From the NCBI GenBank assembly GCA_032821775.1, contig JAVLRN010000003.1, positions 1 to 64,000 of the forward strand: 64,000 nucleotides of DNA. Direction: 5' to 3'. This document shows, one piece after another, positions 1 through 64,000 of the stretch; position 1 is the stretch's first letter, and the number at the start of each line of letters is the position of its first letter. The position numbers and the translations under genes are program-made. The notes below the pieces were generated by a model. That model worked only from the letters and a program-made list of their open reading frames with translations, searched no databases and had not been told where the DNA came from. This DNA comes from Sanguinoderma infundibulare. Lineage: Eukaryota; Basidiomycota; Agaricomycetes; Polyporales; Polyporaceae.

Positions 1-131
1 CCAACCCTAACCCTAACCCTAACCCTAACCCTAACCCTAACCCTAACCCTAACCCTAACCCTAACCCTAACCCTAACCCTAACCCTAACCCTAACCCTAA
101 CCCTAACCCTAACCCTAACCCTAACCCTAAC
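1..131. repeat. Terminal telomere repeat (CCCTAA)n
   Basis: About 21 tandem copies of CCCTAA, nearly perfect, start at base 1 and stop at about 131 where unique sequence (TTTAAGTCACAG) begins. The C-rich strand reads 5' to 3' inward, so the G-rich TTAGGG strand runs to the left end, as expected for a true left chromosome end. The repeat is the vertebrate/filamentous-fungal type. The array is short and may be cut by the assembly rather than complete. Confidence 0.97.
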
Positions 132-591
132 CTTTAAGTCACAGTAGGCAGGCTCGATGATTTAGTCGAGAGCTTGGGGTAAACAGGCGTCGCACGATGA
201 TATTAACCCACGTGTTGAGTATACACGGCGCCTGGATGAGTAGACTCTTTACCGATCCGAGGACGTGGAGTGCTACCGCTTCGGCGGGGCCATCGGACTC
301 TGGAGTCGAAATATTCGTCCCGAGGGGGCGCGGACCCGGCCGGCAGCCTTTGCCGGCTAATTGGGCATTGGCTCGATGATATAAGGCCTTCGCGCTAGCC
401 TCCGAAAGGAGCACAAATAACGATTATACGGTTCAGTGGATAGTCGTGTTCGTTATCAAGACTTTGTGCCCCATTTCCCCACGAAATGTCAATCAGTAAA
501 CTGATACTAACCTGATACTACTCCTCGGTAGCAGGCCCTCAATTGCAAATCAAGGATACTCACGGCCCCGCTCACTGGGGCCGGCGCGGTC

Positions 592-737
592 TAACCCAAA
601 CCCTAACCGTGAGTCCTTATAAGTCGACTTAATCGTTGGCTTTGCTGAAGCGCTTATGTTTCAACCGGTTTAGCTAAACCAAACGCTAACCCTAACCGAC
701 CCCTAACCTTACCCGAACCCTAATCAAACCCTAACGG
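592..737 (+). repeat. Degenerate internal telomere-like patch in element 3' region
   Basis: Two clusters of CCCTAA-like words (592-608 and about 676-737) mix perfect CCCTAACC with variants such as CCCCTAACC, TTACCCG and CCCTAATC. The same patch recurs in each copy of the element (about +2835, +5670 and +8505). It is therefore part of the element and not a separate healing event in each copy. A role in pairing with the chromosome overhang or in binding telomere proteins is possible but is inference. Confidence 0.8.
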
Positions 738-813
738 AAGTACCCGTTGAGTAAGCGCGCGCTTAACCACCGCGCTTATTATGTAAGATTAAGCGCCTTA
801 AGTTCGTCTAAGG

Positions 814-868
814 GCACGTGACCATCTAAGCGCCGCAAGCGGCGCTTAGATTGCGACTGGTCACGTGC
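814..868 (+). repeat. Nested hairpin in element 3' region
   Basis: A perfect inverted repeat (ATCTAAGCGCCGC / GCGGCGCTTAGAT, 824-851, 2-nt loop) is enclosed by a second one (GCACGTGACC at 814-823 and GGTCACGTGC at 859-868). It recurs in every copy. Nearby are TAAGCGCGCGCTTA (752-765), GGCCCC/GGGGCC (564-582) and paired GCCGGC boxes at about 1020-1036. The 3' region is therefore unusually rich in structure, as would fit a 3' UTR recognised by its own reverse transcriptase. That role is inferred. Confidence 0.75.
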
Positions 869-1153
869 TAGGTCACGTGTCTCTCCATCTAATCTTGTCT
901 CCCGGATCACGGTCCGGAGGCGATAAGATAAGGATGAAGTGAACACGTGATGACCGGAAGGTCGGCCATCAGAACGTAAGCTTGATTAGTCCTCGGCCCG
1001 CGCCAGGCTATTCCAGACCGCCGGCTTCTCGGCCGGCATGATCACGCCATCGCTTCGGCACAGTTATTTGCAATTGCGCACGGACCATCGTACGATCGGT
1101 TTAATTCAGCCAATCGGAACTCCGTGTGAACGGACCAAACAACAGGATACTAA

Positions 1154-1226
1154 GGTTGCCCTGACGAGCTTATAAGCGAAACAGGCGAGCAGGAGGTCGG
1201 CAAGTCCACCTCCCCTGTTGGCAACC
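1154..1226 (+). ncRNA. Type-I hammerhead ribozyme, copy 1
   Basis: All conserved hammerhead parts are present in order. Stem I 5' strand is GGTTGCC (1154-1160). Core CTGACGA is at 1161-1167. Stem II is GCT-TATA-AGC (1168-1177). GAAA is at 1178-1181. Stem III pairs CAGG with CCTG (1182-1185/1214-1217) and GGAGGT with ACCTCC (1192-1197/1208-1213). Then come U16.1 and H17 (TT, 1218-1219) and the stem I 3' strand GGCAACC (1220-1226), which pairs perfectly with the first strand. Predicted self-cleavage is between 1219 and 1220. It lies on the same strand as the reverse transcriptase. Hammerheads are known in Penelope-like elements of many eukaryotes; here the motif sits about 40 nt before the telomeric 3' junction. 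Confidence 0.9.
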
Positions 1227-1244
1227 CCCTTTCGTAGCTAGTCG

Positions 1245-2738
1245 TTGCGTGTTCACTCCATCCTAACCCTAACCATTATACATGGAACCAAAGACTTGGT
1301 GCAAAAATTGAGCAAAATTAAACTCCCTAGACCGCCTTTTGGCGAACGGTGGTACTTTGTCACCGGCGACGTTGTCGCATTCTACCCAAACGTTCCCCTC
1401 GATCAATGTCTGGATATTGTATACCAGATGTGGCTAGACTTCACGTTTGATCCGTTAGAATTCAATGCAACGGTAGAGGTCGACGGCATAGTGCGAGGCT
1501 TAGCGGGCGCTGAGCAACGTGATTATGCTGATATCTTCCAAAAGTGTCTAAGGGAAGGCAACACGGATCTGATCTGTAAATATGGCAATAAATTATATAA
1601 GCAAAAGCGGGGCCTTGCTATGGGCGTCGCGGATTCTCCCGATCTAGCTAACCTTTTCGGTTGGCACTTCGAAAAGCTTAGCCAAATAATGACTGACGAG
1701 CGCACTGCATTTTACGGTCGTTACATCGACGATTGCTTCGGCATCGTTCGCGCCAAGAGTAGTGATGAGGCGCAACGATACCTTAGCAGCAAAATATCGT
1801 TCGATGGCTGTCAGATCCTGTGGGAAGCATCTGACTTGCGGTGTAACTTTTTAGACGCGACGTTTTACTTTGGGGGCAATGGCACCGCCCTAGAATGGCG
1901 TCCGTATCGCAAGCAGAAGAACCACCTTGAACGAATTCCTTGGATTTCTCACCATCCTCTCGATGTTAAACGCGGTACTTTTACCGGTGAGATGTCAAGG
2001 CTCGCCACGCTTAGTAGCACCTTTCCTGTCTACTTGGGAAGCGTCAAAGACTTGGTATGTCTTTACGTAAAGCGTGGTTACCCACAAGACCTGTTGAATA
2101 CTTGGGTGAGGAAACACCTTACCGAACGCTGGGACAATCGTTTACGTGAGAATAACGATCGCGAAACCGAAAGCGTCTTGGTCCTGAAATCCGAGTACAA
2201 CACGGCCTGGAATTGGTTCAATGCTACCGAGTTTGGAGCATCAATCTTAGATTACTGGAGAGATTGGCATGCGAATGCAGATCTCGGCCTACCCCGTCCC
2301 GGATTTCCCCCGGCGGAGTGGCCCCGGCCATCGCCAGCGACCCTGGGAAAGTCGCTGGCTGAGACGGAAGGAGCCTTCTTAACGGAAGTGCACACCCCGC
2401 CTTCAGGGAGTCTTTGGATTCCCGATATCCGGAAAATCAGTATGTTAGACCGTCGAGTTCTGGTTTCGCGAAAGCGAACCCGGAATATGTTCGACTTAAC
2501 AAGTCTTTGGAAAAAGATGGTGTTTCAGAAGTTAGATGAACGTGTACTGTCGGAACAAGACCCCGACCCGGCTGAAAAGCCAGCTCCAGTACGCGCACCT
2601 ATCGCGTCCAGCTCCCGTCATCAGCCCGCGGCCCCTGTCTCACAAGCCGCAGTGGGTGATTCTGATGATGTGATCTATGTCAATTACGACCCGTCTGGAC
2701 GTCGTTCACCTGGTCTTGGATTAGGCCATTTCGGTTGA
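1245..2738 (+). CDS. Penelope-like reverse transcriptase, N-terminally truncated (copy 1)
   Basis: The open frame runs through the telomeric tract; the first in-frame ATG is only at 1428, inside the RT domain, so no normal start exists. Counting residues from 1245: motif A is TGDVVAFYPNVP (Asp42), motif B is GLAMGVADSPDLANLF (about 123-138), motif C is YIDD (160-163). Motif D/E is FLDATFYF, and a thumb region follows with HPLDVKRGTFTGE and KRGYPQDLL. RT motifs 1 and 2 (the PKIHK-type region) are missing. The C-terminal part (EYNTAWNWF, SRKRTRNMFDLTSLWKK) resembles basidiomycete Coprina proteins as I remember them. There is no endonuclease domain. The catalytic aspartates are intact but the fingers are absent, so the copy is probably inactive unless an upstream exon is supplied elsewhere. 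Confidence 0.85.
   Translation: MRVHSILTLTIIHGTKDLVQKLSKIKLPRPPFGERWYFVTGDVVAFYPNVPLDQCLDIVYQMWLDFTFDPLEFNATVEVDGIVRGLAGAEQRDYADIFQKCLREGNTDLICKYGNKLYKQKRGLAMGVADSPDLANLFGWHFEKLSQIMTDERTAFYGRYIDDCFGIVRAKSSDEAQRYLSSKISFDGCQILWEASDLRCNFLDATFYFGGNGTALEWRPYRKQKNHLERIPWISHHPLDVKRGTFTGEMSRLATLSSTFPVYLGSVKDLVCLYVKRGYPQDLLNTWVRKHLTERWDNRLRENNDRETESVLVLKSEYNTAWNWFNATEFGASILDYWRDWHANADLGLPRPGFPPAEWPRPSPATLGKSLAETEGAFLTEVHTPPSGSLWIPDIRKISMLDRRVLVSRKRTRNMFDLTSLWKKMVFQKLDERVLSEQDPDPAEKPAPVRAPIASSSRHQPAAPVSQAAVGDSDDVIYVNYDPSGRRSPGLGLGHFG
1262..1274 (+). repeat. Telomeric junction tract between elements
   Basis: CCTAACCCTAACC (1262-1274) marks the 3' end of one element and the start of the next (ATTATACATGG...). 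Identical tracts lie at 4097-4109 and 6932-6944. On the minus strand, reading toward the telomere, each is GGTTAGGGTTAGG followed at once by ATGGAGTG, which is the first cDNA copied from the element's 3' end. This is the signature of priming from a chromosome 3' end. Confidence 0.9.
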
Positions 2739-4109
2739 ACAATGACATTAGTGAAAAGGCAATCCGGCCTCAGCAGATCGTAGCACTTCAATGTGCCAGG
2801 CTGAGCACTGCGGAATGGCGGATGGTGGCTCGGTTTATCCGGGCGTACCGGGGCATTGTGTCCTCGGTTGTAACCAACGTCCCACGGTGAATGGGAAAAC
2901 TGTACCCAACGATGGGCGGGTTTGGCACCCGCTTCGGCCGCTACGGCGGTGATTTCGATCGTATTGCTTTAAGTCACAGTAGGCAGGCTCGATGATTTAG
3001 TCGAGAGCTTGGGGTAAACAGGCGTCGCACGATGATATTAACCCACGTGTTGAGTATACACGGCGCCTGGATGAGTAGACTCTTTACCGATCCGAGGACG
3101 TGGAGTGCTACCGCTTCGGCGGGGCCATCGGACTCTGGAGTCGAAATATTCGTCCCGAGGGGGCGCGGACCCGGCCGGCAGCCTTTGCCGGCTAATTGGG
3201 CATTGGCTCGATGATATAAGGCCTTCGCGCTAGCCTCCGAAAGGAGCACAAATAACGATTATACGGTTCAGTGGATAGTCGTGTTCGTTATCAAGACTTT
3301 GTGCCCCATTTCCCCACGAAATGTCAATCAGTAAACTGATACTAACCTGATACTACTCCTCGGTAGCAGGCCCTCAATTGCAAATCAAGGATACTCACGG
3401 CCCCGCTCACTGGGGCCGGCGCGGTCTAACCCAAACCCTAACCGTGAGTCCTTATAAGTCGACTTAATCGTTGGCTTTGCTGAAGCGCTTATGTTTCAAC
3501 CGGTTTAGCTAAACCAAACGCTAACCCTAACCGACCCCTAACCTTACCCGAACCCTAATCAAACCCTAACGGAAGTACCCGTTGAGTAAGCGCGCGCTTA
3601 ACCACCGCGCTTATTATGTAAGATTAAGCGCCTTAAGTTCGTCTAAGGGCACGTGACCATCTAAGCGCCGCAAGCGGCGCTTAGATTGCGACTGGTCACG
3701 TGCTAGGTCACGTGTCTCTCCATCTAATCTTGTCTCCCGGATCACGGTCCGGAGGCGATAAGATAAGGATGAAGTGAACACGTGATGACCGGAAGGTCGG
3801 CCATCAGAACGTAAGCTTGATTAGTCCTCGGCCCGCGCCAGGCTATTCCAGACCGCCGGCTTCTCGGCCGGCATGATCACGCCATCGCTTCGGCACAGTT
3901 ATTTGCAATTGCGCACGGACCATCGTACGATCGGTTTAATTCAGCCAATCGGAACTCCGTGTGAACGGACCAAACAACAGGATACTAAGGTTGCCCTGAC
4001 GAGCTTATAAGCGAAACAGGCGAGCAGGAGGTCGGCAAGTCCACCTCCCCTGTTGGCAACCCCCTTTCGTAGCTAGTCGTTGCGTGTTCACTCCATCCTA
4101 ACCCTAACC
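1275..4109 (+). mobile_element. Telomere-attached Penelope-like retroelement, copy 1 (Coprina-like, EN-minus)
   Basis: This is a 2,835-bp unit: truncated reverse-transcriptase frame, about 230 bp of spacer, then the structured 3' region with hammerhead, ending in a telomeric tract. Copies 1 to 3 have the same length and are almost base-identical. No GIY-YIG endonuclease is encoded. Endonuclease-lacking Penelope-like elements that prime on telomere ends are known as Athena (rotifers) and Coprina (basidiomycetes), and orientation, junctions and protein all fit Coprina. Because all copies share the same 5' start, the array probably grew by recombination or by repeated use of the same truncated template. 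Four independent truncations at one base are unlikely. Confidence 0.85.
3989..4061 (+). ncRNA. Type-I hammerhead ribozyme, copy 2
   Basis: This is identical to copy 1, shifted by 2,835 bp. Core CTGACGA is at 3996-4002, GAAA at 4013-4016, and the 7-bp stem I is intact. Predicted cleavage is between 4054 and 4055. Confidence 0.9.
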
Positions 4110-5573
4110 ATTATACATGGAACCAAAGACTTGGTGCAAAAATTGAGCAAAATTAAACTCCCTAGACCGCCTTTTGGCGAACGGTGGTACTTTGTCACCG
4201 GCGACGTTGTCGCATTCTACCCAAACGTTCCCCTCGATCAATGTCTGGATATTGTATACCAGATGTGGCTAGACTTCACGTTTGATCCGTTAGAATTCAA
4301 TGCAACGGTAGAGGTCGACGGCATAGTGCGAGGCTTAGCGGGCGCTGAGCAACGTGATTATGCTGATATCTTCCAAAAGTGTCTAAGGGAAGGCAACACG
4401 GATCTGATCTGTAAATATGGCAATAAATTATATAAGCAAAAGCGGGGCCTTGCTATGGGCGTCGCGGATTCTCCCGATCTAGCTAACCTTTTCGGTTGGC
4501 ACTTCGAAAAGCTTAGCCAAATAATGACTGACGAGCGCACTGCATTTTACGGTCGTTACATCGACGATTGCTTCGGCATCGTTCGCGCCAAGAGTAGTGA
4601 TGAGGCGCAACGATACCTTAGCAGCAAAATATCGTTCGATGGCTGTCAGATCCTGTGGGAAGCATCTGACTTGCGGTGTAACTTTTTAGACGCGACGTTT
4701 TACTTTGGGGGCAATGGCACCGCCCTAGAATGGCGTCCGTATCGCAAGCAGAAGAACCACCTTGAACGAATTCCTTGGATTTCTCACCATCCTCTCGATG
4801 TTAAACGCGGTACTTTTACCGGTGAGATGTCAAGGCTCGCCACGCTTAGTAGCACCTTTCCTGTCTACTTGGGAAGCGTCAAAGACTTGGTATGTCTTTA
4901 CGTAAAGCGTGGTTACCCACAAGACCTGTTGAATACTTGGGTGAGGAAACACCTTACCGAACGCTGGGACAATCGTTTACGTGAGAATAACGATCGCGAA
5001 ACCGAAAGCGTCTTGGTCCTGAAATCCGAGTACAACACGGCCTGGAATTGGTTCAATGCTACCGAGTTTGGAGCATCAATCTTAGATTACTGGAGAGATT
5101 GGCATGCGAATGCAGATCTCGGCCTACCCCGTCCCGGATTTCCCCCGGCGGAGTGGCCCCGGCCATCGCCAGCGACCCTGGGAAAGTCGCTGGCTGAGAC
5201 GGAAGGAGCCTTCTTAACGGAAGTGCACACCCCGCCTTCAGGGAGTCTTTGGATTCCCGATATCCGGAAAATCAGTATGTTAGACCGTCGAGTTCTGGTT
5301 TCGCGAAAGCGAACCCGGAATATGTTCGACTTAACAAGTCTTTGGAAAAAGATGGTGTTTCAGAAGTTAGATGAACGTGTACTGTCGGAACAAGACCCCG
5401 ACCCGGCTGAAAAGCCAGCTCCAGTACGCGCACCTATCGCGTCCAGCTCCCGTCATCAGCCCGCGGCCCCTGTCTCACAAGCCGCAGTGGGTGATTCTGA
5501 TGATGTGATCTATGTCAATTACGACCCGTCTGGACGTCGTTCACCTGGTCTTGGATTAGGCCATTTCGGTTGA
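4080..5573 (+). CDS. Penelope-like reverse transcriptase, N-terminally truncated (copy 2)
   Basis: The translation is identical to copy 1: the catalytic motif A aspartate and the YIDD box are present, motifs 1-2 are missing, and there is no initiator ATG before the RT core. The same frame reads through the telomeric tract (residues 5-11). The stop is followed by about 230 bp of spacer before the next 3' region. Confidence 0.85.
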   Translation: MRVHSILTLTIIHGTKDLVQKLSKIKLPRPPFGERWYFVTGDVVAFYPNVPLDQCLDIVYQMWLDFTFDPLEFNATVEVDGIVRGLAGAEQRDYADIFQKCLREGNTDLICKYGNKLYKQKRGLAMGVADSPDLANLFGWHFEKLSQIMTDERTAFYGRYIDDCFGIVRAKSSDEAQRYLSSKISFDGCQILWEASDLRCNFLDATFYFGGNGTALEWRPYRKQKNHLERIPWISHHPLDVKRGTFTGEMSRLATLSSTFPVYLGSVKDLVCLYVKRGYPQDLLNTWVRKHLTERWDNRLRENNDRETESVLVLKSEYNTAWNWFNATEFGASILDYWRDWHANADLGLPRPGFPPAEWPRPSPATLGKSLAETEGAFLTEVHTPPSGSLWIPDIRKISMLDRRVLVSRKRTRNMFDLTSLWKKMVFQKLDERVLSEQDPDPAEKPAPVRAPIASSSRHQPAAPVSQAAVGDSDDVIYVNYDPSGRRSPGLGLGHFG

Positions 5574-6944
5574 ACAATGACATTAGTGAAAAGGCAATCC
5601 GGCCTCAGCAGATCGTAGCACTTCAATGTGCCAGGCTGAGCACTGCGGAATGGCGGATGGTGGCTCGGTTTATCCGGGCGTACCGGGGCATTGTGTCCTC
5701 GGTTGTAACCAACGTCCCACGGTGAATGGGAAAACTGTACCCAACGATGGGCGGGTTTGGCACCCGCTTCGGCCGCTACGGCGGTGATTTCGATCGTATT
5801 GCTTTAAGTCACAGTAGGCAGGCTCGATGATTTAGTCGAGAGCTTGGGGTAAACAGGCGTCGCACGATGATATTAACCCACGTGTTGAGTATACACGGCG
5901 CCTGGATGAGTAGACTCTTTACCGATCCGAGGACGTGGAGTGCTACCGCTTCGGCGGGGCCATCGGACTCTGGAGTCGAAATATTCGTCCCGAGGGGGCG
6001 CGGACCCGGCCGGCAGCCTTTGCCGGCTAATTGGGCATTGGCTCGATGATATAAGGCCTTCGCGCTAGCCTCCGAAAGGAGCACAAATAACGATTATACG
6101 GTTCAGTGGATAGTCGTGTTCGTTATCAAGACTTTGTGCCCCATTTCCCCACGAAATGTCAATCAGTAAACTGATACTAACCTGATACTACTCCTCGGTA
6201 GCAGGCCCTCAATTGCAAATCAAGGATACTCACGGCCCCGCTCACTGGGGCCGGCGCGGTCTAACCCAAACCCTAACCGTGAGTCCTTATAAGTCGACTT
6301 AATCGTTGGCTTTGCTGAAGCGCTTATGTTTCAACCGGTTTAGCTAAACCAAACGCTAACCCTAACCGACCCCTAACCTTACCCGAACCCTAATCAAACC
6401 CTAACGGAAGTACCCGTTGAGTAAGCGCGCGCTTAACCACCGCGCTTATTATGTAAGATTAAGCGCCTTAAGTTCGTCTAAGGGCACGTGACCATCTAAG
6501 CGCCGCAAGCGGCGCTTAGATTGCGACTGGTCACGTGCTAGGTCACGTGTCTCTCCATCTAATCTTGTCTCCCGGATCACGGTCCGGAGGCGATAAGATA
6601 AGGATGAAGTGAACACGTGATGACCGGAAGGTCGGCCATCAGAACGTAAGCTTGATTAGTCCTCGGCCCGCGCCAGGCTATTCCAGACCGCCGGCTTCTC
6701 GGCCGGCATGATCACGCCATCGCTTCGGCACAGTTATTTGCAATTGCGCACGGACCATCGTACGATCGGTTTAATTCAGCCAATCGGAACTCCGTGTGAA
6801 CGGACCAAACAACAGGATACTAAGGTTGCCCTGACGAGCTTATAAGCGAAACAGGCGAGCAGGAGGTCGGCAAGTCCACCTCCCCTGTTGGCAACCCCCT
6901 TTCGTAGCTAGTCGTTGCGTGTTCACTCCATCCTAACCCTAACC
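4110..6944 (+). mobile_element. Telomere-attached Penelope-like retroelement, copy 2
   Basis: Same layout and length as copy 1. It starts directly after CCTAACCCTAACC (4097-4109) and ends with the same tract at 6932-6944. I saw no base difference from copy 1 in the parts compared by eye. Confidence 0.85.
6824..6896 (+). ncRNA. Type-I hammerhead ribozyme, copy 3
   Basis: Identical to copy 1, shifted by 5,670 bp. All core and stem bases are conserved. Predicted cleavage is between 6889 and 6890. Confidence 0.9.
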
Positions 6945-8408
6945 ATTATACATGGAACCAAAGACTTGGTGCAAAAATTGAGCAAAATTAAACTCCCTAG
7001 ACCGCCTTTTGGCGAACGGTGGTACTTTGTCACCGGCGACGTTGTCGCATTCTACCCAAACGTTCCCCTCGATCAATGTCTGGATATTGTATACCAGATG
7101 TGGCTAGACTTCACGTTTGATCCGTTAGAATTCAATGCAACGGTAGAGGTCGACGGCATAGTGCGAGGCTTAGCGGGCGCTGAGCAACGTGATTATGCTG
7201 ATATCTTCCAAAAGTGTCTAAGGGAAGGCAACACGGATCTGATCTGTAAATATGGCAATAAATTATATAAGCAAAAGCGGGGCCTTGCTATGGGCGTCGC
7301 GGATTCTCCCGATCTAGCTAACCTTTTCGGTTGGCACTTCGAAAAGCTTAGCCAAATAATGACTGACGAGCGCACTGCATTTTACGGTCGTTACATCGAC
7401 GATTGCTTCGGCATCGTTCGCGCCAAGAGTAGTGATGAGGCGCAACGATACCTTAGCAGCAAAATATCGTTCGATGGCTGTCAGATCCTGTGGGAAGCAT
7501 CTGACTTGCGGTGTAACTTTTTAGACGCGACGTTTTACTTTGGGGGCAATGGCACCGCCCTAGAATGGCGTCCGTATCGCAAGCAGAAGAACCACCTTGA
7601 ACGAATTCCTTGGATTTCTCACCATCCTCTCGATGTTAAACGTGGTACTTTTACCGGTGAGATGTCAAGGCTCGCCACGCTTAGTAGCACCTTTCCTGTC
7701 TACTTGGGAAGCGTCAAAGACTTGGTATGTCTTTACGTAAAGCGTGGTTACCCACAAGACCTGTTGAATACTTGGGTGAGGAAACACCTTACCGAACGCT
7801 GGGACAATCGTTTACGTGAGAATAACGATCGCGAAACCGAAAGCGTCTTGGTCCTGAAATCCGAGTACAACACGGCCTGGAATTGGTTCAATGCTACCGA
7901 GTTTGGAGCATCAATCTTAGATTACTGGAGAGATTGGCATGCGAATGCAGATCTCGGCCTACCCCGTCCCGGATTTCCCCCGGCGGAGTGGCCCCGGCCA
8001 TCGCCAGCGACCCTGGGAAAGTCGCTGGCTGAGACGGAAGGAGCCTTCTTAACGGAAGTGCACACCCCGCCTTCAGGGAGTCTTTGGATTCCCGATATCC
8101 GGAAAATCAGTATGTTAGACCGTCGAGTTCTGGTTTCGCGAAAGCGAACCCGGAATATGTTCGACTTAACAAGTCTTTGGAAAAAGATGGTGTTTCAGAA
8201 GTTAGATGAACGTGTACTGTCGGAACAAGACCCCGACCCGGCTGAAAAGCCAGCTCCAGTACGCGCACCTATCGCGTCCAGCTCCCGTCATCAGCCCGCG
8301 GCCCCTGTCTCACAAGCCGCAGTGGGTGATTCTGATGATGTGATCTATGTCAATTACGACCCGTCTGGACGTCGTTCACCTGGTCTTGGATTAGGCCATT
8401 TCGGTTGA
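6915..8408 (+). CDS. Penelope-like reverse transcriptase, N-terminally truncated (copy 3)
   Basis: The protein is identical to copies 1 and 2. The only base difference I found is at 7643 (T, against C at 1973 and 4808), which changes an Arg codon CGC to CGT without changing the residue. Same missing RT motifs 1-2 and same intact YIDD. Confidence 0.85.
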   Translation: MRVHSILTLTIIHGTKDLVQKLSKIKLPRPPFGERWYFVTGDVVAFYPNVPLDQCLDIVYQMWLDFTFDPLEFNATVEVDGIVRGLAGAEQRDYADIFQKCLREGNTDLICKYGNKLYKQKRGLAMGVADSPDLANLFGWHFEKLSQIMTDERTAFYGRYIDDCFGIVRAKSSDEAQRYLSSKISFDGCQILWEASDLRCNFLDATFYFGGNGTALEWRPYRKQKNHLERIPWISHHPLDVKRGTFTGEMSRLATLSSTFPVYLGSVKDLVCLYVKRGYPQDLLNTWVRKHLTERWDNRLRENNDRETESVLVLKSEYNTAWNWFNATEFGASILDYWRDWHANADLGLPRPGFPPAEWPRPSPATLGKSLAETEGAFLTEVHTPPSGSLWIPDIRKISMLDRRVLVSRKRTRNMFDLTSLWKKMVFQKLDERVLSEQDPDPAEKPAPVRAPIASSSRHQPAAPVSQAAVGDSDDVIYVNYDPSGRRSPGLGLGHFG

Positions 8409-9659
8409 ACAATGACATTAGTGAAAAGGCAATCCGGCCTCAGCAGATCGTAGCACTTCAATGTGCCAGGCTGAGCACTGCGGAATGGCGGATGGTGGCT
8501 CGGTTTATCCGGGCGTACCGGGGCATTGTGTCCTCGGTTGTAACCAACGTCCCACGGTGAATGGGAAAACTGTACCCAACGATGGGCGGGTTTGGCACCC
8601 GCTTCGGCCGCTACGGCGGTGATTTCGATCGTATTGCTTTAAGTCACAGTAGGCAGGCTCGATGATTTAGTCGAGAGCTTGGGGTAAACAGGCGTCGCAC
8701 GATGATATTAACCCACGTGTTGAGTATACACGGCGCCTGGATGAGTAGACTCTTTACCGATCCGAGGACGTGGAGTGCTACCGCTTCGGCGGGGCCATCG
8801 GACTCTGGAGTCGAAATATTCGTCCCGAGGGGGCGCGGACCCGGCCGGCAGCCTTTGCCGGCTAATTGGGCATTGGCTCGATGATATAAGGCCTTCGCGC
8901 TAGCCTCCGAAAGGAGCACAAATAACGATTATACGGTTCAGTGGATAGTCGTGTTCGTTATCAAGACTTTGTGCCCCATTTCCCCACGAAATGTCAATCA
9001 GTAAACTGATACTAACCTGATACTACTCCTCGGTAGCAGGCCCTCAATTGCAAATCAAGGATACTCACGGCCCCGCTCACTGGGGCCGGCGCGGTCTAAC
9101 CCAAACCCTAACCGTGAGTCCTTATAAGTCGACTTAATCGTTGGCTTTGCTGAAGCGCTTATGTTTCAACCGGTTTAGCTAAACCAAACGCTAACCCTAA
9201 CCGACCCCTAACCTTACCCGAACCCTAATCAAACCCTAACGGAAGTACCCGTTGAGTAAGCGCGCGCTTAACCACCGCGCTTATTATGTAAGATTAAGCG
9301 CCTTAAGTTCGTCTAAGGGCACGTGACCATCTAAGCGCCGCAAGCGGCGCTTAGATTGCGACTGGTCACGTGCTAGGTCACGTGTTCTTTATCTAATCTT
9401 GTCTAACCGGATCACGGTCCGGCAGTGATAAGATAAAGGATGAAGTGAACACGTGATGACCGGAAGGTCGGCCAACAGAACGTAAGCTTGATTAGTCCTC
9501 GGCCCGCGCCAGGCTACTCTAGACCGCCGGCTTCTCGGCCGGCATGATCACGCCATCGCTTCGGCACAGTTATTTGCAATTGCGCACGGACCATCGTACG
9601 ATCGGTTTAATTCAGCCAATCGGAACTCCGTGTGAACGGACCAAACAACAGGATACTAA

Positions 9660-9732
9660 GGTTGCCCTGACGAGCTTATAAGCGAAACAGGCGAGCAGGA
9701 GGTCGGCAAGTCCACCTCCCCTGTTGGCAACC
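9660..9732 (+). ncRNA. Type-I hammerhead ribozyme, copy 4 (diverged element)
   Basis: Same bases as the other copies. The ribozyme is unchanged although the surrounding 3' region of this internal element has accumulated changes. Stem I GGTTGCC/GGCAACC, core CTGACGA, GAAA and the two-part stem III are all intact. Predicted cleavage is between 9725 and 9726. Confidence 0.88.
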
Positions 9733-9767
9733 CCCTTTCGTAGCTAGTTGTTGCGTGTTCACTCCAT

Positions 9768-9776
9768 CCTAACCCT
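9768..9776 (+). repeat. Ancestral telomere-healing junction
   Basis: CCTAACCCT lies between the internal element and chromosomal sequence that starts CAGCCCCAGCG. On the minus strand a protein-coding frame runs directly into AGGGTTAGG. This is the expected scar of a chromosome break healed by telomere addition, later used as the anchor of the retroelement array. Confidence 0.8.
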
Positions 9777-10256
9777 CAGCCCCAGCGAAAACTTCGACCG
9801 CACCATCTCCATCGCCCGCGTGCTCTCCTCGCCCTCGTACATCTGCCGCAACTCAGACAGCTCAACAAACTTCACCTTCGTCGCCTCATACTTCGCACGC
9901 GAAGACGGGTCCTCCAGCATCTGCTTCGCAAGCACAGTAGTCACTTCGTCCTGCGACACCCCCTCCCCATCTTGGAACACCGCAGGGATCGCAACCCGCT
10001 CCTGGTCAAACAGATCCTGTTGCGGCGCAGGTCGGTCTTCAAACCCGTCGTCTGGTTCCTCCCCATCGTCCCTCACCACATCATACCGGAACTCGTCCGC
10101 GGGCTCCTCACTGCTCCCCCATAAGTCACTGCCTCGCACCAACACACTCGTCAAATCACATACCTCGGCAGCGGCATCTCTCCTCAGCTCGGGCAGAGTG
10201 TAAACAGAAGGGCACAAGCGTTGACAGGCAAAGTCCACAGATCGAGCACAACGCAA
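9777..10256 (-). pseudogene. Unknown gene cut off at its 3' end by telomere formation
   Basis: A minus-strand frame reads an acidic, charged protein (segments EEPADEFRYDVV, DDGEEPDDGFEDR, QDEVTTVLAKQMLEDPSS) that looks coding in composition. It runs without a stop into the telomeric repeat at 9776, so the 3' part of the gene is gone. The 5' part is uncertain: likely introns lie above 10160 and no clear start was found. An acidic region just upstream of a broken end is not enough to name a family. It sits downstream of, and in the same orientation as, the 1353-aa subtelomeric gene. Confidence 0.6.
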
Positions 10257-10765
10257 CGCTGAGAGTAAGAAAGTGGGCGATCAACTCGTCCCGCTGATCG
10301 TCGCTCGCGCACACACACCCCATCCAAAACAACAACTCCAGACCAGCCCAATACCTCCATCTGTTTCATGTCTAAGCAACGTGCCTGGGCTCACCGTTTT
10401 AGTCTCCCCCCGCTTCGCGCCTGGCAGCAGACGTCTCCATCGCATACCCTGTGTGTCTTCATCGCCACATTCGGCTTACACCCAACGCTAAGCTTAATTG
10501 CGCGCATCGCTCCATCAGCACTTTCCATATGGCGCATCCACCACCTCCCATGTCGTTCAAAACCATTCTCCAAATTCACAAACACAACACATTCATTTCA
10601 CAGTCTGCATCCTACAGCATATACACAGTACAAACACTTTCAGACCAGTCCACAGTCGCGTTCGAGACAGCATACAAATACAATCATTCAACTTCTGCGA
10701 CGACAGCCAGCACTCTCACCTCGACCCACGCATAAAGCCGCACGGCTCCATGCGAGTTCCGCCCT

Positions 10766-13700
10766 TTACATCGGGATCGCCGGCATTGCAGGGTCGCGCT
10801 CCGGCTCCATCTCCTCCGCAACGCTGCTCAGACCGTCGCCCTCAGATCCCACGTTCTTCTTCTTCTTCGACTTCGGCGACGAACTCGGGCTTCCGCCGCC
10901 CTCCCCAATGGGCGTCGCACCTCCCGCAGACGAGTGAGAACGCTTCCGACCCGTGCCTGTGAGACGCATCAGTGCAATCTCCACACTCAGCAGATGCATA
11001 AACACATACCACTGCCTTTCGCCGTCTTTGCGGCTCTGGAGGGCCCTGCGCCCTCAGCCGCGCCTGCACCGCTGAGACCGGCTCCTCCAGACCCGCTCGC
11101 TTGTGCATTTGCTTCCTGCACACGCGCCCTGGACCGCGTCGCCGTGCCGCCTGCCTGAGTTGCGCGAGTCGCCGCCGCACCACCCTGACCGCGGCTGACT
11201 GGCCTGGGCTTCGGACCGCGTGCCTTTGGCGGTGGGACGTCGTCCTGCTCGATCTGAGGGGCGGGGTCGTCGACGAAGGGGTCCGAGGCGTCTTGCATGA
11301 CGATGTCCCTGGTCTCAGTGGGGGCCGGCTCGGCGATCTCGGAGATAGCGGATGGGGGAGGAGATGCGGGGGCTGCGGCAGTGGGTGCCGCGGTGGCAGA
11401 GTCGCTGTCAAATCGAGTGAGTGTGGTGTGTTCAGATGGAGCGGGGAGGAGTGTGGGTACGCACATGTGTTCGAGCGGGGCGGGGGTGTTGAGGACGGGG
11501 GGAATGGTGATTGCGGGGTTGGGGGAGGCGGCTGCTTTGCCTTTGCCCTTGGTGGACTGCTGCTCAGCGGCGGGAGCGTTGTGTGCAGACTGACCTTCGT
11601 CTGAGTGGGCGTCGTTGTCGTCATCGTCGTCATCGCCGTTGTCGTCCTCGTCGTCCTCGTCGTCCTCGTCTTCGGAGTTGGAGTCGTTTACAGGGCGAGC
11701 TTGCCGCTTGCTGGATGGGGTATAAGCCGCGGAGTCCTTTGTTTTGCGGGACTTGGAGCGGGGAGCGGCAAGGAACTTCTTCCAGTCGTAGTCCTGGGGG
11801 CGAATGGAGCGGTCGTTGGGGTCGGCGCCGTTAGCCTTGCGGATTGCGCGGAATGTGGTGTATTTTTTGGGGTCTGCGTCGCGGAATTCTTCGAGGGAGG
11901 GGTAAGCGTGTTGAGAGTCAGCGCGGGGGACCTTGGGGATGTGGATGGGGCGCTGGTTCTGAGGGGTGGGGAGGACGACTGGTGCGCCGGGGGGAGCGGT
12001 GTGCTGGGCCTCTATCATCTGGCCGTTGTCGTGCATTGTCTGTGGGGGAGAAAGGTGAGTTTAGAGAGAGGAGAGGAATGAGAGGAGAACGTGCCTGGAG
12101 GAGTTCCTCGAGCTTGATTGCGACGGGTGCGGGGAGGCCGCGGGGGAGGTTTTGTGCGATGCCGTTGCGGGCGCAGGCTGCGCCGGTGACTGCGGTGATG
12201 ACGCGATGCATCTGGCGAGTGCAGTCCTGGCGGCGGGAGACGCTTTCGAGCTCGAGGACTGCGTTGTCGAGGGTGATGCGGGGGCGGCCGGCGTTTCTTT
12301 TTTCGCCTACTCTGATGAGGTTGTCGAGGATGTCGTTGTCCCAGTTTGCCCATTTGAAGACTGTGTTGGCCTGTGTCTTGCCAGGGCGGTCGGCGGAGAC
12401 CTCGACTGCGATGGTTGAGTTGCAGTAGTTTGAGGCGAAGTCGACGAGGGACTGGCGGAGGTCGCGGCCTGCGCTGTAGTCGAGGATGCGGGCGGTGGTT
12501 GCGAGTGTGTGCTGGTATCCGTAGTAGCACAGGATAGCGTAGGTGAGGAAGGTGTCTGGAGCGCTCCTCGGCTTGACGTCCCTCCAGCTAGCGGCGTGGC
12601 GGAACATGAAGAGGAGGGCGGAGTTTTTCTGGACGCCGCCGATGGGGAGGCCGGGGAAGATCTTGCAGACGTTGTCGAACTGGGAGAGGGCGTCGTCGTT
12701 GGCGGAGGAGGATGATGCAGCCTTTGGGGCCGGCTTCTGTGCCCCCATGATGTTGCGGATGTATTCGGTCATGGTGGAGATGGTCTTGAGGTCTGCGGGG
12801 GTGAAGGAGAGCTCGAGGTCGTTTTCGTCGATGATGTCTGGGGGCGACATCTTCGACTTGTCTGTTTCGGCCCTGGGGTTGACCTTGCTGATGGAGGAGA
12901 GCCAGGCGGAGTAGCCGATGGAGTAGAAGCGATCTATTGCGGGGGTGGTGAACTCAGCAAGGAGGATTGCGACCTCTGCGATGGCGGGGATGTTGTTGAA
13001 GAGCCAGCGGAAGAACTGGATGTGATGTGAGCGAGAGTTGTGGGGGAGACAGTTGAGTGCGAAGCGTACCTCTGTGCCGACCTTGGTGTTTGCGCGGAAC
13101 ATTGTGTCGCGCGTGAGGAAGTGGACGGCATATGAGCCGTAATCCCAGAAGGCTATTTCGTCCGGGCGGCGGATGTTTGAGTCGACGAGGGGGTCGAGGG
13201 TGCGGACGATCTGTGGGTGGGGGTGAGTATTGAATGTGATAAGAGCGGAACAGAATGTGAAGTGCGATGAAGTATGAAGTCACTGGACAAGACTCTAGTC
13301 CGCGCGGACACACGAGTGGTGTGTCCGCGCAGACACAAGGGTGGTGTGTCTGCGCAGATACAAGGGTGGTGTGTCTGCGCGGACACAAGGGTCGTGTGTC
13401 TGCGCAGACACAAGGGTGGTGTGTCTGCGCGGACACAAGGGTCGTGTGTCTGCGCGGACACAAGGGTCGTGTGTCTGCGCAGACACAAGGGTCGTGTGTC
13501 CGCGCGGACACAAGGGTCGTGTGTCTGCGCGGACACAAGGGTGGTGTGTCCGCGCGGACACAAGGGTCGTATGTCCGCGCAGACACAGGGGTCGTGTCTC
13601 CGCGCGGACACAAGGGTCGTGTCTCCGCGCGGACACAAGGGTCGTGTGTCCGCGCAGACACACGAGTGCTGTGTCCGCGCAGACACACGAAGGCCGTGTC

Positions 13701-15751
13701 TGCGCAGACACGTCGGGACAAATAAATCATGAAGTACACTCACCCACTGGATCGTCGGCCCGTACTGCTCCAGGATCCGCCGCAGATCCTGCAGGAACGA
13801 CACCGTCGGCCACGGCAGGTCGTACGCCTTCTCCGCATACACCATCTCGTGCGTCCACCGCAACCGCCGCGCAGCTCCAGCCAACGCCTTCACATCCTTC
13901 TCCTCGCCCGACCCAGCCTCGGGCTCCCACGTCCCAGTCACGTTCCCGTTCTCGTCCTCCGTCTGCATGTACGCACCAAGCCGCTCCTCCCAGTCCGCAA
14001 TCAAGATCCGGTCCACAGCCTTCTTGTACTTCTTCAGCGCACCCGCCAGGATCGCGTTCTCCCGGTGCCCCAGATAGTTGATCGCACCCCGCGGCCGAAG
14101 CAGAAGCACGTACTGCTCGTCAATCTTCTTCAGCACGTCCTGCGTCCACACAATGTCCCGCACCCCTGCTCCAAACACCTCCCCCTCCAGCTTCTGGTAC
14201 CGCCCCATAATCTCCTTCTCATACTTCCCCTGCAGCTCCCGCCGGTCCCGCTCAAGCAACTGCTCCCACGTCTTGCCCCGGTGGTGCTTCGCCACAAGCT
14301 CCGCAGGGACCGCGACCACGTCCTTCGGGTCGTCCACCCAGATCTTCACAACGTCCCGCAGAAGCTGCCCCTCCTCGTCCTCCGCGTCATCCACGTCCGC
14401 GAACTCCGTCGGACTCGCGATCAGCCGCATCCGCCGCATCCCGTCCCGCACAAGCCGCGCCCAGAACTGTACACACATCTTCAGCACACAACCACGCACT
14501 AGCTCAATTCATCAATATACAAACTCACCTCCCCGATCGCACACGACTGGTTGTGCGCTCGCGTCGGCGGCTTCAGCACAGAGTCGAACAGCTTCACAGT
14601 CAAGATCTGCCCGTTCCGGTACGCAGAAAACGTCGCCAAGTCCGTCACAATCTCCCACAGCGCTGGCGTCGTCAGCAGGTACGACGGCGGGAACGCACTC
14701 TGCTGCGCCGCCGTCATCACAGGCCGCAGAATCGCATTGCTCCACTTCCCCATGTATGGCGTCATCTCCCTGCCCCCTGCATGCGTCTTCTTCCACTCCA
14801 CAACATTCGCCTCCATCGCCGCAAGGTACCCAAACAGCCGCTCCTCCTGCGTCGCACGAAGGCTCGGCAGGTACTCGTTCTGCGACAAGTGCCGGCACAG
14901 CGCTTCCCCGCACTCCTCTAAATCATTCACATCATCACTTCACCACATTCTACAAAAAAAAAGGACATCCACATACCTGCAATGAACAGGTGCACGCACC
15001 ATTGCCCCGCACTCCCAATCTTCCCATCCACAACGTCCAATGCAAGCCGAACCGTCTCCAGCTCCTCCATCTGCTTCTTCGACCCCCCGTCCCCCAGCTT
15101 GTTCGTCACCCGCGCCAGCCCCTCCGCCTTCTTCTCCCGCTCCTTCTCCAGCCGCGCCTTCCACGCCGCCATTGCCTTCGCCCGGTGCTGCCCACTGAAA
15201 AAATCAACCACCAGCGGCGGCAGATCCACCCGCGACTTGAATCGCAGCTCGGGGAGCTCCTCCCACGGAACCGCCTCGTCCGTCTTCTTCGCATACGTCC
15301 CCTCCACCAGGTCCTCGACACGCACCTGCATCAGCAGCGGCGCCGTGTTCGGGTGCTTACCTTCTGTGTCGAACGACCGCACGAGCTTGGCCACCGACGC
15401 CGCCACCACTCCCCGCTGGTTCCATGTCCCCCACCGGTACGTGACCCCCGCCGGCTCCGTCAGCACGTCCAGCCGACACTTCCCCAGGAACGCCTTCTCC
15501 TCCTCGCGCTGGCGCGCCCGGATCGCTTGCTCCTGCGGATGCGGAGCCGTCTCCTCCTCCTTCACCTTCGGCATCCGCACCCCAGACACCTGTACAAACG
15601 TCAGTTTTCCTCACCTATCACACACCCATCTGTACTGTACCTTGCCCTCGTCCTGTCATTCCACAATATAATTAGTAGCAGCCACAATCCACGCAGCTGA
15701 TCCACGCACCTCAGTCCCCTGGGTTTTTTTCGATTTACCACGAGGAGGCAT
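10766..15751 (-). CDS. Intact 8-exon subtelomeric gene, 1353-aa protein of unknown function
   Basis: Exons (minus strand): 15751-15710, 15589-14977, 14917-14529, 14478-13744, 13210-13070, 13015-12095, 12039-11010, 10956-10766. They total 4,062 nt with all phases consistent; the intron after exon 6 is GC-AG. The N-terminus is a short basic MPPRGKSKK. A segment with FFSGQHRAKAM near residue 140 recalls the GQHR box of ParB/DGQHR-type proteins; this is weak. The middle is globular and rich in W, Y and charged residues. The C-terminal third is disordered: an Asp/Glu run, then Ala/Pro-rich sequence, then a basic KSKKKK tail, which suggests a nuclear protein. Two 5' copies lie upstream, so this is a subtelomeric family. 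Intron 4 (13211-13743) contains a minisatellite. I do not recognise the function. Confidence 0.8.
13300..13715 (+). repeat. 25-bp palindromic minisatellite inside intron 4
   Basis: About 17 units of 25 bp. Each has an 18-bp palindrome (TGTGTCTGCGCAGACACA or its CCGCGCGG variant) plus a 7-bp spacer AGGGTCG or AGGGTGG. The array fills most of a 533-nt intron, against 45-80 nt for other introns here. The unit length is not a multiple of three, yet all frames stay open through it, which makes long false reading frames on both strands. The spacer reads in the opposite direction to the three other arrays in the window. Confidence 0.92.
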
Positions 15752-16790
15752 ACTTGTCTACAAATTGCGTCAGAATCGGTCCCCTGATACCATGATCAGC
15801 ACTTACATATGATTGTACTTGCGGTTGATTTATTGTTTGATGTTCGGCTAGGTTGCTCGCGTCGCTGGTGAGCAATGGGGAGAAGGAGAGCGCCGGTGCG
15901 TCCCCCATCCTCGATCACCCCCATCGATCGATGCCCTGTGCCCAGCCTCATGGCATGTCCCTTCCCGGTCCCTCCACTCCAAATCCAGCCAATCGCCGCC
16001 CTGCCACTCGACACTTTTCCTCCGACCAAGTCCCGCCAGGCACCGGTGACACCCGGTCTTCTCTCTGCATCCGACCTCTTCTCTTCCCGTGTGGCACTGT
16101 CTTCTTCCTCGGTACCTTATTGTGTCGCACTGCCACAGGTCTTCTGTGTCCAATCGGTTTGAAGCTTAACTCTGATTCATTCCTCTCCAACTCCGTTGGC
16201 TTTTCTGGTGTTTCCTCTGTATGTATTCCTCTTCTATTTATTGTAGGATATGTTTCTGTGATATATCTGCAGTTTATTGAGACGTTTCAAAGACATGCTG
16301 CTGCTTTTGCCTGCGCGGACACAGCTTCAATGCATCTGATCGGAATAACTGTATATTGTAATTTGCATAAAGGTACCGGAAACTGCGGGCCGGGCCGGCC
16401 CACTGCCAGTCCGCGTGGAGGCAGCACCCTTGTGTCCGCGCAGACACACGACCCTTGTGTCCGCGCAGACACACAACACTTGTGTCCGCGCGGACACACC
16501 ACCCTTGTGTCCGCGCGGACACACAACCCTTGTGTCTGCGCAGACACACCACCCTTGTGTCTGCGCACACACACGACACTTGTGTCCGCGCAGACACACG
16601 ACCCTTGTGTCTGCGCGGACACACAACACTTGTGTCCGCGCGGACACACAACACTTGTGTCCGCGCGGAGGCACCTCCCTTATATTCGCGCGGACACAGC
16701 ACCCCTGTGTCCGCGCACTTTCAACTCCGAAGTCCTAGCTTTTTGTTACCCTGACCCTGACCCCGCCTACTCAACACCCCCCTTCATCAC
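15752..16790. repeat. Subtelomeric module M1 (promoter side of the 1353-aa gene)
   Basis: About 1.04 kb upstream of the intact gene, repeated at 17822-18862 (M2) and 19445-20455 (M3) with high identity. It comprises about 680 bp without a credible gene, a GC-rich GGCCGGGCCGGCCC box, a minisatellite, and a 60-bp tail with telomere-like words (CCCTGACCCTGACCCC). The side next to the gene presumably holds its promoter. The far side is fused to a broken gene copy. Confidence 0.8.
16429..16723 (+). repeat. 25-bp palindromic minisatellite in M1
   Basis: About 12 units, with the palindrome core as in the intron array but spacer CGACCCT/CCACCCT on this strand, so inverted relative to 13300-13715. 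Units differ at the two central bases of each half, giving both perfectly paired and T-G mismatched palindromes. Confidence 0.9.
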
Positions 16791-17821
16791 AGGCCGCAGA
16801 ATCGCATTGCTCCACTTCGCCACGTACGGCGTCATCTCCCCGCCCCCAGCATGCGTCTTCTTCCACTCCACAACATTCGCCTCCATCGCAGCAAGGTACC
16901 CAAACAACCGCTCCTCCAGCGTCGCGCGGAGGCTCGGCAGGTACTCGTTCTGCGACAAGTGCCGGCACAGCGCCTCCCCGCACTCCTCTGAATCATTCAC
17001 ATCATCACTTTACCATATTCAACAAAAATCCAGAACAACCACTCACCCGCGATAAACAGGTGCACGCACCACTGCCCCGCACTCGCAATCTTCCCCTCCA
17101 CAACCTCCAACGCAAGCCGAACCGTCTCCAGCTCCTCCATCTGCTTCTTCGACCCCCCGTCCCCCAGCTTGTTCGTCACCCGCGCCAGCCCCTCCGCCTT
17201 CTTCTCCTGCTCCTTCTCCAGACGCGCCTTCCACGCCGCCATCGCCTTCGCCCGGTGCTGCCCGCTGAAAAAATCAACCACTAGCGGCGGAAGATCCGCC
17301 CGCGACTTGAATCGCAGCTCGGGGAGCTCCTCCCACGGAACAGCCTCGTCCGTCTTCCTCGCATACGTCCCCTCCACGAGGTCCTCCACCCGCACCTGCA
17401 TCAGCAGCGGCGCCGTGTTCGGGTGCTTACCTTCAGTGTCGAACGACCGCACCAGCCGCGCGACCGACGCCGGCACGACCCCCCGCTGGTTCCACTGGCC
17501 CCAGCGGTACGACACCCCCGCCGGCTCCGACAGCACGTCCAGCCGACACTTCCCCAGGAACGCCTTCTCCTCTTCGCGCTGCCGCGCCCGGATCGCCTGC
17601 TCCTGCGGGTGCGGAGCCGTCTCCTCCTCCTTCACCTTCGGCATCCGCACCCCGGACACCTGTACAAACGTCAGTTTTCCTCACCTATCACACACCCATC
17701 TGTACTGTACCTTGCCCTCGTCCTGTCATTCCACAATATAATTAGTAGCAGCCACAATCCACGCAGCTGATCCACGCACCTCAGTCCCCTGGGTTTTTTT
17801 CGATTTACCACGAGGAGGCAT
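16788..17821 (-). pseudogene. 5' copy of the 1353-aa gene (exons 1-3, broken in exon 3)
   Basis: ATG at 17821; exon 1 ends at 17780, exon 2 is 17659-17047, exon 3 starts at 16987. It aligns with the intact gene at a fixed offset of 2,070 bp. The protein differs by scattered substitutions (for example LSEPAGVSYRWGQ against LTEPAGVTYRWGT), so it is a diverged paralogue and not a recent copy. The frame leaves the family after AILRPVM and hits a stop a few codons later in module M1. The breakpoint sequence is GATGAA. The splice sites of the surviving introns are intact, so a short truncated protein could be made. Confidence 0.8.
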
Positions 17822-18862
17822 ACTTGTCTACAAATTGCGTCAGAATCGGTCCCCTGATACCATGATCAGCACTTACATATGATTGTACTTGCGGTTGATT
17901 TATTGTTTGATGTTCGGCTAGGTTGCTCGCGTCGCTGGTGAGCAATGGGGAGAAGGAGAGCACCGCCGCGTCCCCCATCCTCGATCGCCCCCATCGATCG
18001 ATGCCCTGTGCCCAGCCTCATGGCATGTCCCTTCCCGGTCCCTCCACTCCGAATCCAGCCGATCGCCGCCCTGCCACTTGACACTTTCCCTCCGACCAAC
18101 TCCCGCCAGGCACCGGCGACACCCGGTCTTCTCTCTGCATCCGACCTCTTCTCTTCCCGTGTGGCACTGTCTTCTTCCTCGGTACCTTATTGTGTTGCAC
18201 TGCCACACGTCTTCCGTGTCCGATCGGTTTGAAGCTTAACTCTGTTTCCTCTTCAACTCCGTCGATTTTTCTGGTGTTTCCCCTGCATGTAATCCTCTTC
18301 CATTTGTTGTAGGATATGTTTTTGTAATATATCTGCAGTTTATCGAGACCTTTTGAAGGCACACTGCTGCTTGTGCTTGCACGGACGCAGCTTCATGGTG
18401 TCCGCTCGGAACATCTGTATGTTTTGATTGACATACAAAGCCTGGAAACCCCGGCCCGGCCCGGCCCACAGTGCCTCCGCGCGGACGCACCACCTCTGTG
18501 ACTGCCCATGTGTCTGCGCGGAGCCATGACCCATGTGTCTGCGCAGACACACTACCCATGTGTCTGCGCGGAGACACGACCCTTGTGTCTGCGCGGAGAC
18601 ACGACCCTTGTGTCCGCGCGGACACACTACCTATGTGTCTGCGCGGAGACATGACCCATGTGTCTGCGCAGACACACGACCCTTGTGTCCGCGTGGAGAC
18701 ACGACCCTTGTGTCCGCACGGACACACTACCCATGTGTCTGCGCAGACACACAACCCTTGTGTCCGCGCGGACGCAGCACCCCTGTGTCCGCGCACTTTC
18801 AACAACGAAGTCCTAGCTTTTCGTTGCCCTAACCCTGATCCCCTCTACTCAACCCTCCTGTT
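17822..18862. repeat. Subtelomeric module M2
   Basis: Second copy of the 1-kb module, upstream of the first broken gene copy. Its tail reads CCCTAACCCTGATCCCC, the most telomere-like of the three tails. It has a longer minisatellite and more base changes from M1 and M3 than these have from each other. Confidence 0.78.
18476..18799 (+). repeat. 25-bp palindromic minisatellite in M2
   Basis: About 12-13 units. The spacer is more variable than in the other arrays (TACCCAT and CGACCCT types) and one central unit is irregular. Same orientation as the M1 and M3 arrays. Confidence 0.88.
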
Positions 18863-18865
18863 CAT

Positions 18866-19444
18866 CGCCTTCACCCGGTGCTGCCCACTGAAAAAATCAA
18901 TGACCAGCGGTGGCAGATCCGCCCGCGACTTGAATCGCAGCTCGGGGAGCTCCTCCCACAGAACCGCCTCATCCGTCTTCTTCGCATACGTTCCCTCCAC
19001 CAGGTCCTCCACCCGCACCTGCATTAGCAGCGGCGCCGTGTTCGGGTGCTTACCTTCAGTGTCGAACGACCGCACGAGCTTCGCCACCGACGCCGCCACC
19101 ACTCCCCGCTGGTTCCACATCCCCCACCGGTACGTGACCCCCGCTGGCTCCGTCAGCACGTCCAGCCGACACTTGCCCAGGAATGCCTTCTCCTCTTCGC
19201 GCTGGCGTGCCCGGATCGCTTGCTCCTGCGGATGCGGAGCTGTCTCCTCCTCCTTCACCTTCGGCATCCGCACCCCAGACACCTGTACAAACGTCAGTTT
19301 TCCTCACCTATCATACACCCATCTGTACTGTACCTTGCCCTCGTCCTGTCATTCCACAATATAATTAGTAGCAGCCACAATCCATGCAGCTGATCCACGC
19401 ACCTCAGTCCCCTGGGTTTTTTTCGATTTACCGTGAGGAGGCAT
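18866..19444 (-). pseudogene. 5' copy of the 1353-aa gene (exons 1-2, broken in exon 2)
   Basis: ATG at 19444, exon 1 to 19403, exon 2 from 19282. Offset from the intact gene is 3,693 bp. The frame follows the family down to FFSGQHRVKAM, then ends after five foreign residues in module M2. The break is again at a GATGAA hexamer, although at a different place in the gene from the other copy. It is closer in sequence to the intact gene than to the middle copy. Confidence 0.8.
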
Positions 19445-20455
19445 GCTTGTCTACAAATTGCATCAGAATTGGTCCCCTGATACCATGATCAGCACTTACA
19501 TATGATTGTACTTGTGGTTGATTTATTGTTTGATGTTCGGCTAGGTTGCTCGCGTCGCTGGTGAGCAATGGGGAGAAGGAGAGCGCCGCCGCATCCCCCA
19601 TCCTCGATTGCCCCCATCGATTGATGCCCTGTGCCCAGCCTCATGGTATGTCCCTTCCCGGTCCCTCCACCCCAAATCCAGCTGATCGCTGCCCCGCCGC
19701 TTGACACTTTTCCTCCGACCAAGTCCTGCCAGGCACCGGTGACACCGGGTCTTCTCTCTGCATCCGACCTCTTCTCTTCCCGTGTGGCACTGTCTTCTTC
19801 CTCGGTACCTTATTGTGTCGCACTGCCACACGTCTTCTGTGTCCGATTGGTTTGAAGCTTAACTCTGATTCATTCCTCTCCAACTCCGTTGGCTTTTCTG
19901 GTGTTTCCTCTGTATGTAATCCTCTTCTATTTATTGTAGGATATGTTTCTGTGATATATCTGCAGTTTATTGAGACGTTTCAAAGACACACTGCTGCTTT
20001 CACCTGCGCGGACACAGCTTCAATGCATCTGATCGGAATAACTGTATATTGTAATTTGCATAAAGGTACCGGAAACTGCGGGCCGGGCCGGCCCACTGCC
20101 CATCCGCGCGGAGGCAGCACCCTTGTGTCCGCGTGGACACACCACCCTTGTGTCCGCGCGGACACACAACACTTGTGTCCGCGCAGACACACCACCCTTG
20201 TGTCTGCGCAGACACACCACCCTTGTGTCTGCACAGACACACGACCCTTGTGTCCGTGCAGACACACCACCCTTGTGTCCACGCAGACACATGACACTTG
20301 TGTCCGCGCGGACACACAACCCTTGTGTCCGCGCGGAGGCACCTCCCTTATATTCGCGCGGACACAGCACCCCTGTGTCCGCGCACTTTCAACTCCGAAG
20401 TCCTAGCTTTTTGTTACCCTGACCCTGACCCCGCCTACTCAACACCCCCCTTCAT
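19445..20455. repeat. Subtelomeric module M3 (most internal)
   Basis: Third copy of the module. Its far end (CACCCCCCTTCATCAG) is fused to sequence unrelated to the gene family, so the module is the repeated unit and the attached gene pieces vary. It is very close to M1 in sequence. Confidence 0.78.
20108..20385 (+). repeat. 25-bp palindromic minisatellite in M3
   Basis: About 11 units, same orientation and spacer types as M1. Some units have TGCACAGACA or CCACGCAGACA cores, which break the palindrome by one base. Confidence 0.9.
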
Positions 20456-21389
20456 CAGACTGTGCCAATATCCTGATACACAGCTATGCCGTGCAATGCT
20501 ATGCTCAACTATGCGCATTCAACACTGTGCTGATTGCCACCAGCGACCGACTCGAGCACGTCTGAAGACGAATTGAAGGATGTGGACGAGAAGCTGCCTC
20601 GGTGTCGGTCAATGTTCAACATCTGATATGTGAGTGAATTTGTGAATCAAACCTGTGTTCCTCAACCTGAGGGACAGTGGCACTCCGAATGCCAAGTCGC
20701 TTGCATCAGTACTTCCGGAAATTGCTTAACCGTGCTTAACGGGCCCATTAAGCACCGTTAAGCACGTTAAGCAGCCGTTGAGCACGATAAGCCGTAAGCA
20801 GGTCTCGAAGCGCCCGTAAGTGCCGCCACTGACGACCTCCCTTCTACCAGCACCGCTCCCCCGCACTCTGACTGGCACAGGGCGGGGGACAAAGAGATGT
20901 CTCCTCGACACGTTGGAGGTAGAAATTTGCCCAGGATATCCACCAAGATCCGGGGGGGAGGATGGCCATTTTCCGTTAAGCCGTTAAGCTGTTAAGCAAA
21001 ATCCGACTTTACTGATGTGGCGTAGGGCGGTGACGTGCAAAGTAACACTACGAGTGACGGCATGTCGTTAGGGTTAGATATCCTTCTAGGCCTGGCTGAC
21101 AGGCCTCAAGCACGGCTCCTAGTCGGCATGTTTTCAGGCTTCTGGTGCTCATGTTTACCGTGGCCTATTCCGCCTTCATCGCCTCTGAGCCGCCTTGCAA
21201 CTCTTTCTTCCCAGCCTGCGAACGCCCGGCAGACACTGTTGCAGCTGAGAACAGACGTCGTAGTAGAATAATATTCATTCCAACCTCATTCAAGAACACG
21301 CCATCACAGATGATCGAGTCCGAAAGCCACAGGCAACAAATAACGAGAAAGGGTCGGACTACCATCACGCTGCCGCAGAACCATCGACC
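20456..21389. other. No gene seen; TTAAGC-rich stretch
   Basis: Nothing coding can be supported. Between 20723 and 20800, and again at 20974-20998, there are about a dozen short GTTAAGC or GCTTAAC words in both directions (for example CCGTTAAGCCGTTAAGC). This looks like a decayed tandem or hairpin repeat. Confidence 0.5.
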
Positions 21390-21790
21390 TCTCTGAACTC
21401 CTCAAACCACGCGTGCCACAGCAGCTCCCGCGCCGTTGGCCGCTGACCGTGAGCAACCACACAAAAATGTAGATGGCGTCCTCCGACAGCCGGACCCCTC
21501 ATGAGCTTGCCTCAGCTCCTCCCGCAAGCCCCGGTTCTTGAAGCAGCCTTCGGGGTGCTAGAGCTTTGGACACAGGTCACCTGGTGATGGGCATGCTTCA
21601 GTTCAGACGGATAATCCATAACAAACGAAACCAGCTCACCGGTCTAGGGATCGAACGAGGATTCGCTCAGCGCGCCCTTCTTGAGCAACGCAGGTGGGAA
21701 CGCGCCGCATACAGCGCGGATCACGAGGGGGAAAGCGAGATGTGAGCAGTCGTCCGGGAGGAGATTGTAGCCCGTGTAGAAGTTGTACAT
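21390..21790 (-). pseudogene. Possible protein-kinase C-lobe remnant
   Basis: On the minus strand, MYNFYTGYNLLPDD and then IRAVCGAFPPALLKKG resemble the region after kinase subdomain IX in SRPK-like fungal kinases. QRPTARELLWHAWFEEF near 21430 resembles the typical kinase end (RPTA..LL.H.WF). Between them is an in-frame TAG at 21644-21646 and no clear splice repair. No N-lobe or catalytic loop was found upstream. This is probably a broken fragment; recognition is by motif only. Confidence 0.35.
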
Positions 21791-22079
21791 CTACAAGGCA
21801 AGAAAGACATGTGCGAGCCTTCAGCAAAACGTTCCTCAGGCTGCAGATCAACGGGCTCCCCCAAGCACGAGTAGGAGTACGCACCAGCAGCCCGAGCAGA
21901 TGGGCCGGCTCGCAATGTCCCGGCTCGCGATGTCTATGCCGAGAAAGGGCGCAATCTGTGGAACCCTGCCCTGGGTGCATCGGCTGCTGGATCACATAGC
22001 AATGCGGCTTATGGACACGTACAAATTCGGGTACTGCAGTGTCTCGACCACGAAAACACGCAACAGACAGAACACACAC

Positions 22080-23836
22080 TCAAACATTCCCCCCGATGTC
22101 ATCGAGCTTCTCCTCGCTCGCATGTGGGATCGTGGCCTCCGAATCTGACCCATATCCCGATCCTCGGTGGCATCTGTCATTGATATGCAACCCCTCGATC
22201 CTTGGAGGCGCTCTATTGTCATCGCGGGCGAGAGTCGCGGTCGTGGTCGTGGTCGTGTCCACCGTGACGGCCACCGGGCGCATCGGAAGAGCGTCGTCGT
22301 ATCGAGTGAGACCGTTCTCGATCTGGGACCTATTCAACGCCACGAGGACGATGATGACCGTAGGGTAGATAGCCTACGACATGTCACATAAGTCAACAAC
22401 GCGAATGCAGAGGCGGTTTTACTAGTAATGCAGCATGAAGTAGGCGAACGCACAATGAGAGGGACGAGGGCGCCACCCATAAAAACGCCAAAGGTGTCGG
22501 GCCAGAAGCGAACAGAGTCGGAAAAGTGGCCTGCGCCGAACTCGGCCATGACGGCCGAGCGGTTCGTGCTGAGCAAGTTGGCCACGACGACAGCCTAAGC
22601 TCACCTGGTCAGTAAAACACGCATTCGACGCATGATTTGTTGAGCATGGGAACTCGCCCAGAGACCACAGTAGACCGCGCCGGACTCGATGAGGAGAGAG
22701 AGTATTTTCTCCACCTGGGACCCTCGACGGCCCGCGACGAGGTACGCCCGCAGCCGCCTCCTCGACTCCCTGCAGTGCGGAAAACGCTTTTCAGCACACC
22801 GGAACGACTTCACTTCAGAATCCGAGGGCGCGTCGTGAGACCTACCATGCCTTGTACCCCACGAGCAGGGTCGCGAGGAGATTCGTGCAGAGCGAGAACA
22901 CGGATCCAACGATTCCCGTCCAGAACGACTGGCGCATGGATCCGTCCAGGGTAGCTACGCCATCATCGGGAAGCGTTGCCTGAGCGTTCGGACGGCAGGA
23001 CAAGGTGGTGTCCCAAACGAGTAAGGCTGTGCGGTCCAGGGAAAGAGAAGGTTCTGAGTCGGGTGGGAAACGGATGACCGAATGACGATACTCACCTAAC
23101 GTTGCCGACAAGAATGTGATGCAGGCGGCCCTGACGACGCGGTTTTTGAGCCAGACGACGCACGCTCTCCAGCATACGATCGCGTCTCCCAATACGATCT
23201 ACGAAGCATTGAGTTTGTGTCAGTGCAGGATGCACGGAAGGTTCGTGACTGGCATACATTCACTGTGAGCGCGGCAGTGCCAATGCATGATTGAGACCCA
23301 GAGTAGTCTTTGACGAGCGATGTCGACAGAGGCTGGGACTCAGACAACGGAAAGTCCGACGGAAACGATCCGCCATAGTCCCATAGTTCCTGTGCAGAAC
23401 GTACGTATGCAGACAGCACGACGCTCTGGTCGAAAAGGATGGTGACGACGATGTGTATCGTTGTGGAGGTGAAGAGAGCGAGGATTGTGAGACAGAGGAT
23501 GACCGCAGTACGGCGTATCCGTCTGCTAGTACCATGTCTGAGAGGGACCGTGGTTGCTAATGACGCCGGAAAGAATAACAGACAGGATGAACGTACTGGA
23601 TAAGAGCGTGGACGGACAGTATGGAGAGAATTACGAGCACGCCTAGATAGCACAGTCCATCAGCCCACTGGAGAGGAAGTCGGAAATAGCATTGAACAGT
23701 ATCGCGCACCATAGAGAGCGCCCAGCAAGTTTACCATGCCGAAGTACTCCTGGAATTGGCGGGCGCGGAGCTGATAAGCTGCTGTCCTAAACGCGGGCGA
23801 TGGCACGGGACACTGATCGCTCATCGTCTGGGACAT
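22080..23836 (-). CDS. Fungal multi-pass (about seven TM) membrane protein
   Basis: Eight exons (minus): 23836-23710, 23642-23597, 23537-23258, 23198-23096, 23026-22846, 22769-22658, 22594-22454, 22373-22080. They total 1,284 nt, 427 aa, with all phases consistent. The intron before exon 7 is GC-AG. Hydrophobic stretches include GVLVILSILSVHALIQ, RTAVILCLTILALF, IVLGDAIVCWRACVVWL, CTNLLATLLVGYKAW, KILSLLIESGAVYCGLW and LVPLIAIYPTVIIVLVAL. The GDA..W.A..VW and ESGA.YC.LW signatures are typical of a large agaricomycete family of uncharacterised membrane proteins. The tail is cytosolic-looking with a TTTTTT run. The start at 23836 is the weakest part, since an extra N-terminal exon is possible. 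Function is unknown. A rearranged tail of a relative lies at 63691-63893. Confidence 0.85.
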
Positions 23837-25041
23837 GCTGCCGGGCGAATGGACACGATACAGAGGGGGGGGGTGTTCGTCGTGGGCGATAGGTACTGAT
23901 CGATCGAGAACGCTTTCCTTTATGTAACTCACATCATAATCGCTGGAGGAGCATCCGACGCAAAAAACTGAATCAGCTTCCGTTGTTGTTCAAGCGCCGT
24001 GGTGGCACTTGCCTCATTGCATGAGCAGCTCCGACCTCTTCTAATGACTCGCCCTGAACCAAATACGACTCGGAGCTTGGAGTCGGAGAATCGTTTACCC
24101 TTGGGAGCTAATGGAACATTACGCTGACGATCATAGGACGTTGCATAGGCTTCTGGATAAGATGATTGATAGAACAGCAAGTCCGAGTAGAGCAGCAAGA
24201 ATCACCGGATGAGTCGTGCGCAGTGCCAAACTTTTGCAACACATGTTCGACTGGGACGCGTCTTTGGACGCGCGCGTGTATGTTCCGGCGATCATCCACC
24301 TTCCGATCTGCCATTCCGGTGTCCGGTTCCCAGGAGTCAGGACCGACTCGGATTCGGATGATGACAGGCCCCGGCGGTCGCAATTTATGCGGCGCGCGTC
24401 TTGAGCAGCCACTATTAATAGTCCTCCCGGCAACTTGGTACGCTGCTCGACGCGCTTGCCAACCTTCGGAGAACGTGGGTCGGTGCGCTAGGCAGAGGAA
24501 AGAGATGGATATGAATACGGTCTTGACTCGATGCGTTGTCCTGCCATACATGTCCCTTGCGCTTTCAAGGGACTAGAATATTTAGCGAGATCCTAAGAAC
24601 AGGAAACGAGTACCCGCCGTTCGTGCCACATGCCCCCTAATAGGGACAACGCGAAAGTGAGTAACAAACGAATCAGGCAGACAAAGACGCACGCGCACCG
24701 TTGCGACAAGGGCCTTTATCCAGCGATGCCTGCGCGACTCGTCAGTTAAGCAACCATCAGCGGACACTCACTGGTGAAGGCGAAAGACTTGGGCAACAAG
24801 CAGCCGAGTCACTGTTACACATCATGTATTATTGCTTTCTTCTTTATCCTGCATCCCCTCTCAAGATCACGACTACACATACATCCAACAAGTCCCAGCA
24901 GCGAAAGCAAAGATACGAGAAACAGTCCAGTCCTCGCCCCTTGAGCACGAGGCCGTGTCTGACAGATGAAGCACTGCGCCCGTACACCTCTCCAACCACA
25001 CGCACCTCGACATCCGAGTCCACGTTCACGTTCACGCACAC
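23837..25041. other. No gene seen
   Basis: This is the upstream region of the membrane-protein gene and the downstream region of the BCAS3-like gene. Reading frames are short and overlap on both strands without recognisable motifs. It contains the promoter of the former and the 3' UTR of the latter, with no clear element visible. Confidence 0.5.
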
Positions 25042-28000
25042 TCACGCCCGCCGGCCCCTCCGCTTCTTCCCACCCTTCTTCGCCCCGGACTCGAGCTCGA
25101 GCTCGCGCTCTCGCATCGTCTCGTGCTCCTCGTCGAGGAACCCGACCGTGATATCGTCGAACCGCTCCGCATCCTCGACCGCCTGCTTGTCCTCGGGACT
25201 CCAGCCCTGCCACGGTTGCTCGCCCTCGTCGAGCTCGACCGGCAGCGGCTCGATGTTCATGTGCGTCGACGGCGTCGGCGATGGGGTCGACACGCTCGCG
25301 CCTGTCCCGGTCCCGGTCCCCGTCGAAGCCGAGGTCGAACGCGAAACTGCCGTGTTAGCCTCGGCCTCACTTTCCAACGCTGATACGACGTCCACGTCCT
25401 TCACGACGAAGTCCTCGTCCTCTTCGTCGAATTCCAGCGGGACCGACACCGTTTCCGCGTCCGGGCGTGCAACCAGGCGTGGCGAGCGCGCCTTGCCGAG
25501 TTCCCGGCGGATGCGTCCGAGGCCCTCTGACATCCCGTCCTGGATGCCTGCCGCGACCTGGCGGATCGGAATGGTGGGCATGAGAGACTTTGATCCAGAC
25601 CCTGGTGTGCCGTTTGGCAGCATCGGCAGCACAGGTGGGGACGGGTTGAGCGGGTGCAGCTGCGCGGCAAGCGCGGACGCGAGGGGCTCATCGAACGAGG
25701 ACGGGACGCGCCCGATGTCGCGGTGAGGCGAGAGGTCCTGGACGAACGCCTCGCTCTCGCCCGACGCGAATGCGCTCACCTCGATTGGCTTCCGGACCTC
25801 AATCTTACTCGAGGGTACATCGAAGTGGAGGCTCCGGATGAGCGCGTGGTAGTCCTCGCCGAGCGCGTGGAACGAGAACTGGTGTGACAGGTAGATCAGC
25901 CGGGGGAGAACCTTGAGCGACGGGGAGAACGTCGACAACTCTGCGCGGGAGAGCCAGCTGTGCATGTCAATGTTATCAGCATAAACCAAAGTTTATAAAC
26001 GAGAGGAAGACGAAACATACTCGGCCTTGGCAGAACGACCAGCTCTTCCGGCGCTAGTCCGTCCTGGCCTCAGACTCTGCTTGACCTCTGGCCATGCGCG
26101 ACCCCTCGCCAACGACCAAGTGCCGACCACGCTCTCTCGTCCCAAAATCTCGGTCGACCTGTCCATCATCTGAGTAAGCCCTGACGCAGCGCGGGGACTT
26201 GCGCCGGAACCAGCGGGAGGCGAAGTGCCCATGTGGCGGCTTAGTGTGCTCATACCCGGAAGAGAAATGCTCGTCCCGCCGACGACGGGGATGGAACCAG
26301 GGACAACGGCCTGGTCAGCTGGCGCTCGCTCGACGAATATCCGGTGGAGCGCGAGCGTGCCGTCGTTCGGGTCGAAGACGAGCATATCCTTGTAGTTCGT
26401 CGGGCGCGTTGGACGCTGCGCCGGGGACACGGGATGACGCGACAACCCACTATTGCTGGAGACCGACGATGGCGAAGACGACGCAGAAAAGTGTACAGTC
26501 GCAGGCGGGAGGAGCGACTGAGGGAGCGTTCCATCGGACGAACGCAGGAACGCGAAAGCGCACGGGATGCCCGCCGATTCAGTAGGAGAGATCTGCTTCA
26601 GCCGCACACGGACGAGCGGCGACAGCTCAGTCGACGAAGAGACCTGGCAGGCGCTCTGTGTCAGTAACCGCAATAATAAAATAGAAGACACGAATGACGA
26701 ATGACGAAGACGCACCAAGTCCCGCCCGTTGACAACCTTGCCCGCAAGGTGGCTGCTCCCGTCAGGCTTGCCTCCAAGCGGGTTCGTCGCGAAGACGTGG
26801 ATCGTCCGCTTGCGGGTGCTCATGCCGAACCACAGCTTGTCGTGCGCCCACTCCAGCTCCTCGACGACGGCAGACGTCCGCCCCCTGCGGAAAGTGTAGA
26901 CATGTTTCGTTGACTCGGCCAGATGCTCCGCAGGTTCCGACGACGATGACGATGCCGATGACGTCCGACGAACAACGTCGTGCGCTTGCTCCTTGCCAGT
27001 CCTCAACCGAGCATCCAGTTGAGAAGAACGTTCGGGCGGCGGTCGGCGCAGAATGCGAGGCGTAGGGCGAAGTTGGAGCACACGCACGGCGTGCCCGTCC
27101 TTGGAGCACAGCGCTAGGCTCGTGCCGTCGGGCGAGAACTTGAGCGCGCTGAGAGCCTGCGGCCGTGAGAACGTGAACTGGGCGACGGGTTCCGGTTGCG
27201 AAGAGGACGACGCGAGAAGCGGGTGCAGGTCGACGACCGTCACGTTGGACCCCGACGTGAGCGACACGACCGGGGACGTCGGTGGGGGAAGCGAGCCAGG
27301 GGTAAGAGTTGCCTGAGGATCAAAGCTGCCTTCGATGGGCGAGGAGACCCGGAGGCTTCGGCGGCGGCGGTCAGCGGTCGTCTGGTACTCGTGCGGGGAC
27401 ACAGTGGCAGCGGGTGCACTCTTGGAGAAGAACATGCCGAATGTATTCGCGGCCGAGCCTGATCCTGCGCTAGATGTGCTTCGTGTATGACCAGGGTTCT
27501 GGTCGCCGGAGACGGCAGCGTTGACACCTGCGCGCGCAGCGGAGAATGCAATCCCACCCAGGGTCTTCATCCCGCTGAGGACGCTGCCGCCAATCTTGAC
27601 TGCGGCGTTCCCAAGGTCGGCTTGAGACATGCTCAACCCGAACTTGAGCGGCGTCTCGGGAGCTGTGACGGGCACGCTGGTGTGTGCCTGGCCTGGAGTC
27701 GCAGAAGGAGCGGGGTCGGGACGAGATAGAGGAGAGACGTAGGCCAAGAGGCGATTAGAGAGGGCGTATATCGGTCGTGGCTGTGGTAATGCGCGAGGAG
27801 GCGAGTAGTGTTGGTCTATATCTAATGATGATACATCGGTAAATGTTGGCTTTGTTGATGATGTCGTCGACTGTGCTGTGAATGGAACAAGTGATGCAGA
27901 AGGTACAATGTACAAGGTCGCAAGTGTACAGTTCGAAATGACGTGAAGTGCTGGAGGAAGTGATGTACACTGTCATGGACAATCAGCACGTAAAATCACA

Positions 28001-28985
28001 AGAGCAGAGCACGGAAGTAGTGCGTACGACGATAATAAATTGGCTAGATGCAGCAAACGACGTGAAACCGATTAGTGATAGTCTCTTGACGACTTCGTGC
28101 GTTCGTAAGGAATATATAAGAAAGTTCGCGCCTTGCGCAGTGCGCGACCTCCACCCGTCATCGTCAGTTTCATTTAATGACGTTCACGCGAGCTCTCGAA
28201 TGAACACTCACGAAAAACCAATCAGCGGCCTCTTCGGACGGAACGCATCGTCCGACGCCAGCGGTGGGTCTGGCAGGACCCCAGAAAACTCGACAGCGCC
28301 CCACTGTGCGCCCGTCAGATTGAGAAGCTCAGCCACCGACCCCAGGTTGGAGCAGTCCCACAGCTGCAAGCCACTCGGGTAGCCGAGCATGAGAACGGAC
28401 CTGAAAATGGACGACGCGAATGAGACACTCGGTCTTGAGTGTTCGGCTTCCAAAGGAGAGTACACACCTCGTCTTCACCTGCTCTGTGTTGCCGTCCGCG
28501 ACGTCCGCAAGCACGTCCCACCCGGCCCAGAGCACCTCTTCCGTATCGCCTGCGCCTGGGTAGCGCGTGACCTGTCTGCCATCGGGCAGACCGTCCTCGG
28601 GGATGTCGTCGTCAAGGCTGAACACAGGCATCTCGCCGCCCGGCTCAGACCTGCGGTGGCTGGTCCACCGGCCGCGTGGGTCGGCGACGGAGGACGCATC
28701 GCTCCCGCGACGCTTCCAATCGCTATCTGGCCCGGGGGCGGTGGGCGAAGCAGCATGGGTAAGGAAGCTGCCGAAAGACACCGGGCGGGAAACGCGTGGT
28801 GGGGACGGGGCGGCAGATGGGATGGGTATCGAGGAGGGCACATAGTTGCGGATGGTGCGGGAGAAAGACTCGAGAGGGGTCGGTTCGCTGTCGTGGGCAT
28901 AATGTGAGCGACTGAAGTCGAGGTGATGGTCAGAAATGAGGGACGGATAACGGATAGATGGAAACGAATGGAGATTGGGAGCCAT
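25042..28985 (-). CDS. BCAS3-like WD40/beta-propeller protein
   Basis: Six exons (minus): 28985-28468, 28400-28212, 28148-28028, 27969-26716, 26643-26021, 25957-25042. They total 3,621 nt, 1206 aa. The N-terminal propeller shows SVLMLGYPSGLQLWDCSN, ANFLIYSLRTHEVVKRLS and ALHVISNCTLATLYIVPS. The last two segments are contiguous only after splicing, which supports the model. Then comes SALKFSPDGTSLALCSKDG, and around residues 640-680 the RGRTSAVVEEL ... STRKRTIHVFATNPLGG block. Exon 6 opens with WLSRAELSTFSPSLKVLP and IYLSHQFSFHALG, the BCAS3 domain signature. The tail is acidic and then basic (KKGGKKRRGRRA). BCAS3 proteins bind phosphoinositides and act at autophagosome-forming sites and the cytoskeleton in animals; a fungal role in autophagy is inferred. 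Confidence 0.9.
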
Positions 28986-29772
28986 GAAGAACACTCGCTT
29001 GGAGCATTAGAGTTTTAGGCTGAGTGGATTCCCACCCTTGATGCAGGAAACACGCTGTAGCCTTATGAATCTCATCTCGGTACTTGACGAAACCAGGCGT
29101 GTGATCGGGCTAGGTCCAAGAACAGGAGAGGAAGGACTGAAACCAGGTAGCGGAGACATCCACCACGCGCGGTGAGCGATAGGTTGCGCCTGAGGTTTAT
29201 GCCAAGACGATGAACGTGGTCGCAGGTCCCGAGCACTCAAATAAGAAAGAAAGAGGACGCATAAGCGAAACATCACCATTCGAGCTTGGGTAGGGAGCAA
29301 TGTGACCGTACTCAGGTGACTCCTATAGGAGGACAGAGCAGACCGGTCGCGTACAACAACTGGTATCGAGAGTGACGGCCTGATCCCTGTTAGCTCATAA
29401 AACAACCGCGTTAAGATGCGCGTAGTTGGGCCATGCACGCGAGGCGAGCATAGACGAAGGGGCGAGGGACGGAATGTACGCGCTTGTAAGATCCGTAGAA
29501 CAGCATGCACATGACAGCGTCATACGATGAACGCGCCGTGCAGCGCAGACAGTGGACGGAACGAGGGACTACAGGTCGCAGACAGGCTAGGACTGCGGCC
29601 GGTTAGAGATACGGAATGGGAAGCGAGGTGTTAGGAGTTGCCATGTGGGTACGTGAATGGACGTCATACGCGCTCCGATGTCCACGCATTGCATCGAGTG
29701 ATGGGCACGACGGGGAGGAAGAATGAAGAGAGGAAGAAGGAAGACGGGAGACGCGATAGAGATAAGACTCAC
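28986..29772. other. Intergenic or intronic; no gene seen
   Basis: This stretch lies between the start of the BCAS3-like gene and the small upstream gene. A 167-codon minus frame (29007-29510) has no coding character that I can recognise. It may contain the later exons or 3' UTR of the upstream gene and the BCAS3-like promoter. Confidence 0.4.
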
Positions 29773-30275
29773 CGAGCAAGGACGGGGGACCTGATATGAC
29801 CTGCACTCCTGCTCAACGAGGACTCGTCCGAGGTGGTGTCTTCGGCCGCAATGGCCAGCTTGGTGAGGGCAGAGCGTGAGGGGACAGGTTCGTCTGCGAT
29901 AGCGAAGGTGTTGCCGAATGATGACGGGCGAGGGGGCGAGGCGGAGGGCGAGATGGGGCCGCCGTCATCAATGTCGGACTCGCTGGTGCCGGGCCCGTAG
30001 ACGTCCTTGGAGTAGTCGTCGTGTTCTGCGAGAATACCGGTGTGGTCGTGACCATCCCAGATGGCGGCAGAGGCACGACCGACCTCTGGGTCAGAGGGCG
30101 GCGGCTCGAGCTCAAAGACAGCAGGGGTCATGGACGGGTACGTGGACTGAGGAGGGTCCTCTGAGTCGAAGTCGAGGAGGTCAGGGTGAAGATGAGAGTC
30201 TGGGTAGGATGCAGGAGAGTGAGAGCTGGGCTGATGACGACGGGAGGTTGCATTTCGTTTGTTCCTTGGGGGCAT
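29773..30275 (-). CDS. First exon of a small unknown gene
   Basis: ATG at 30275 opens a 503-nt exon encoding MPPRNKRNATSRRHQ followed by an acidic, Pro/Ser-rich, largely disordered sequence (LLDFDSEDPP, SESDIDDGG). It ends at a good donor, CG|GTGAGT (donor at 29772). Reading through would stop at once, so splicing is likely. A possible acceptor after CGGCCGCAG near 29596 would add about 19 residues and a stop. It shares strand with the BCAS3-like gene and lies about 0.8 kb upstream of it. I cannot exclude that it is a 5' exon of a longer form of that gene, although that gene has a good ATG of its own. Confidence 0.55.
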
Positions 30276-30319
30276 TAAACAAGTGTCGTATCGATAGGCA
30301 GAGCGCAGTTGGGGCAGCA

Positions 30320-33300
30320 ATTAGAAGAAAGGCCGTGCAAGCTAATGCAAGACCTGGCAAATAGATACGAGCTGGCAAGCGTTGAGAGCGATGGTCGTAG
30401 GGCGATGGAGAGAGTGGGATGCATCCACCGACTCTCTGCGCGCTCTCCGTTGGCGAGGAGTCATCGTCGCCTCCATGCCCATATTTGGTAACCTCTCCCC
30501 ACCTTCGGACTCGCCGTTGGCGCCGCAAGTTTGCACCCGACGCTTCCTGCACTCGTCGTCCTCCCTTTGTCTCCCCCTCGCCACCTCCTCCCTGCGAATA
30601 CTGCGACCAATGTTTCAAGAAATGCTGGACTCAATGTCCACCTTATAGCTCGTAGCGCTCAGCTTGATATCCACTATCCCACGTCGGATCTGTGCCAAAA
30701 CGTTAACGTTACTTGGCTAGCAGAGCCAAGCTTCCCGAAGGCAGCACTTAGCAACTTCTCACAGCCAGCGCGGTCAGTCAAATGATCCCTACACGTGATA
30801 CTTTGGTTCCTGATAAGACGATAGTCGGATTCCACCTTCTGGTCAGGCGAAGAACGGCACCATCCGCTCACCCCAGACGAAGAGCCCGCGCTTCAAACGT
30901 AGAAGCCGTGCCTAAACAAACGTGCAAGTCATGCCCAAACAATCGTATATGGCCCATCCCGGGCCCTGACCCTTAGAAGTAAGTGGTTCGTTTTCCTCTT
31001 TGGGAGCGAAGAAGAAGAAGCACAGACCTAAGGTTACGCGCCTGAGTCTGCTCAGGCCGACTTCGTCTTCGCATTCATTTTCCGTTTTATTTGCGTATGT
31101 TTCAGTATGTTTGTCCTCGCCCAATCTCGTCCGAGTGCTGAGGTTGGGTTATATCGACTACTTGAATGTCGGCCCCGCCACATCTCGGGTCGGTTCGCCA
31201 CAACTGCTGGGTCATAATCATATAGATGAACCAAAGTAAAGTCTAGGCGGGCCGGTACCCTCTCCAAAAGTAATGTTTCTTTTTCAGTTATTATAGTGCA
31301 CTACGGTGCCTACCGTTTACCCGTTCCTAGGTGCCTTCTGACGAGTCCATCAGCCCTTGCCGAAGTATGCTCAGTTGTGGTAATTCTGCAATGAGCGCTC
31401 ACCTCGAGGAAACCGGCCATACTACGACGTGCGCGAGTACAACCGGACTCCAAGGGCGTTCCAATCTTCAGCAACTACCCAAGTATCCTGTCGTGACCAA
31501 CCAATCAGCTGCGTCTCCTGCATTTGGAGGCAAGTGGGTGAGATACGGGCCGCCGAGAGACACGTTCGGTTCTTCGTCAAGTTGGACTCACAGTCATCAC
31601 CTCTACATCGGCCCCAACCACGTACAGTTGGTAACGATCAACCCTCGTGCGGGTGTTAGGATACGGTGTCTACAGACGAACCTGTCCCTCTGCGCTCGGT
31701 GATGTAAATCGCAGAACATGCTTGTGAGCGATTCTCTCTCGATCATCAAACAGTCTCTAGGCGTTTTTCCTGCAGAGAACATCGTCAGCAGCCGATTTGA
31801 GTCAAGCGGTAACGCTCGTTGTCCGTTCCCCGTACATCCCTTCACAGAAGTCGCCGATGGCTCACCTTCTCCCAAGTACACGCGCGGCGTCACACTCGTG
31901 GTCCAGGACTCCGCCTCACAATCCAGCCCCGCCTGGTGCCATCGAGTTGCTTACGTTGATTTCCACCACGCCTGTAGCTGTAGGTGACGAGCACCGCATC
32001 CTCGAGACCTGGCGCCTCCGCACCAAGACGCTACGCCCACTATGCCAAGCGGAAATGACCATGCTTCAGCGTCAAATCCCTTTCGCCTCTGGCTGATTTC
32101 GAAGGTTGGAAGGCAGGCACAAACGACATCACGAAGCGACACTGGAGGACACGAACCTGGATCGTACGACGAGTCGCTCTCCGGTTCACACCCGGCCTCC
32201 CCGTGCCCAACGTTCCGTTCAACTGTGGATGACGACGAGCAGCTTCCCCGCGATCGAGCCATGTCAACTGCGCGGCTCCCCAGCATTCTTATGACCGCCC
32301 CCTTTTACCCAGTTAGATCTTCTTACACTTCCACTCCGCCAAAGTTGAGTTGACCCGAACCTCCGTGTCTCCCAAGCTTCTGACCGACGACAGCTTCTCG
32401 TACTCCGCTCCGCTTCTCGCCATCGTTCTACCTGCCGCTTACCTTGAACCTTGGCTCACAGACCGCACAGCCAATCCTCGAGAACGAACCTTCGGCACAC
32501 CATGGGCTCTAGCGGCACCCCGAGTCTTGTGCGGGGATCGTCGACACGTCCTTGTCAGCGTCCACAGCCCCCTAAGCTGCGTATTACTCCATCGCGCGAC
32601 GCGGTCTCCCTTTGTCAACAGAATCTTGCACACTGCCCGTGTGGTGGTGAGATGATCACCTTCGCAAGCTCTGAAACGACCAAGAGCCCGATCCCTGACT
32701 GCACCCGCTGCGCGCTCCCCCCGCCGCCGCGTGTTAATCGCAGGCCATCGTCCGCTAGAGGTGCTAGTGGTATAGCGTCAGCCAGGCGGAGTACTTCGAA
32801 GCGACCAGCCGAACAAACGCGCCGGCACCGAAGCGACTACGGTCCTGCAATGACCCGGGGGTAGTTTTCAGACGTACCACCGGCGCCGGCCGCCGCTAGC
32901 AAAGCTTCTCGACCTATCAAGAGCACTAGTCATCATCATCACCGAAGGGGCACTCACGAACTGGATGATGATTTCTGTCGCAATCGTACCACACCTCCGA
33001 GCTCGGTGTACCGCCACAACCCAATCCCAATCGCTGCGGTCGTACGGGACGCTTGGCTGGCTGGCGGTATCGGAGCGAATGTCGAAAGATGGGCCTGAGA
33101 CGGAAACGCGGACCCGCTCGCCAAAGTTTGGGTCGAGTCGAAGATCTGCGAGTGCTGCTGCCTAGTGAAACCCGCAGCGACAGCCGCAGCGACGGAGCCC
33201 CCCCAGGAGAACTCTGAAAGTAGCGGACAGGAAGTCTCCAAAATTTCAGAGCAATTTATGGGAGTGCGATAGGGTGGCCAGGGCACGGCACAGTGTGAAA

Positions 33301-36300
33301 GGTTGGTCACAGTAGGACACTAGGAACGCTGACAGCCGTAGGATCCTTGGACCGATCGCGACTACGGCAGATACGAAGTCGATTCCTCCGCCCACGTCCC
33401 GTCAGGCTCCCTCGCAGTAGCAGCAGCAGCAGCGTTAGCAGCAGCACTGCAGGCACCACCGCGGCTGGGGCCCCCTCCGAATCGCAACACAGAAAATTTT
33501 CAAGCACGAGGTGCGCGTTATCGCCGTCCGCCCGAATCTGATCTCTGCCTTCCGCCTTCCATAGGTTTGTCAAACCCTCGGGACGCGCATTTTGGGCGAT
33601 CCAGTACAAGGAACGCCTCTGAGCATAAGTATGTGGTTCACGCCTTGCTACCATGAACACCGTCACCGACCTCGTCCAGTGTTTCTCGGCCGTGCGCGGC
33701 GGCGGGCGGCCTCGAGGATCCGCCAACGATCGATTGATTATCTGCCTCCGCGGCGCTAGGCTCTCTGTGCATGAACGTCGGCCATATGACCGGCTGACCA
33801 ATCCTCCCATGGATATAAAAACATATGTGCCATCGTGTCGGGTGTCGCCTAGCGCAGGGCACACGCCAGAATCCATGTTCGCAATCGGCCATCGTGCGAG
33901 TGAGCACCGGGGCTCTTGCTCGAACCATCTAAAACGGTGCCGCAGGCAGTCAGCCACAGTGGCCCGCCTCGAGGCAGCCCGTGCTGCGTTCATACTTATG
34001 TAGCACATCATGGGCGGTCGAGTTTGAACCGCCCCTTTGACGGATCAAGCGATCGTATGTTTTGCTATGTCTCCCGTACGTAAGGACCCAACGCCGCCCG
34101 CCAGGTCTCGACCGACGAAACCGTAACCATGAAGCTGGACGCATATATATAGTATATAAGTACACCACGCCGCGCAGATGCAGCATTGAACTTCGGCATC
34201 GACGTCATCACGAACACCACGCCGGATTAGAGCCACATACATATATTCCCCGTGTTTCGCATCGCGCGTGTGGGGAACGCACCGTGCCCTGCAAAGACAA
34301 CCACATGCCTCGCCGCCGGAAACTGGAAGATGTGTGCACTGAATGTACACAGCACTCGGCTCGCGAATGGACAGACACGGAGAGAAGCTGCAGCGGCCGT
34401 GAGAAGCCCCCCCTGTGGCTTCTGGCGGCCCCCGGAACGACACAAATAAGTAGCCACTCTGCAAGCGTGGGTCTCGAGTCTCGAGTCCGTCGATGCGCGG
34501 CCCACGCGAACAGCGAGAAGGGGTGCCCCGACCGAAGGCCGACGGGAGGGAGGGACTCCAGATACCACACGCACACCCACACGCAGCACAAGGCGCCTCC
34601 GCGGCGCTCGCACCAGCTGAACGGCTCTCGACTCCCCTCCGGGTGTCCCCTCCAGCGACGGAGCTGCGCACCGCACCACAGCCGCGAGTTACAGCTGGGC
34701 TTTCTTTCTAGGCCGACCAACGACCGCAGGGCCGCAGAACTTCTTCTGCGACCCAGCGCCAGCGCCAGCCAGCCAGCCCGAGAGCCGAATGGCGCGAAGC
34801 TATACAGTAGCTTTTAGAGTCCGCATCTGCGCAGCATGCGCTCAGTGGCAAGTTGCAACCGCGCAACTCGCGCACTCTGCGCGCGTGAAGGAAAGCAAGC
34901 CCGGGCGGACGCGAGCCACGAGGCCTCCTCGCCGCCCTCAGACCGTACGCGTGGGGCGACATGGACGTCGACGTCGACGTCGGGCTGAGGTCGAACCTTG
35001 ATACGACAGTGTCCATCCGGCGCGATCGGCATGCGGTTCTGCAAGGACGACTCTTCGGGTTGACGCCACCCACAGCACTTCGTCGCCTGACGGACGAGCA
35101 TCAGTATGAACCCGCAAACCTTCGACACCTGAAGCGTTTAGGCCTAACAAGTGGCTTGCTTCCCGAAATCCCGGCCGGTCTAACCTGAAAGCGCCACCAC
35201 CTATCCGCGAGCTAGTCCACGGCTCGCAGCTGCACGAACGTAAGAGCGGGGCGGGGCGGAGCGGCATGGGCATCCAAGTCCGACGCGCTCGATCCCGCGA
35301 CGCAGGGAGTGCAAATCAAGTATAAACATGAGCGAGCCCCATGATGCGCTACCTTGCTGAAACCACAAGGGGGCCCCGTCACCCGGCGCCTGAGTGCTAC
35401 CGTCCTGCCGTCGACCACGTTGCCCCGGGCGGTCCCCGCCCTAGAGCGAGGCAAGGAAGCTAGAAGCCGAGCCATCGAAGCCCCCTGGCGCGCGTATCGC
35501 GTCGCGCGTCCAGTACTCGTATCGCATCGCGCGGCCCATCTCCAGATACCGATACCGAGGCGGCCAGGGGGACGCGTGGTCACCGGTCGTCTTGCACACC
35601 TTCACCCGCACCCGGACGTCTGGGCCGGGACGCGTGATGACGGGCGAGGGCGCGAGGACGGGTGATATCACATAGATAGGGAGACGATATCGACCATCGA
35701 GGCGGCGCGGCGTGCATGATGCATCAATCGCACTGTACGTATGCGCAGGCGACGTCCAGTCAAAGTTTGTCCCGGTATATGCTGGTCGACGACCGCAGAG
35801 GATTGCGCGGTGGGTCGCTGTTGGCTAAGCAGAATTGGAGGAGAGCAATTCCTCCGAGCACGCGCTGTGGGAGGGTCAGCTGCAGGTCCAGAGCGCGAGA
35901 GAAGCCTAGTACGGTGGACACCCACCGGAATCATCCAGGTATTGTAACAAGGTCGACCGGATATTTAGCAGACGGTACAGCAAGTATCCATGGGGTAGGA
36001 CATACAGTAAGTACACGGGCCTGGATTGTGCACCTTCAGTCTCGTCATCAACAAAAAACGCTGCCGGCGTAACAGGCACACTCAGTCCCCATGGACGCTC
36101 GACGATAAGTGAATGCACATGCAGGCAGCACGAATCGACGATACAGGGGCCCCCTACGCCGCCCAACTTGAATCAGAAAATTCAGCGAAAAGAGGACGAT
36201 CAAACAAAGGGGGACGCGGACGGGAGGGCAGTCGAGGCTCGGACGTCCGCAATCAAAATCCCGGACACAGACCTGGGCGGTAACTGCAGTGCACAGACAC

Positions 36301-39300
36301 CACCGATTGATCAAGACTGCGACCTCGCAAGAGTAGCGAGAGTGCTGTGCTGCGATGGACTCGAGGTACATACAAGGAAACAAGGAACGGAAACGGGCGG
36401 ACACGGCACTGAGCGCGACGTTGGGTGCTAAGCCGGGCGGGGTCTTGCTCCAGGCATCATCGACATCACCAGCCACCCAGAGACGGCCCCAAGTCGATGT
36501 CACCGCAAAAGAAACCACGAATCGGGCGCGGCGCCCCGCCCCTCGTCAGAGAGACACGACGGTCCAGCCCCGAGCCGCGAGGTTCCAAAATCCCTTGGCA
36601 AGGACCACGCAACAGCGATCGTCCGGGAGGACTGTGCGACATCCGTATCCGTATCCGTCTTGCAGTTTCGCTGTCCGAGTCGCGGCAGGCCAAAGGGTCG
36701 GGGTCGTCCACGAATACGTCGTCGCGCGGCCGTGCGGCGCACACGAGGACAACGAACCGAGGGTGACCCGTATCTCGTGTACCCGTGGGCACCGACCCCG
36801 CCCTGGACTTAGGACTCTCCAGCCGCGGAGAGGGAGAAACGTGCGCGCGCCAAGTGGGCCGTCCCAGGCCCAGTCTGAGTATGTACTAGTGGCGACCGTC
36901 GAGGCGTCGAGGCGTCGAGAGGGGGGGGGGGCGAACAGTCCCGAAAGCGAACGCCAGCGGCGCGACGAACTCGAGGCAGGCAGGCCGGCCACGCCTTCTC
37001 CGCGTGTTGGGCCGAGGAGAAGAGAACACGGAACACAGGACGTCGCCGCGCGCCCTGAACGTTACAGTAACCGTGAACCTTGTTGCAATCCTGATTCCTC
37101 GAGCACCGCGAGCGTGAGCATGGGCATGTGTCCGGGACCCCCCCTCCCCATCCGCCAGGCGGGCCGCGCGCCGCGCGTGCGAGCGCCTCCTGGAAGGTTC
37201 GGAGGCTTTAGGAAGCGAGGGGACGGCTTGATGCGCATTGCACAGACTCTTCAGTCTGAGCGGCGCGGCAAGGGGTGGGGGTGGGGGCGGCAAGTGTGTG
37301 TGTGTGTGCGTGTGTGCAGGAGGAATGGGATGCGAATGCGATCAGATTCGCAGATGGCGATCTGCAACTGGCACGAAAATGAGCGCAATTATCGCATCGG
37401 ACGGACGACACCGCACGAGTGACGATTTCCATGATGGCCCAGGACGCCATGGATACACCGTGCTTAGACGACCGGAGGGGAGTTCGGGGGGCGCATACAT
37501 ACGCCATACGCGCCGTGCCTATGCTAGTCCACACACCTGTGTAGACGCGGATGACGCGAAATATCCGGATGTCCTGATTCGCCACGTTAGTTAGTGCCCA
37601 TGATGGGACTGCGGGCAGACGACCGACCGACCGCCCAAGTGCGCGATTCTAGGCACCGGAGGGAGGAGACGAGGGCGGAGAGGTGCGTGGGGAGCCGGTG
37701 GGCTGCCTTCCAAGGAACCGTCGATGGCCTGGGTACAGTACGTTGATGGCTAAGCGGGGCTACCCGCGATGCGTCGACGTCTCTTGGTCAATGTCAGTGC
37801 CCGCGCTTGGGCCCGTATGTGTATGTACACGCCTTCCGTCGGTTATGCCGGGAGCGCAGGCAGAGGCGGGAGCGAGCATGCTGTCACCGATCGCCATGGT
37901 CTCGGTGTAGGGGTGCCGGGGGCGACTGAATGGCTTTAAGTCAGGGCAGAGCATCTGTCGGTTGACGGTGAGAACGATGGGAGGAAGCCTCAGCCTGACG
38001 GTGACGGGGTTCGGTGTGGCTGTTGACCAGCCTCGGTATCGCGCCCGGAAGCAGAGGCACCCCAAGGCACATGATACCGTCTGTTGGACGTTCCGACGTC
38101 GACGTCCCGCCCGCACCCCTCCCCTCACCCGAGCCTGCCGTACTAGTCGGCCGCATCTCGAACTTCTTCTGCTCTGGTCAATCCACATCCACGTCCACGT
38201 CGACCATCGCGATTCGGGCGTTGTCCCCGCGCCCGCGCCTGCAGACGTCGCGACCGAATCAGATAGATTGTAGAACCGAACCCTCGAAGGGGAAGCGCGG
38301 CGGACTCGAATTGCGTCTAGGCTGTGACAGCGGGATGAGAAGCAGGATCATGTCCGACGCCGCGCACCCGCACAGCGCCGCCGCGGGGCTGAGCGGGCGA
38401 GAACTTAGCGAGCGAGGTGCTAGTACATACTCGTCATCCACGCAAGGTTCGGATATCTGTATCTTGGCGAGGCAAGGCGCGCACAGCTAGCGACAAGTAG
38501 GAGCCCGGCGAATTACTTACAACGACACAACCCCTCTACCTCCAGCCTCCAGCCTTCCGACCCGACCCCGACCCCGAGTCCGTCCCCGTCTCCGTCTCCG
38601 AGGGGTGAGCAGGCGACGCGCTGGGCCCCGGAAGACCGCAAGCTAACAAACGATCGATGATCTTAAATCCATCCAATCTCCCTGTGGCTGGGCACCGCCT
38701 GGCGAAGCTCTCCGTCGTCATTCGGCGCGCGCTCGCGCGGCGTGGCACTGTGCACGCGATTGGCACCTCCGTTGCCTGTTTGGGATGAGGTTTTTGAGTT
38801 GGGATTGACCAAGCGTTCCTGGAAGAACGGCGCCGCGGCGCACGCGCCAAACTGGTGCTGCACTGTACTGTAACCTGTATCGCAATGTGAAAGTCCTATG
38901 TAGTCCTTGCGCACGGGTGCAAACCTGGGGAAAAGAATTCGAAGCAGAGGAAGCCGAAGAGCGCTCAATCCCCATGCTCACCTCGAGCCGGTGGCCAGCG
39001 CACGTCATGTACCGAGGCACACGCTCCCGCGTCCCGAGATCATAGTGCGCGCACTTTGCCGGTGGCTGGCTGGCTCCATTCGTGGATGGGTGGGCGGGTG
39101 ACTGGTGACGAGGACGGACAGCTTCTCGACCGCCGACCACCGGCAGCCCTCGAATTCAGCCCAAAGTGAGGCGAGGCGGGTCGGCTGTTGCGCTGCGCTG
39201 ACAGCTCCGTACAACATGACGTGCAACTGACGGCGGAAGGACAGACAGACCCCGAACGTTGAACGTGATGTTCGTCGCCCTCGCACGCTTGCTCGGCCGG

Positions 39301-42300
39301 GCGGACGGTCGCGCGTCATCCGCTCCGTCGACGGGTCGAATTTGGCGTTCTCACCCTGAACAGGAGCCCACGTGTGACGTCCGCAATCGTCTATGGATCT
39401 CCCACCGGCCGCGGCCGCGGGCGGTGGCGGGAACCCGAGCGACAAGGGGCCCGAAGCACGCTCAGGCCGGAAGGCGGGTGCATATGCTGCGGTGCCTCGT
39501 TTACGCCGCGTTGTGATGGGCGGGGACAGCGTCCACATGCCACGCGGACGGCGTCCGCAAGCCGTCTGCTCCCCCGCCTCAGTCGTTCCCAAACGCAGTC
39601 GGTCACCGCCAGATCGCCTTCAGCCATGGCGAGGTGGAAGATGGCAAGCGGGAGGCGGAGGCCCGGACTCGGAGCCCAAAACGAGGTGCGGAAGCAAATG
39701 ACCAGGGACGGGCGTTGAAAAGTTGATGCGCGAGCCCGATGGATGGATAGCACGCACAACCGCGCCCCGGCCATCATCCGCATCTGCATGGCATCTCCGC
39801 CATCCGCCGCCTCCATCCGCTATTGCTGACATATCACTTGTTCGCGCTCCCTGGCGGGGCCCGCGTCGCAAAGGCTCCTTCAAAATTCATCCGCGAAGGT
39901 GAGTGCGGCGGCGGCCGAGTTGTCAGTACAACCGTTTGGTCGCATCGCAACCTGTCGATGCAGACCACCGTGCGCGCACTTGGCACGATCGCATCCTCAC
40001 GACACGGAAACATCGCGGGAACACTGGACTTTTGGCAACGCGCGACGGTCGCGAGACTCGCATGACAAGTTTAGCGGGGGTCCATCCCCCGGCCAAGCAC
40101 GTCCCCCCTTGCCTCTGCATCGCGCGCAACATCGCTGGTGCTACTCACTGGGTGGCGGCCTGTGGTACAGCCACGACCGCTCGGCGCGAGGTCGGCGACT
40201 CCGGTCCAGAGGGGAGTTGTCGACTATCGCGCAGCGCGATCGAGGCGGCATTCGTGACAGGCTAGCCCTCGCAGCCGCGGGCGGCGCCCGGCGTCCCGAG
40301 GCCGATGTGCAAGGACTCAGGAGGCGTGCCGCGTGCGCATGAGGAGACTGTAGAGACAGGGAACGCACCGCCGATCAACGCGTCCATGTCGACCGTATTT
40401 CCGTGCATGGGCCGGCGACGGCCGACGAGGCGGAGGTTGCTGGTGTTCGGTGGTTGTAGACTCCAGGGCGCGCCGGGCGGGCGGTGGATTGGATCGAGGA
40501 TGGAGCCTGGGCGGGATGGTTCGCGTCTGGCGTGCCGGGCGGGGTGGGCGCCGTCGACGTTCTACGGGGAAGACACGTGGGCGGGGGCGTGGGACGCTGG
40601 GGGCGGGAGAAGAATTTTGGCGGGAGGGGCGCCATCGGGCGAGCCGCGCGGCATGTGTCATCGTCCGAGACGGCGAGCGCACATCAGCACAAGGGGCCGC
40701 CCTCGAGGACCCCGACCAGCGCGCCCGTCCCGCACTTTCCGTTTTCGGGGCCGAGATCTGGTTCCGCGGCGGGCGGCCCGCGCGGATCCGTGGAGGTGGG
40801 TAGAAGAGAGAAATGTGGCCGAGGGACACGCACTTGTCGCGAGATCAAGAGGCTCGGAAGTCAGGAAGCACTGACAAGATTCTGCGGTCAGACGCACAGG
40901 CGCTCGGTCGTCTTTGGACACTGACCCACACGGGCGGGATCGGCCAGGCTGCGGCAGGAGGAGCCTGCGATGAAGTGCATGGGGAGGGAACCTGGCGGCC
41001 GCAGCGTTTCGCGGACTCGCAGCTGCCAAGCAGGCTGCACGCCCTCGGGCTGGGGACAGAAGCCCCGCTGGGCTCATCCGGGGCGTGTCGTGTGGGAAAG
41101 GCCGACAAAGAGCCGCACTCCGCACTCGTCCCGTCCGAGGCCTGACGGCATGAGAGCGTCGACAGCCACCGATGTCAGCAAGGACCTGCGAGGACAGCAG
41201 CCCACGCCGACTGCGGGCAGTCGGGGCGAGCGCACGCCGGGCGCGGAGGGCTCATTATAGGTCAGCTGAGAAGGATTGGGCATGAGAAGGTCAGTGGAGG
41301 AGCTGTAGGCAGCTGTTCGTGAGAAGGCGGCTGGGGGCGTGATGATCAGAGGAGGGATAGTACCTGGCAGGTGGTGAACGGGCTGCCATATGGAGCAGGC
41401 GGCGGGACTTTGTACGGCGCAAGGATAGCGTGGCTGGCGTCTGGAGGAAGGAGAGAGAGGATGGGGTCAATCTGAGAGGGAAGAAGCTGGGAGGAGAGAG
41501 GACCGAGGATGGACATATTGGGAATCTAGAGAGCGTGAAGCTGGGCGGATTGGAGGACGATGGGAGTCGTGGCTGGGGCTGGACATGCGGAGCGCATGTG
41601 AGAACGGTGCGGGAGATGCTGCGGGGCCGGAGAAGAGAGAAGATGGGGAACACAGGAGGAGGCCATGAGGCAGAAGGGAGGAGAGACGATCAAGGCTGGA
41701 GACAAGGTGAGAGGGGCGGGCGCCATGCGGAGGACCGAGGGGAGGGAGGGTCGTCGAGTGGTCAGCAGAGGGAGAGAACGTTGGCGCCAAATAGACTAGA
41801 GGGTCGGAGGGATTGAATGGAGGGAAGCGCGGAATAAAGCTAGACTGAGCGAGTAGAGATGGTGGCCGGATTTCGATGGGCAGGTGAAATAGACGAGAAG
41901 GCGAGAAGACGAGAGAGACGCGAGCGGTTCGAGCGCAGATGGGGATGACGTAGTCGCCAGAGGGCCGGGTGGGGGAGATCTAGACCGGGCAAGGGCGTTC
42001 GGAGAGTGGGAGGAGGAGGAGAGAGAGCGAGGAGGGCGCGACGGGGATCGGGAAGGCCGGAATGGTCGGAGAGGGCCAGCGGAGGTGAGGCGGCGGTGTG
42101 GGGACGGGGCTTGTGGAAGCGGAGGAGGGGGAGTGGCCGGTTCCGCATGGATCAGACGGGCTGTCGAATTCTGTCGTTGCAGTCGGCCGGGGAGTGGGGA
42201 GAGAGCAGTGAGAGAAAGCGGGAGGAGGATCTGGCAGGAGGTGGCGCTGGTTCTGAATGGGCAGTATGGGCAGCATCTGCGCGCTCTGGGACGGAGGCCC

Positions 42301-42700
42301 CAGTCGGAGGGGTTCGACTTCTGGCTGAGAAAAGAGGATCCTTGCCGTAACCTCGTGTACGGAAGCGCTGCAGGAGGCGGTGCGGGCCTCCCGAGCTGCG
42401 ACTGTGTCGGACTGCGGGTCCAGGACGCGGTTTGGGGCGAGTGCGGGGCGACAGAACGCGAGCAGAGATGCGTGCCGCGATGGGCGAGATGGAAAAGCCT
42501 ACGGCGGGCGTCGGGGAGAGATGCTGGCGGAGTCGACGAGATGGCCATCGGGGGAGGCGAGGCGAGGCGGCGCGGGCGAGGGCGGGATGGAGGTGGTCGG
42601 GGTCCAGACGGCGCGGGAGGGCGCCGGAAAAGGGCGAGGAGGGCGTCCGGAAAAGGCAGGCGGGGGAGGGAAAATGAAGACCGGCCAGAAAAGGGAATGA
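30320..42700. other. About 12 kb with no supportable gene, GC-rich from about 33 kb
   Basis: I looked on both strands for spliced family motifs and found none. Long frames exist (for example 36355-37422 plus, 33307-34011 minus, 41796-42791 minus) but are Arg/Pro/Ser/Ala-rich, overlap frames on other strands and look like GC-driven chance. Small simple repeats occur: a GT run at about 37292-37315, GACGTCGACGTCGACGTC near 34965 and ATCCGTATCCGTATCCG near 36642. The right end (about 42000-42908) is purine/pyrimidine-biased and is probably the promoter and 5' UTR of the zinc-finger gene. Confidence 0.5.
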
Positions 42701-42908
42701 TGATGGGGAGCGTGGCGCAAATAGTGGAGGCGATATGAGGCATGGCTGCCTCCCTCAAATATGTCCCCGCCCGCCCGCCGCCCTCAGCCATCTCCCCTGC
42801 CGACTGCCCCCCTTCCGCCCGCTCCGTCCGCGCTCCCCTCCTGCCTCCTCCTTTCTCCTCCGCTCGCCCCCCGCTCCCCCCGCCCTCCTCGACGCTCCCT
42901 CCCCGCCC

Positions 42909-45533
42909 ATGTCCGCGTCCCCCCAGCCCCCCGCGCCCGCCACCATCCCCGAGCCAGCTGCACAGACAAATGGCTCGCCCCCCGCGTCCTCCTCAGGCTC
43001 CCCCGCCCAGCTCGCCGCGTTACTCGCGAAGGCCCTCCACGAGTCAGAGTCCCTCAAGACCGAGCTCTCCACCGTCAAGCGACGCGCCGACAAGGCAGAA
43101 CGCCTCCTCGCCACTTTCCAGTCCTCCGCCCAGTCCCCCACTAACGGCTCCCCACCTGCCTCCTCTCAGGGCGCGCCCTCCAAGGACGCTTGGCCTCCAA
43201 GCGCGCGCAAGGCCGTCCTCGACTACGAGAACCGTGCGGAACGCGCAGAGCAGGCCCGCGACGAAGCCCTCGCGCGCCTTCATATGCTCCAGGAATCATG
43301 GCAGGAGCTTGACCGCTACTTCGCCGCCCTCGAACTCCGCGCGTCCGACACCAGATCCCAATTCTCGCGTCTCATTGCCGAGGGCGGAGGGCCCCTTGTC
43401 CAGGTGAATGCTATCCCCTCCTCCCAGAGCACCCTCTACGTCCCCAATGCCGTCCATTCCGCAATCCAGCTCCCCCAGATCCCGTCCGCACGCGCCCATG
43501 TCTCCCGCACCTCCTCCCATAGGCTCAGCTCCTCTCAGCACTTCCCCTCCATTCCCCTGCCCCCGCCCCCGAGCGCAACATCCAGTCGCGTCCGTCCCCG
43601 CGCCGGAAGCATGGATGCGGGCTACAACGGGCCTCTTTCCGGTCCAGGCGCACCCCCGCCCGCCAAGCGGCCCCGCAGCGACCGTGAAGATGACCGTAGC
43701 CGTGCCAGGCGGTACAGTCTTTCGGTACGTTTCCATTCACCCGCTATCCCGCTATGCTATTAATTATAGCTCACCGTTGCCTCTCCAGCCGTCAAACTCT
43801 CCTCATCCAGCCTACCTTTCAAACGGCCACGCCCCCGACCACTCACCTCAGCTCGCAGTCCACGCTACCGCTGCTGCCGCTCTCCACCCCCATTACCAGC
43901 AGTACCCGCACCCCTCCCACTCCCGCGCCGATGATCCTCGCTACCCGTACCCCGACCAGCATCGTTCGCGCCGCCGGGGCCGCTCAACCTCTCGCGGACG
44001 GTCCTCCCGCAGTCGTTCGCGTTCCCGCGCCTCCGCCAGCAGCCTCGAGGACATGCTCATCGAGGCCACGACCACCGGCGACGACAATGCTCCCCACCCC
44101 CACGGCCATCGTGCCGTCCACCCAGGACAGCATCTGGCACGCCACCATTCGACTTCTCCCGGACGCGACTACCACCTCGGCGTTCCGTCGCAGCATGCCC
44201 GGGCCCGCGCGTCCTCCACACTTGTTGGCCGCGGTGTCGTGGTCCCCGGCCAGATCGCGTCTCCTCCTGGGCCGCTCGTCGCCCCTGGCCAGTCGCAGAC
44301 GTTCCAAACGCACATTTTTGCACCCCCTGTCACTGGCGCGCCCGTCAAGAAATCCAAGATAGGTGCGGCGGGCTCGCTCAGTGGCAACGGGAGTGTACTG
44401 ACTTTGGGTGCGCCCGAGATCGTCGCTCCTGATCTCATGAGCGTACGTGCTGACATCCCCATCAGGTCCTACAGGAAGCGTCATCTCTGGTCCCTCCGCG
44501 ATCGGCACTGGCGGCTACCCGCCCACGAACTCGTCCGGTCAGCGCATTTGCCGCCAATGCGGCCTCCCCGGCCGTTACAAGGAGGGCAAGTGCGTCGAAA
44601 AGTGGGGGCCGGGCCCGGAAGGACCAGGTACGGTCTGCGACAGGTACGTGCAGACGATCGAACCGCTAGTTTGCGAGATCTCACCGGACGGTCGCGCGCG
44701 CGAGCAGGTGTCGGAAGAAAATGAAGCGCGTCGAGCGTCGCGGGACACTCGAGAGCCAGAACCTCGCGGCAATGCACCACCAGCCGCCCGCGATCCATCC
44801 GTCAGGCGCACCCCAAGCCGCGCCGGGCTCGCTCACGAACGGCCGCGGCGTCCACCGCACGGACACCCTCCAAGCCCATCCATCCTCGCAAAGCCAGTCC
44901 CGGCTCGGGCCGAGCGGCACGCACCTGCTGTCGGGCTCGCAGAGCGGATACGTGCGTCACGACCGGGACCGGGAACGCGAACGGAGCAACCGCGACCGCG
45001 ACCACGAGCGCGAACGCGACCAAGGTGCCTCCCCCTACCACCACTCGTATGCGACCTCTCGCTCATCCCAGCGCGGTCCCACCCCTCCCGGGATCGCCAC
45101 TCTTCCAGGTTCGAGCGCGAACGAGGACGACGACCGCGAGCGTGACCGCGCACATCGGCCGCGCGACAGCGCACACAGGCCAGCGGCGTCGTCCCGCAGC
45201 GTGAACGGGCACAGGAGCAGCAGCCGGTCTGCTAGTCACTCGCCCGCGCTCAACGCACGGTCGTCGGCAGCGGCCCCGCGCGGGTCGCCGCGTGGCTCGG
45301 ACGGCAAGTCCAAGTCGTCGGACCTCATGGACGTCGACGCGGACGGCGAGGAGGTGGACGCGGACGCAGATGCTGATGCTGACCCGGAGGCAGACGCGGA
45401 TGCGGACGAGGTAGACGCGGACGCGGACGCGGACCCAGAGGCGGATGCCGACGCGGAGCTGCTCGAGGCGGTGGACGCGGCGGAGGCGAACAACGCGACG
45501 GACGAGGAGTGGCTGAAGAAGGAGGACGCATGA
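42909..45533 (+). CDS. Coiled-coil, four-cysteine zinc-finger nuclear protein
   Basis: Four exons: 42909-43724, 43789-44407, 44466-44643, 44708-45533. They total 2,439 nt, 812 aa. Residues about 31-75 and 105-150 form Leu/Ala/Glu-rich coiled coils (QLAALLAKALHESESL, ERAEQARDEALARLHML). Next come Ser/Pro-rich disorder and an SRSRSR tract. The finger is CRQC (507-510) ... CDRC (536-539), C-x2-C-x25-C-x2-C with an extra Cys521. The last Cys pair is created across the exon 3/4 junction, which supports the splice. A basic RKKMKRVERRG follows. The C-terminus is an almost pure Asp-Ala repeat (about residues 745-785) that resembles an acidic activation or chromatin-binding tail. The finger recalls GATA-type spacing but is longer. 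Likely a transcriptional regulator; family not named. Confidence 0.82.
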
Positions 45534-46222
45534 CGTTGGCGTCCGCGCTGGAGCAGTTGCGGAGATCTCTTTCTATCTCACTCGTCATCGACGCCGACGC
45601 GACGAATTGCTATGAACTCGTATGTCTCCCCATGATGAACGTCTACCCGCATGCACCGCCTATACTAAACGCGTTGACCGTCGTCGGACTTGCACTTTCT
45701 TTCGAATGCGATTATTTGTACATGCGCTCGCCCTCTCATGCTCCTCCTTGCCGACCCCGCTCGTCTTCGTCTGTGCTCGTCGTCTGTGCAATATGGTTAT
45801 AGTTAGATTCCCGTCCGCTCATCCGCTCCTACGCATACGCATACGCTCGATCTGTAATCGTCGCCTCGCCGCTCATATCCCTTGTTGTATTCGCAATGTT
45901 TTCCGGTATTATGCATGTTCTGGATCGCGAAGTCAGCTCCAAACGCAACTGTAATACTATTCTTGCTCCTTTGCATCTTGCTCTCTCTGTTTTCTTTCGT
46001 GTGTGCGTGCTACATGCAGACAATGTCTTGTAATACTTCGCAATGGGTTTTTCGTGATCATCGTCACAAACAGCAATCATCTCGGAGTTCCTAATTCGAG
46101 CCTTTCGTTCCCAACGAGTGGCACATTTAACGCGATTGAAGTCAGAGAGCCCGCAGGCGATGCTCCTCCTTTCGGCACTGACGATCAGGGGCATTCGCCA
46201 TAGATTGCGGTCCAAAGGTCAG
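45534..46222. other. 3' flank of the zinc-finger gene; no gene seen
   Basis: GC content falls sharply after the stop codon. Several T-rich stretches between 45690 and 46010 are typical of a fungal 3' UTR and intergenic DNA. No reading frame here has recognisable motifs. Confidence 0.5.
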
Positions 46223-46460
46223 CCATCAGCAAAAGCGCAACCTGCCTGCAAGGCTACACTAAGCGATGCCAGATTTCGCAGGATCCGGCCCCACCGTGTA
46301 GGACTCTGTAGGAAGTCGTCGGATACGATGGAATCCTGGAGGGTTCAGCCGTATATGATTAATCATTCTAGAGCCCTGTAATGCTGCCGCCGGGTGATAG
46401 TAATTATTACAGAGCAATGCGACAGATACCATCAATCACTGCAAAGTGATGCAATTTATC
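46223..46460 (+). repeat. Dispersed repeat A (inverted partner near 63.5 kb)
   Basis: It begins CCATCAGCAAAAGCGCAACC and contains GTGTAGGACTCTGTAGGAAG and TCGTCGGATACGATGGAATC. The same order is found reversed at 63427-63678 with scattered differences. It shares the CCATCAGCAAA start and many CTACA/TGTAG words with repeat B, so both may belong to one non-coding repeat family. Confidence 0.75.
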
Positions 46461-46551
46461 CTCGGCGTGCAGCCAATTATTGCAGAGCAATACAGCAGGT
46501 ATAGCCCGGGAGAAATACTTCGCAGATATTTAGTGGGGCGCACAAGAGAGA

Positions 46552-46558
46552 TATAAAA
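46552..46558 (+). promoter_or_regulatory. TATA-box candidate
   Basis: TATAAAA lies about 180 bp upstream of the first ATG (46738) of the small reading frame that follows, just beyond repeat A. It is the clearest TATA box seen in the window. The distance to the ATG would leave a 5' UTR of about 150 nt. Confidence 0.4.
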
Positions 46559-46737
46559 GAGAGCGCCGGACGTGGGTCCACTGTCACATGCTCCATACGC
46601 GCGGAAGCATCTGATTCTCTCTCTTTCCCCAATGACATGCGCCCTCGACTTCCCCATAAAACGACCCCTGCGCTCCCCATCAATCTCAGAGTCGCTTCTT
46701 GACCTCTTACATACTCGATCTCACAGCCCCGTCCAAA

Positions 46738-47112
46738 ATGTCCATCAGGAATGGCCCCAGTCAGACGAGGGGTCGCGCAGCGACTCGCGCCAACCCGACG
46801 AGGCCCGCAAAAACCCCAGCCTCGAACTTCCAGCCCGCACCCAAGAAGGCGGCAGCAACCCCAGCCAAGAAGGCATCGACGACAATGAAGAAAACGGCGG
46901 GTCGAAGGCTGCGTCGAAGGCTGCTCAAAGTAAGTCCTTGATTATCCCGCCTCTGGACTCTAGTGACGAAAGGGAGGCGGACAAGAACACCCCAAATGTT
47001 ACGGGACATGGTGAGGGCAGGGCGGAGGATGGACAGGATGAGGGTGAGGGTGAGGACGAGGACAAGGACGCGTCCATCCAGCTCCTTTGCAGGCTGGATC
47101 ACAGAGCCAAGT
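46738..47112 (+). pseudogene. Small, possibly frameshifted unknown gene
   Basis: From ATG 46738 a basic frame (MSIRNGPSQTRGRAATRAN, Lys/Ala/Pro-rich) runs to a stop at about 46941. A second, overlapping frame carries an acidic continuation (SKSLIIPPLDSSDE, then a Glu/Asp/Gly run) to 47112. The switch falls in the duplicated word TCGAAGGCTGCGTCGAAGGCTGC at about 46900-46922, where a slip of one repeat base could have shifted the frame. A basic N-terminus followed by an acidic segment would make a coherent protein in one frame. No family recognised. Confidence 0.3.
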
Positions 47113-47657
47113 GAGTCCTTCATTGTCAGGTACCGTGTACGTGGCTGTATGCGCGCATATAGCGAGGATACCTGAGCGTACCTCGGGATCGAGGAAATAT
47201 ATTAGGATGCCCGCATTCTCGGCCGCCTTATGACCGAGTTCTGCGATTTGGGGAAAGACTCGGCACTGAGGGCCGCGCTATCCTTCTGAGCACTGCTCCT
47301 CTTCCTCCGCCCTTGCCCGGCTCCTTGCGAGCACACGAATGCTGGTACTGACCATCGTCCCATATTCGTCCAGGTCACGACTGTCCGCAGAGCGCGCGGA
47401 CGAAGCACGGTGAGCCGTCCTTGAATTCTTTTGCACCTCCTCCCTGGCTACGCTGTCTGCTTGCTGCCTTGATGGCTCTCTCTGTCCTGCTCGCCTGTTC
47501 TCATTCTGACTGTCGATTTGCAAGTGCCTCTGTCTCTGTTTGTCTCGTGGCGCTCTCACACTGTCTTGCTGGTGATGTCTACGGTCCACAAATCGCGCGT
47601 TTGCGCGCTCTCTCTTTTGGTAATAGATGCCGTGATGTATCGTCGCTCCGCCCGTCA
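47113..47657. other. No gene seen
   Basis: Short frames only, none with known motifs. The stretch separates the small frame at 46.7-47.1 kb from repeat B. Confidence 0.45.
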
Positions 47658-48110
47658 AAATTGATGATTTTGACCATTATTAAATTCCGTGTGCGTTGCA
47701 CGGCTGTGGGAACAATGCCTGCCAGGGAGCCCACTATACAGCAACTACAGCCATTCACCGTGCACTACCATACGCCGGGGGACTATTGTAGTCCTCTACA
47801 ATATCTCCCCGTCAGTCCTGCATGGTGCTACAATATATCCCCATTGATCCTACACCTACATGGCACTACAGGGAGCGCGCACCTATCTGACAGGCCACTA
47901 CAGTATTTCCCCCGGCTCCGGCGAAATCCTACAGCGCCCTGGAGCACGCTCAGCTGTAAACTGTAGGGAATCGGCGTCTCCGCCGGAAGGCTGCAGAGCC
48001 AGAATCTAAACTGGAATATCGGGTGAGGCACCTACTAACTACTACGATGGCTACAGAGCTAGTTGCATTATTACAGGTCTTTCTAAACCTCAAACCCGGT
48101 TTGCTGATGG
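47658..48110 (-). repeat. Dispersed repeat B (inverted partner at 60.9-61.3 kb)
   Basis: It starts AAATTGATGATTTTGACCATTA and ends AAACCTCAAACCCGGTTTGC followed by TGATGG. The complement of both ends is found at 60921-61316. The body is full of CTACA and TGTAG words, giving many small potential hairpins. No open frame and no clear terminal inverted repeat or target duplication was found. Orientation is set so that the CCATCAGCAAA end is the start, hence minus here and plus at 60.9 kb. Confidence 0.8.
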
Positions 48111-48309
48111 CCTTAACGATGGCTAATACGTGACTCAAGCAAGTCGGCGACCTCGATGCGAATCGCGTCTGTTCCATCATCAATCGGACCCGAAGGACCC
48201 GTCAATACTGTACACTGCGCTCGCCTATCGAACACCACGCATATCACCATCCAAATGTCATACCAGCACGAAATCCTCTCCGCTCGCATTTATCAAGCAC
48301 TTTGCACCA

Positions 48310-51300
48310 TCAACGTATTACGAAGTAAGTCAGATGAAGTATTACCGGAATCAGCCTACAGCTCAACATGTTCGTACCTCTTCTCGCCCTGGGTCTAGTT
48401 AGTAGTAACGGGCACCCATCAGCATCGTCTCCTCGCGTCCGACGCTCGAAAGATAGGACAGGACGTACGAGGGTACCCGAAGCCCAGCCCTGCGGCTCGC
48501 TGCTCATTTCAAACTCGATGCGTCCCCCAGCGGCGACGTCCGTGTGCGTGAGGATGGGCACGCCGAGCTTCCGGCCGTTGACCGCCACGCTCTTGATGTA
48601 CGGCTTCGCGGGCGCGCTGGGCGAGCTGATGACGAGCGGCTGCGCCGCGCCAGGGAGGTCGACGGTCACCTTGTCGAAGAACGGCCTGCGGCGCGCACTC
48701 TGTCAGCTGCGAGCTCTTCGACGCCTCCGATTCGAATCACAGTCATACGCACGTTCCGATGACATACTCGGCCGAGACGGGGTCCACGGGGTAGAACCCG
48801 AGCGCGCTGAAGACGTACCATGCGCTCATCTGTCCGCAGTCCTCGTTCTGCGCCACACACGCGTCAGTACACGGCGCCGGGAGTAAGAGGGATGAGGCAT
48901 GCGCACGCCAGAGAGACCGTTGACGGAATTGTTGTAGTTGTCCTTTGCGACCTCCCGAATGCGTGCCTGGGACTTGGACGCTGCGCCCGCGAGCGAGTAC
49001 AGGTAGGGGATGTGGTGCGATGGCTGCAGCGCGGTTTCAGTGCCCAAACCACGCAAAAATGGCGTGGCGACATACCTCATTGGTGTGGTCGTTGTGTCCT
49101 GCAGAGATTCTCAACGTTTGGCGCACAGGTAAGCAGCGCCCGCACTCACCTCCGTCAAAGTGCTCGTCCAAGAACGCGACAAACGATGCGTTCCCGCCGC
49201 GCCGCTGGATCAGCGCCGGCACATCGTGCACGACGTCGAACGTGTACGCCCACATGTCGCCCTCGGTCCAGCCCTCGCCCTGGCCGGCCCACGAGCCGTT
49301 GGCGTTGCGGGCCTCCATGAAGCCGGTGTCGTTGTTGAAGATCGTGAACGGCGCGGAGAAGGCGCGGGCGCGGAAGAACGCTGCCTCGTCGGACTTACCG
49401 AGAGCCGCGGCGAGGACAGAGACTGCGTAGTCGTCGTCTAGAAGAGAGCAGAAGGTGTGAAAAGGTAGGGAGGAACGTTGGGGGAAGGGACACCGTACAT
49501 GCGTAGTCGAGCGTGCGCGAGGCAGCCTCGGAGTGAATGTCGTCGGCGACCCAGCCATCGGTCTCGTACACGGATGAGAGGCCCGCTCGAACTTCGTACC
49601 CGACGTTCTGTTCGCGGTCGTAGTAGCTAAATTTAATGTTCAGCCCATCAAGTAGTGCCAAGGCATAGATGTAGACGTACGATGTTGTCCAGTCGTTGTC
49701 GGGCGGAACGGTCGCGTCTTTGTGCACGGCCTCCCACGCAGTATCCAAGTCAAAGTCCTTGAATCCTTTCACGACAGCCTCTGCGACGAGCGAATCCGCA
49801 TGGGTCCCGACCTAAACACAAAAGACGAAGTCACTACACATGGCTTATTCGGCATCACTGTCTCCTCACCATGATGTTCGTCTCTGTGCCACCGGGCTGC
49901 TCAGTTACCGCGTTCGTGCCAACAGCTGACCCACCCACCGACAATGTTCTTCCACATCGGGAGCCAGCCGCCCTCCTTGTAGTCTTGGAGCATGCTCTGA
50001 ACCATACCGGAGATGCGTTCCGGTGCGAGCAGGATCTGCCAAGCCCACTCGGCACGGAAAGTGTCCTGGGCAAGAGTCAGCGCATGGCCACGTTGATCAC
50101 CGCCGACCTACCCATATCGAGTAACCGGTGTACGAGACACCGTCGTGCACCTGGTTGTCATAGCCGGAATAGTACTTGCCGTCCTCGTCCTGCTCATAAG
50201 GGTACTACGGTCAAGGTTCAGCACCAGGATCGCTCAAGCAGTAAATCTCCTCACTTACTTGAAGGGTATGGAAAACGCCGGTATAAAAGATCTCGGCTTG
50301 CTCTTGAGTCGCACCCTCGATCTGGATGCGATCGAGCTTCTCCGCCCACTGCGAGCGTGTCCGACGCGCGGTGTCTTCAAGTGATGTGCCGTCTGGTATC
50401 TCCTTGTCGAGGTTCGCCCGCGCCTGCTCGACTGAGATGAACGAGACACCGACGCGGACGCTGACCTGCTTCGTGCCTTCTTTGAACCTGACGAAGCCTG
50501 ACAACAGCACGCCCTCGCCAGACGTCACGTTCTCGCTGATGGTATCGTTTTGCGCCGTCCCGTAGGTTTCGAAGTCCTGGTCGAAGCGAGCGACGAAATA
50601 GCCGGACCAGATGGTGGTGGGGATAGGATCGATGAGGAAATCCTGTCGCTCCGGGTTACTTCCGGAGATTTCGCGGGCGGCCGGGTCGATGGTGATCGTG
50701 CCGTGGGGGTATGTGACATTCGAGGGGTCGTTGGAGCCAAGGACTTGGGCGCGAGTGGCTTCGACAAGGACGTACGGCGTCTGTGTATCTTGGAAGGTGA
50801 ATCGAAGGTGGCCGACGCGGGAGGCTGTCCGGAGATATCTCAGTGCGAGTTCACGGTGGTCCAGTGTAGAATGCAAGAACTTACTAGCGGATTGCTCAGC
50901 GTGGATCGTACCGCCTTTGATCGCGTCGAGAATGACAGAGTAGTAACTCGCAGTGGCAATCTCGTTCGCATGGCTGAAGTTCATCCCACGGTTCTCGAAG
51001 ACCGGCTGGACATTTCCGGCACCAGGTACGAGGACAACTTGCCCGCTTTCGCCCATCCAAATGGCGGGCTGGTGAGTGCCCTGGAATCCGTGGATGGAGG
51101 GGTCAGTGTAGTTGTACGGAGTAACAGAGACATAATTGTGGCGGGTCTGAGCGACCCAACGCGTCATGGCGAAGGGTGGGGCCGTAGACGGGATCATGCC
51201 GCCAGAACCGTCGGGCGAACCTCCGCCATTGCCTATGAAACTGTATATGGTGTCAGAATAATATATTGTGGAAAAGGATATGTTCGATCGCGGAGCTTCC

Positions 51301-52194
51301 GAATACAACTTTTGCCAGATACCACACGCAAACCCTGTCTGTGCCTCATGTCGACCGCGGTCGTGGGCACACAACCACCTCCGAGTGTTAGGCAGGAACG
51401 CTCGATGGCTCCATTGGCATGAAAAGGCAGTAATTCCGCATTCGTGTTGTTGGCAATACGGCGCGCGAAACATCTAATTTCACTCTGAATTCACCCGATG
51501 TCCACTGGGAAATGGGAGAGCCAGAGTCGGTTTCTCGCGGTCTGTACTAAATATCAGGTAGCGGCCAAAGCGCACATTTTACAAGGCTTTTGCTCGGTGT
51601 CTCATGTCAATCGCATTCAAGCTGTATCGCAGAAATGGCGTTACGTGCTTTGTTACGTCAATGTCATCATCACATGTAACAGAAATGCGACCATCATGAG
51701 GCACCGAGCAACACCGTTGCTAAAAGTTGTTTTTGGTAACAATTTGAGAACAATGGGACACCGGGTTCCATCAGTCGATGCCCCCGGCGAGTACTTGGAG
51801 CACAGACTCATGTTCTGCAGTCGTGCGTCTAAACCGGGTTTCTCGGCTATCCGTTACGCAATACAGACCGGATTGGACGCACGACTGCGCCGAGAAAAAC
51901 AGTAAAAGATCATTTCTGGTGCCAGCGGTCGGATTAGCCAGACGTTCTGGGACGACTGCCGGCGGTCGACTTGGGTCACAAACGTGGCATGTTCTGACGA
52001 TACCACGTTACGGTGAAGGTTCATGTACCTCGCCCCCAGGAGACACAGACAAAATAACGGACGTACGGATCCACGAAATCTACAGCTGTACTTGCAGGCT
52101 TGGAGAATGCTTCAGGCGCCGCGCGCGAATGTAGCCGCGCGCTTGCCACGACGACGACAAGAGAGAGAGAAAGCAGCCGGCCCATCGCACGCAT
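48310..52194 (-). CDS. Secreted GH92 alpha-mannosidase
   Basis: Thirteen exons (minus): 52194-52067, 51240-50885, 50824-50259, 50204-50112, 50065-49939, 49883-49870, 49811-49681, 49626-49499, 49437-49150, 49098-49076, 49023-48907, 48847-48753, 48685-48310. They total 2,442 nt, 813 aa. A signal peptide (MRAMGRLLSLSLVVVVASA) precedes VDFVDPFIGNGG, which is formed across intron 1, and GGMIPSTAPPFAMTRWV. Later come GYDNQVHDGVSYTGYSIWDT, EGWTEGDMWAY, HNDHTNEPSHH with the general-acid Glu, and GNEDCGQMSAWYVFSALGF with the catalytic-base Asp region of GH92. Family members remove alpha-linked mannose from glycans with inversion, using calcium. Exons 6 (14 nt) and 10 (23 nt) are tiny. The C-terminus past EFEMSSEPQGWA is less certain. 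It is divergent from the GH3 gene. Confidence 0.93.
51241..52066 (-). repeat. 826-nt first intron of the GH92 gene with foldback sequences
   Basis: The donor GTACGT at 52066 and an acceptor at 51241 (CTGACACCATATACAG on the minus strand) are good, but the intron is more than ten times longer than the others in the gene. Inside are inverted repeats: GCAGTCGTGCGTC at about 51816 with GACGCACGACTGC at about 51878, and TTGCTCGGTGTCTCATG at about 51590 with CATGAGGCACCGAGCAA at about 51693. The intron has probably grown by insertion of one or two non-autonomous elements. An alternative upstream promoter inside the intron cannot be excluded. Confidence 0.6.
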
Positions 52195-53019
52195 CAGCGG
52201 ATAGATACCCCCCCTCAGACGGCGACGGCGGTGGTATATGACTGGGACTGGGGTGCCGCAGACAGGGAAGTGGATGTTGACGGCAGGGTCTCGGGAGTTG
52301 GTCAGTTGACTGCCTCGGCCAAAGCGCCCATCAAACGTTGGGTCCACGTGGCAATTCCCACATAGGGCCAACCAACTGGTCCCACAGTGTTCAACATTCA
52401 TCCACCTCTCCTCACCTCCGCTCTCCGCGAACGATCTTGTAGAACACGCTTTGGACACACCCACAGTGATGCAAACAACAAAATGAAGACTAATAGGCCC
52501 ACGACAGAAGTAGAACGTCGTACATTTCTAGTTTGGGGCACATCTGGCTTCGCGAATTCCAGCCCATGGTCACCTGCCATCAGAGAACCCTTCCTCCCGC
52601 CCGCCTGCCTCGCCCATGCCTTCCGTTTCGTCGATTGATAGCTCTTCTAGGTATCCGAACTGCATCTTCCCGTTATGCTTGTACGGCAGTTTCGTTATGA
52701 TGCTTAGCCCATCTGCTCACTGCGACTCTTTTTCCCAGAGAATCTCGGCTGATCTACACTGGTCAACATGCTCTCCGGCGCATCCTCGGAGGTTGAGTTC
52801 AACATTAGCACTTTAACTCGAACACTCCCCTGAACCCGTCATGATGCTCGGACACGGCCCGCTCCTAGGGCCGCCCTCTATTCTCCGTCGCTCGTCAACT
52901 GACCCGAGGAACCTTGCGAGCGACGTAGCCGAGCCGTCCGTTCACTCGTACTTAAGCCTTGAAGATTGAACGACCGGGAAGATGTGCATCTTTCGGTGAC
53001 AAGCACGTCGACTGCCGTC
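52195..53019. promoter_or_regulatory. Divergent promoter region, GH92 and GH3 genes
   Basis: This 825-bp gap lies between the start codons of two secreted glycosidase genes transcribed away from each other. Shared control is likely. No regulator site could be identified with confidence, and no open frame of interest is present. Confidence 0.55.
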
Positions 53020-56000
53020 ATGCGCGGACTCGGTCATCTGGCTCTCCTTCCTCTATTCTCCATCGTAGCCGCCGACACGGCGAGGAGCCGGTTTGACGTC
53101 CGCGATGATCTACACTTTCCCCTTCACTCTCGCGCTACCAACAACGATGGGTCCACGCCAGTGTACAAGCACCCGAATGCGTCAATAGAGGACCGGGTGA
53201 ACGACCTCCTTCCAAGAATGACTCTCGACGAGAAGGTCGCCCAGATGTACGTCGTCTTTCTATCATATCTCATCTTTTAACTGACACAGGTCGTGCAGCA
53301 TCCAAGGCGACATGAACGGCTGGATGGACTTTTCGGATCCGCTCGATGACACTCTTACCTTCAACCAAACCGGTTTGGTACATGGCAACTCTATCCATTG
53401 CCTCCGATCACACTAACTCGACGTCGTTTGCAGGAAGCCATGATGGCCCAAAAGGCGGGCAGCATCTGGGGCGGCTATCAGACGCCTTGGGACAAGTTTG
53501 TCTTCGGCGTGACCGTTGGTCAAAAGTACCTTATGGAGAACACGACGCTCGGCATTCCCGCCCTCTTCCAGTCCGAAGGTCTCCACGGCTTCACCAACAA
53601 TGGCACGATCTGGCCGTCTCCCATTGGCCTCGCCGCCTCCTTCAACACCGACTTGCTCCAACAGGCGGCCAAGACGATCGCGGATGAGGCCGAGGGACTC
53701 GGTGTCTCGCACATCTTTGCGCCGGTTTTGGACTTGTCGCGCGAGCTGCGATGGGGTCGCGTGGAGGAGAACTTCGGAGAGGATCCGTTCCTGTGAGGCG
53801 TGTATTCTTTGGATGACGTGGATGCGGCTGACGAGCTTAACTGTACTCATAGCACCGGAGAAATGGGCCACGCGTATGTTACCGGCCTGCAAACCGGTAG
53901 GAGACGCAATGTCAGTTCGAATGCGATCGGCCGCATGGCAGCGACATGCAAGCACTTTTCTGCGTTTGGTAGTCCCCAAGGCGGATTGTGAGTCAGATGA
54001 ACGTCTATCTAGAACGCGGTGCTGAGCGCATGGGCAGGAACACGGCGCAGGTTACTGGCGGAGAACGCGAGCTGCGTACCAACTACTTGAAGCCATTCAA
54101 CCGTGCGTGTGTCGAAGCATTCTCGATAATGACTGCATATTCGAGTTACGACGGTATTCCCGCCATCGCGAACAAGCGTAGGTTTTATTTTTCGACGAAC
54201 TGACTAGGGCTGATGGACTTCATCCTCTAGACTTGCTTACTGAGATCGTGAGTTGGCGCCGCCCGGTTACACGCTCATGCGCTGACTTCTTCTCCCAGCT
54301 CCGTGATGAATGGGGTTATCAGTACTGGGTCACGACAGATGCGGGCTCCGTTGACCTTCTCATCAACCAACATGGTCTCTGCGATTCTCGCGAGTGTGCC
54401 GCGAAGATCACGCTCGAGAACGGTCTCAGCGGAGAGATGGGCGGTGGGACATTCACCTATCTCACGCTCCCTGATCAAGTCAGGGCCGGCACCGTCGACA
54501 TCTCGTACGTAGACGACACCGTCAAGGCTATGCTCCGCACCAAGTTCGCGCTCGGTCTGTTCGAAAGTGCGTACCTACCTAGAACACCCATCTTCGTTAA
54601 TCGCTGATGTGTTCTTCTGGAAGACCCGTACCCGTATGAAGATTATCGCAGCACCCTGCGGACTCCGGAAACTCGCGAGCTCCTCCACTCCATGGAGCAA
54701 GAGACGATCATCCTGCTCGAAAACAGGGACAACACGCTGCCGCTCAGCAAGTCTATCAACTCGGTCGCGCTCATCGGCCCCCAGGTCGACCGCGTCTCCG
54801 TTCGTCGTCTCTTCGGTTGCAGCACCTGCCTTAAACTAACCTCCACATGCAGTTCGGCGACTACGTCTTCTTCAACGCCTCCCTCAACGGCATCTCTCCC
54901 CTCGCCGGTTTCACCCAGCTCCTTGCCAACACCTCGGTCGAGATCAAGTACGCCCAGGGCTGCGAGCTCTGGTCGAACGATGTCTCGGGCATCCCCGCCG
55001 CCGTCGACGCCGCAAAGTCCGCCGATGCGGCTATTGTCATGGTCGGCACGTGGACGCTCGACCAGACGCTGCTGTGGACGCCGGGGACGAACGCGACGAC
55101 GGGCGAGCACGTCGACCTGTCAGACCTCGGCCTCGTCGGGGCGCAGCTTCAGCTCGTGCAGGCCGTCAAGGACGCGGGGAAGCCGACAGTTGTCGTTTTG
55201 GTGAGCGGGAAGCCAGTAGCGGAACCGTGGATCCAGGCGCGTGAGTCCTCACCTTCCGCCGACATGACCGTTTTGTCGCGTTGCGCTTTAGAATTGTTGC
55301 TGAGGATGATTATTGATAGATGCGGATGCGGTCGTGCAGCAATTCTACCCTGGCGAGCTCGGCGGTCTTGCCCTCGCAGAGGTCATCTTCGGGGACGTCA
55401 ACCCCTCAGGTACGTCAGTAACGTTCATCGCTACCACACTCGAATGTTGGCCTCTGACGGTCGGTGCGACCGCCGCGCGGCCCCTATGCCTTATCCAGGG
55501 AAGCTTCCTGTCTCGTTCCCGAGGAGTGTCGGCACAACACCGGTGTTCTATAACTACCTGAAGGGCGGCCGGTTTGTCGACCCAGGTCAAGTCCTTGACA
55601 ACGGATCCCTGATATTCGGACACCAGGTCAGTACTAGTCGGAGCGAGAGCAGACCTGTAAAGTTGCAGAGCTCACCGGTGGTTCTGTGCAGTACGTCTTG
55701 GATAGCCCCGTCCCGCTGTGGAGCTTCGGGCATGGCTTGAGCTACACGACGTTCAACTAGTAAGTTGACTGCACCATCGCGCGGTTGACGCTGACGTTGA
55801 CAACGTGTGGCAGCACGGACCTGACGCTATCGAAATCGACCATCAGCGCAAGCGAAGACTTCAGCGTGTCCGTCACGGTCCACAACACCGGCGACAGGGA
55901 CGGGAAGGAGGTCGTTCAGGTGCGCGGTTCCCGTTCCTTGACGTGGGTATTCCGAGTGACTTACTGACTTTAATCTGTCCTCCGGACATCGTAGGTATAC

Positions 56001-56307
56001 GCGACCGACGTCGTGTCCTCTGTCGTGACTCCGAACCAGGAACTCATCGGGTTCCAGAAGGTCGACCTGGCGTACGTTCCTCTCCCCTCTCCCATTATTT
56101 CGGTCTCAGTCTCGATGGCTGACGCCTTGCGTATCGTATACCAGCGCCGGAGAGTCGAAGACGGTCACGATAGGCGTGAACGCATCCCAGCTTGCACTCT
56201 GGTCGCTCAGCAACCAGTGGGTCGTCGAGCCCGGCCAGTTCGCGATCAAGGTCGGGACGAGCGACCAGACGTTCCTGAACACGACCTTGACTGTCGCGCA
56301 GCAGTAA
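53020..56307 (+). CDS. Secreted GH3 glycosidase (beta-glucosidase/xylosidase type)
   Basis: Fifteen exons: 53020-53246, 53299-53377, 53434-53792, 53853-53987, 54038-54177, 54231-54247, 54299-54566, 54624-54799, 54853-55240, 55320-55409, 55499-55626, 55692-55759, 55814-55919, 55995-56071, 56145-56307. They total 2,421 nt, 806 aa. A signal peptide (MRGLGHLALLPLFSIVAA) leads to the GH3 N-domain: RVNDLLPRMTLDEKVAQ, GIPALFQSEGLHGF, GRVEENFGEDP, CKHFSAFG. The nucleophile Asp333 is in YWVTTDAGSVDLL. The C-domain has TIILLENRDNTLPL, GKPVAEPW and NPSGKLPVSFPRSVGTTPVFYN; the FnIII-like tail has VHNTGDRDGKEVVQVYATD. It hydrolyses terminal beta-glycosides outside the cell; substrate specificity cannot be read from the sequence. 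Exon 6 is only 17 nt. Confidence 0.93.
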
Positions 56308-57463
56308 GGAGCCGAGATTGTCTATGCTTACGGAGCGGACTTCAGAACGGAATGGCACTGGTTACTGCTTGGTCCGTAGGCTGTCAATTATGCCTGTCAA
56401 CAAGCTAGTTTGCAGGTTCGCCGATCGCTCACGATATGGTGCCCAACTTGAGTTCGAGGTAGTGCCCCCGTCCAGATGATAAAGGACTTTATAAAACTCA
56501 GGAGGGTACTATGATCGGGCCCGCGGCCAACTTTGCTAAAGCGTCTCAGTACTTGGCCTCCTTTGCCACCCGTGGCTTGTCATCCAACTACCTCCTTGCT
56601 GGCAAACCCTTCCCCTGGGACCACCCGTCGTCTGGTCGTCACTCAAGCACAGTCCTGGCATTTTGCCACGCGGTATGTACTCCACGTTCTCGATTCAAAC
56701 TTTATTTGAAGCTGACTTACACCCTCCACCTCTACAGTGTATTGATCTCGGATGTGGATGCAAAGCCGAATATCTGAGAGCGCCCGGCGTTATGTCATGA
56801 TAATCATGAGACCGCATGCGAAGTCTATCCGTTCGCTCGTTATCGCACATTTCAAGCTCGCTCGCTTGCAGGCTGAGCGAGCGAAAGCGCGTAGCATGGT
56901 TAACGGTGTCAAGAGGAGGTGACCTTGGTATCTTGGTGTTTGAAGGACTACAAAGGGTACCGTATCCTCCCATAATTCGAGGTAAGTACAAGGTTCGAAC
57001 ATAATACCGCGCCAAGATCATACAAGTCATGTCCACGAATTTCAAACTCCACATACAGCCGGTCTCAAGACGGCAACCTATCTTTATCACGTTCTGTCGT
57101 ATTCCCCTCAGCGTCGGTGCACTACATGACCTCGGTCGTGAGGAGCTCCCCTTTTCGGCGTCCCGACCTCTACTCGGACAATGGACATAGACCGCTCGAG
57201 ACTACGCTGTATCGACGCTTCTCGTGGCACGTACTGCCGTGCATCACGGATCAGTCGGTCCCTGTCGTCATCATCCTGCACGAGAGTAACTGGTGAGCGC
57301 GGCATCTCGTACTATCCTCCCCTTTGCCTCCGCTGCCACATATTAAAAGGTTGTCGTCCCAACATACAGGATGCTTTGTCGGTTTCCGTTTTGCTGTGGC
57401 TTCGACGGCGACGCTGTAACCTCTTTGCCACTCAGACAAGAGCCCAGACTGGGTGCTTACAGT
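56308..57463. other. Intergenic; no gene seen
   Basis: This is the 3' flank of the GH3 gene and the promoter side of the MFS gene. Short frames on both strands (for example 56511-56777 plus) show no known motif. No repeat matching A or B is present here. Confidence 0.5.
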
Positions 57464-60398
57464 ATGTCACTAGCGGACAAGCCAGAGAGCAAGGCGAATG
57501 TGGGCCTGCACGAATTCGCTGTCGCGAAGCAGACCGGGTTGCGCGTCAGCGCAGAAGAGAGCCGACGGTAAATGCTGCTGTTGCTTCATGAATCACGGCC
57601 GTTTTTTGGTTAATGTAGCTCAACAGGATTGCAAAGAAGATCGACATATGGATTCTTCCCATCGTGCGTGTACTTTGCTTGTGATTGTGGCGGGGTGGAC
57701 GTTGATGGCTTTGCCGACTCTTCGGTCAGCTGTGTATTTTACAAGGTCTCAGCATCTGTGCGTGTCTCGATCGCTTCAATTTCTGGGTCATAGGAGTGGT
57801 AACATTACTTATGCTTGTGCAGTGGACAAGACGGCGTATGTCAGCATGGCCCATTTGTCCCAGCGCATGTCTGATCTGCTTCTGTCAGCTTGAATTACGG
57901 CAACCTGTACGGTATGAAGGCTGCGTTGCACCTGAGCGGAGTTCAGTTCAGTTGGTTCGCTAGCAGTGGGTTCCTCAGCTTATCATCGCATCATTTCTTT
58001 ATTACTTGCTACTGATCTAATGTCTGGCAGTATACTTGTGAGATAGTGCGCGTCGGCATCGTCTCGGCTGGCGACCCTAACCTCTCTTCTCTCACAGCAT
58101 CGGCTACCTTGTTGGCAATCACCCCGGCGCCTGGCTGTTGCAGCACTACCCATCTGGCAAAGTACTAGCGATAAGTGCGCCGCTGTTATTGTCGCGTACC
58201 GAGATCTAGAACTTACGTAAAAATCTAGCGACATTTATCTGGGGAACGATTGTGCTGCTGTAGGCATTGAAGTTCATCTCTCGCTCGGTGCTGTCCTGAC
58301 ATCGCCATCATCCAGCACGCCGGCCTGCACAAACTTCGCCGGGTTGATGGTTAGCCGGTATGCTCTGGTCGGACGACGGCACGCATTGTCGTTCTTGCTC
58401 ACTTTCATGCAAAGGTTCTTCCTCGGCCTCATGGAGGCCATCGTGACTCCAGGCATGACCATCCTGACCCCCATCTGGTACACCCAGGCAGAGGTGCCTC
58501 TCCGGCTGCTCGTCTGGGTGTCATTCAACGGATGGTCCGGAATTTTCGGAGGCTTCGTCGCGTATGGTATCGGACACATCGCCAACCCAGCGGTCGAGCT
58601 TTGGAAGTACATCTTCCTGATCGCAGGTGCGATCAGCGTGTCGTGTGAGTTGTTCTTGTGCCTGTTATTCGCAGACATGGTGAACGTCGCTGATCATAGT
58701 GGTGATAGTCTCGTTTGTGCTGTGGTTCTTTCCCGACTCTCCTGTGGAGGCGCGCTTCTTGACGGAGGAAGAGAGGATACTCGCGGTCAAACGCGTGGCG
58801 GAAGCTAAGATCGGCGTCAAGAACACACAGTTCAAGTGGTACCAGGTAGGACAACGTCGTTGAGCTATGTGATGCGGCGCCATCAATGGTTCGGTCCAGG
58901 TACAGCAAGCTCTCGTCGACCCGAAGACATGGCTTCTATTCGTCGCATCGATTGCAGCTCAAATACCCACTGGGTAAGTATCAGTTCGCTAATGTCCAAG
59001 CTCCGATGACGGACTCGAATATCGTTTATCGTGTTTATAGTATCGTCTCAAACTTCTCGACTATTATCATCAAGGTTCGTTCCTTTATGATGGCCATCAT
59101 TTTATATACTCTCATTAACCTCGTTTCCAGGGCCTCGGCTTCACTACTCTCCAAAGCACTCTGCTCGACGCCGCCTCGTCAGGCGTGCAGATATTCGGTC
59201 TGCTTATCGCAGGGTTCATTCCTCTTAACCCTGTGGCAGTCCGTACGCCTCCGATGAGCTGATTCTCCTATAGGTACATTTGCATGCGCTTCAAGAACAG
59301 TATGTGCTGCCACCACCCGCTCTCGCCGAAGCTCATTTTGCCTCCTGACAGTGCGCGTCATCACGATGACGGCGGGGAACATCATCTGCATCGTCTCTGC
59401 GGCCTGCCTGACGTATCTCCCGTCCAGCCAGCAGTGGAACCGGCTCGTCGGGTTCTGGTTCACCCAGTTCCAGTCTGTCGGGTTCTCGCTCTCGTTAGTC
59501 ATGATTTCTAACAACGTGCGTTCTCGTCGTGTATGTCGGGATGGCTGGATTGGGCGATAGTGACGTATATGAGATAGATCGGAGGATTCACGAAGAGGAC
59601 TTTCACGACTGCGGTGACCTTCGTCGGCGTACCTGCTTTCCGTTGTCATGAGTAACCACATGAAGCTCACATCCTTCCCAGTACTGCATAGGAAACATCA
59701 TGGGGTGCGTCTGTTCACTCGCATATAGATTCCTTCCTCACCAGTGCTGCTACCATGCCTACAGTCCCCACTTTGTCATTGTGCGTATCTACTAATAACT
59801 ATCCGTTGGCCGACGACTTTGGAGCGGAACCGACTGAGTATATAGTGCTACAGGATAGCGAAGCGCCTCGCTACACCACAGGAACGGTATTGAATCCTTC
59901 CTCCTGCCGCATTGTTAAGCATTCTCGCTGATCCCTCTCACGACGCAGAAAGCCATGTTCATCGGTGTGTCACCTCCGACCAACTGTATTCCGGTTCCCT
60001 ATTTATCTAGACAAATTTGGGGCAGGCTACATAATCAAGACCATCGCTCACCTTGCGCTCGGGCTCTACATGCTCTGCAGCAACATCAAGGCACGTCGGC
60101 GTATAGTCGCCGCTTTTCACCCACTTTGGTTTCTCTGACCTCACCCCACGACTGTTAGCGTGACAGGGAACAAGGAAAGGTTGTAGTGTACGAGGATCAG
60201 CTCAAGGGAGAAGGTACGTGACTGGTTGTTGAGAGAAACTTGGTTGACGGTCTGCCGATAGAGGCGGGGATGCATGACCGCACTGAGTTTGAGAACAAAT
60301 ACCATAGGTAAGTTCTGGCTTGTGCATTATTATTTTAGGACGCGTTTCAAGATTGCGATGGTGCTGACTCACAAATATCCTTTAGATACGCTCTGTAA
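57464..60398 (+). CDS. MFS permease, Dal5/allantoate-permease (ACS) type
   Basis: ATG at 57464, stop TAA at 60396-60398, at least 17 small exons. Spliced signatures follow the family order: RRIAKKIDIWILPI, DKTALNYGNLYGMKAAL, QFSWFASIYFIGYLVGNHPG, WGTIVLLTPACTNFAGL, MVSRFFLGLMEAIVTPGMTI, WYTQAEVPLR, then FPDSPVEARFLTEEER, ALVDPKTWLLFVASIA, GLGFTTLQSTLLDAASSGVQ, SNNIGGFTKRTFTTAVTFVG, SEAPRYTTGT and KFGAGYIIKTIAHLALG. The C-terminus is TEFENKYHRYAL. These proton-coupled plasma-membrane carriers import organic anions, vitamins or small peptides. Two exons are tiny: 7 nt at about 58031-58037 and 16 nt at about 57728-57743. One intron near the end of the gene appears to use GC. It is a neighbour of the GH92/GH3 pair, which suggests uptake of a released nutrient. 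Confidence 0.88.
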
Positions 60399-60920
60399 AT
60401 CATACCGGGAGCCTTCTGATGCACGCTGAGTTTGCTTGGCATGCGCCTGCATGCGAGTGCCAGACATGCACGTTCAACGCCGCTAACCTGTCCCCAAGTG
60501 CCACCCGGCGCTCGCACGAGTGTGCATCTCGCTGACATGGAGTCCCCGACAAGTCGTTCCAAATGGACAGCATACTGTGATGTCGTTAGGTATCCTTCTA
60601 CTGCGAATCGAATCGGAAGCTGGCCAGCGGAACACTCTCATGAACACGCGTCGCGTGTCGCCAGTGATCCGTATCCAACCCTGTCCTGGATCTGTGGTCT
60701 TGCCGAGTTCGGCTGGGACCCGAGTACTCGAGTGCGGACGGGGGGACGGCCAGCGGATGCATCGGGACGGAAGTCACGCGCGAAACGCGTTCACAAGTAA
60801 GAGTCTGCGACGATCACCGAATGAGCTCATATTTAAGTGAACGCTGGTTACCGTCCCCAACTTGAACGCCACTGCGGAGAGGCGGCCGAGCGACATGTAT
60901 CGCGAAGCCCCACCCACCCT
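60399..60920. other. 3' flank of the MFS gene; no gene seen
   Basis: Overlapping frames on both strands (for example 60432-60800 plus) without recognisable motifs. Nothing else stands out. Confidence 0.45.
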
Positions 60921-61316
60921 CCATCAGCAAACCGGGTTTGAGGTTTACAGAGACGTGTAATAATCCATATAGCTCTGTAGGCATTGTAGTGGTTTGTAGG
61001 TGCCTCACGGTATTATGCAATTCAGAATATAGCTCTATAGCCATCTGGCGTATGCGACGATATCCTACAATCTATAGCGGAACGTGCGGCAGGGCCCTGT
61101 AGCATTCCGCCAGAACCGGGGGAAATACTGTAGTGTCATGTAGGACTCATAGGTAGATATTGTAGAGGACTGCAATGCTCGCCGCAGAGTATGGTAGCAT
61201 ACAACAAATACCTACAGAGATATACTGTTATCTTGTGGTGCTCATAGCAATTACGCTGGTACTCGCCCACCGGCCATGTGACACACAACGAAATAATGGT
61301 CAAAATTCATCAATTT
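60921..61316 (+). repeat. Dispersed repeat B' (inverted copy of 47658-48110)
   Basis: It starts CCATCAGCAAACCGGGTTTG and ends AATGGTCAAAATTCATCAAT, the complement of repeat B, with small length differences inside. CTACA/TGTAG words are frequent. No coding capacity seen. Confidence 0.8.
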
Positions 61317-62432
61317 ATGCTCGAGCAGATCACACGACAGTAATATATCACACTATCTATTATGAAGTGAGAGTGAGCACGGGCAACTTGGGACCATAGG
61401 AATAAATAACTAGTGAGACAGCCTGAGAGTGGGAACCATTGCCATTCGCACCTTGATCAGCGCCGTCGCCGTTCGCGCGTTTCACGTCGTATCCGCCATC
61501 GCCATCGCTGTTGCGCTGTGCTTTCTCCCTGTAACAACTGCAAGATCAGCATCGTCCGCCTCTGTCTGACCGACGAAACAACGGAGCAGGGCAGTGATGG
61601 GGGAACGTGAGACGATGATCTCGTCGTCTACTGATAATCACTCAAGGTGAAGAAGCAATGAGCTTCGCGACAGCGATTGGCATACCGGTAGAACACCCAC
61701 CTCGCAAGCACCGAGCCCCATTGCGAACATGTCGTTTATTCCTCACAAGTCTCCGCCGAACAGAGACGGCCACGCACCTTTCTGGCACTTGGGGCAGTTC
61801 CGTATGAGAGTGCGCGCTGAAAAGTTAAAGCGCCACACGGTCGTCAGTCACGAGAAAGAAAAGTCGGGAAACATGGAACGGCGGTCACGCACTCATAGCT
61901 TCCTCGATCGCGTGCCGTACGTTGAGCTTCTTGTCATCTTCGACTTCTACAACGCCGGCGGATCAAACGAGCCCCGTCAGCAAACGCAAAACGCACCGCC
62001 CAACGGCATATAGGGTTTTCCAACAAGTAAACGTACCTTGACAACTCTTCGGAAGGTGGTCCTGTAGCATCAGCGCAGGCGGGAAGATACCGTCAGCATC
62101 GCGCTAACCTTCCATGCAAGAACTCGAGCGACGGGACGTCGCACATCGGGAGATGGACGCAGAGCGGGGAAGGCGACAAGTGCGCACCGACAGATGAATG
62201 GACTAGCTAACGAATGAAGGAAAAAAGGGTCAAGTTTCGCAGATGGGCCATCACCAAGCTGACGCCACGAAAGACAACCCACACCCACGCGTGACAGGAC
62301 AAGGGGGTAGGAACGATAGACACGAGGCATGGTCGACGATGAGCAATAGATGGAGGGAGAAAACAGAACGAACGTGCCATGTACAGACGGCAGGAAAAAC
62401 AACAGAACAGAACAGGCCAACGACACACTCAC
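61317..62432. other. No gene seen
   Basis: Sequence between repeat B' and the broken RBR gene. A 94-codon plus frame (61729-62013) has no recognisable features. On the minus strand, where the missing C-terminal half of the RBR protein should continue, no cysteine-rich exon is found. Confidence 0.45.
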
Positions 62433-63222
62433 TGGCTTCTTGCACGCCCTGCACGTCACCGCCCCGCAGCCCTCGTTCTCGCACCTGAACAGCCGCTCCT
62501 GCTCGTTCTCGATCACGACCTTGTACTCGCAGAACGGACACTCCTCAAGCCCCTCCAGCTCAGCCGCCTCGATCTCCTTCCGCTGCTTGACGCTCTCGTA
62601 CAGCTCCAGCAGCTTCGGCGTTAGGAACCGCCGAAGCTCCGACTCGGGGAACGCGAGCTTGCACTCCGACCGGTCCATGCACATAATCCGCGCGTCGTGC
62701 TCGCCCAGCTTCGTTTCCGCGCACGTCATCATGCACGCCGTGCAGAACAGGTGCGCCTCCAGGCATGGCACCATCTTGTCCTGTATGCCATGTCATCCGA
62801 AAGGCGAGCCGTAGGAGGGGCCAGGTAGTGTGTAAGAACTGCATGTACACGACGCAAAAGACGACCACTCACGAACGGATACTCGCAAAAACAACACCCG
62901 CACTCGATCCCCCCCTCCTTCTGCATCTGCGCCTACTCCTCGACCGCCTTCGCCCGCTCCATCTCCTCCTCCACCAACTTTGTCCTCACCCACGTCATCT
63001 CCCGGTCCAGTTCCCATCGTGCTTCTGCACGCTCTAGCCCTTGATCTTCCGCGGGCGCGACATGGCCTCGTACGGGCGCGGCACGCGCTGTTGCTGCTCC
63101 CGGAGGATCATTGGGGCCGCCGCCATAGCATTCACAAAGTGCAGGAAGAGGTTGAGAAGAGCGGCAGCGGCAGTCTTGGACCCAAGCACGGTGCTGAGGT
63201 CATGGTGGAGTATGTTAGACAA
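62433..63222 (-). pseudogene. Broken RBR (RING-IBR-RING) E3 ubiquitin ligase, RNF216/Triad3-like
   Basis: After splicing (intron 62781-62872) the frame reads IECGCCFCEYPF, DKMVPCLEAHLFCTACM, then PKLLELYESVKQRKEIEAAE, ECPFCEYKVVIE, FRCENEGCGAVTCRACKKP, i.e. RING1 and the start of the IBR of a Triad3-type ligase. Upstream, AERAEARWEL and WVRTKLVEEEMERAKAVEE align with the usual helical linker but end at an in-frame TAG (62933-62935). The earlier QQQRVPRPYEAMSRPR segment is in a different frame. The rest of the IBR and RING2, which holds the catalytic cysteine, are absent downstream. Ligase activity is therefore lost. It lies next to repeats and a second broken gene, so the right edge of the window is another decay zone. 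Confidence 0.7.
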
Positions 63223-63426
63223 TGTAGTAAGCGTAGGACATGCAAGACAGAAAAAAGGATGAGGTCAAGGTGCGAACGCGTTCGATGTGAAACCCCTCAA
63301 GCGCCCATGTGATTAGGGTTTGGCTACGACCAAACTTAGCCGCAACATCCACGACTTGCGTTTCTCGGGCTGGTCGCCGATACCCCTTGTATAGTGCCCA
63401 GCACTCTGAAGCATTTGCACCTGACT

Positions 63427-63678
63427 GTTGTATCGCTTTGCAATACTTGGCGGTATCCGTCCGATGAACTATAATGCTCTACAATAATCTATCAGGTGCG
63501 TCGGATGAGCTACAATACTCTGAAATGATTTATCGTATACGGGCGGAACCCTGCAGGATTCCATCGTATCCGACGACTTCCTACAGAGTCCTGCACGGTG
63601 GGACCGGATCCGGCGAAACCCTGGATAGCCCCTTAGCGCTCAGCATAGCCCTGCAGGCAGGTTGCGCTTTTGCTGATG
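63427..63678 (-). repeat. Dispersed repeat A' (inverted copy of 46223-46460)
   Basis: The complement of repeat A: GATTCCATCGTATCCGACGA, CTTCCTACAGAGTCC, then GGTTGCGCTTTTGCTGATG. It stops 13 bp before a fragment of a membrane-protein gene, so the repeat may mark the break. Confidence 0.75.
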
Positions 63679-63690
63679 TCCGACTCATCC

Positions 63691-63893
63691 ATGGCCGAAT
63701 TTGGCGTCGGCCACTTCCCAGACTGCACAGGTCCCAGACCGAGAAGGGCCTCACTCAAAACAACCACGCTATTCCGATGCACACGGTTGCCGTCGCGGTG
63801 GACACGACCACGACCACGACTCTGAATCTCGCCCGCGACAACATCGCTGGCGCGGCGTGTTTGAATCGCTTCCTTGGGATCCGGAAGATTTAA
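63691..63893 (+). pseudogene. Rearranged tail of a multi-pass membrane-protein gene
   Basis: MAEFGVGHFPD (63691 on) matches MAEFGAGHFSD in exon 7 of the gene at 22080-23836. The next segment, RSQTEKGLTQNNHAIPM then VAVAVDTTTTTTLNLARD, matches the tail of that gene's exon 8 (RSQIENGLTRYDDALPM, VAVTVDTTTTTTATLARDD). The two pieces are in different frames, and the last membrane span between them is missing. It is a deleted, non-functional relative, with its frame ending in LNRFLGIRKI and TAA at 63891-63893. Confidence 0.7.
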
Positions 63894-64000
63894 GATTGAA
63901 GGTGTACGGTAAACAAGAATTTACATCATGATGTACGCACACACACGCTTGGGTCATAACCCGGACCCCTCCCGAAATCCGCACTACGCGACCTCGCATA
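63894..64000. other. Window edge; nothing identified
   Basis: About 100 bp with no recognisable feature. Confidence 0.4.

What the first reader, a model, noticed from the sequence alone, without database searches (positions are those of the whole stretch)
1154..1226. Complete hammerhead ribozyme core in every copy of a telomere-capping fungal retroelement
Seen directly: perfect 7-bp stem I, CUGACGA core, stem II, GAAA, two-part stem III and a UU cleavage dinucleotide, in the element's sense strand, at 1154, 3989, 6824 and 9660. It is unchanged in the diverged fourth copy. Hammerheads are known in Penelope-like elements with pseudo-LTRs. Here the ribozyme lies about 40 nt before the telomeric 3' junction. 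Cutting would separate tandem transcripts into unit-length RNAs whose 3' end is just upstream of, and whose 5' end just includes, the telomere-complementary tract. That could process array transcripts into templates or couple RNA processing to telomere priming. I do not know whether a hammerhead in Coprina-type elements has been reported.
Basis: partly seen in the sequence, partly recalled or inferred. Interest (0 to 1): 0.88.

Follow-up and report, generated by a model that had tools for sequence, protein, structure and literature searches.

The report
Hammerhead ribozyme in telomere-capping fungal retroelement
A self-cutting RNA motif of a known kind sits just before the telomere-matching end of a retroelement that caps fungal chromosomes; the copies suggest that the RNAs used for insertion were not cut there.

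Summary
A complete type I hammerhead motif (7-bp stem I, CUGACGA, short stem II, GAAA, stem III, GUU) lies at 1154, 3989, 6824 and 9660 in the sense strand of a telomere-end array. The element is an endonuclease-less Penelope-like element (PLE): a relative's reverse transcriptase folds like telomerase, and no GIY-YIG domain was detected. The host looks like a polypore.
The fetched contig ends hold 51 complete copies (12 distinct); 49 keep the core. Two subfamilies, 59.9% identical in 3' noncoding columns, share 37 of 38 required bases, while stem III has changed and still pairs.
The kind is not new. Hammerheads in PLEs are in print, and so is 'hammerhead, then telomere-complementary repeats' (rotifer Terminons).
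The proposed role, cutting to make insertion templates, is not supported. In 55 of 55 copies the 3' end lies beyond the cut, in the telomere-complementary tail; 0 of 55 5' ends lie within 3 nt of the cut. Best reading: folded hammerhead plus tail is the 3' priming module, and cutting (untested) separates read-through units.
Two tail-only insertions, one per subfamily, begin at the edge of stem I (one exactly, one within 5 nt), as if reverse transcription stopped at the folded ribozyme. Suggestive only.

The parts
1..131 (+). terminal telomere repeats (CCCTAA)n of the contig end
   Evidence: telomere run 5-130
132..1270 (+). outermost, 5'-truncated PLE copy (subfamily A)
   Evidence: matches the reference copy from position 3856 to its end
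1154..1226 (+). type I hammerhead motif, copy 1
1154..1160 (+). stem I, 5' strand (pairs with 1220-1226)
1161..1167 (+). CUGACGA core
1168..1177 (+). stem II hairpin, 3 bp with UAUA loop
1178..1181 (+). GAAA of the core
1181..1218 (+). stem III with its loop (proximal pairs 1181-1185 with 1214-1218)
1219..1220 (+). predicted cleavage site (after U1219)
   Evidence: hammerhead numbering (established knowledge, recalled) on the sequence; activity not tested
1220..1274 (+). tail: 3' strand of stem I, a spacer, then the telomere-complementary tract at about 1262-1274 where insertions end
1271..4105 (+). tandem unit 1 (2835 nt; 5'-truncated PLE copy)
1275..2738 (+). C-terminal part of the reverse transcriptase ORF, 5'-truncated (the ORF as listed starts at a TTG in the tail, 1245)
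3989..4061 (+). hammerhead motif, copy 2
4106..6940 (+). tandem unit 2
6824..6896 (+). hammerhead motif, copy 3
6941..9776 (+). tandem unit 3, the one next to the subtelomere
9660..9732 (+). hammerhead motif, copy 4 (same 73 nt)
683..735 (+). internal telomere-like tract upstream of the hammerhead; 5' boundary of 14 of 55 copies in the fetched ends

Best explanation
This is an endonuclease-less, telomere-capping Penelope-like element of a polypore-type fungus, with a conserved type I hammerhead whose cut site lies 50-53 nt before the end of its RNA. Inferred mechanism: the folded hammerhead with the short tail after it is the 3' priming module. The CCCUAACCCU end of the tail pairs with the G-rich chromosome overhang, the telomerase-like reverse transcriptase starts there and copies upstream through the hammerhead, and the cDNA caps the chromosome. 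Self-cutting is not a step in making the inserted copy. It more likely splits read-through RNAs of head-to-tail copies into separate 5'-hydroxyl mRNAs, and removes the priming tail from the RNA it cuts. Shown here: the motif, its conservation between two subfamilies, the uncut 3' ends of the insertions examined. Inferred: folding in the cell, cutting, and the order of steps.
For: Motif in both subfamilies; the minimum-energy fold is the hammerhead for 7 of 12 distinct sequences, which stand for 46 of 51 copies. A against B in the 3' noncoding region: required hammerhead bases 37 of 38 identical, stem III and its loop 18 of 35, the rest 838 of 1282. Of perfect blocks in the last 700 nt, the hammerhead 5' half (36 nt) ties for longest. 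96.1% of cells pair against 23-53% with the partner slid; pair 30-63 is A-U in A and G-C in B. All 55 3' ends run on into the tail and a CCCTAA tract. The 5 subfamily B full-length copies (4 contig ends) all have the same join, tail with 9 nt of telomeric sequence then TTATCC, whereas the 31 other B joins mostly vary between 5 and 35 nt, which fits one RNA running uncut through both hammerheads. Best structural matches of a relative's RT are telomerases. In the anole PLE uncut RNA is the dominant insertion substrate and RT starts downstream of the hammerhead (PMC11167929).
Against: Cutting is not shown. No RNA data. No copies from other species could be fetched. 5 of 12 distinct sequences (5 of 51 copies) have a minimum-energy fold that is not the hammerhead. 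Stem II is 3 bp, and only 2 bp in 9 of 51 copies, including both that flank the full-length A copy at C4L; 2 of 51 have G8 changed to A. Covariation is one pair, in effect one A/B event: against shuffles, cells paired and covariation score are reached by 7 of 500, but pairs changed on both sides by 413 of 500 and further pair types by 500 of 500. A cut RNA would lack the priming tail, so the absence of cut 3' ends is expected of any telomere-primed mechanism and says nothing against cutting of other RNAs. The constant B joins could also come from gene conversion among chromosome ends.
Confidence: 0.6

Rival explanations
1. One reading: the hammerhead cuts tandem transcripts into unit-length RNAs, and these cut units are the templates for telomere addition.
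For: Tandem units with a hammerhead in each. Cut units would carry the telomere-complementary tract near their 5' end.
Against: All 55 copies end beyond the cut site. 0 of 55 5' ends lie within 3 nt of the cut. The tract ends up at the wrong (5') end of a cut unit for priming. In the anole PLE, hammerhead catalytic mutants do not affect insertion in vitro (PMC11167929).
Confidence: 0.1
2. Circular template: cut units are ligated into circles, and reverse transcription around the circle gives the perfect tandem arrays with identical joins (units of 2835, 5071, 1980 and 304 nt).
For: Arrays with the same join repeated: 2835 x3 in the window, 5071 x2 at C2R, 1980 x2 and 304 x2 at C4R. A circle keeps the tail next to the hammerhead, so 3' ends would look uncut. 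Retrozymes propagate through circular RNAs (PMC4918200, title and start of abstract in search listing only).
Against: Unequal exchange or break-induced replication between subtelomeric repeats makes the same arrays, and chromosome ends here do change as DNA: C67R and C4R share 5994 nt at 99.75%, with C67R cut short and capped by telomere. No circular RNA was seen; none could be sought.
Confidence: 0.1
3. The hammerhead is kept only as an RNA fold (a binding site for the element's protein or a boundary that keeps the tail single-stranded); it no longer cuts in the cell.
For: The tail-only copies begin at the stem I edge. PMC6431247 proposes that the ribozyme fold exposes the telomeric stretch (passage). 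Weak stem II.
Against: The core CUGACGA, GAAA and a UU site are kept in 49 of 51 copies and in both subfamilies. A pure fold would not need the catalytic bases.
Confidence: 0.15
4. Chance resemblance or hitch-hiking sequence without function.
For: No Rfam match. Copies are recent. Folding energy is not exceptional.
Against: 1 of 150 shuffles has a descriptor hit. Subfamily comparison.
Confidence: 0.02

Closest known systems
Terminons / Athena: telomere-associated endonuclease-less PLEs of bdelloid rotifers (PMC6431247, passages; Arkhipova et al. 2017 not held)
   Same: Hammerhead immediately upstream of reverse-complement telomeric repeats at the RNA 3' end; attachment to chromosome ends; 5' truncation by telomeric repeats; head-to-tail arrays; endonuclease-less PLE RT.
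   Different: Smaller here (about 5 kb with one ORF of about 1200 aa; no second ORF of 400 aa or more in the two reference copies), fungal host, CCCTAA repeats.
Coprina elements of basidiomycetes (Gladyshev and Arkhipova 2007; not held, recalled)
   Same: Fungal, telomere-associated, endonuclease-less PLE; C-rich telomere strand at the 3' end; 5'-truncated copies capping chromosomes.
   Different: No Coprina sequence was available to compare, so membership is by kind and not by a tree.
Hammerheads of PLE pseudo-LTRs (Cervera and de la Pena 2014, recalled; PMC6155905 and PMC7761336, passages)
   Same: Type I, minimal form without the usual loop contacts, in the repeat flanking the ORF.
   Different: Here stem III with its loop is long (38 nt). 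Animal versions usually lack it (PMC7761336, passage); the 2014 abstract, from recall, gives fungal and protist versions a stable monomer form.
Poseidon of the green anole, PAc (PMC11167929, parts 1-2 of 4 read)
   Same: Hammerhead cut site lies upstream of the RT start site; insertion uses mainly uncut RNA; tandem copies.
   Different: PAc has a GIY-YIG endonuclease, AT-rich targets and a start site inside the next ORF; here the start is a telomere-complementary tract.

Membership tests
type I hammerhead ribozyme | Stem I open; CUGANGA-stem II-GAAA-stem III-NUH connectivity | tested here: met
   in the window x4; core kept in 49 of 51 complete copies.
type I hammerhead ribozyme | Match to the curated covariance model (Rfam RF00163) | tested here: not met
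   0 at gathering score in the window and in the genome (73 of 8341 candidates scored). The model has 45 positions; the motif here has 70-73 nt with a long stem III. This is a curators' threshold more than a defining trait; it lowers the claim of a standard Rfam-type member, not of hammerhead architecture.
type I hammerhead ribozyme | Self-cleavage at the NUH site | not testable with these tools
   Needs in vitro transcription or 5'-end mapping.
type I hammerhead ribozyme | Helices supported by covariation | tested here: inconclusive
   12 distinct sequences: 1 of 15 pairs changed on both sides (A-U to G-C between subfamilies), stem I never varies; slid controls fall to 23-53% paired, but two of five measures do not exceed shuffles.
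Penelope-like element | Telomerase-like reverse transcriptase | tested here: met
Penelope-like element | Pseudo-LTR arrangement: partial copy, full ORF, then the same 3' region | tested here: met
   A full-length or near-full-length copy is preceded by a partial copy bounded in the internal tract at C12R, C4L, C17R, C18L and C14R; at C2R by a longer partial copy.
endonuclease-less, telomere-associated PLE (Coprina/Athena kind) | No GIY-YIG domain | tested here: met
   No GIY-YIG match at E<=1 in the two ORFs of 1194-1197 aa tested, nor at E<=0.01 in 26 relatives (several are partial). The same scan misses RVT_1 in those two ORFs, so a diverged domain could be missed too.
endonuclease-less, telomere-associated PLE (Coprina/Athena kind) | 3' end joined to C-strand telomere repeats, at chromosome ends | tested here: met
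   55 of 55 3' junctions; copies at 18 contig ends; all 52 PLE cores lie within about 20 kb of a contig end.
Coprina family proper | Groups with Coprina in an RT tree | not tested
   No named Coprina sequence was at hand; among the best 120 of 282 relatives listed, those with a species name are agaricomycete proteins at 40-48% identity.
retrozyme | Small non-coding unit bounded by hammerheads, moving through circular RNA | tested here: inconclusive
   A 304-nt hammerhead unit is tandem x2 at C4R, but it is a truncated 3' end of subfamily B; circular RNA not testable.

The most novel reading that the evidence does not exclude
The ribozyme fold leaves a mark in the genome: reverse transcription that starts at the chromosome end sometimes stops at the edge of hammerhead stem I and yields a 'strong-stop' insertion of the 43-46-nt tail alone. 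One such copy exists in each subfamily: 5026 in B exactly, 4953-4957 in A. Together with the internal telomere-like tract where 14 of 55 copies begin, the pseudo-LTR would be a two-ended module: a telomere seed at its outer edge and a folded ribozyme with a telomere primer-binding tail at its inner edge, used uncut as template and cut only for messenger RNAs.
Probability: 0.25. Interest if true: 0.6.

Novelty: new member of a known kind. Interest (0 to 1): 0.38.

Why it matters
[quoted passage not shown] A fungus with about 50 copies in two subfamilies, all near chromosome ends with readable 5' and 3' junctions, lets that question be put to the sequence. Here the insertions examined record RNAs that were not cut at the 3' hammerhead, and two tail-only insertions may record the fold itself. 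If the fungus can be grown, cleavage, uncut templates and telomere addition can be tested in one organism.

Tried and rejected
External DNA relatives: RT alignment A1 (22 sequences) against viral contigs and genome contigs gave 56 and 77 pattern matches but no relative; these collections are of viruses and of bacteria and archaea.

Rfam in three ways found no hammerhead. The single RF00163 hit in the genome (C1:1272651, 18.9 bits, E 1.96) is under the cut-off, and the same search rings in 11 of 14 control genomes, so it was set aside.

Cut-site 5' ends: looked for and not found (0 of 55 within 3 nt). A transcription start as the cause of the common 5' boundary was considered and set aside, because the boundary varies within the internal telomere-like tract from end to end. 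The apparent core mutation at C5:4056760 proved to be a copy truncated inside the core next to telomere repeats.

Tail-only copies: the chance of two of nine near-end truncations meeting at one landmark is 0.0006 if exact and 0.014 for a 5-nt window (the nine distances were typed in, leaving out tract-bounded, full-length and duplicated copies), and the landmark was chosen after seeing the data.

Rows dropped: BLAST pieces of 66 nt or less with under 86% identity (telomere repeats) and pieces overlapping a better one by more than 25 nt. The contig ends were fetched because they matched motif and tail, so copies lacking both are under-sampled, though all 21 RT matches lie in the ends examined. 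The tail patterns missed 5 diverged B tails that one search has.

PDB sequence search with the RT alignment: no match. One of three folds (L025:4226-4295) was the wrong stretch and is not used; the B fold comes. In one search the telomere length was mis-parsed for subfamily A (printed as 1) and for one B junction with a variant base (printed as 0); these were read by eye from the last column.

Literature: Cervera and de la Pena 2014, Gladyshev and Arkhipova 2007, Arkhipova et al. 2017 and a fourth paper looked up by identifier are not held; statements about the first two are recall. Searches made for a fungal or Coprina hammerhead. In what I saw of the six papers opened (passages of five, half of PMC11167929) none described one; this is no claim that none is in print.

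Full report
Observation. The window is the left end of contig C3 of a 48.9-Mb genome in 87 contigs. It starts with about 131 bases of telomere, followed by one truncated copy and three head-to-tail units of 2835-2836 nt. The same 73-nt hammerhead motif stands near the 3' end of all four, at 1154, 3989, 6824 and 9660. Connectivity, core bases and the GUU site are right for a type I hammerhead, and the minimum-energy fold of the 73 nt is that structure. Position 7 is C instead of the usual U, which hammerheads tolerate (recalled). The descriptor finds 4 sites in the window; 1 of 150 dinucleotide shuffles has one. Rfam models do not find it, and its folding energy is not exceptional.

What the element is. 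The window's units carry only the C-terminal part of a reverse transcriptase. Longer copies elsewhere in the genome have ORFs of 1194 and 1198 aa, with no GIY-YIG match, though also no RVT_1 match at E<=1. The predicted structure of a relative (P0012, mean pLDDT 78) matches telomerases first. Copies lie near contig ends with their sense 3' end toward the contig interior and joined to C-strand telomere repeats. This is an endonuclease-less, telomere-associated PLE, of the Coprina kind by host and layout. The host is probably a polypore: for one neighbouring gene (BCAS3 WD40) the nearest named proteins are from Ganoderma sinense (58% over 37% of the query) and Fomes fomentarius (61% over 52%).

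How widespread. A pattern search of the genome gave 42 exact cores, 7 with one mismatch and 3 with two. Four further hits with three mismatches lie inside C1 and are of the order of the reversed-pattern control, 3 and 3. In the fetched ends there are 51 complete hammerheads, 12 distinct. Of these, 49 keep CUGACGA and GAAA, 2 have G8 changed to A, and 9 (these two among them) have lost one stem II pair. 7 of the 12 sequences, standing for 46 of 51 copies, have the hammerhead as minimum-energy fold; 5 do not. Two subfamilies, A (the window) and B, are 59.9% identical over the columns of the 3' noncoding alignment and 69.0% without gaps. Over the hammerhead's required parts they share 37 of 38 bases, over stem III and its loop 18 of 35, elsewhere 838 of 1282. 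Equally conserved stretches exist near the internal telomere-like tract (two windows, another 36-nt block), so the hammerhead is one of a few conserved islands and not the only one. Proximal stem III is ACAGG/CCUGU in A and ACGGG/CCCGU in B. The pair count gives 96.1% paired cells against 23-53% for slid partners, with one pair changed on both sides; two of its five measures do not exceed shuffles, and the structure was read from these same sequences. The hammerhead is best read as under selection as a structure, on evidence from one genome.

What the insertions say about cutting. The cut lies 50 nt (A) or 53 nt (B) before the end of the reference copies. All 55 copies examined end in the tail (A 4993-4995, B 5068-5071) and run into a CCCTAA tract of varying length. 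Hence the RNAs that primed on chromosome ends were not cut at their 3' hammerhead. None of 55 5' ends lies within 3 nt of the cut. In the 5 B full-length copies (4 contig ends) the join between the preceding copy's tail and the 5' end is always the same 9 nt of telomeric sequence followed by TTATCC, while the 31 other B joins mostly vary between 5 and 35 nt. This is easiest if the template ran uncut through both hammerheads; gene conversion between ends is the alternative. It agrees with the anole PLE, where uncut RNA is the dominant substrate, RT starts downstream of the hammerhead and catalytic mutants do not affect insertion in vitro (PMC11167929).

Two tail-only copies. Tails were searched genome-wide by pattern: 19 of A and 31 of B. 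Of these 50, 2 stand without any hammerhead, one per subfamily. The B one (C14) begins at 5026, the first base after the stem I strand GGCAACC. The A one (C5) begins there or up to 4 nt further, because telomere and element share letters. A reverse transcriptase stopping at the folded stem I would give this. It is two events with a landmark chosen afterwards (0.0006 to 0.014), so it is a lead.

Internal telomere-like tract. 14 of 55 copies begin inside a degenerate CCCTAA tract about 500-570 nt upstream of the 3' edge of the hammerhead, including 6 of the 17 that directly follow a telomere run. Of the 11 such copies that begin in the last 1200 nt, 6 fall in the tract (binomial 2e-5, post hoc). 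The boundary within the tract varies. C67R and C4R are 99.75% identical over 5994 nt, but C67R's telomere starts in this tract where C4R continues. This looks like telomere healing at a built-in seed, and it sets the outer edge of the pseudo-LTR.

Known or new. PLE hammerheads are known (PMC6155905: all available PLE sequences show them; PMC7761336: role still a mystery; passages only). The arrangement hammerhead then reverse-complement telomeric repeats at the 3' end is described for Terminons, with the idea that the fold exposes the telomeric stretch and that cutting is auxiliary (PMC6431247, passages). This finding is a fungal member of that kind, with unusually readable junctions. The evidence that templates were uncut at the 3' hammerhead, and the two tail-only copies, are what it adds.

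Limits. No RNA, no second species, no activity test. All statements on copies rest on one assembly and on ends fetched because they matched the motif; sister contigs such as C67 may be a second haplotype.

Noticed in passing
window 683-735 and homologous places at other contig ends: Degenerate internal CCCTAA tract in the element's 3' region; 14 of 55 copies have their 5' boundary in it, 6 of them directly after telomere repeats: looks like a built-in telomere seed.
   Followed up: partly
L022 oriented 1846-1888 (C5) and L043 oriented 140-185 (C14): Tail-only insertions of 43 and 46 nt, one per subfamily, beginning at the 3' edge of hammerhead stem I.
   Followed up: yes
L026 (two), L028, L027, L024, L032, L042: Seven PLE copies follow not telomere repeats but a recurring sequence ending CTCAACCCCCCTGTTCAT or CTCAACACCCCCCTTCAT, joined to different truncation points: a template jump or another subtelomeric element.
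   Followed up: partly
L030 (C4 right end): A 304-nt hammerhead unit repeated twice, beside a 1980-nt unit repeated twice: small retrozyme-like tandem units derived from truncated copies.
   Followed up: partly
window about 13300-13712; also next to PLE joins at C4R and C67R: 25-bp minisatellite with GTGTCTGCGCGGACACAAGGG-like units, open in several frames on both strands; similar units border PLE copies at C4R and C67R.
   Followed up: no
L031 (C2 left end) 1-1090: A telomere run at 959-1090 lies behind 958 nt of other sequence at the contig start, so this end is not simply telomere-terminated in the assembly.
   Followed up: no
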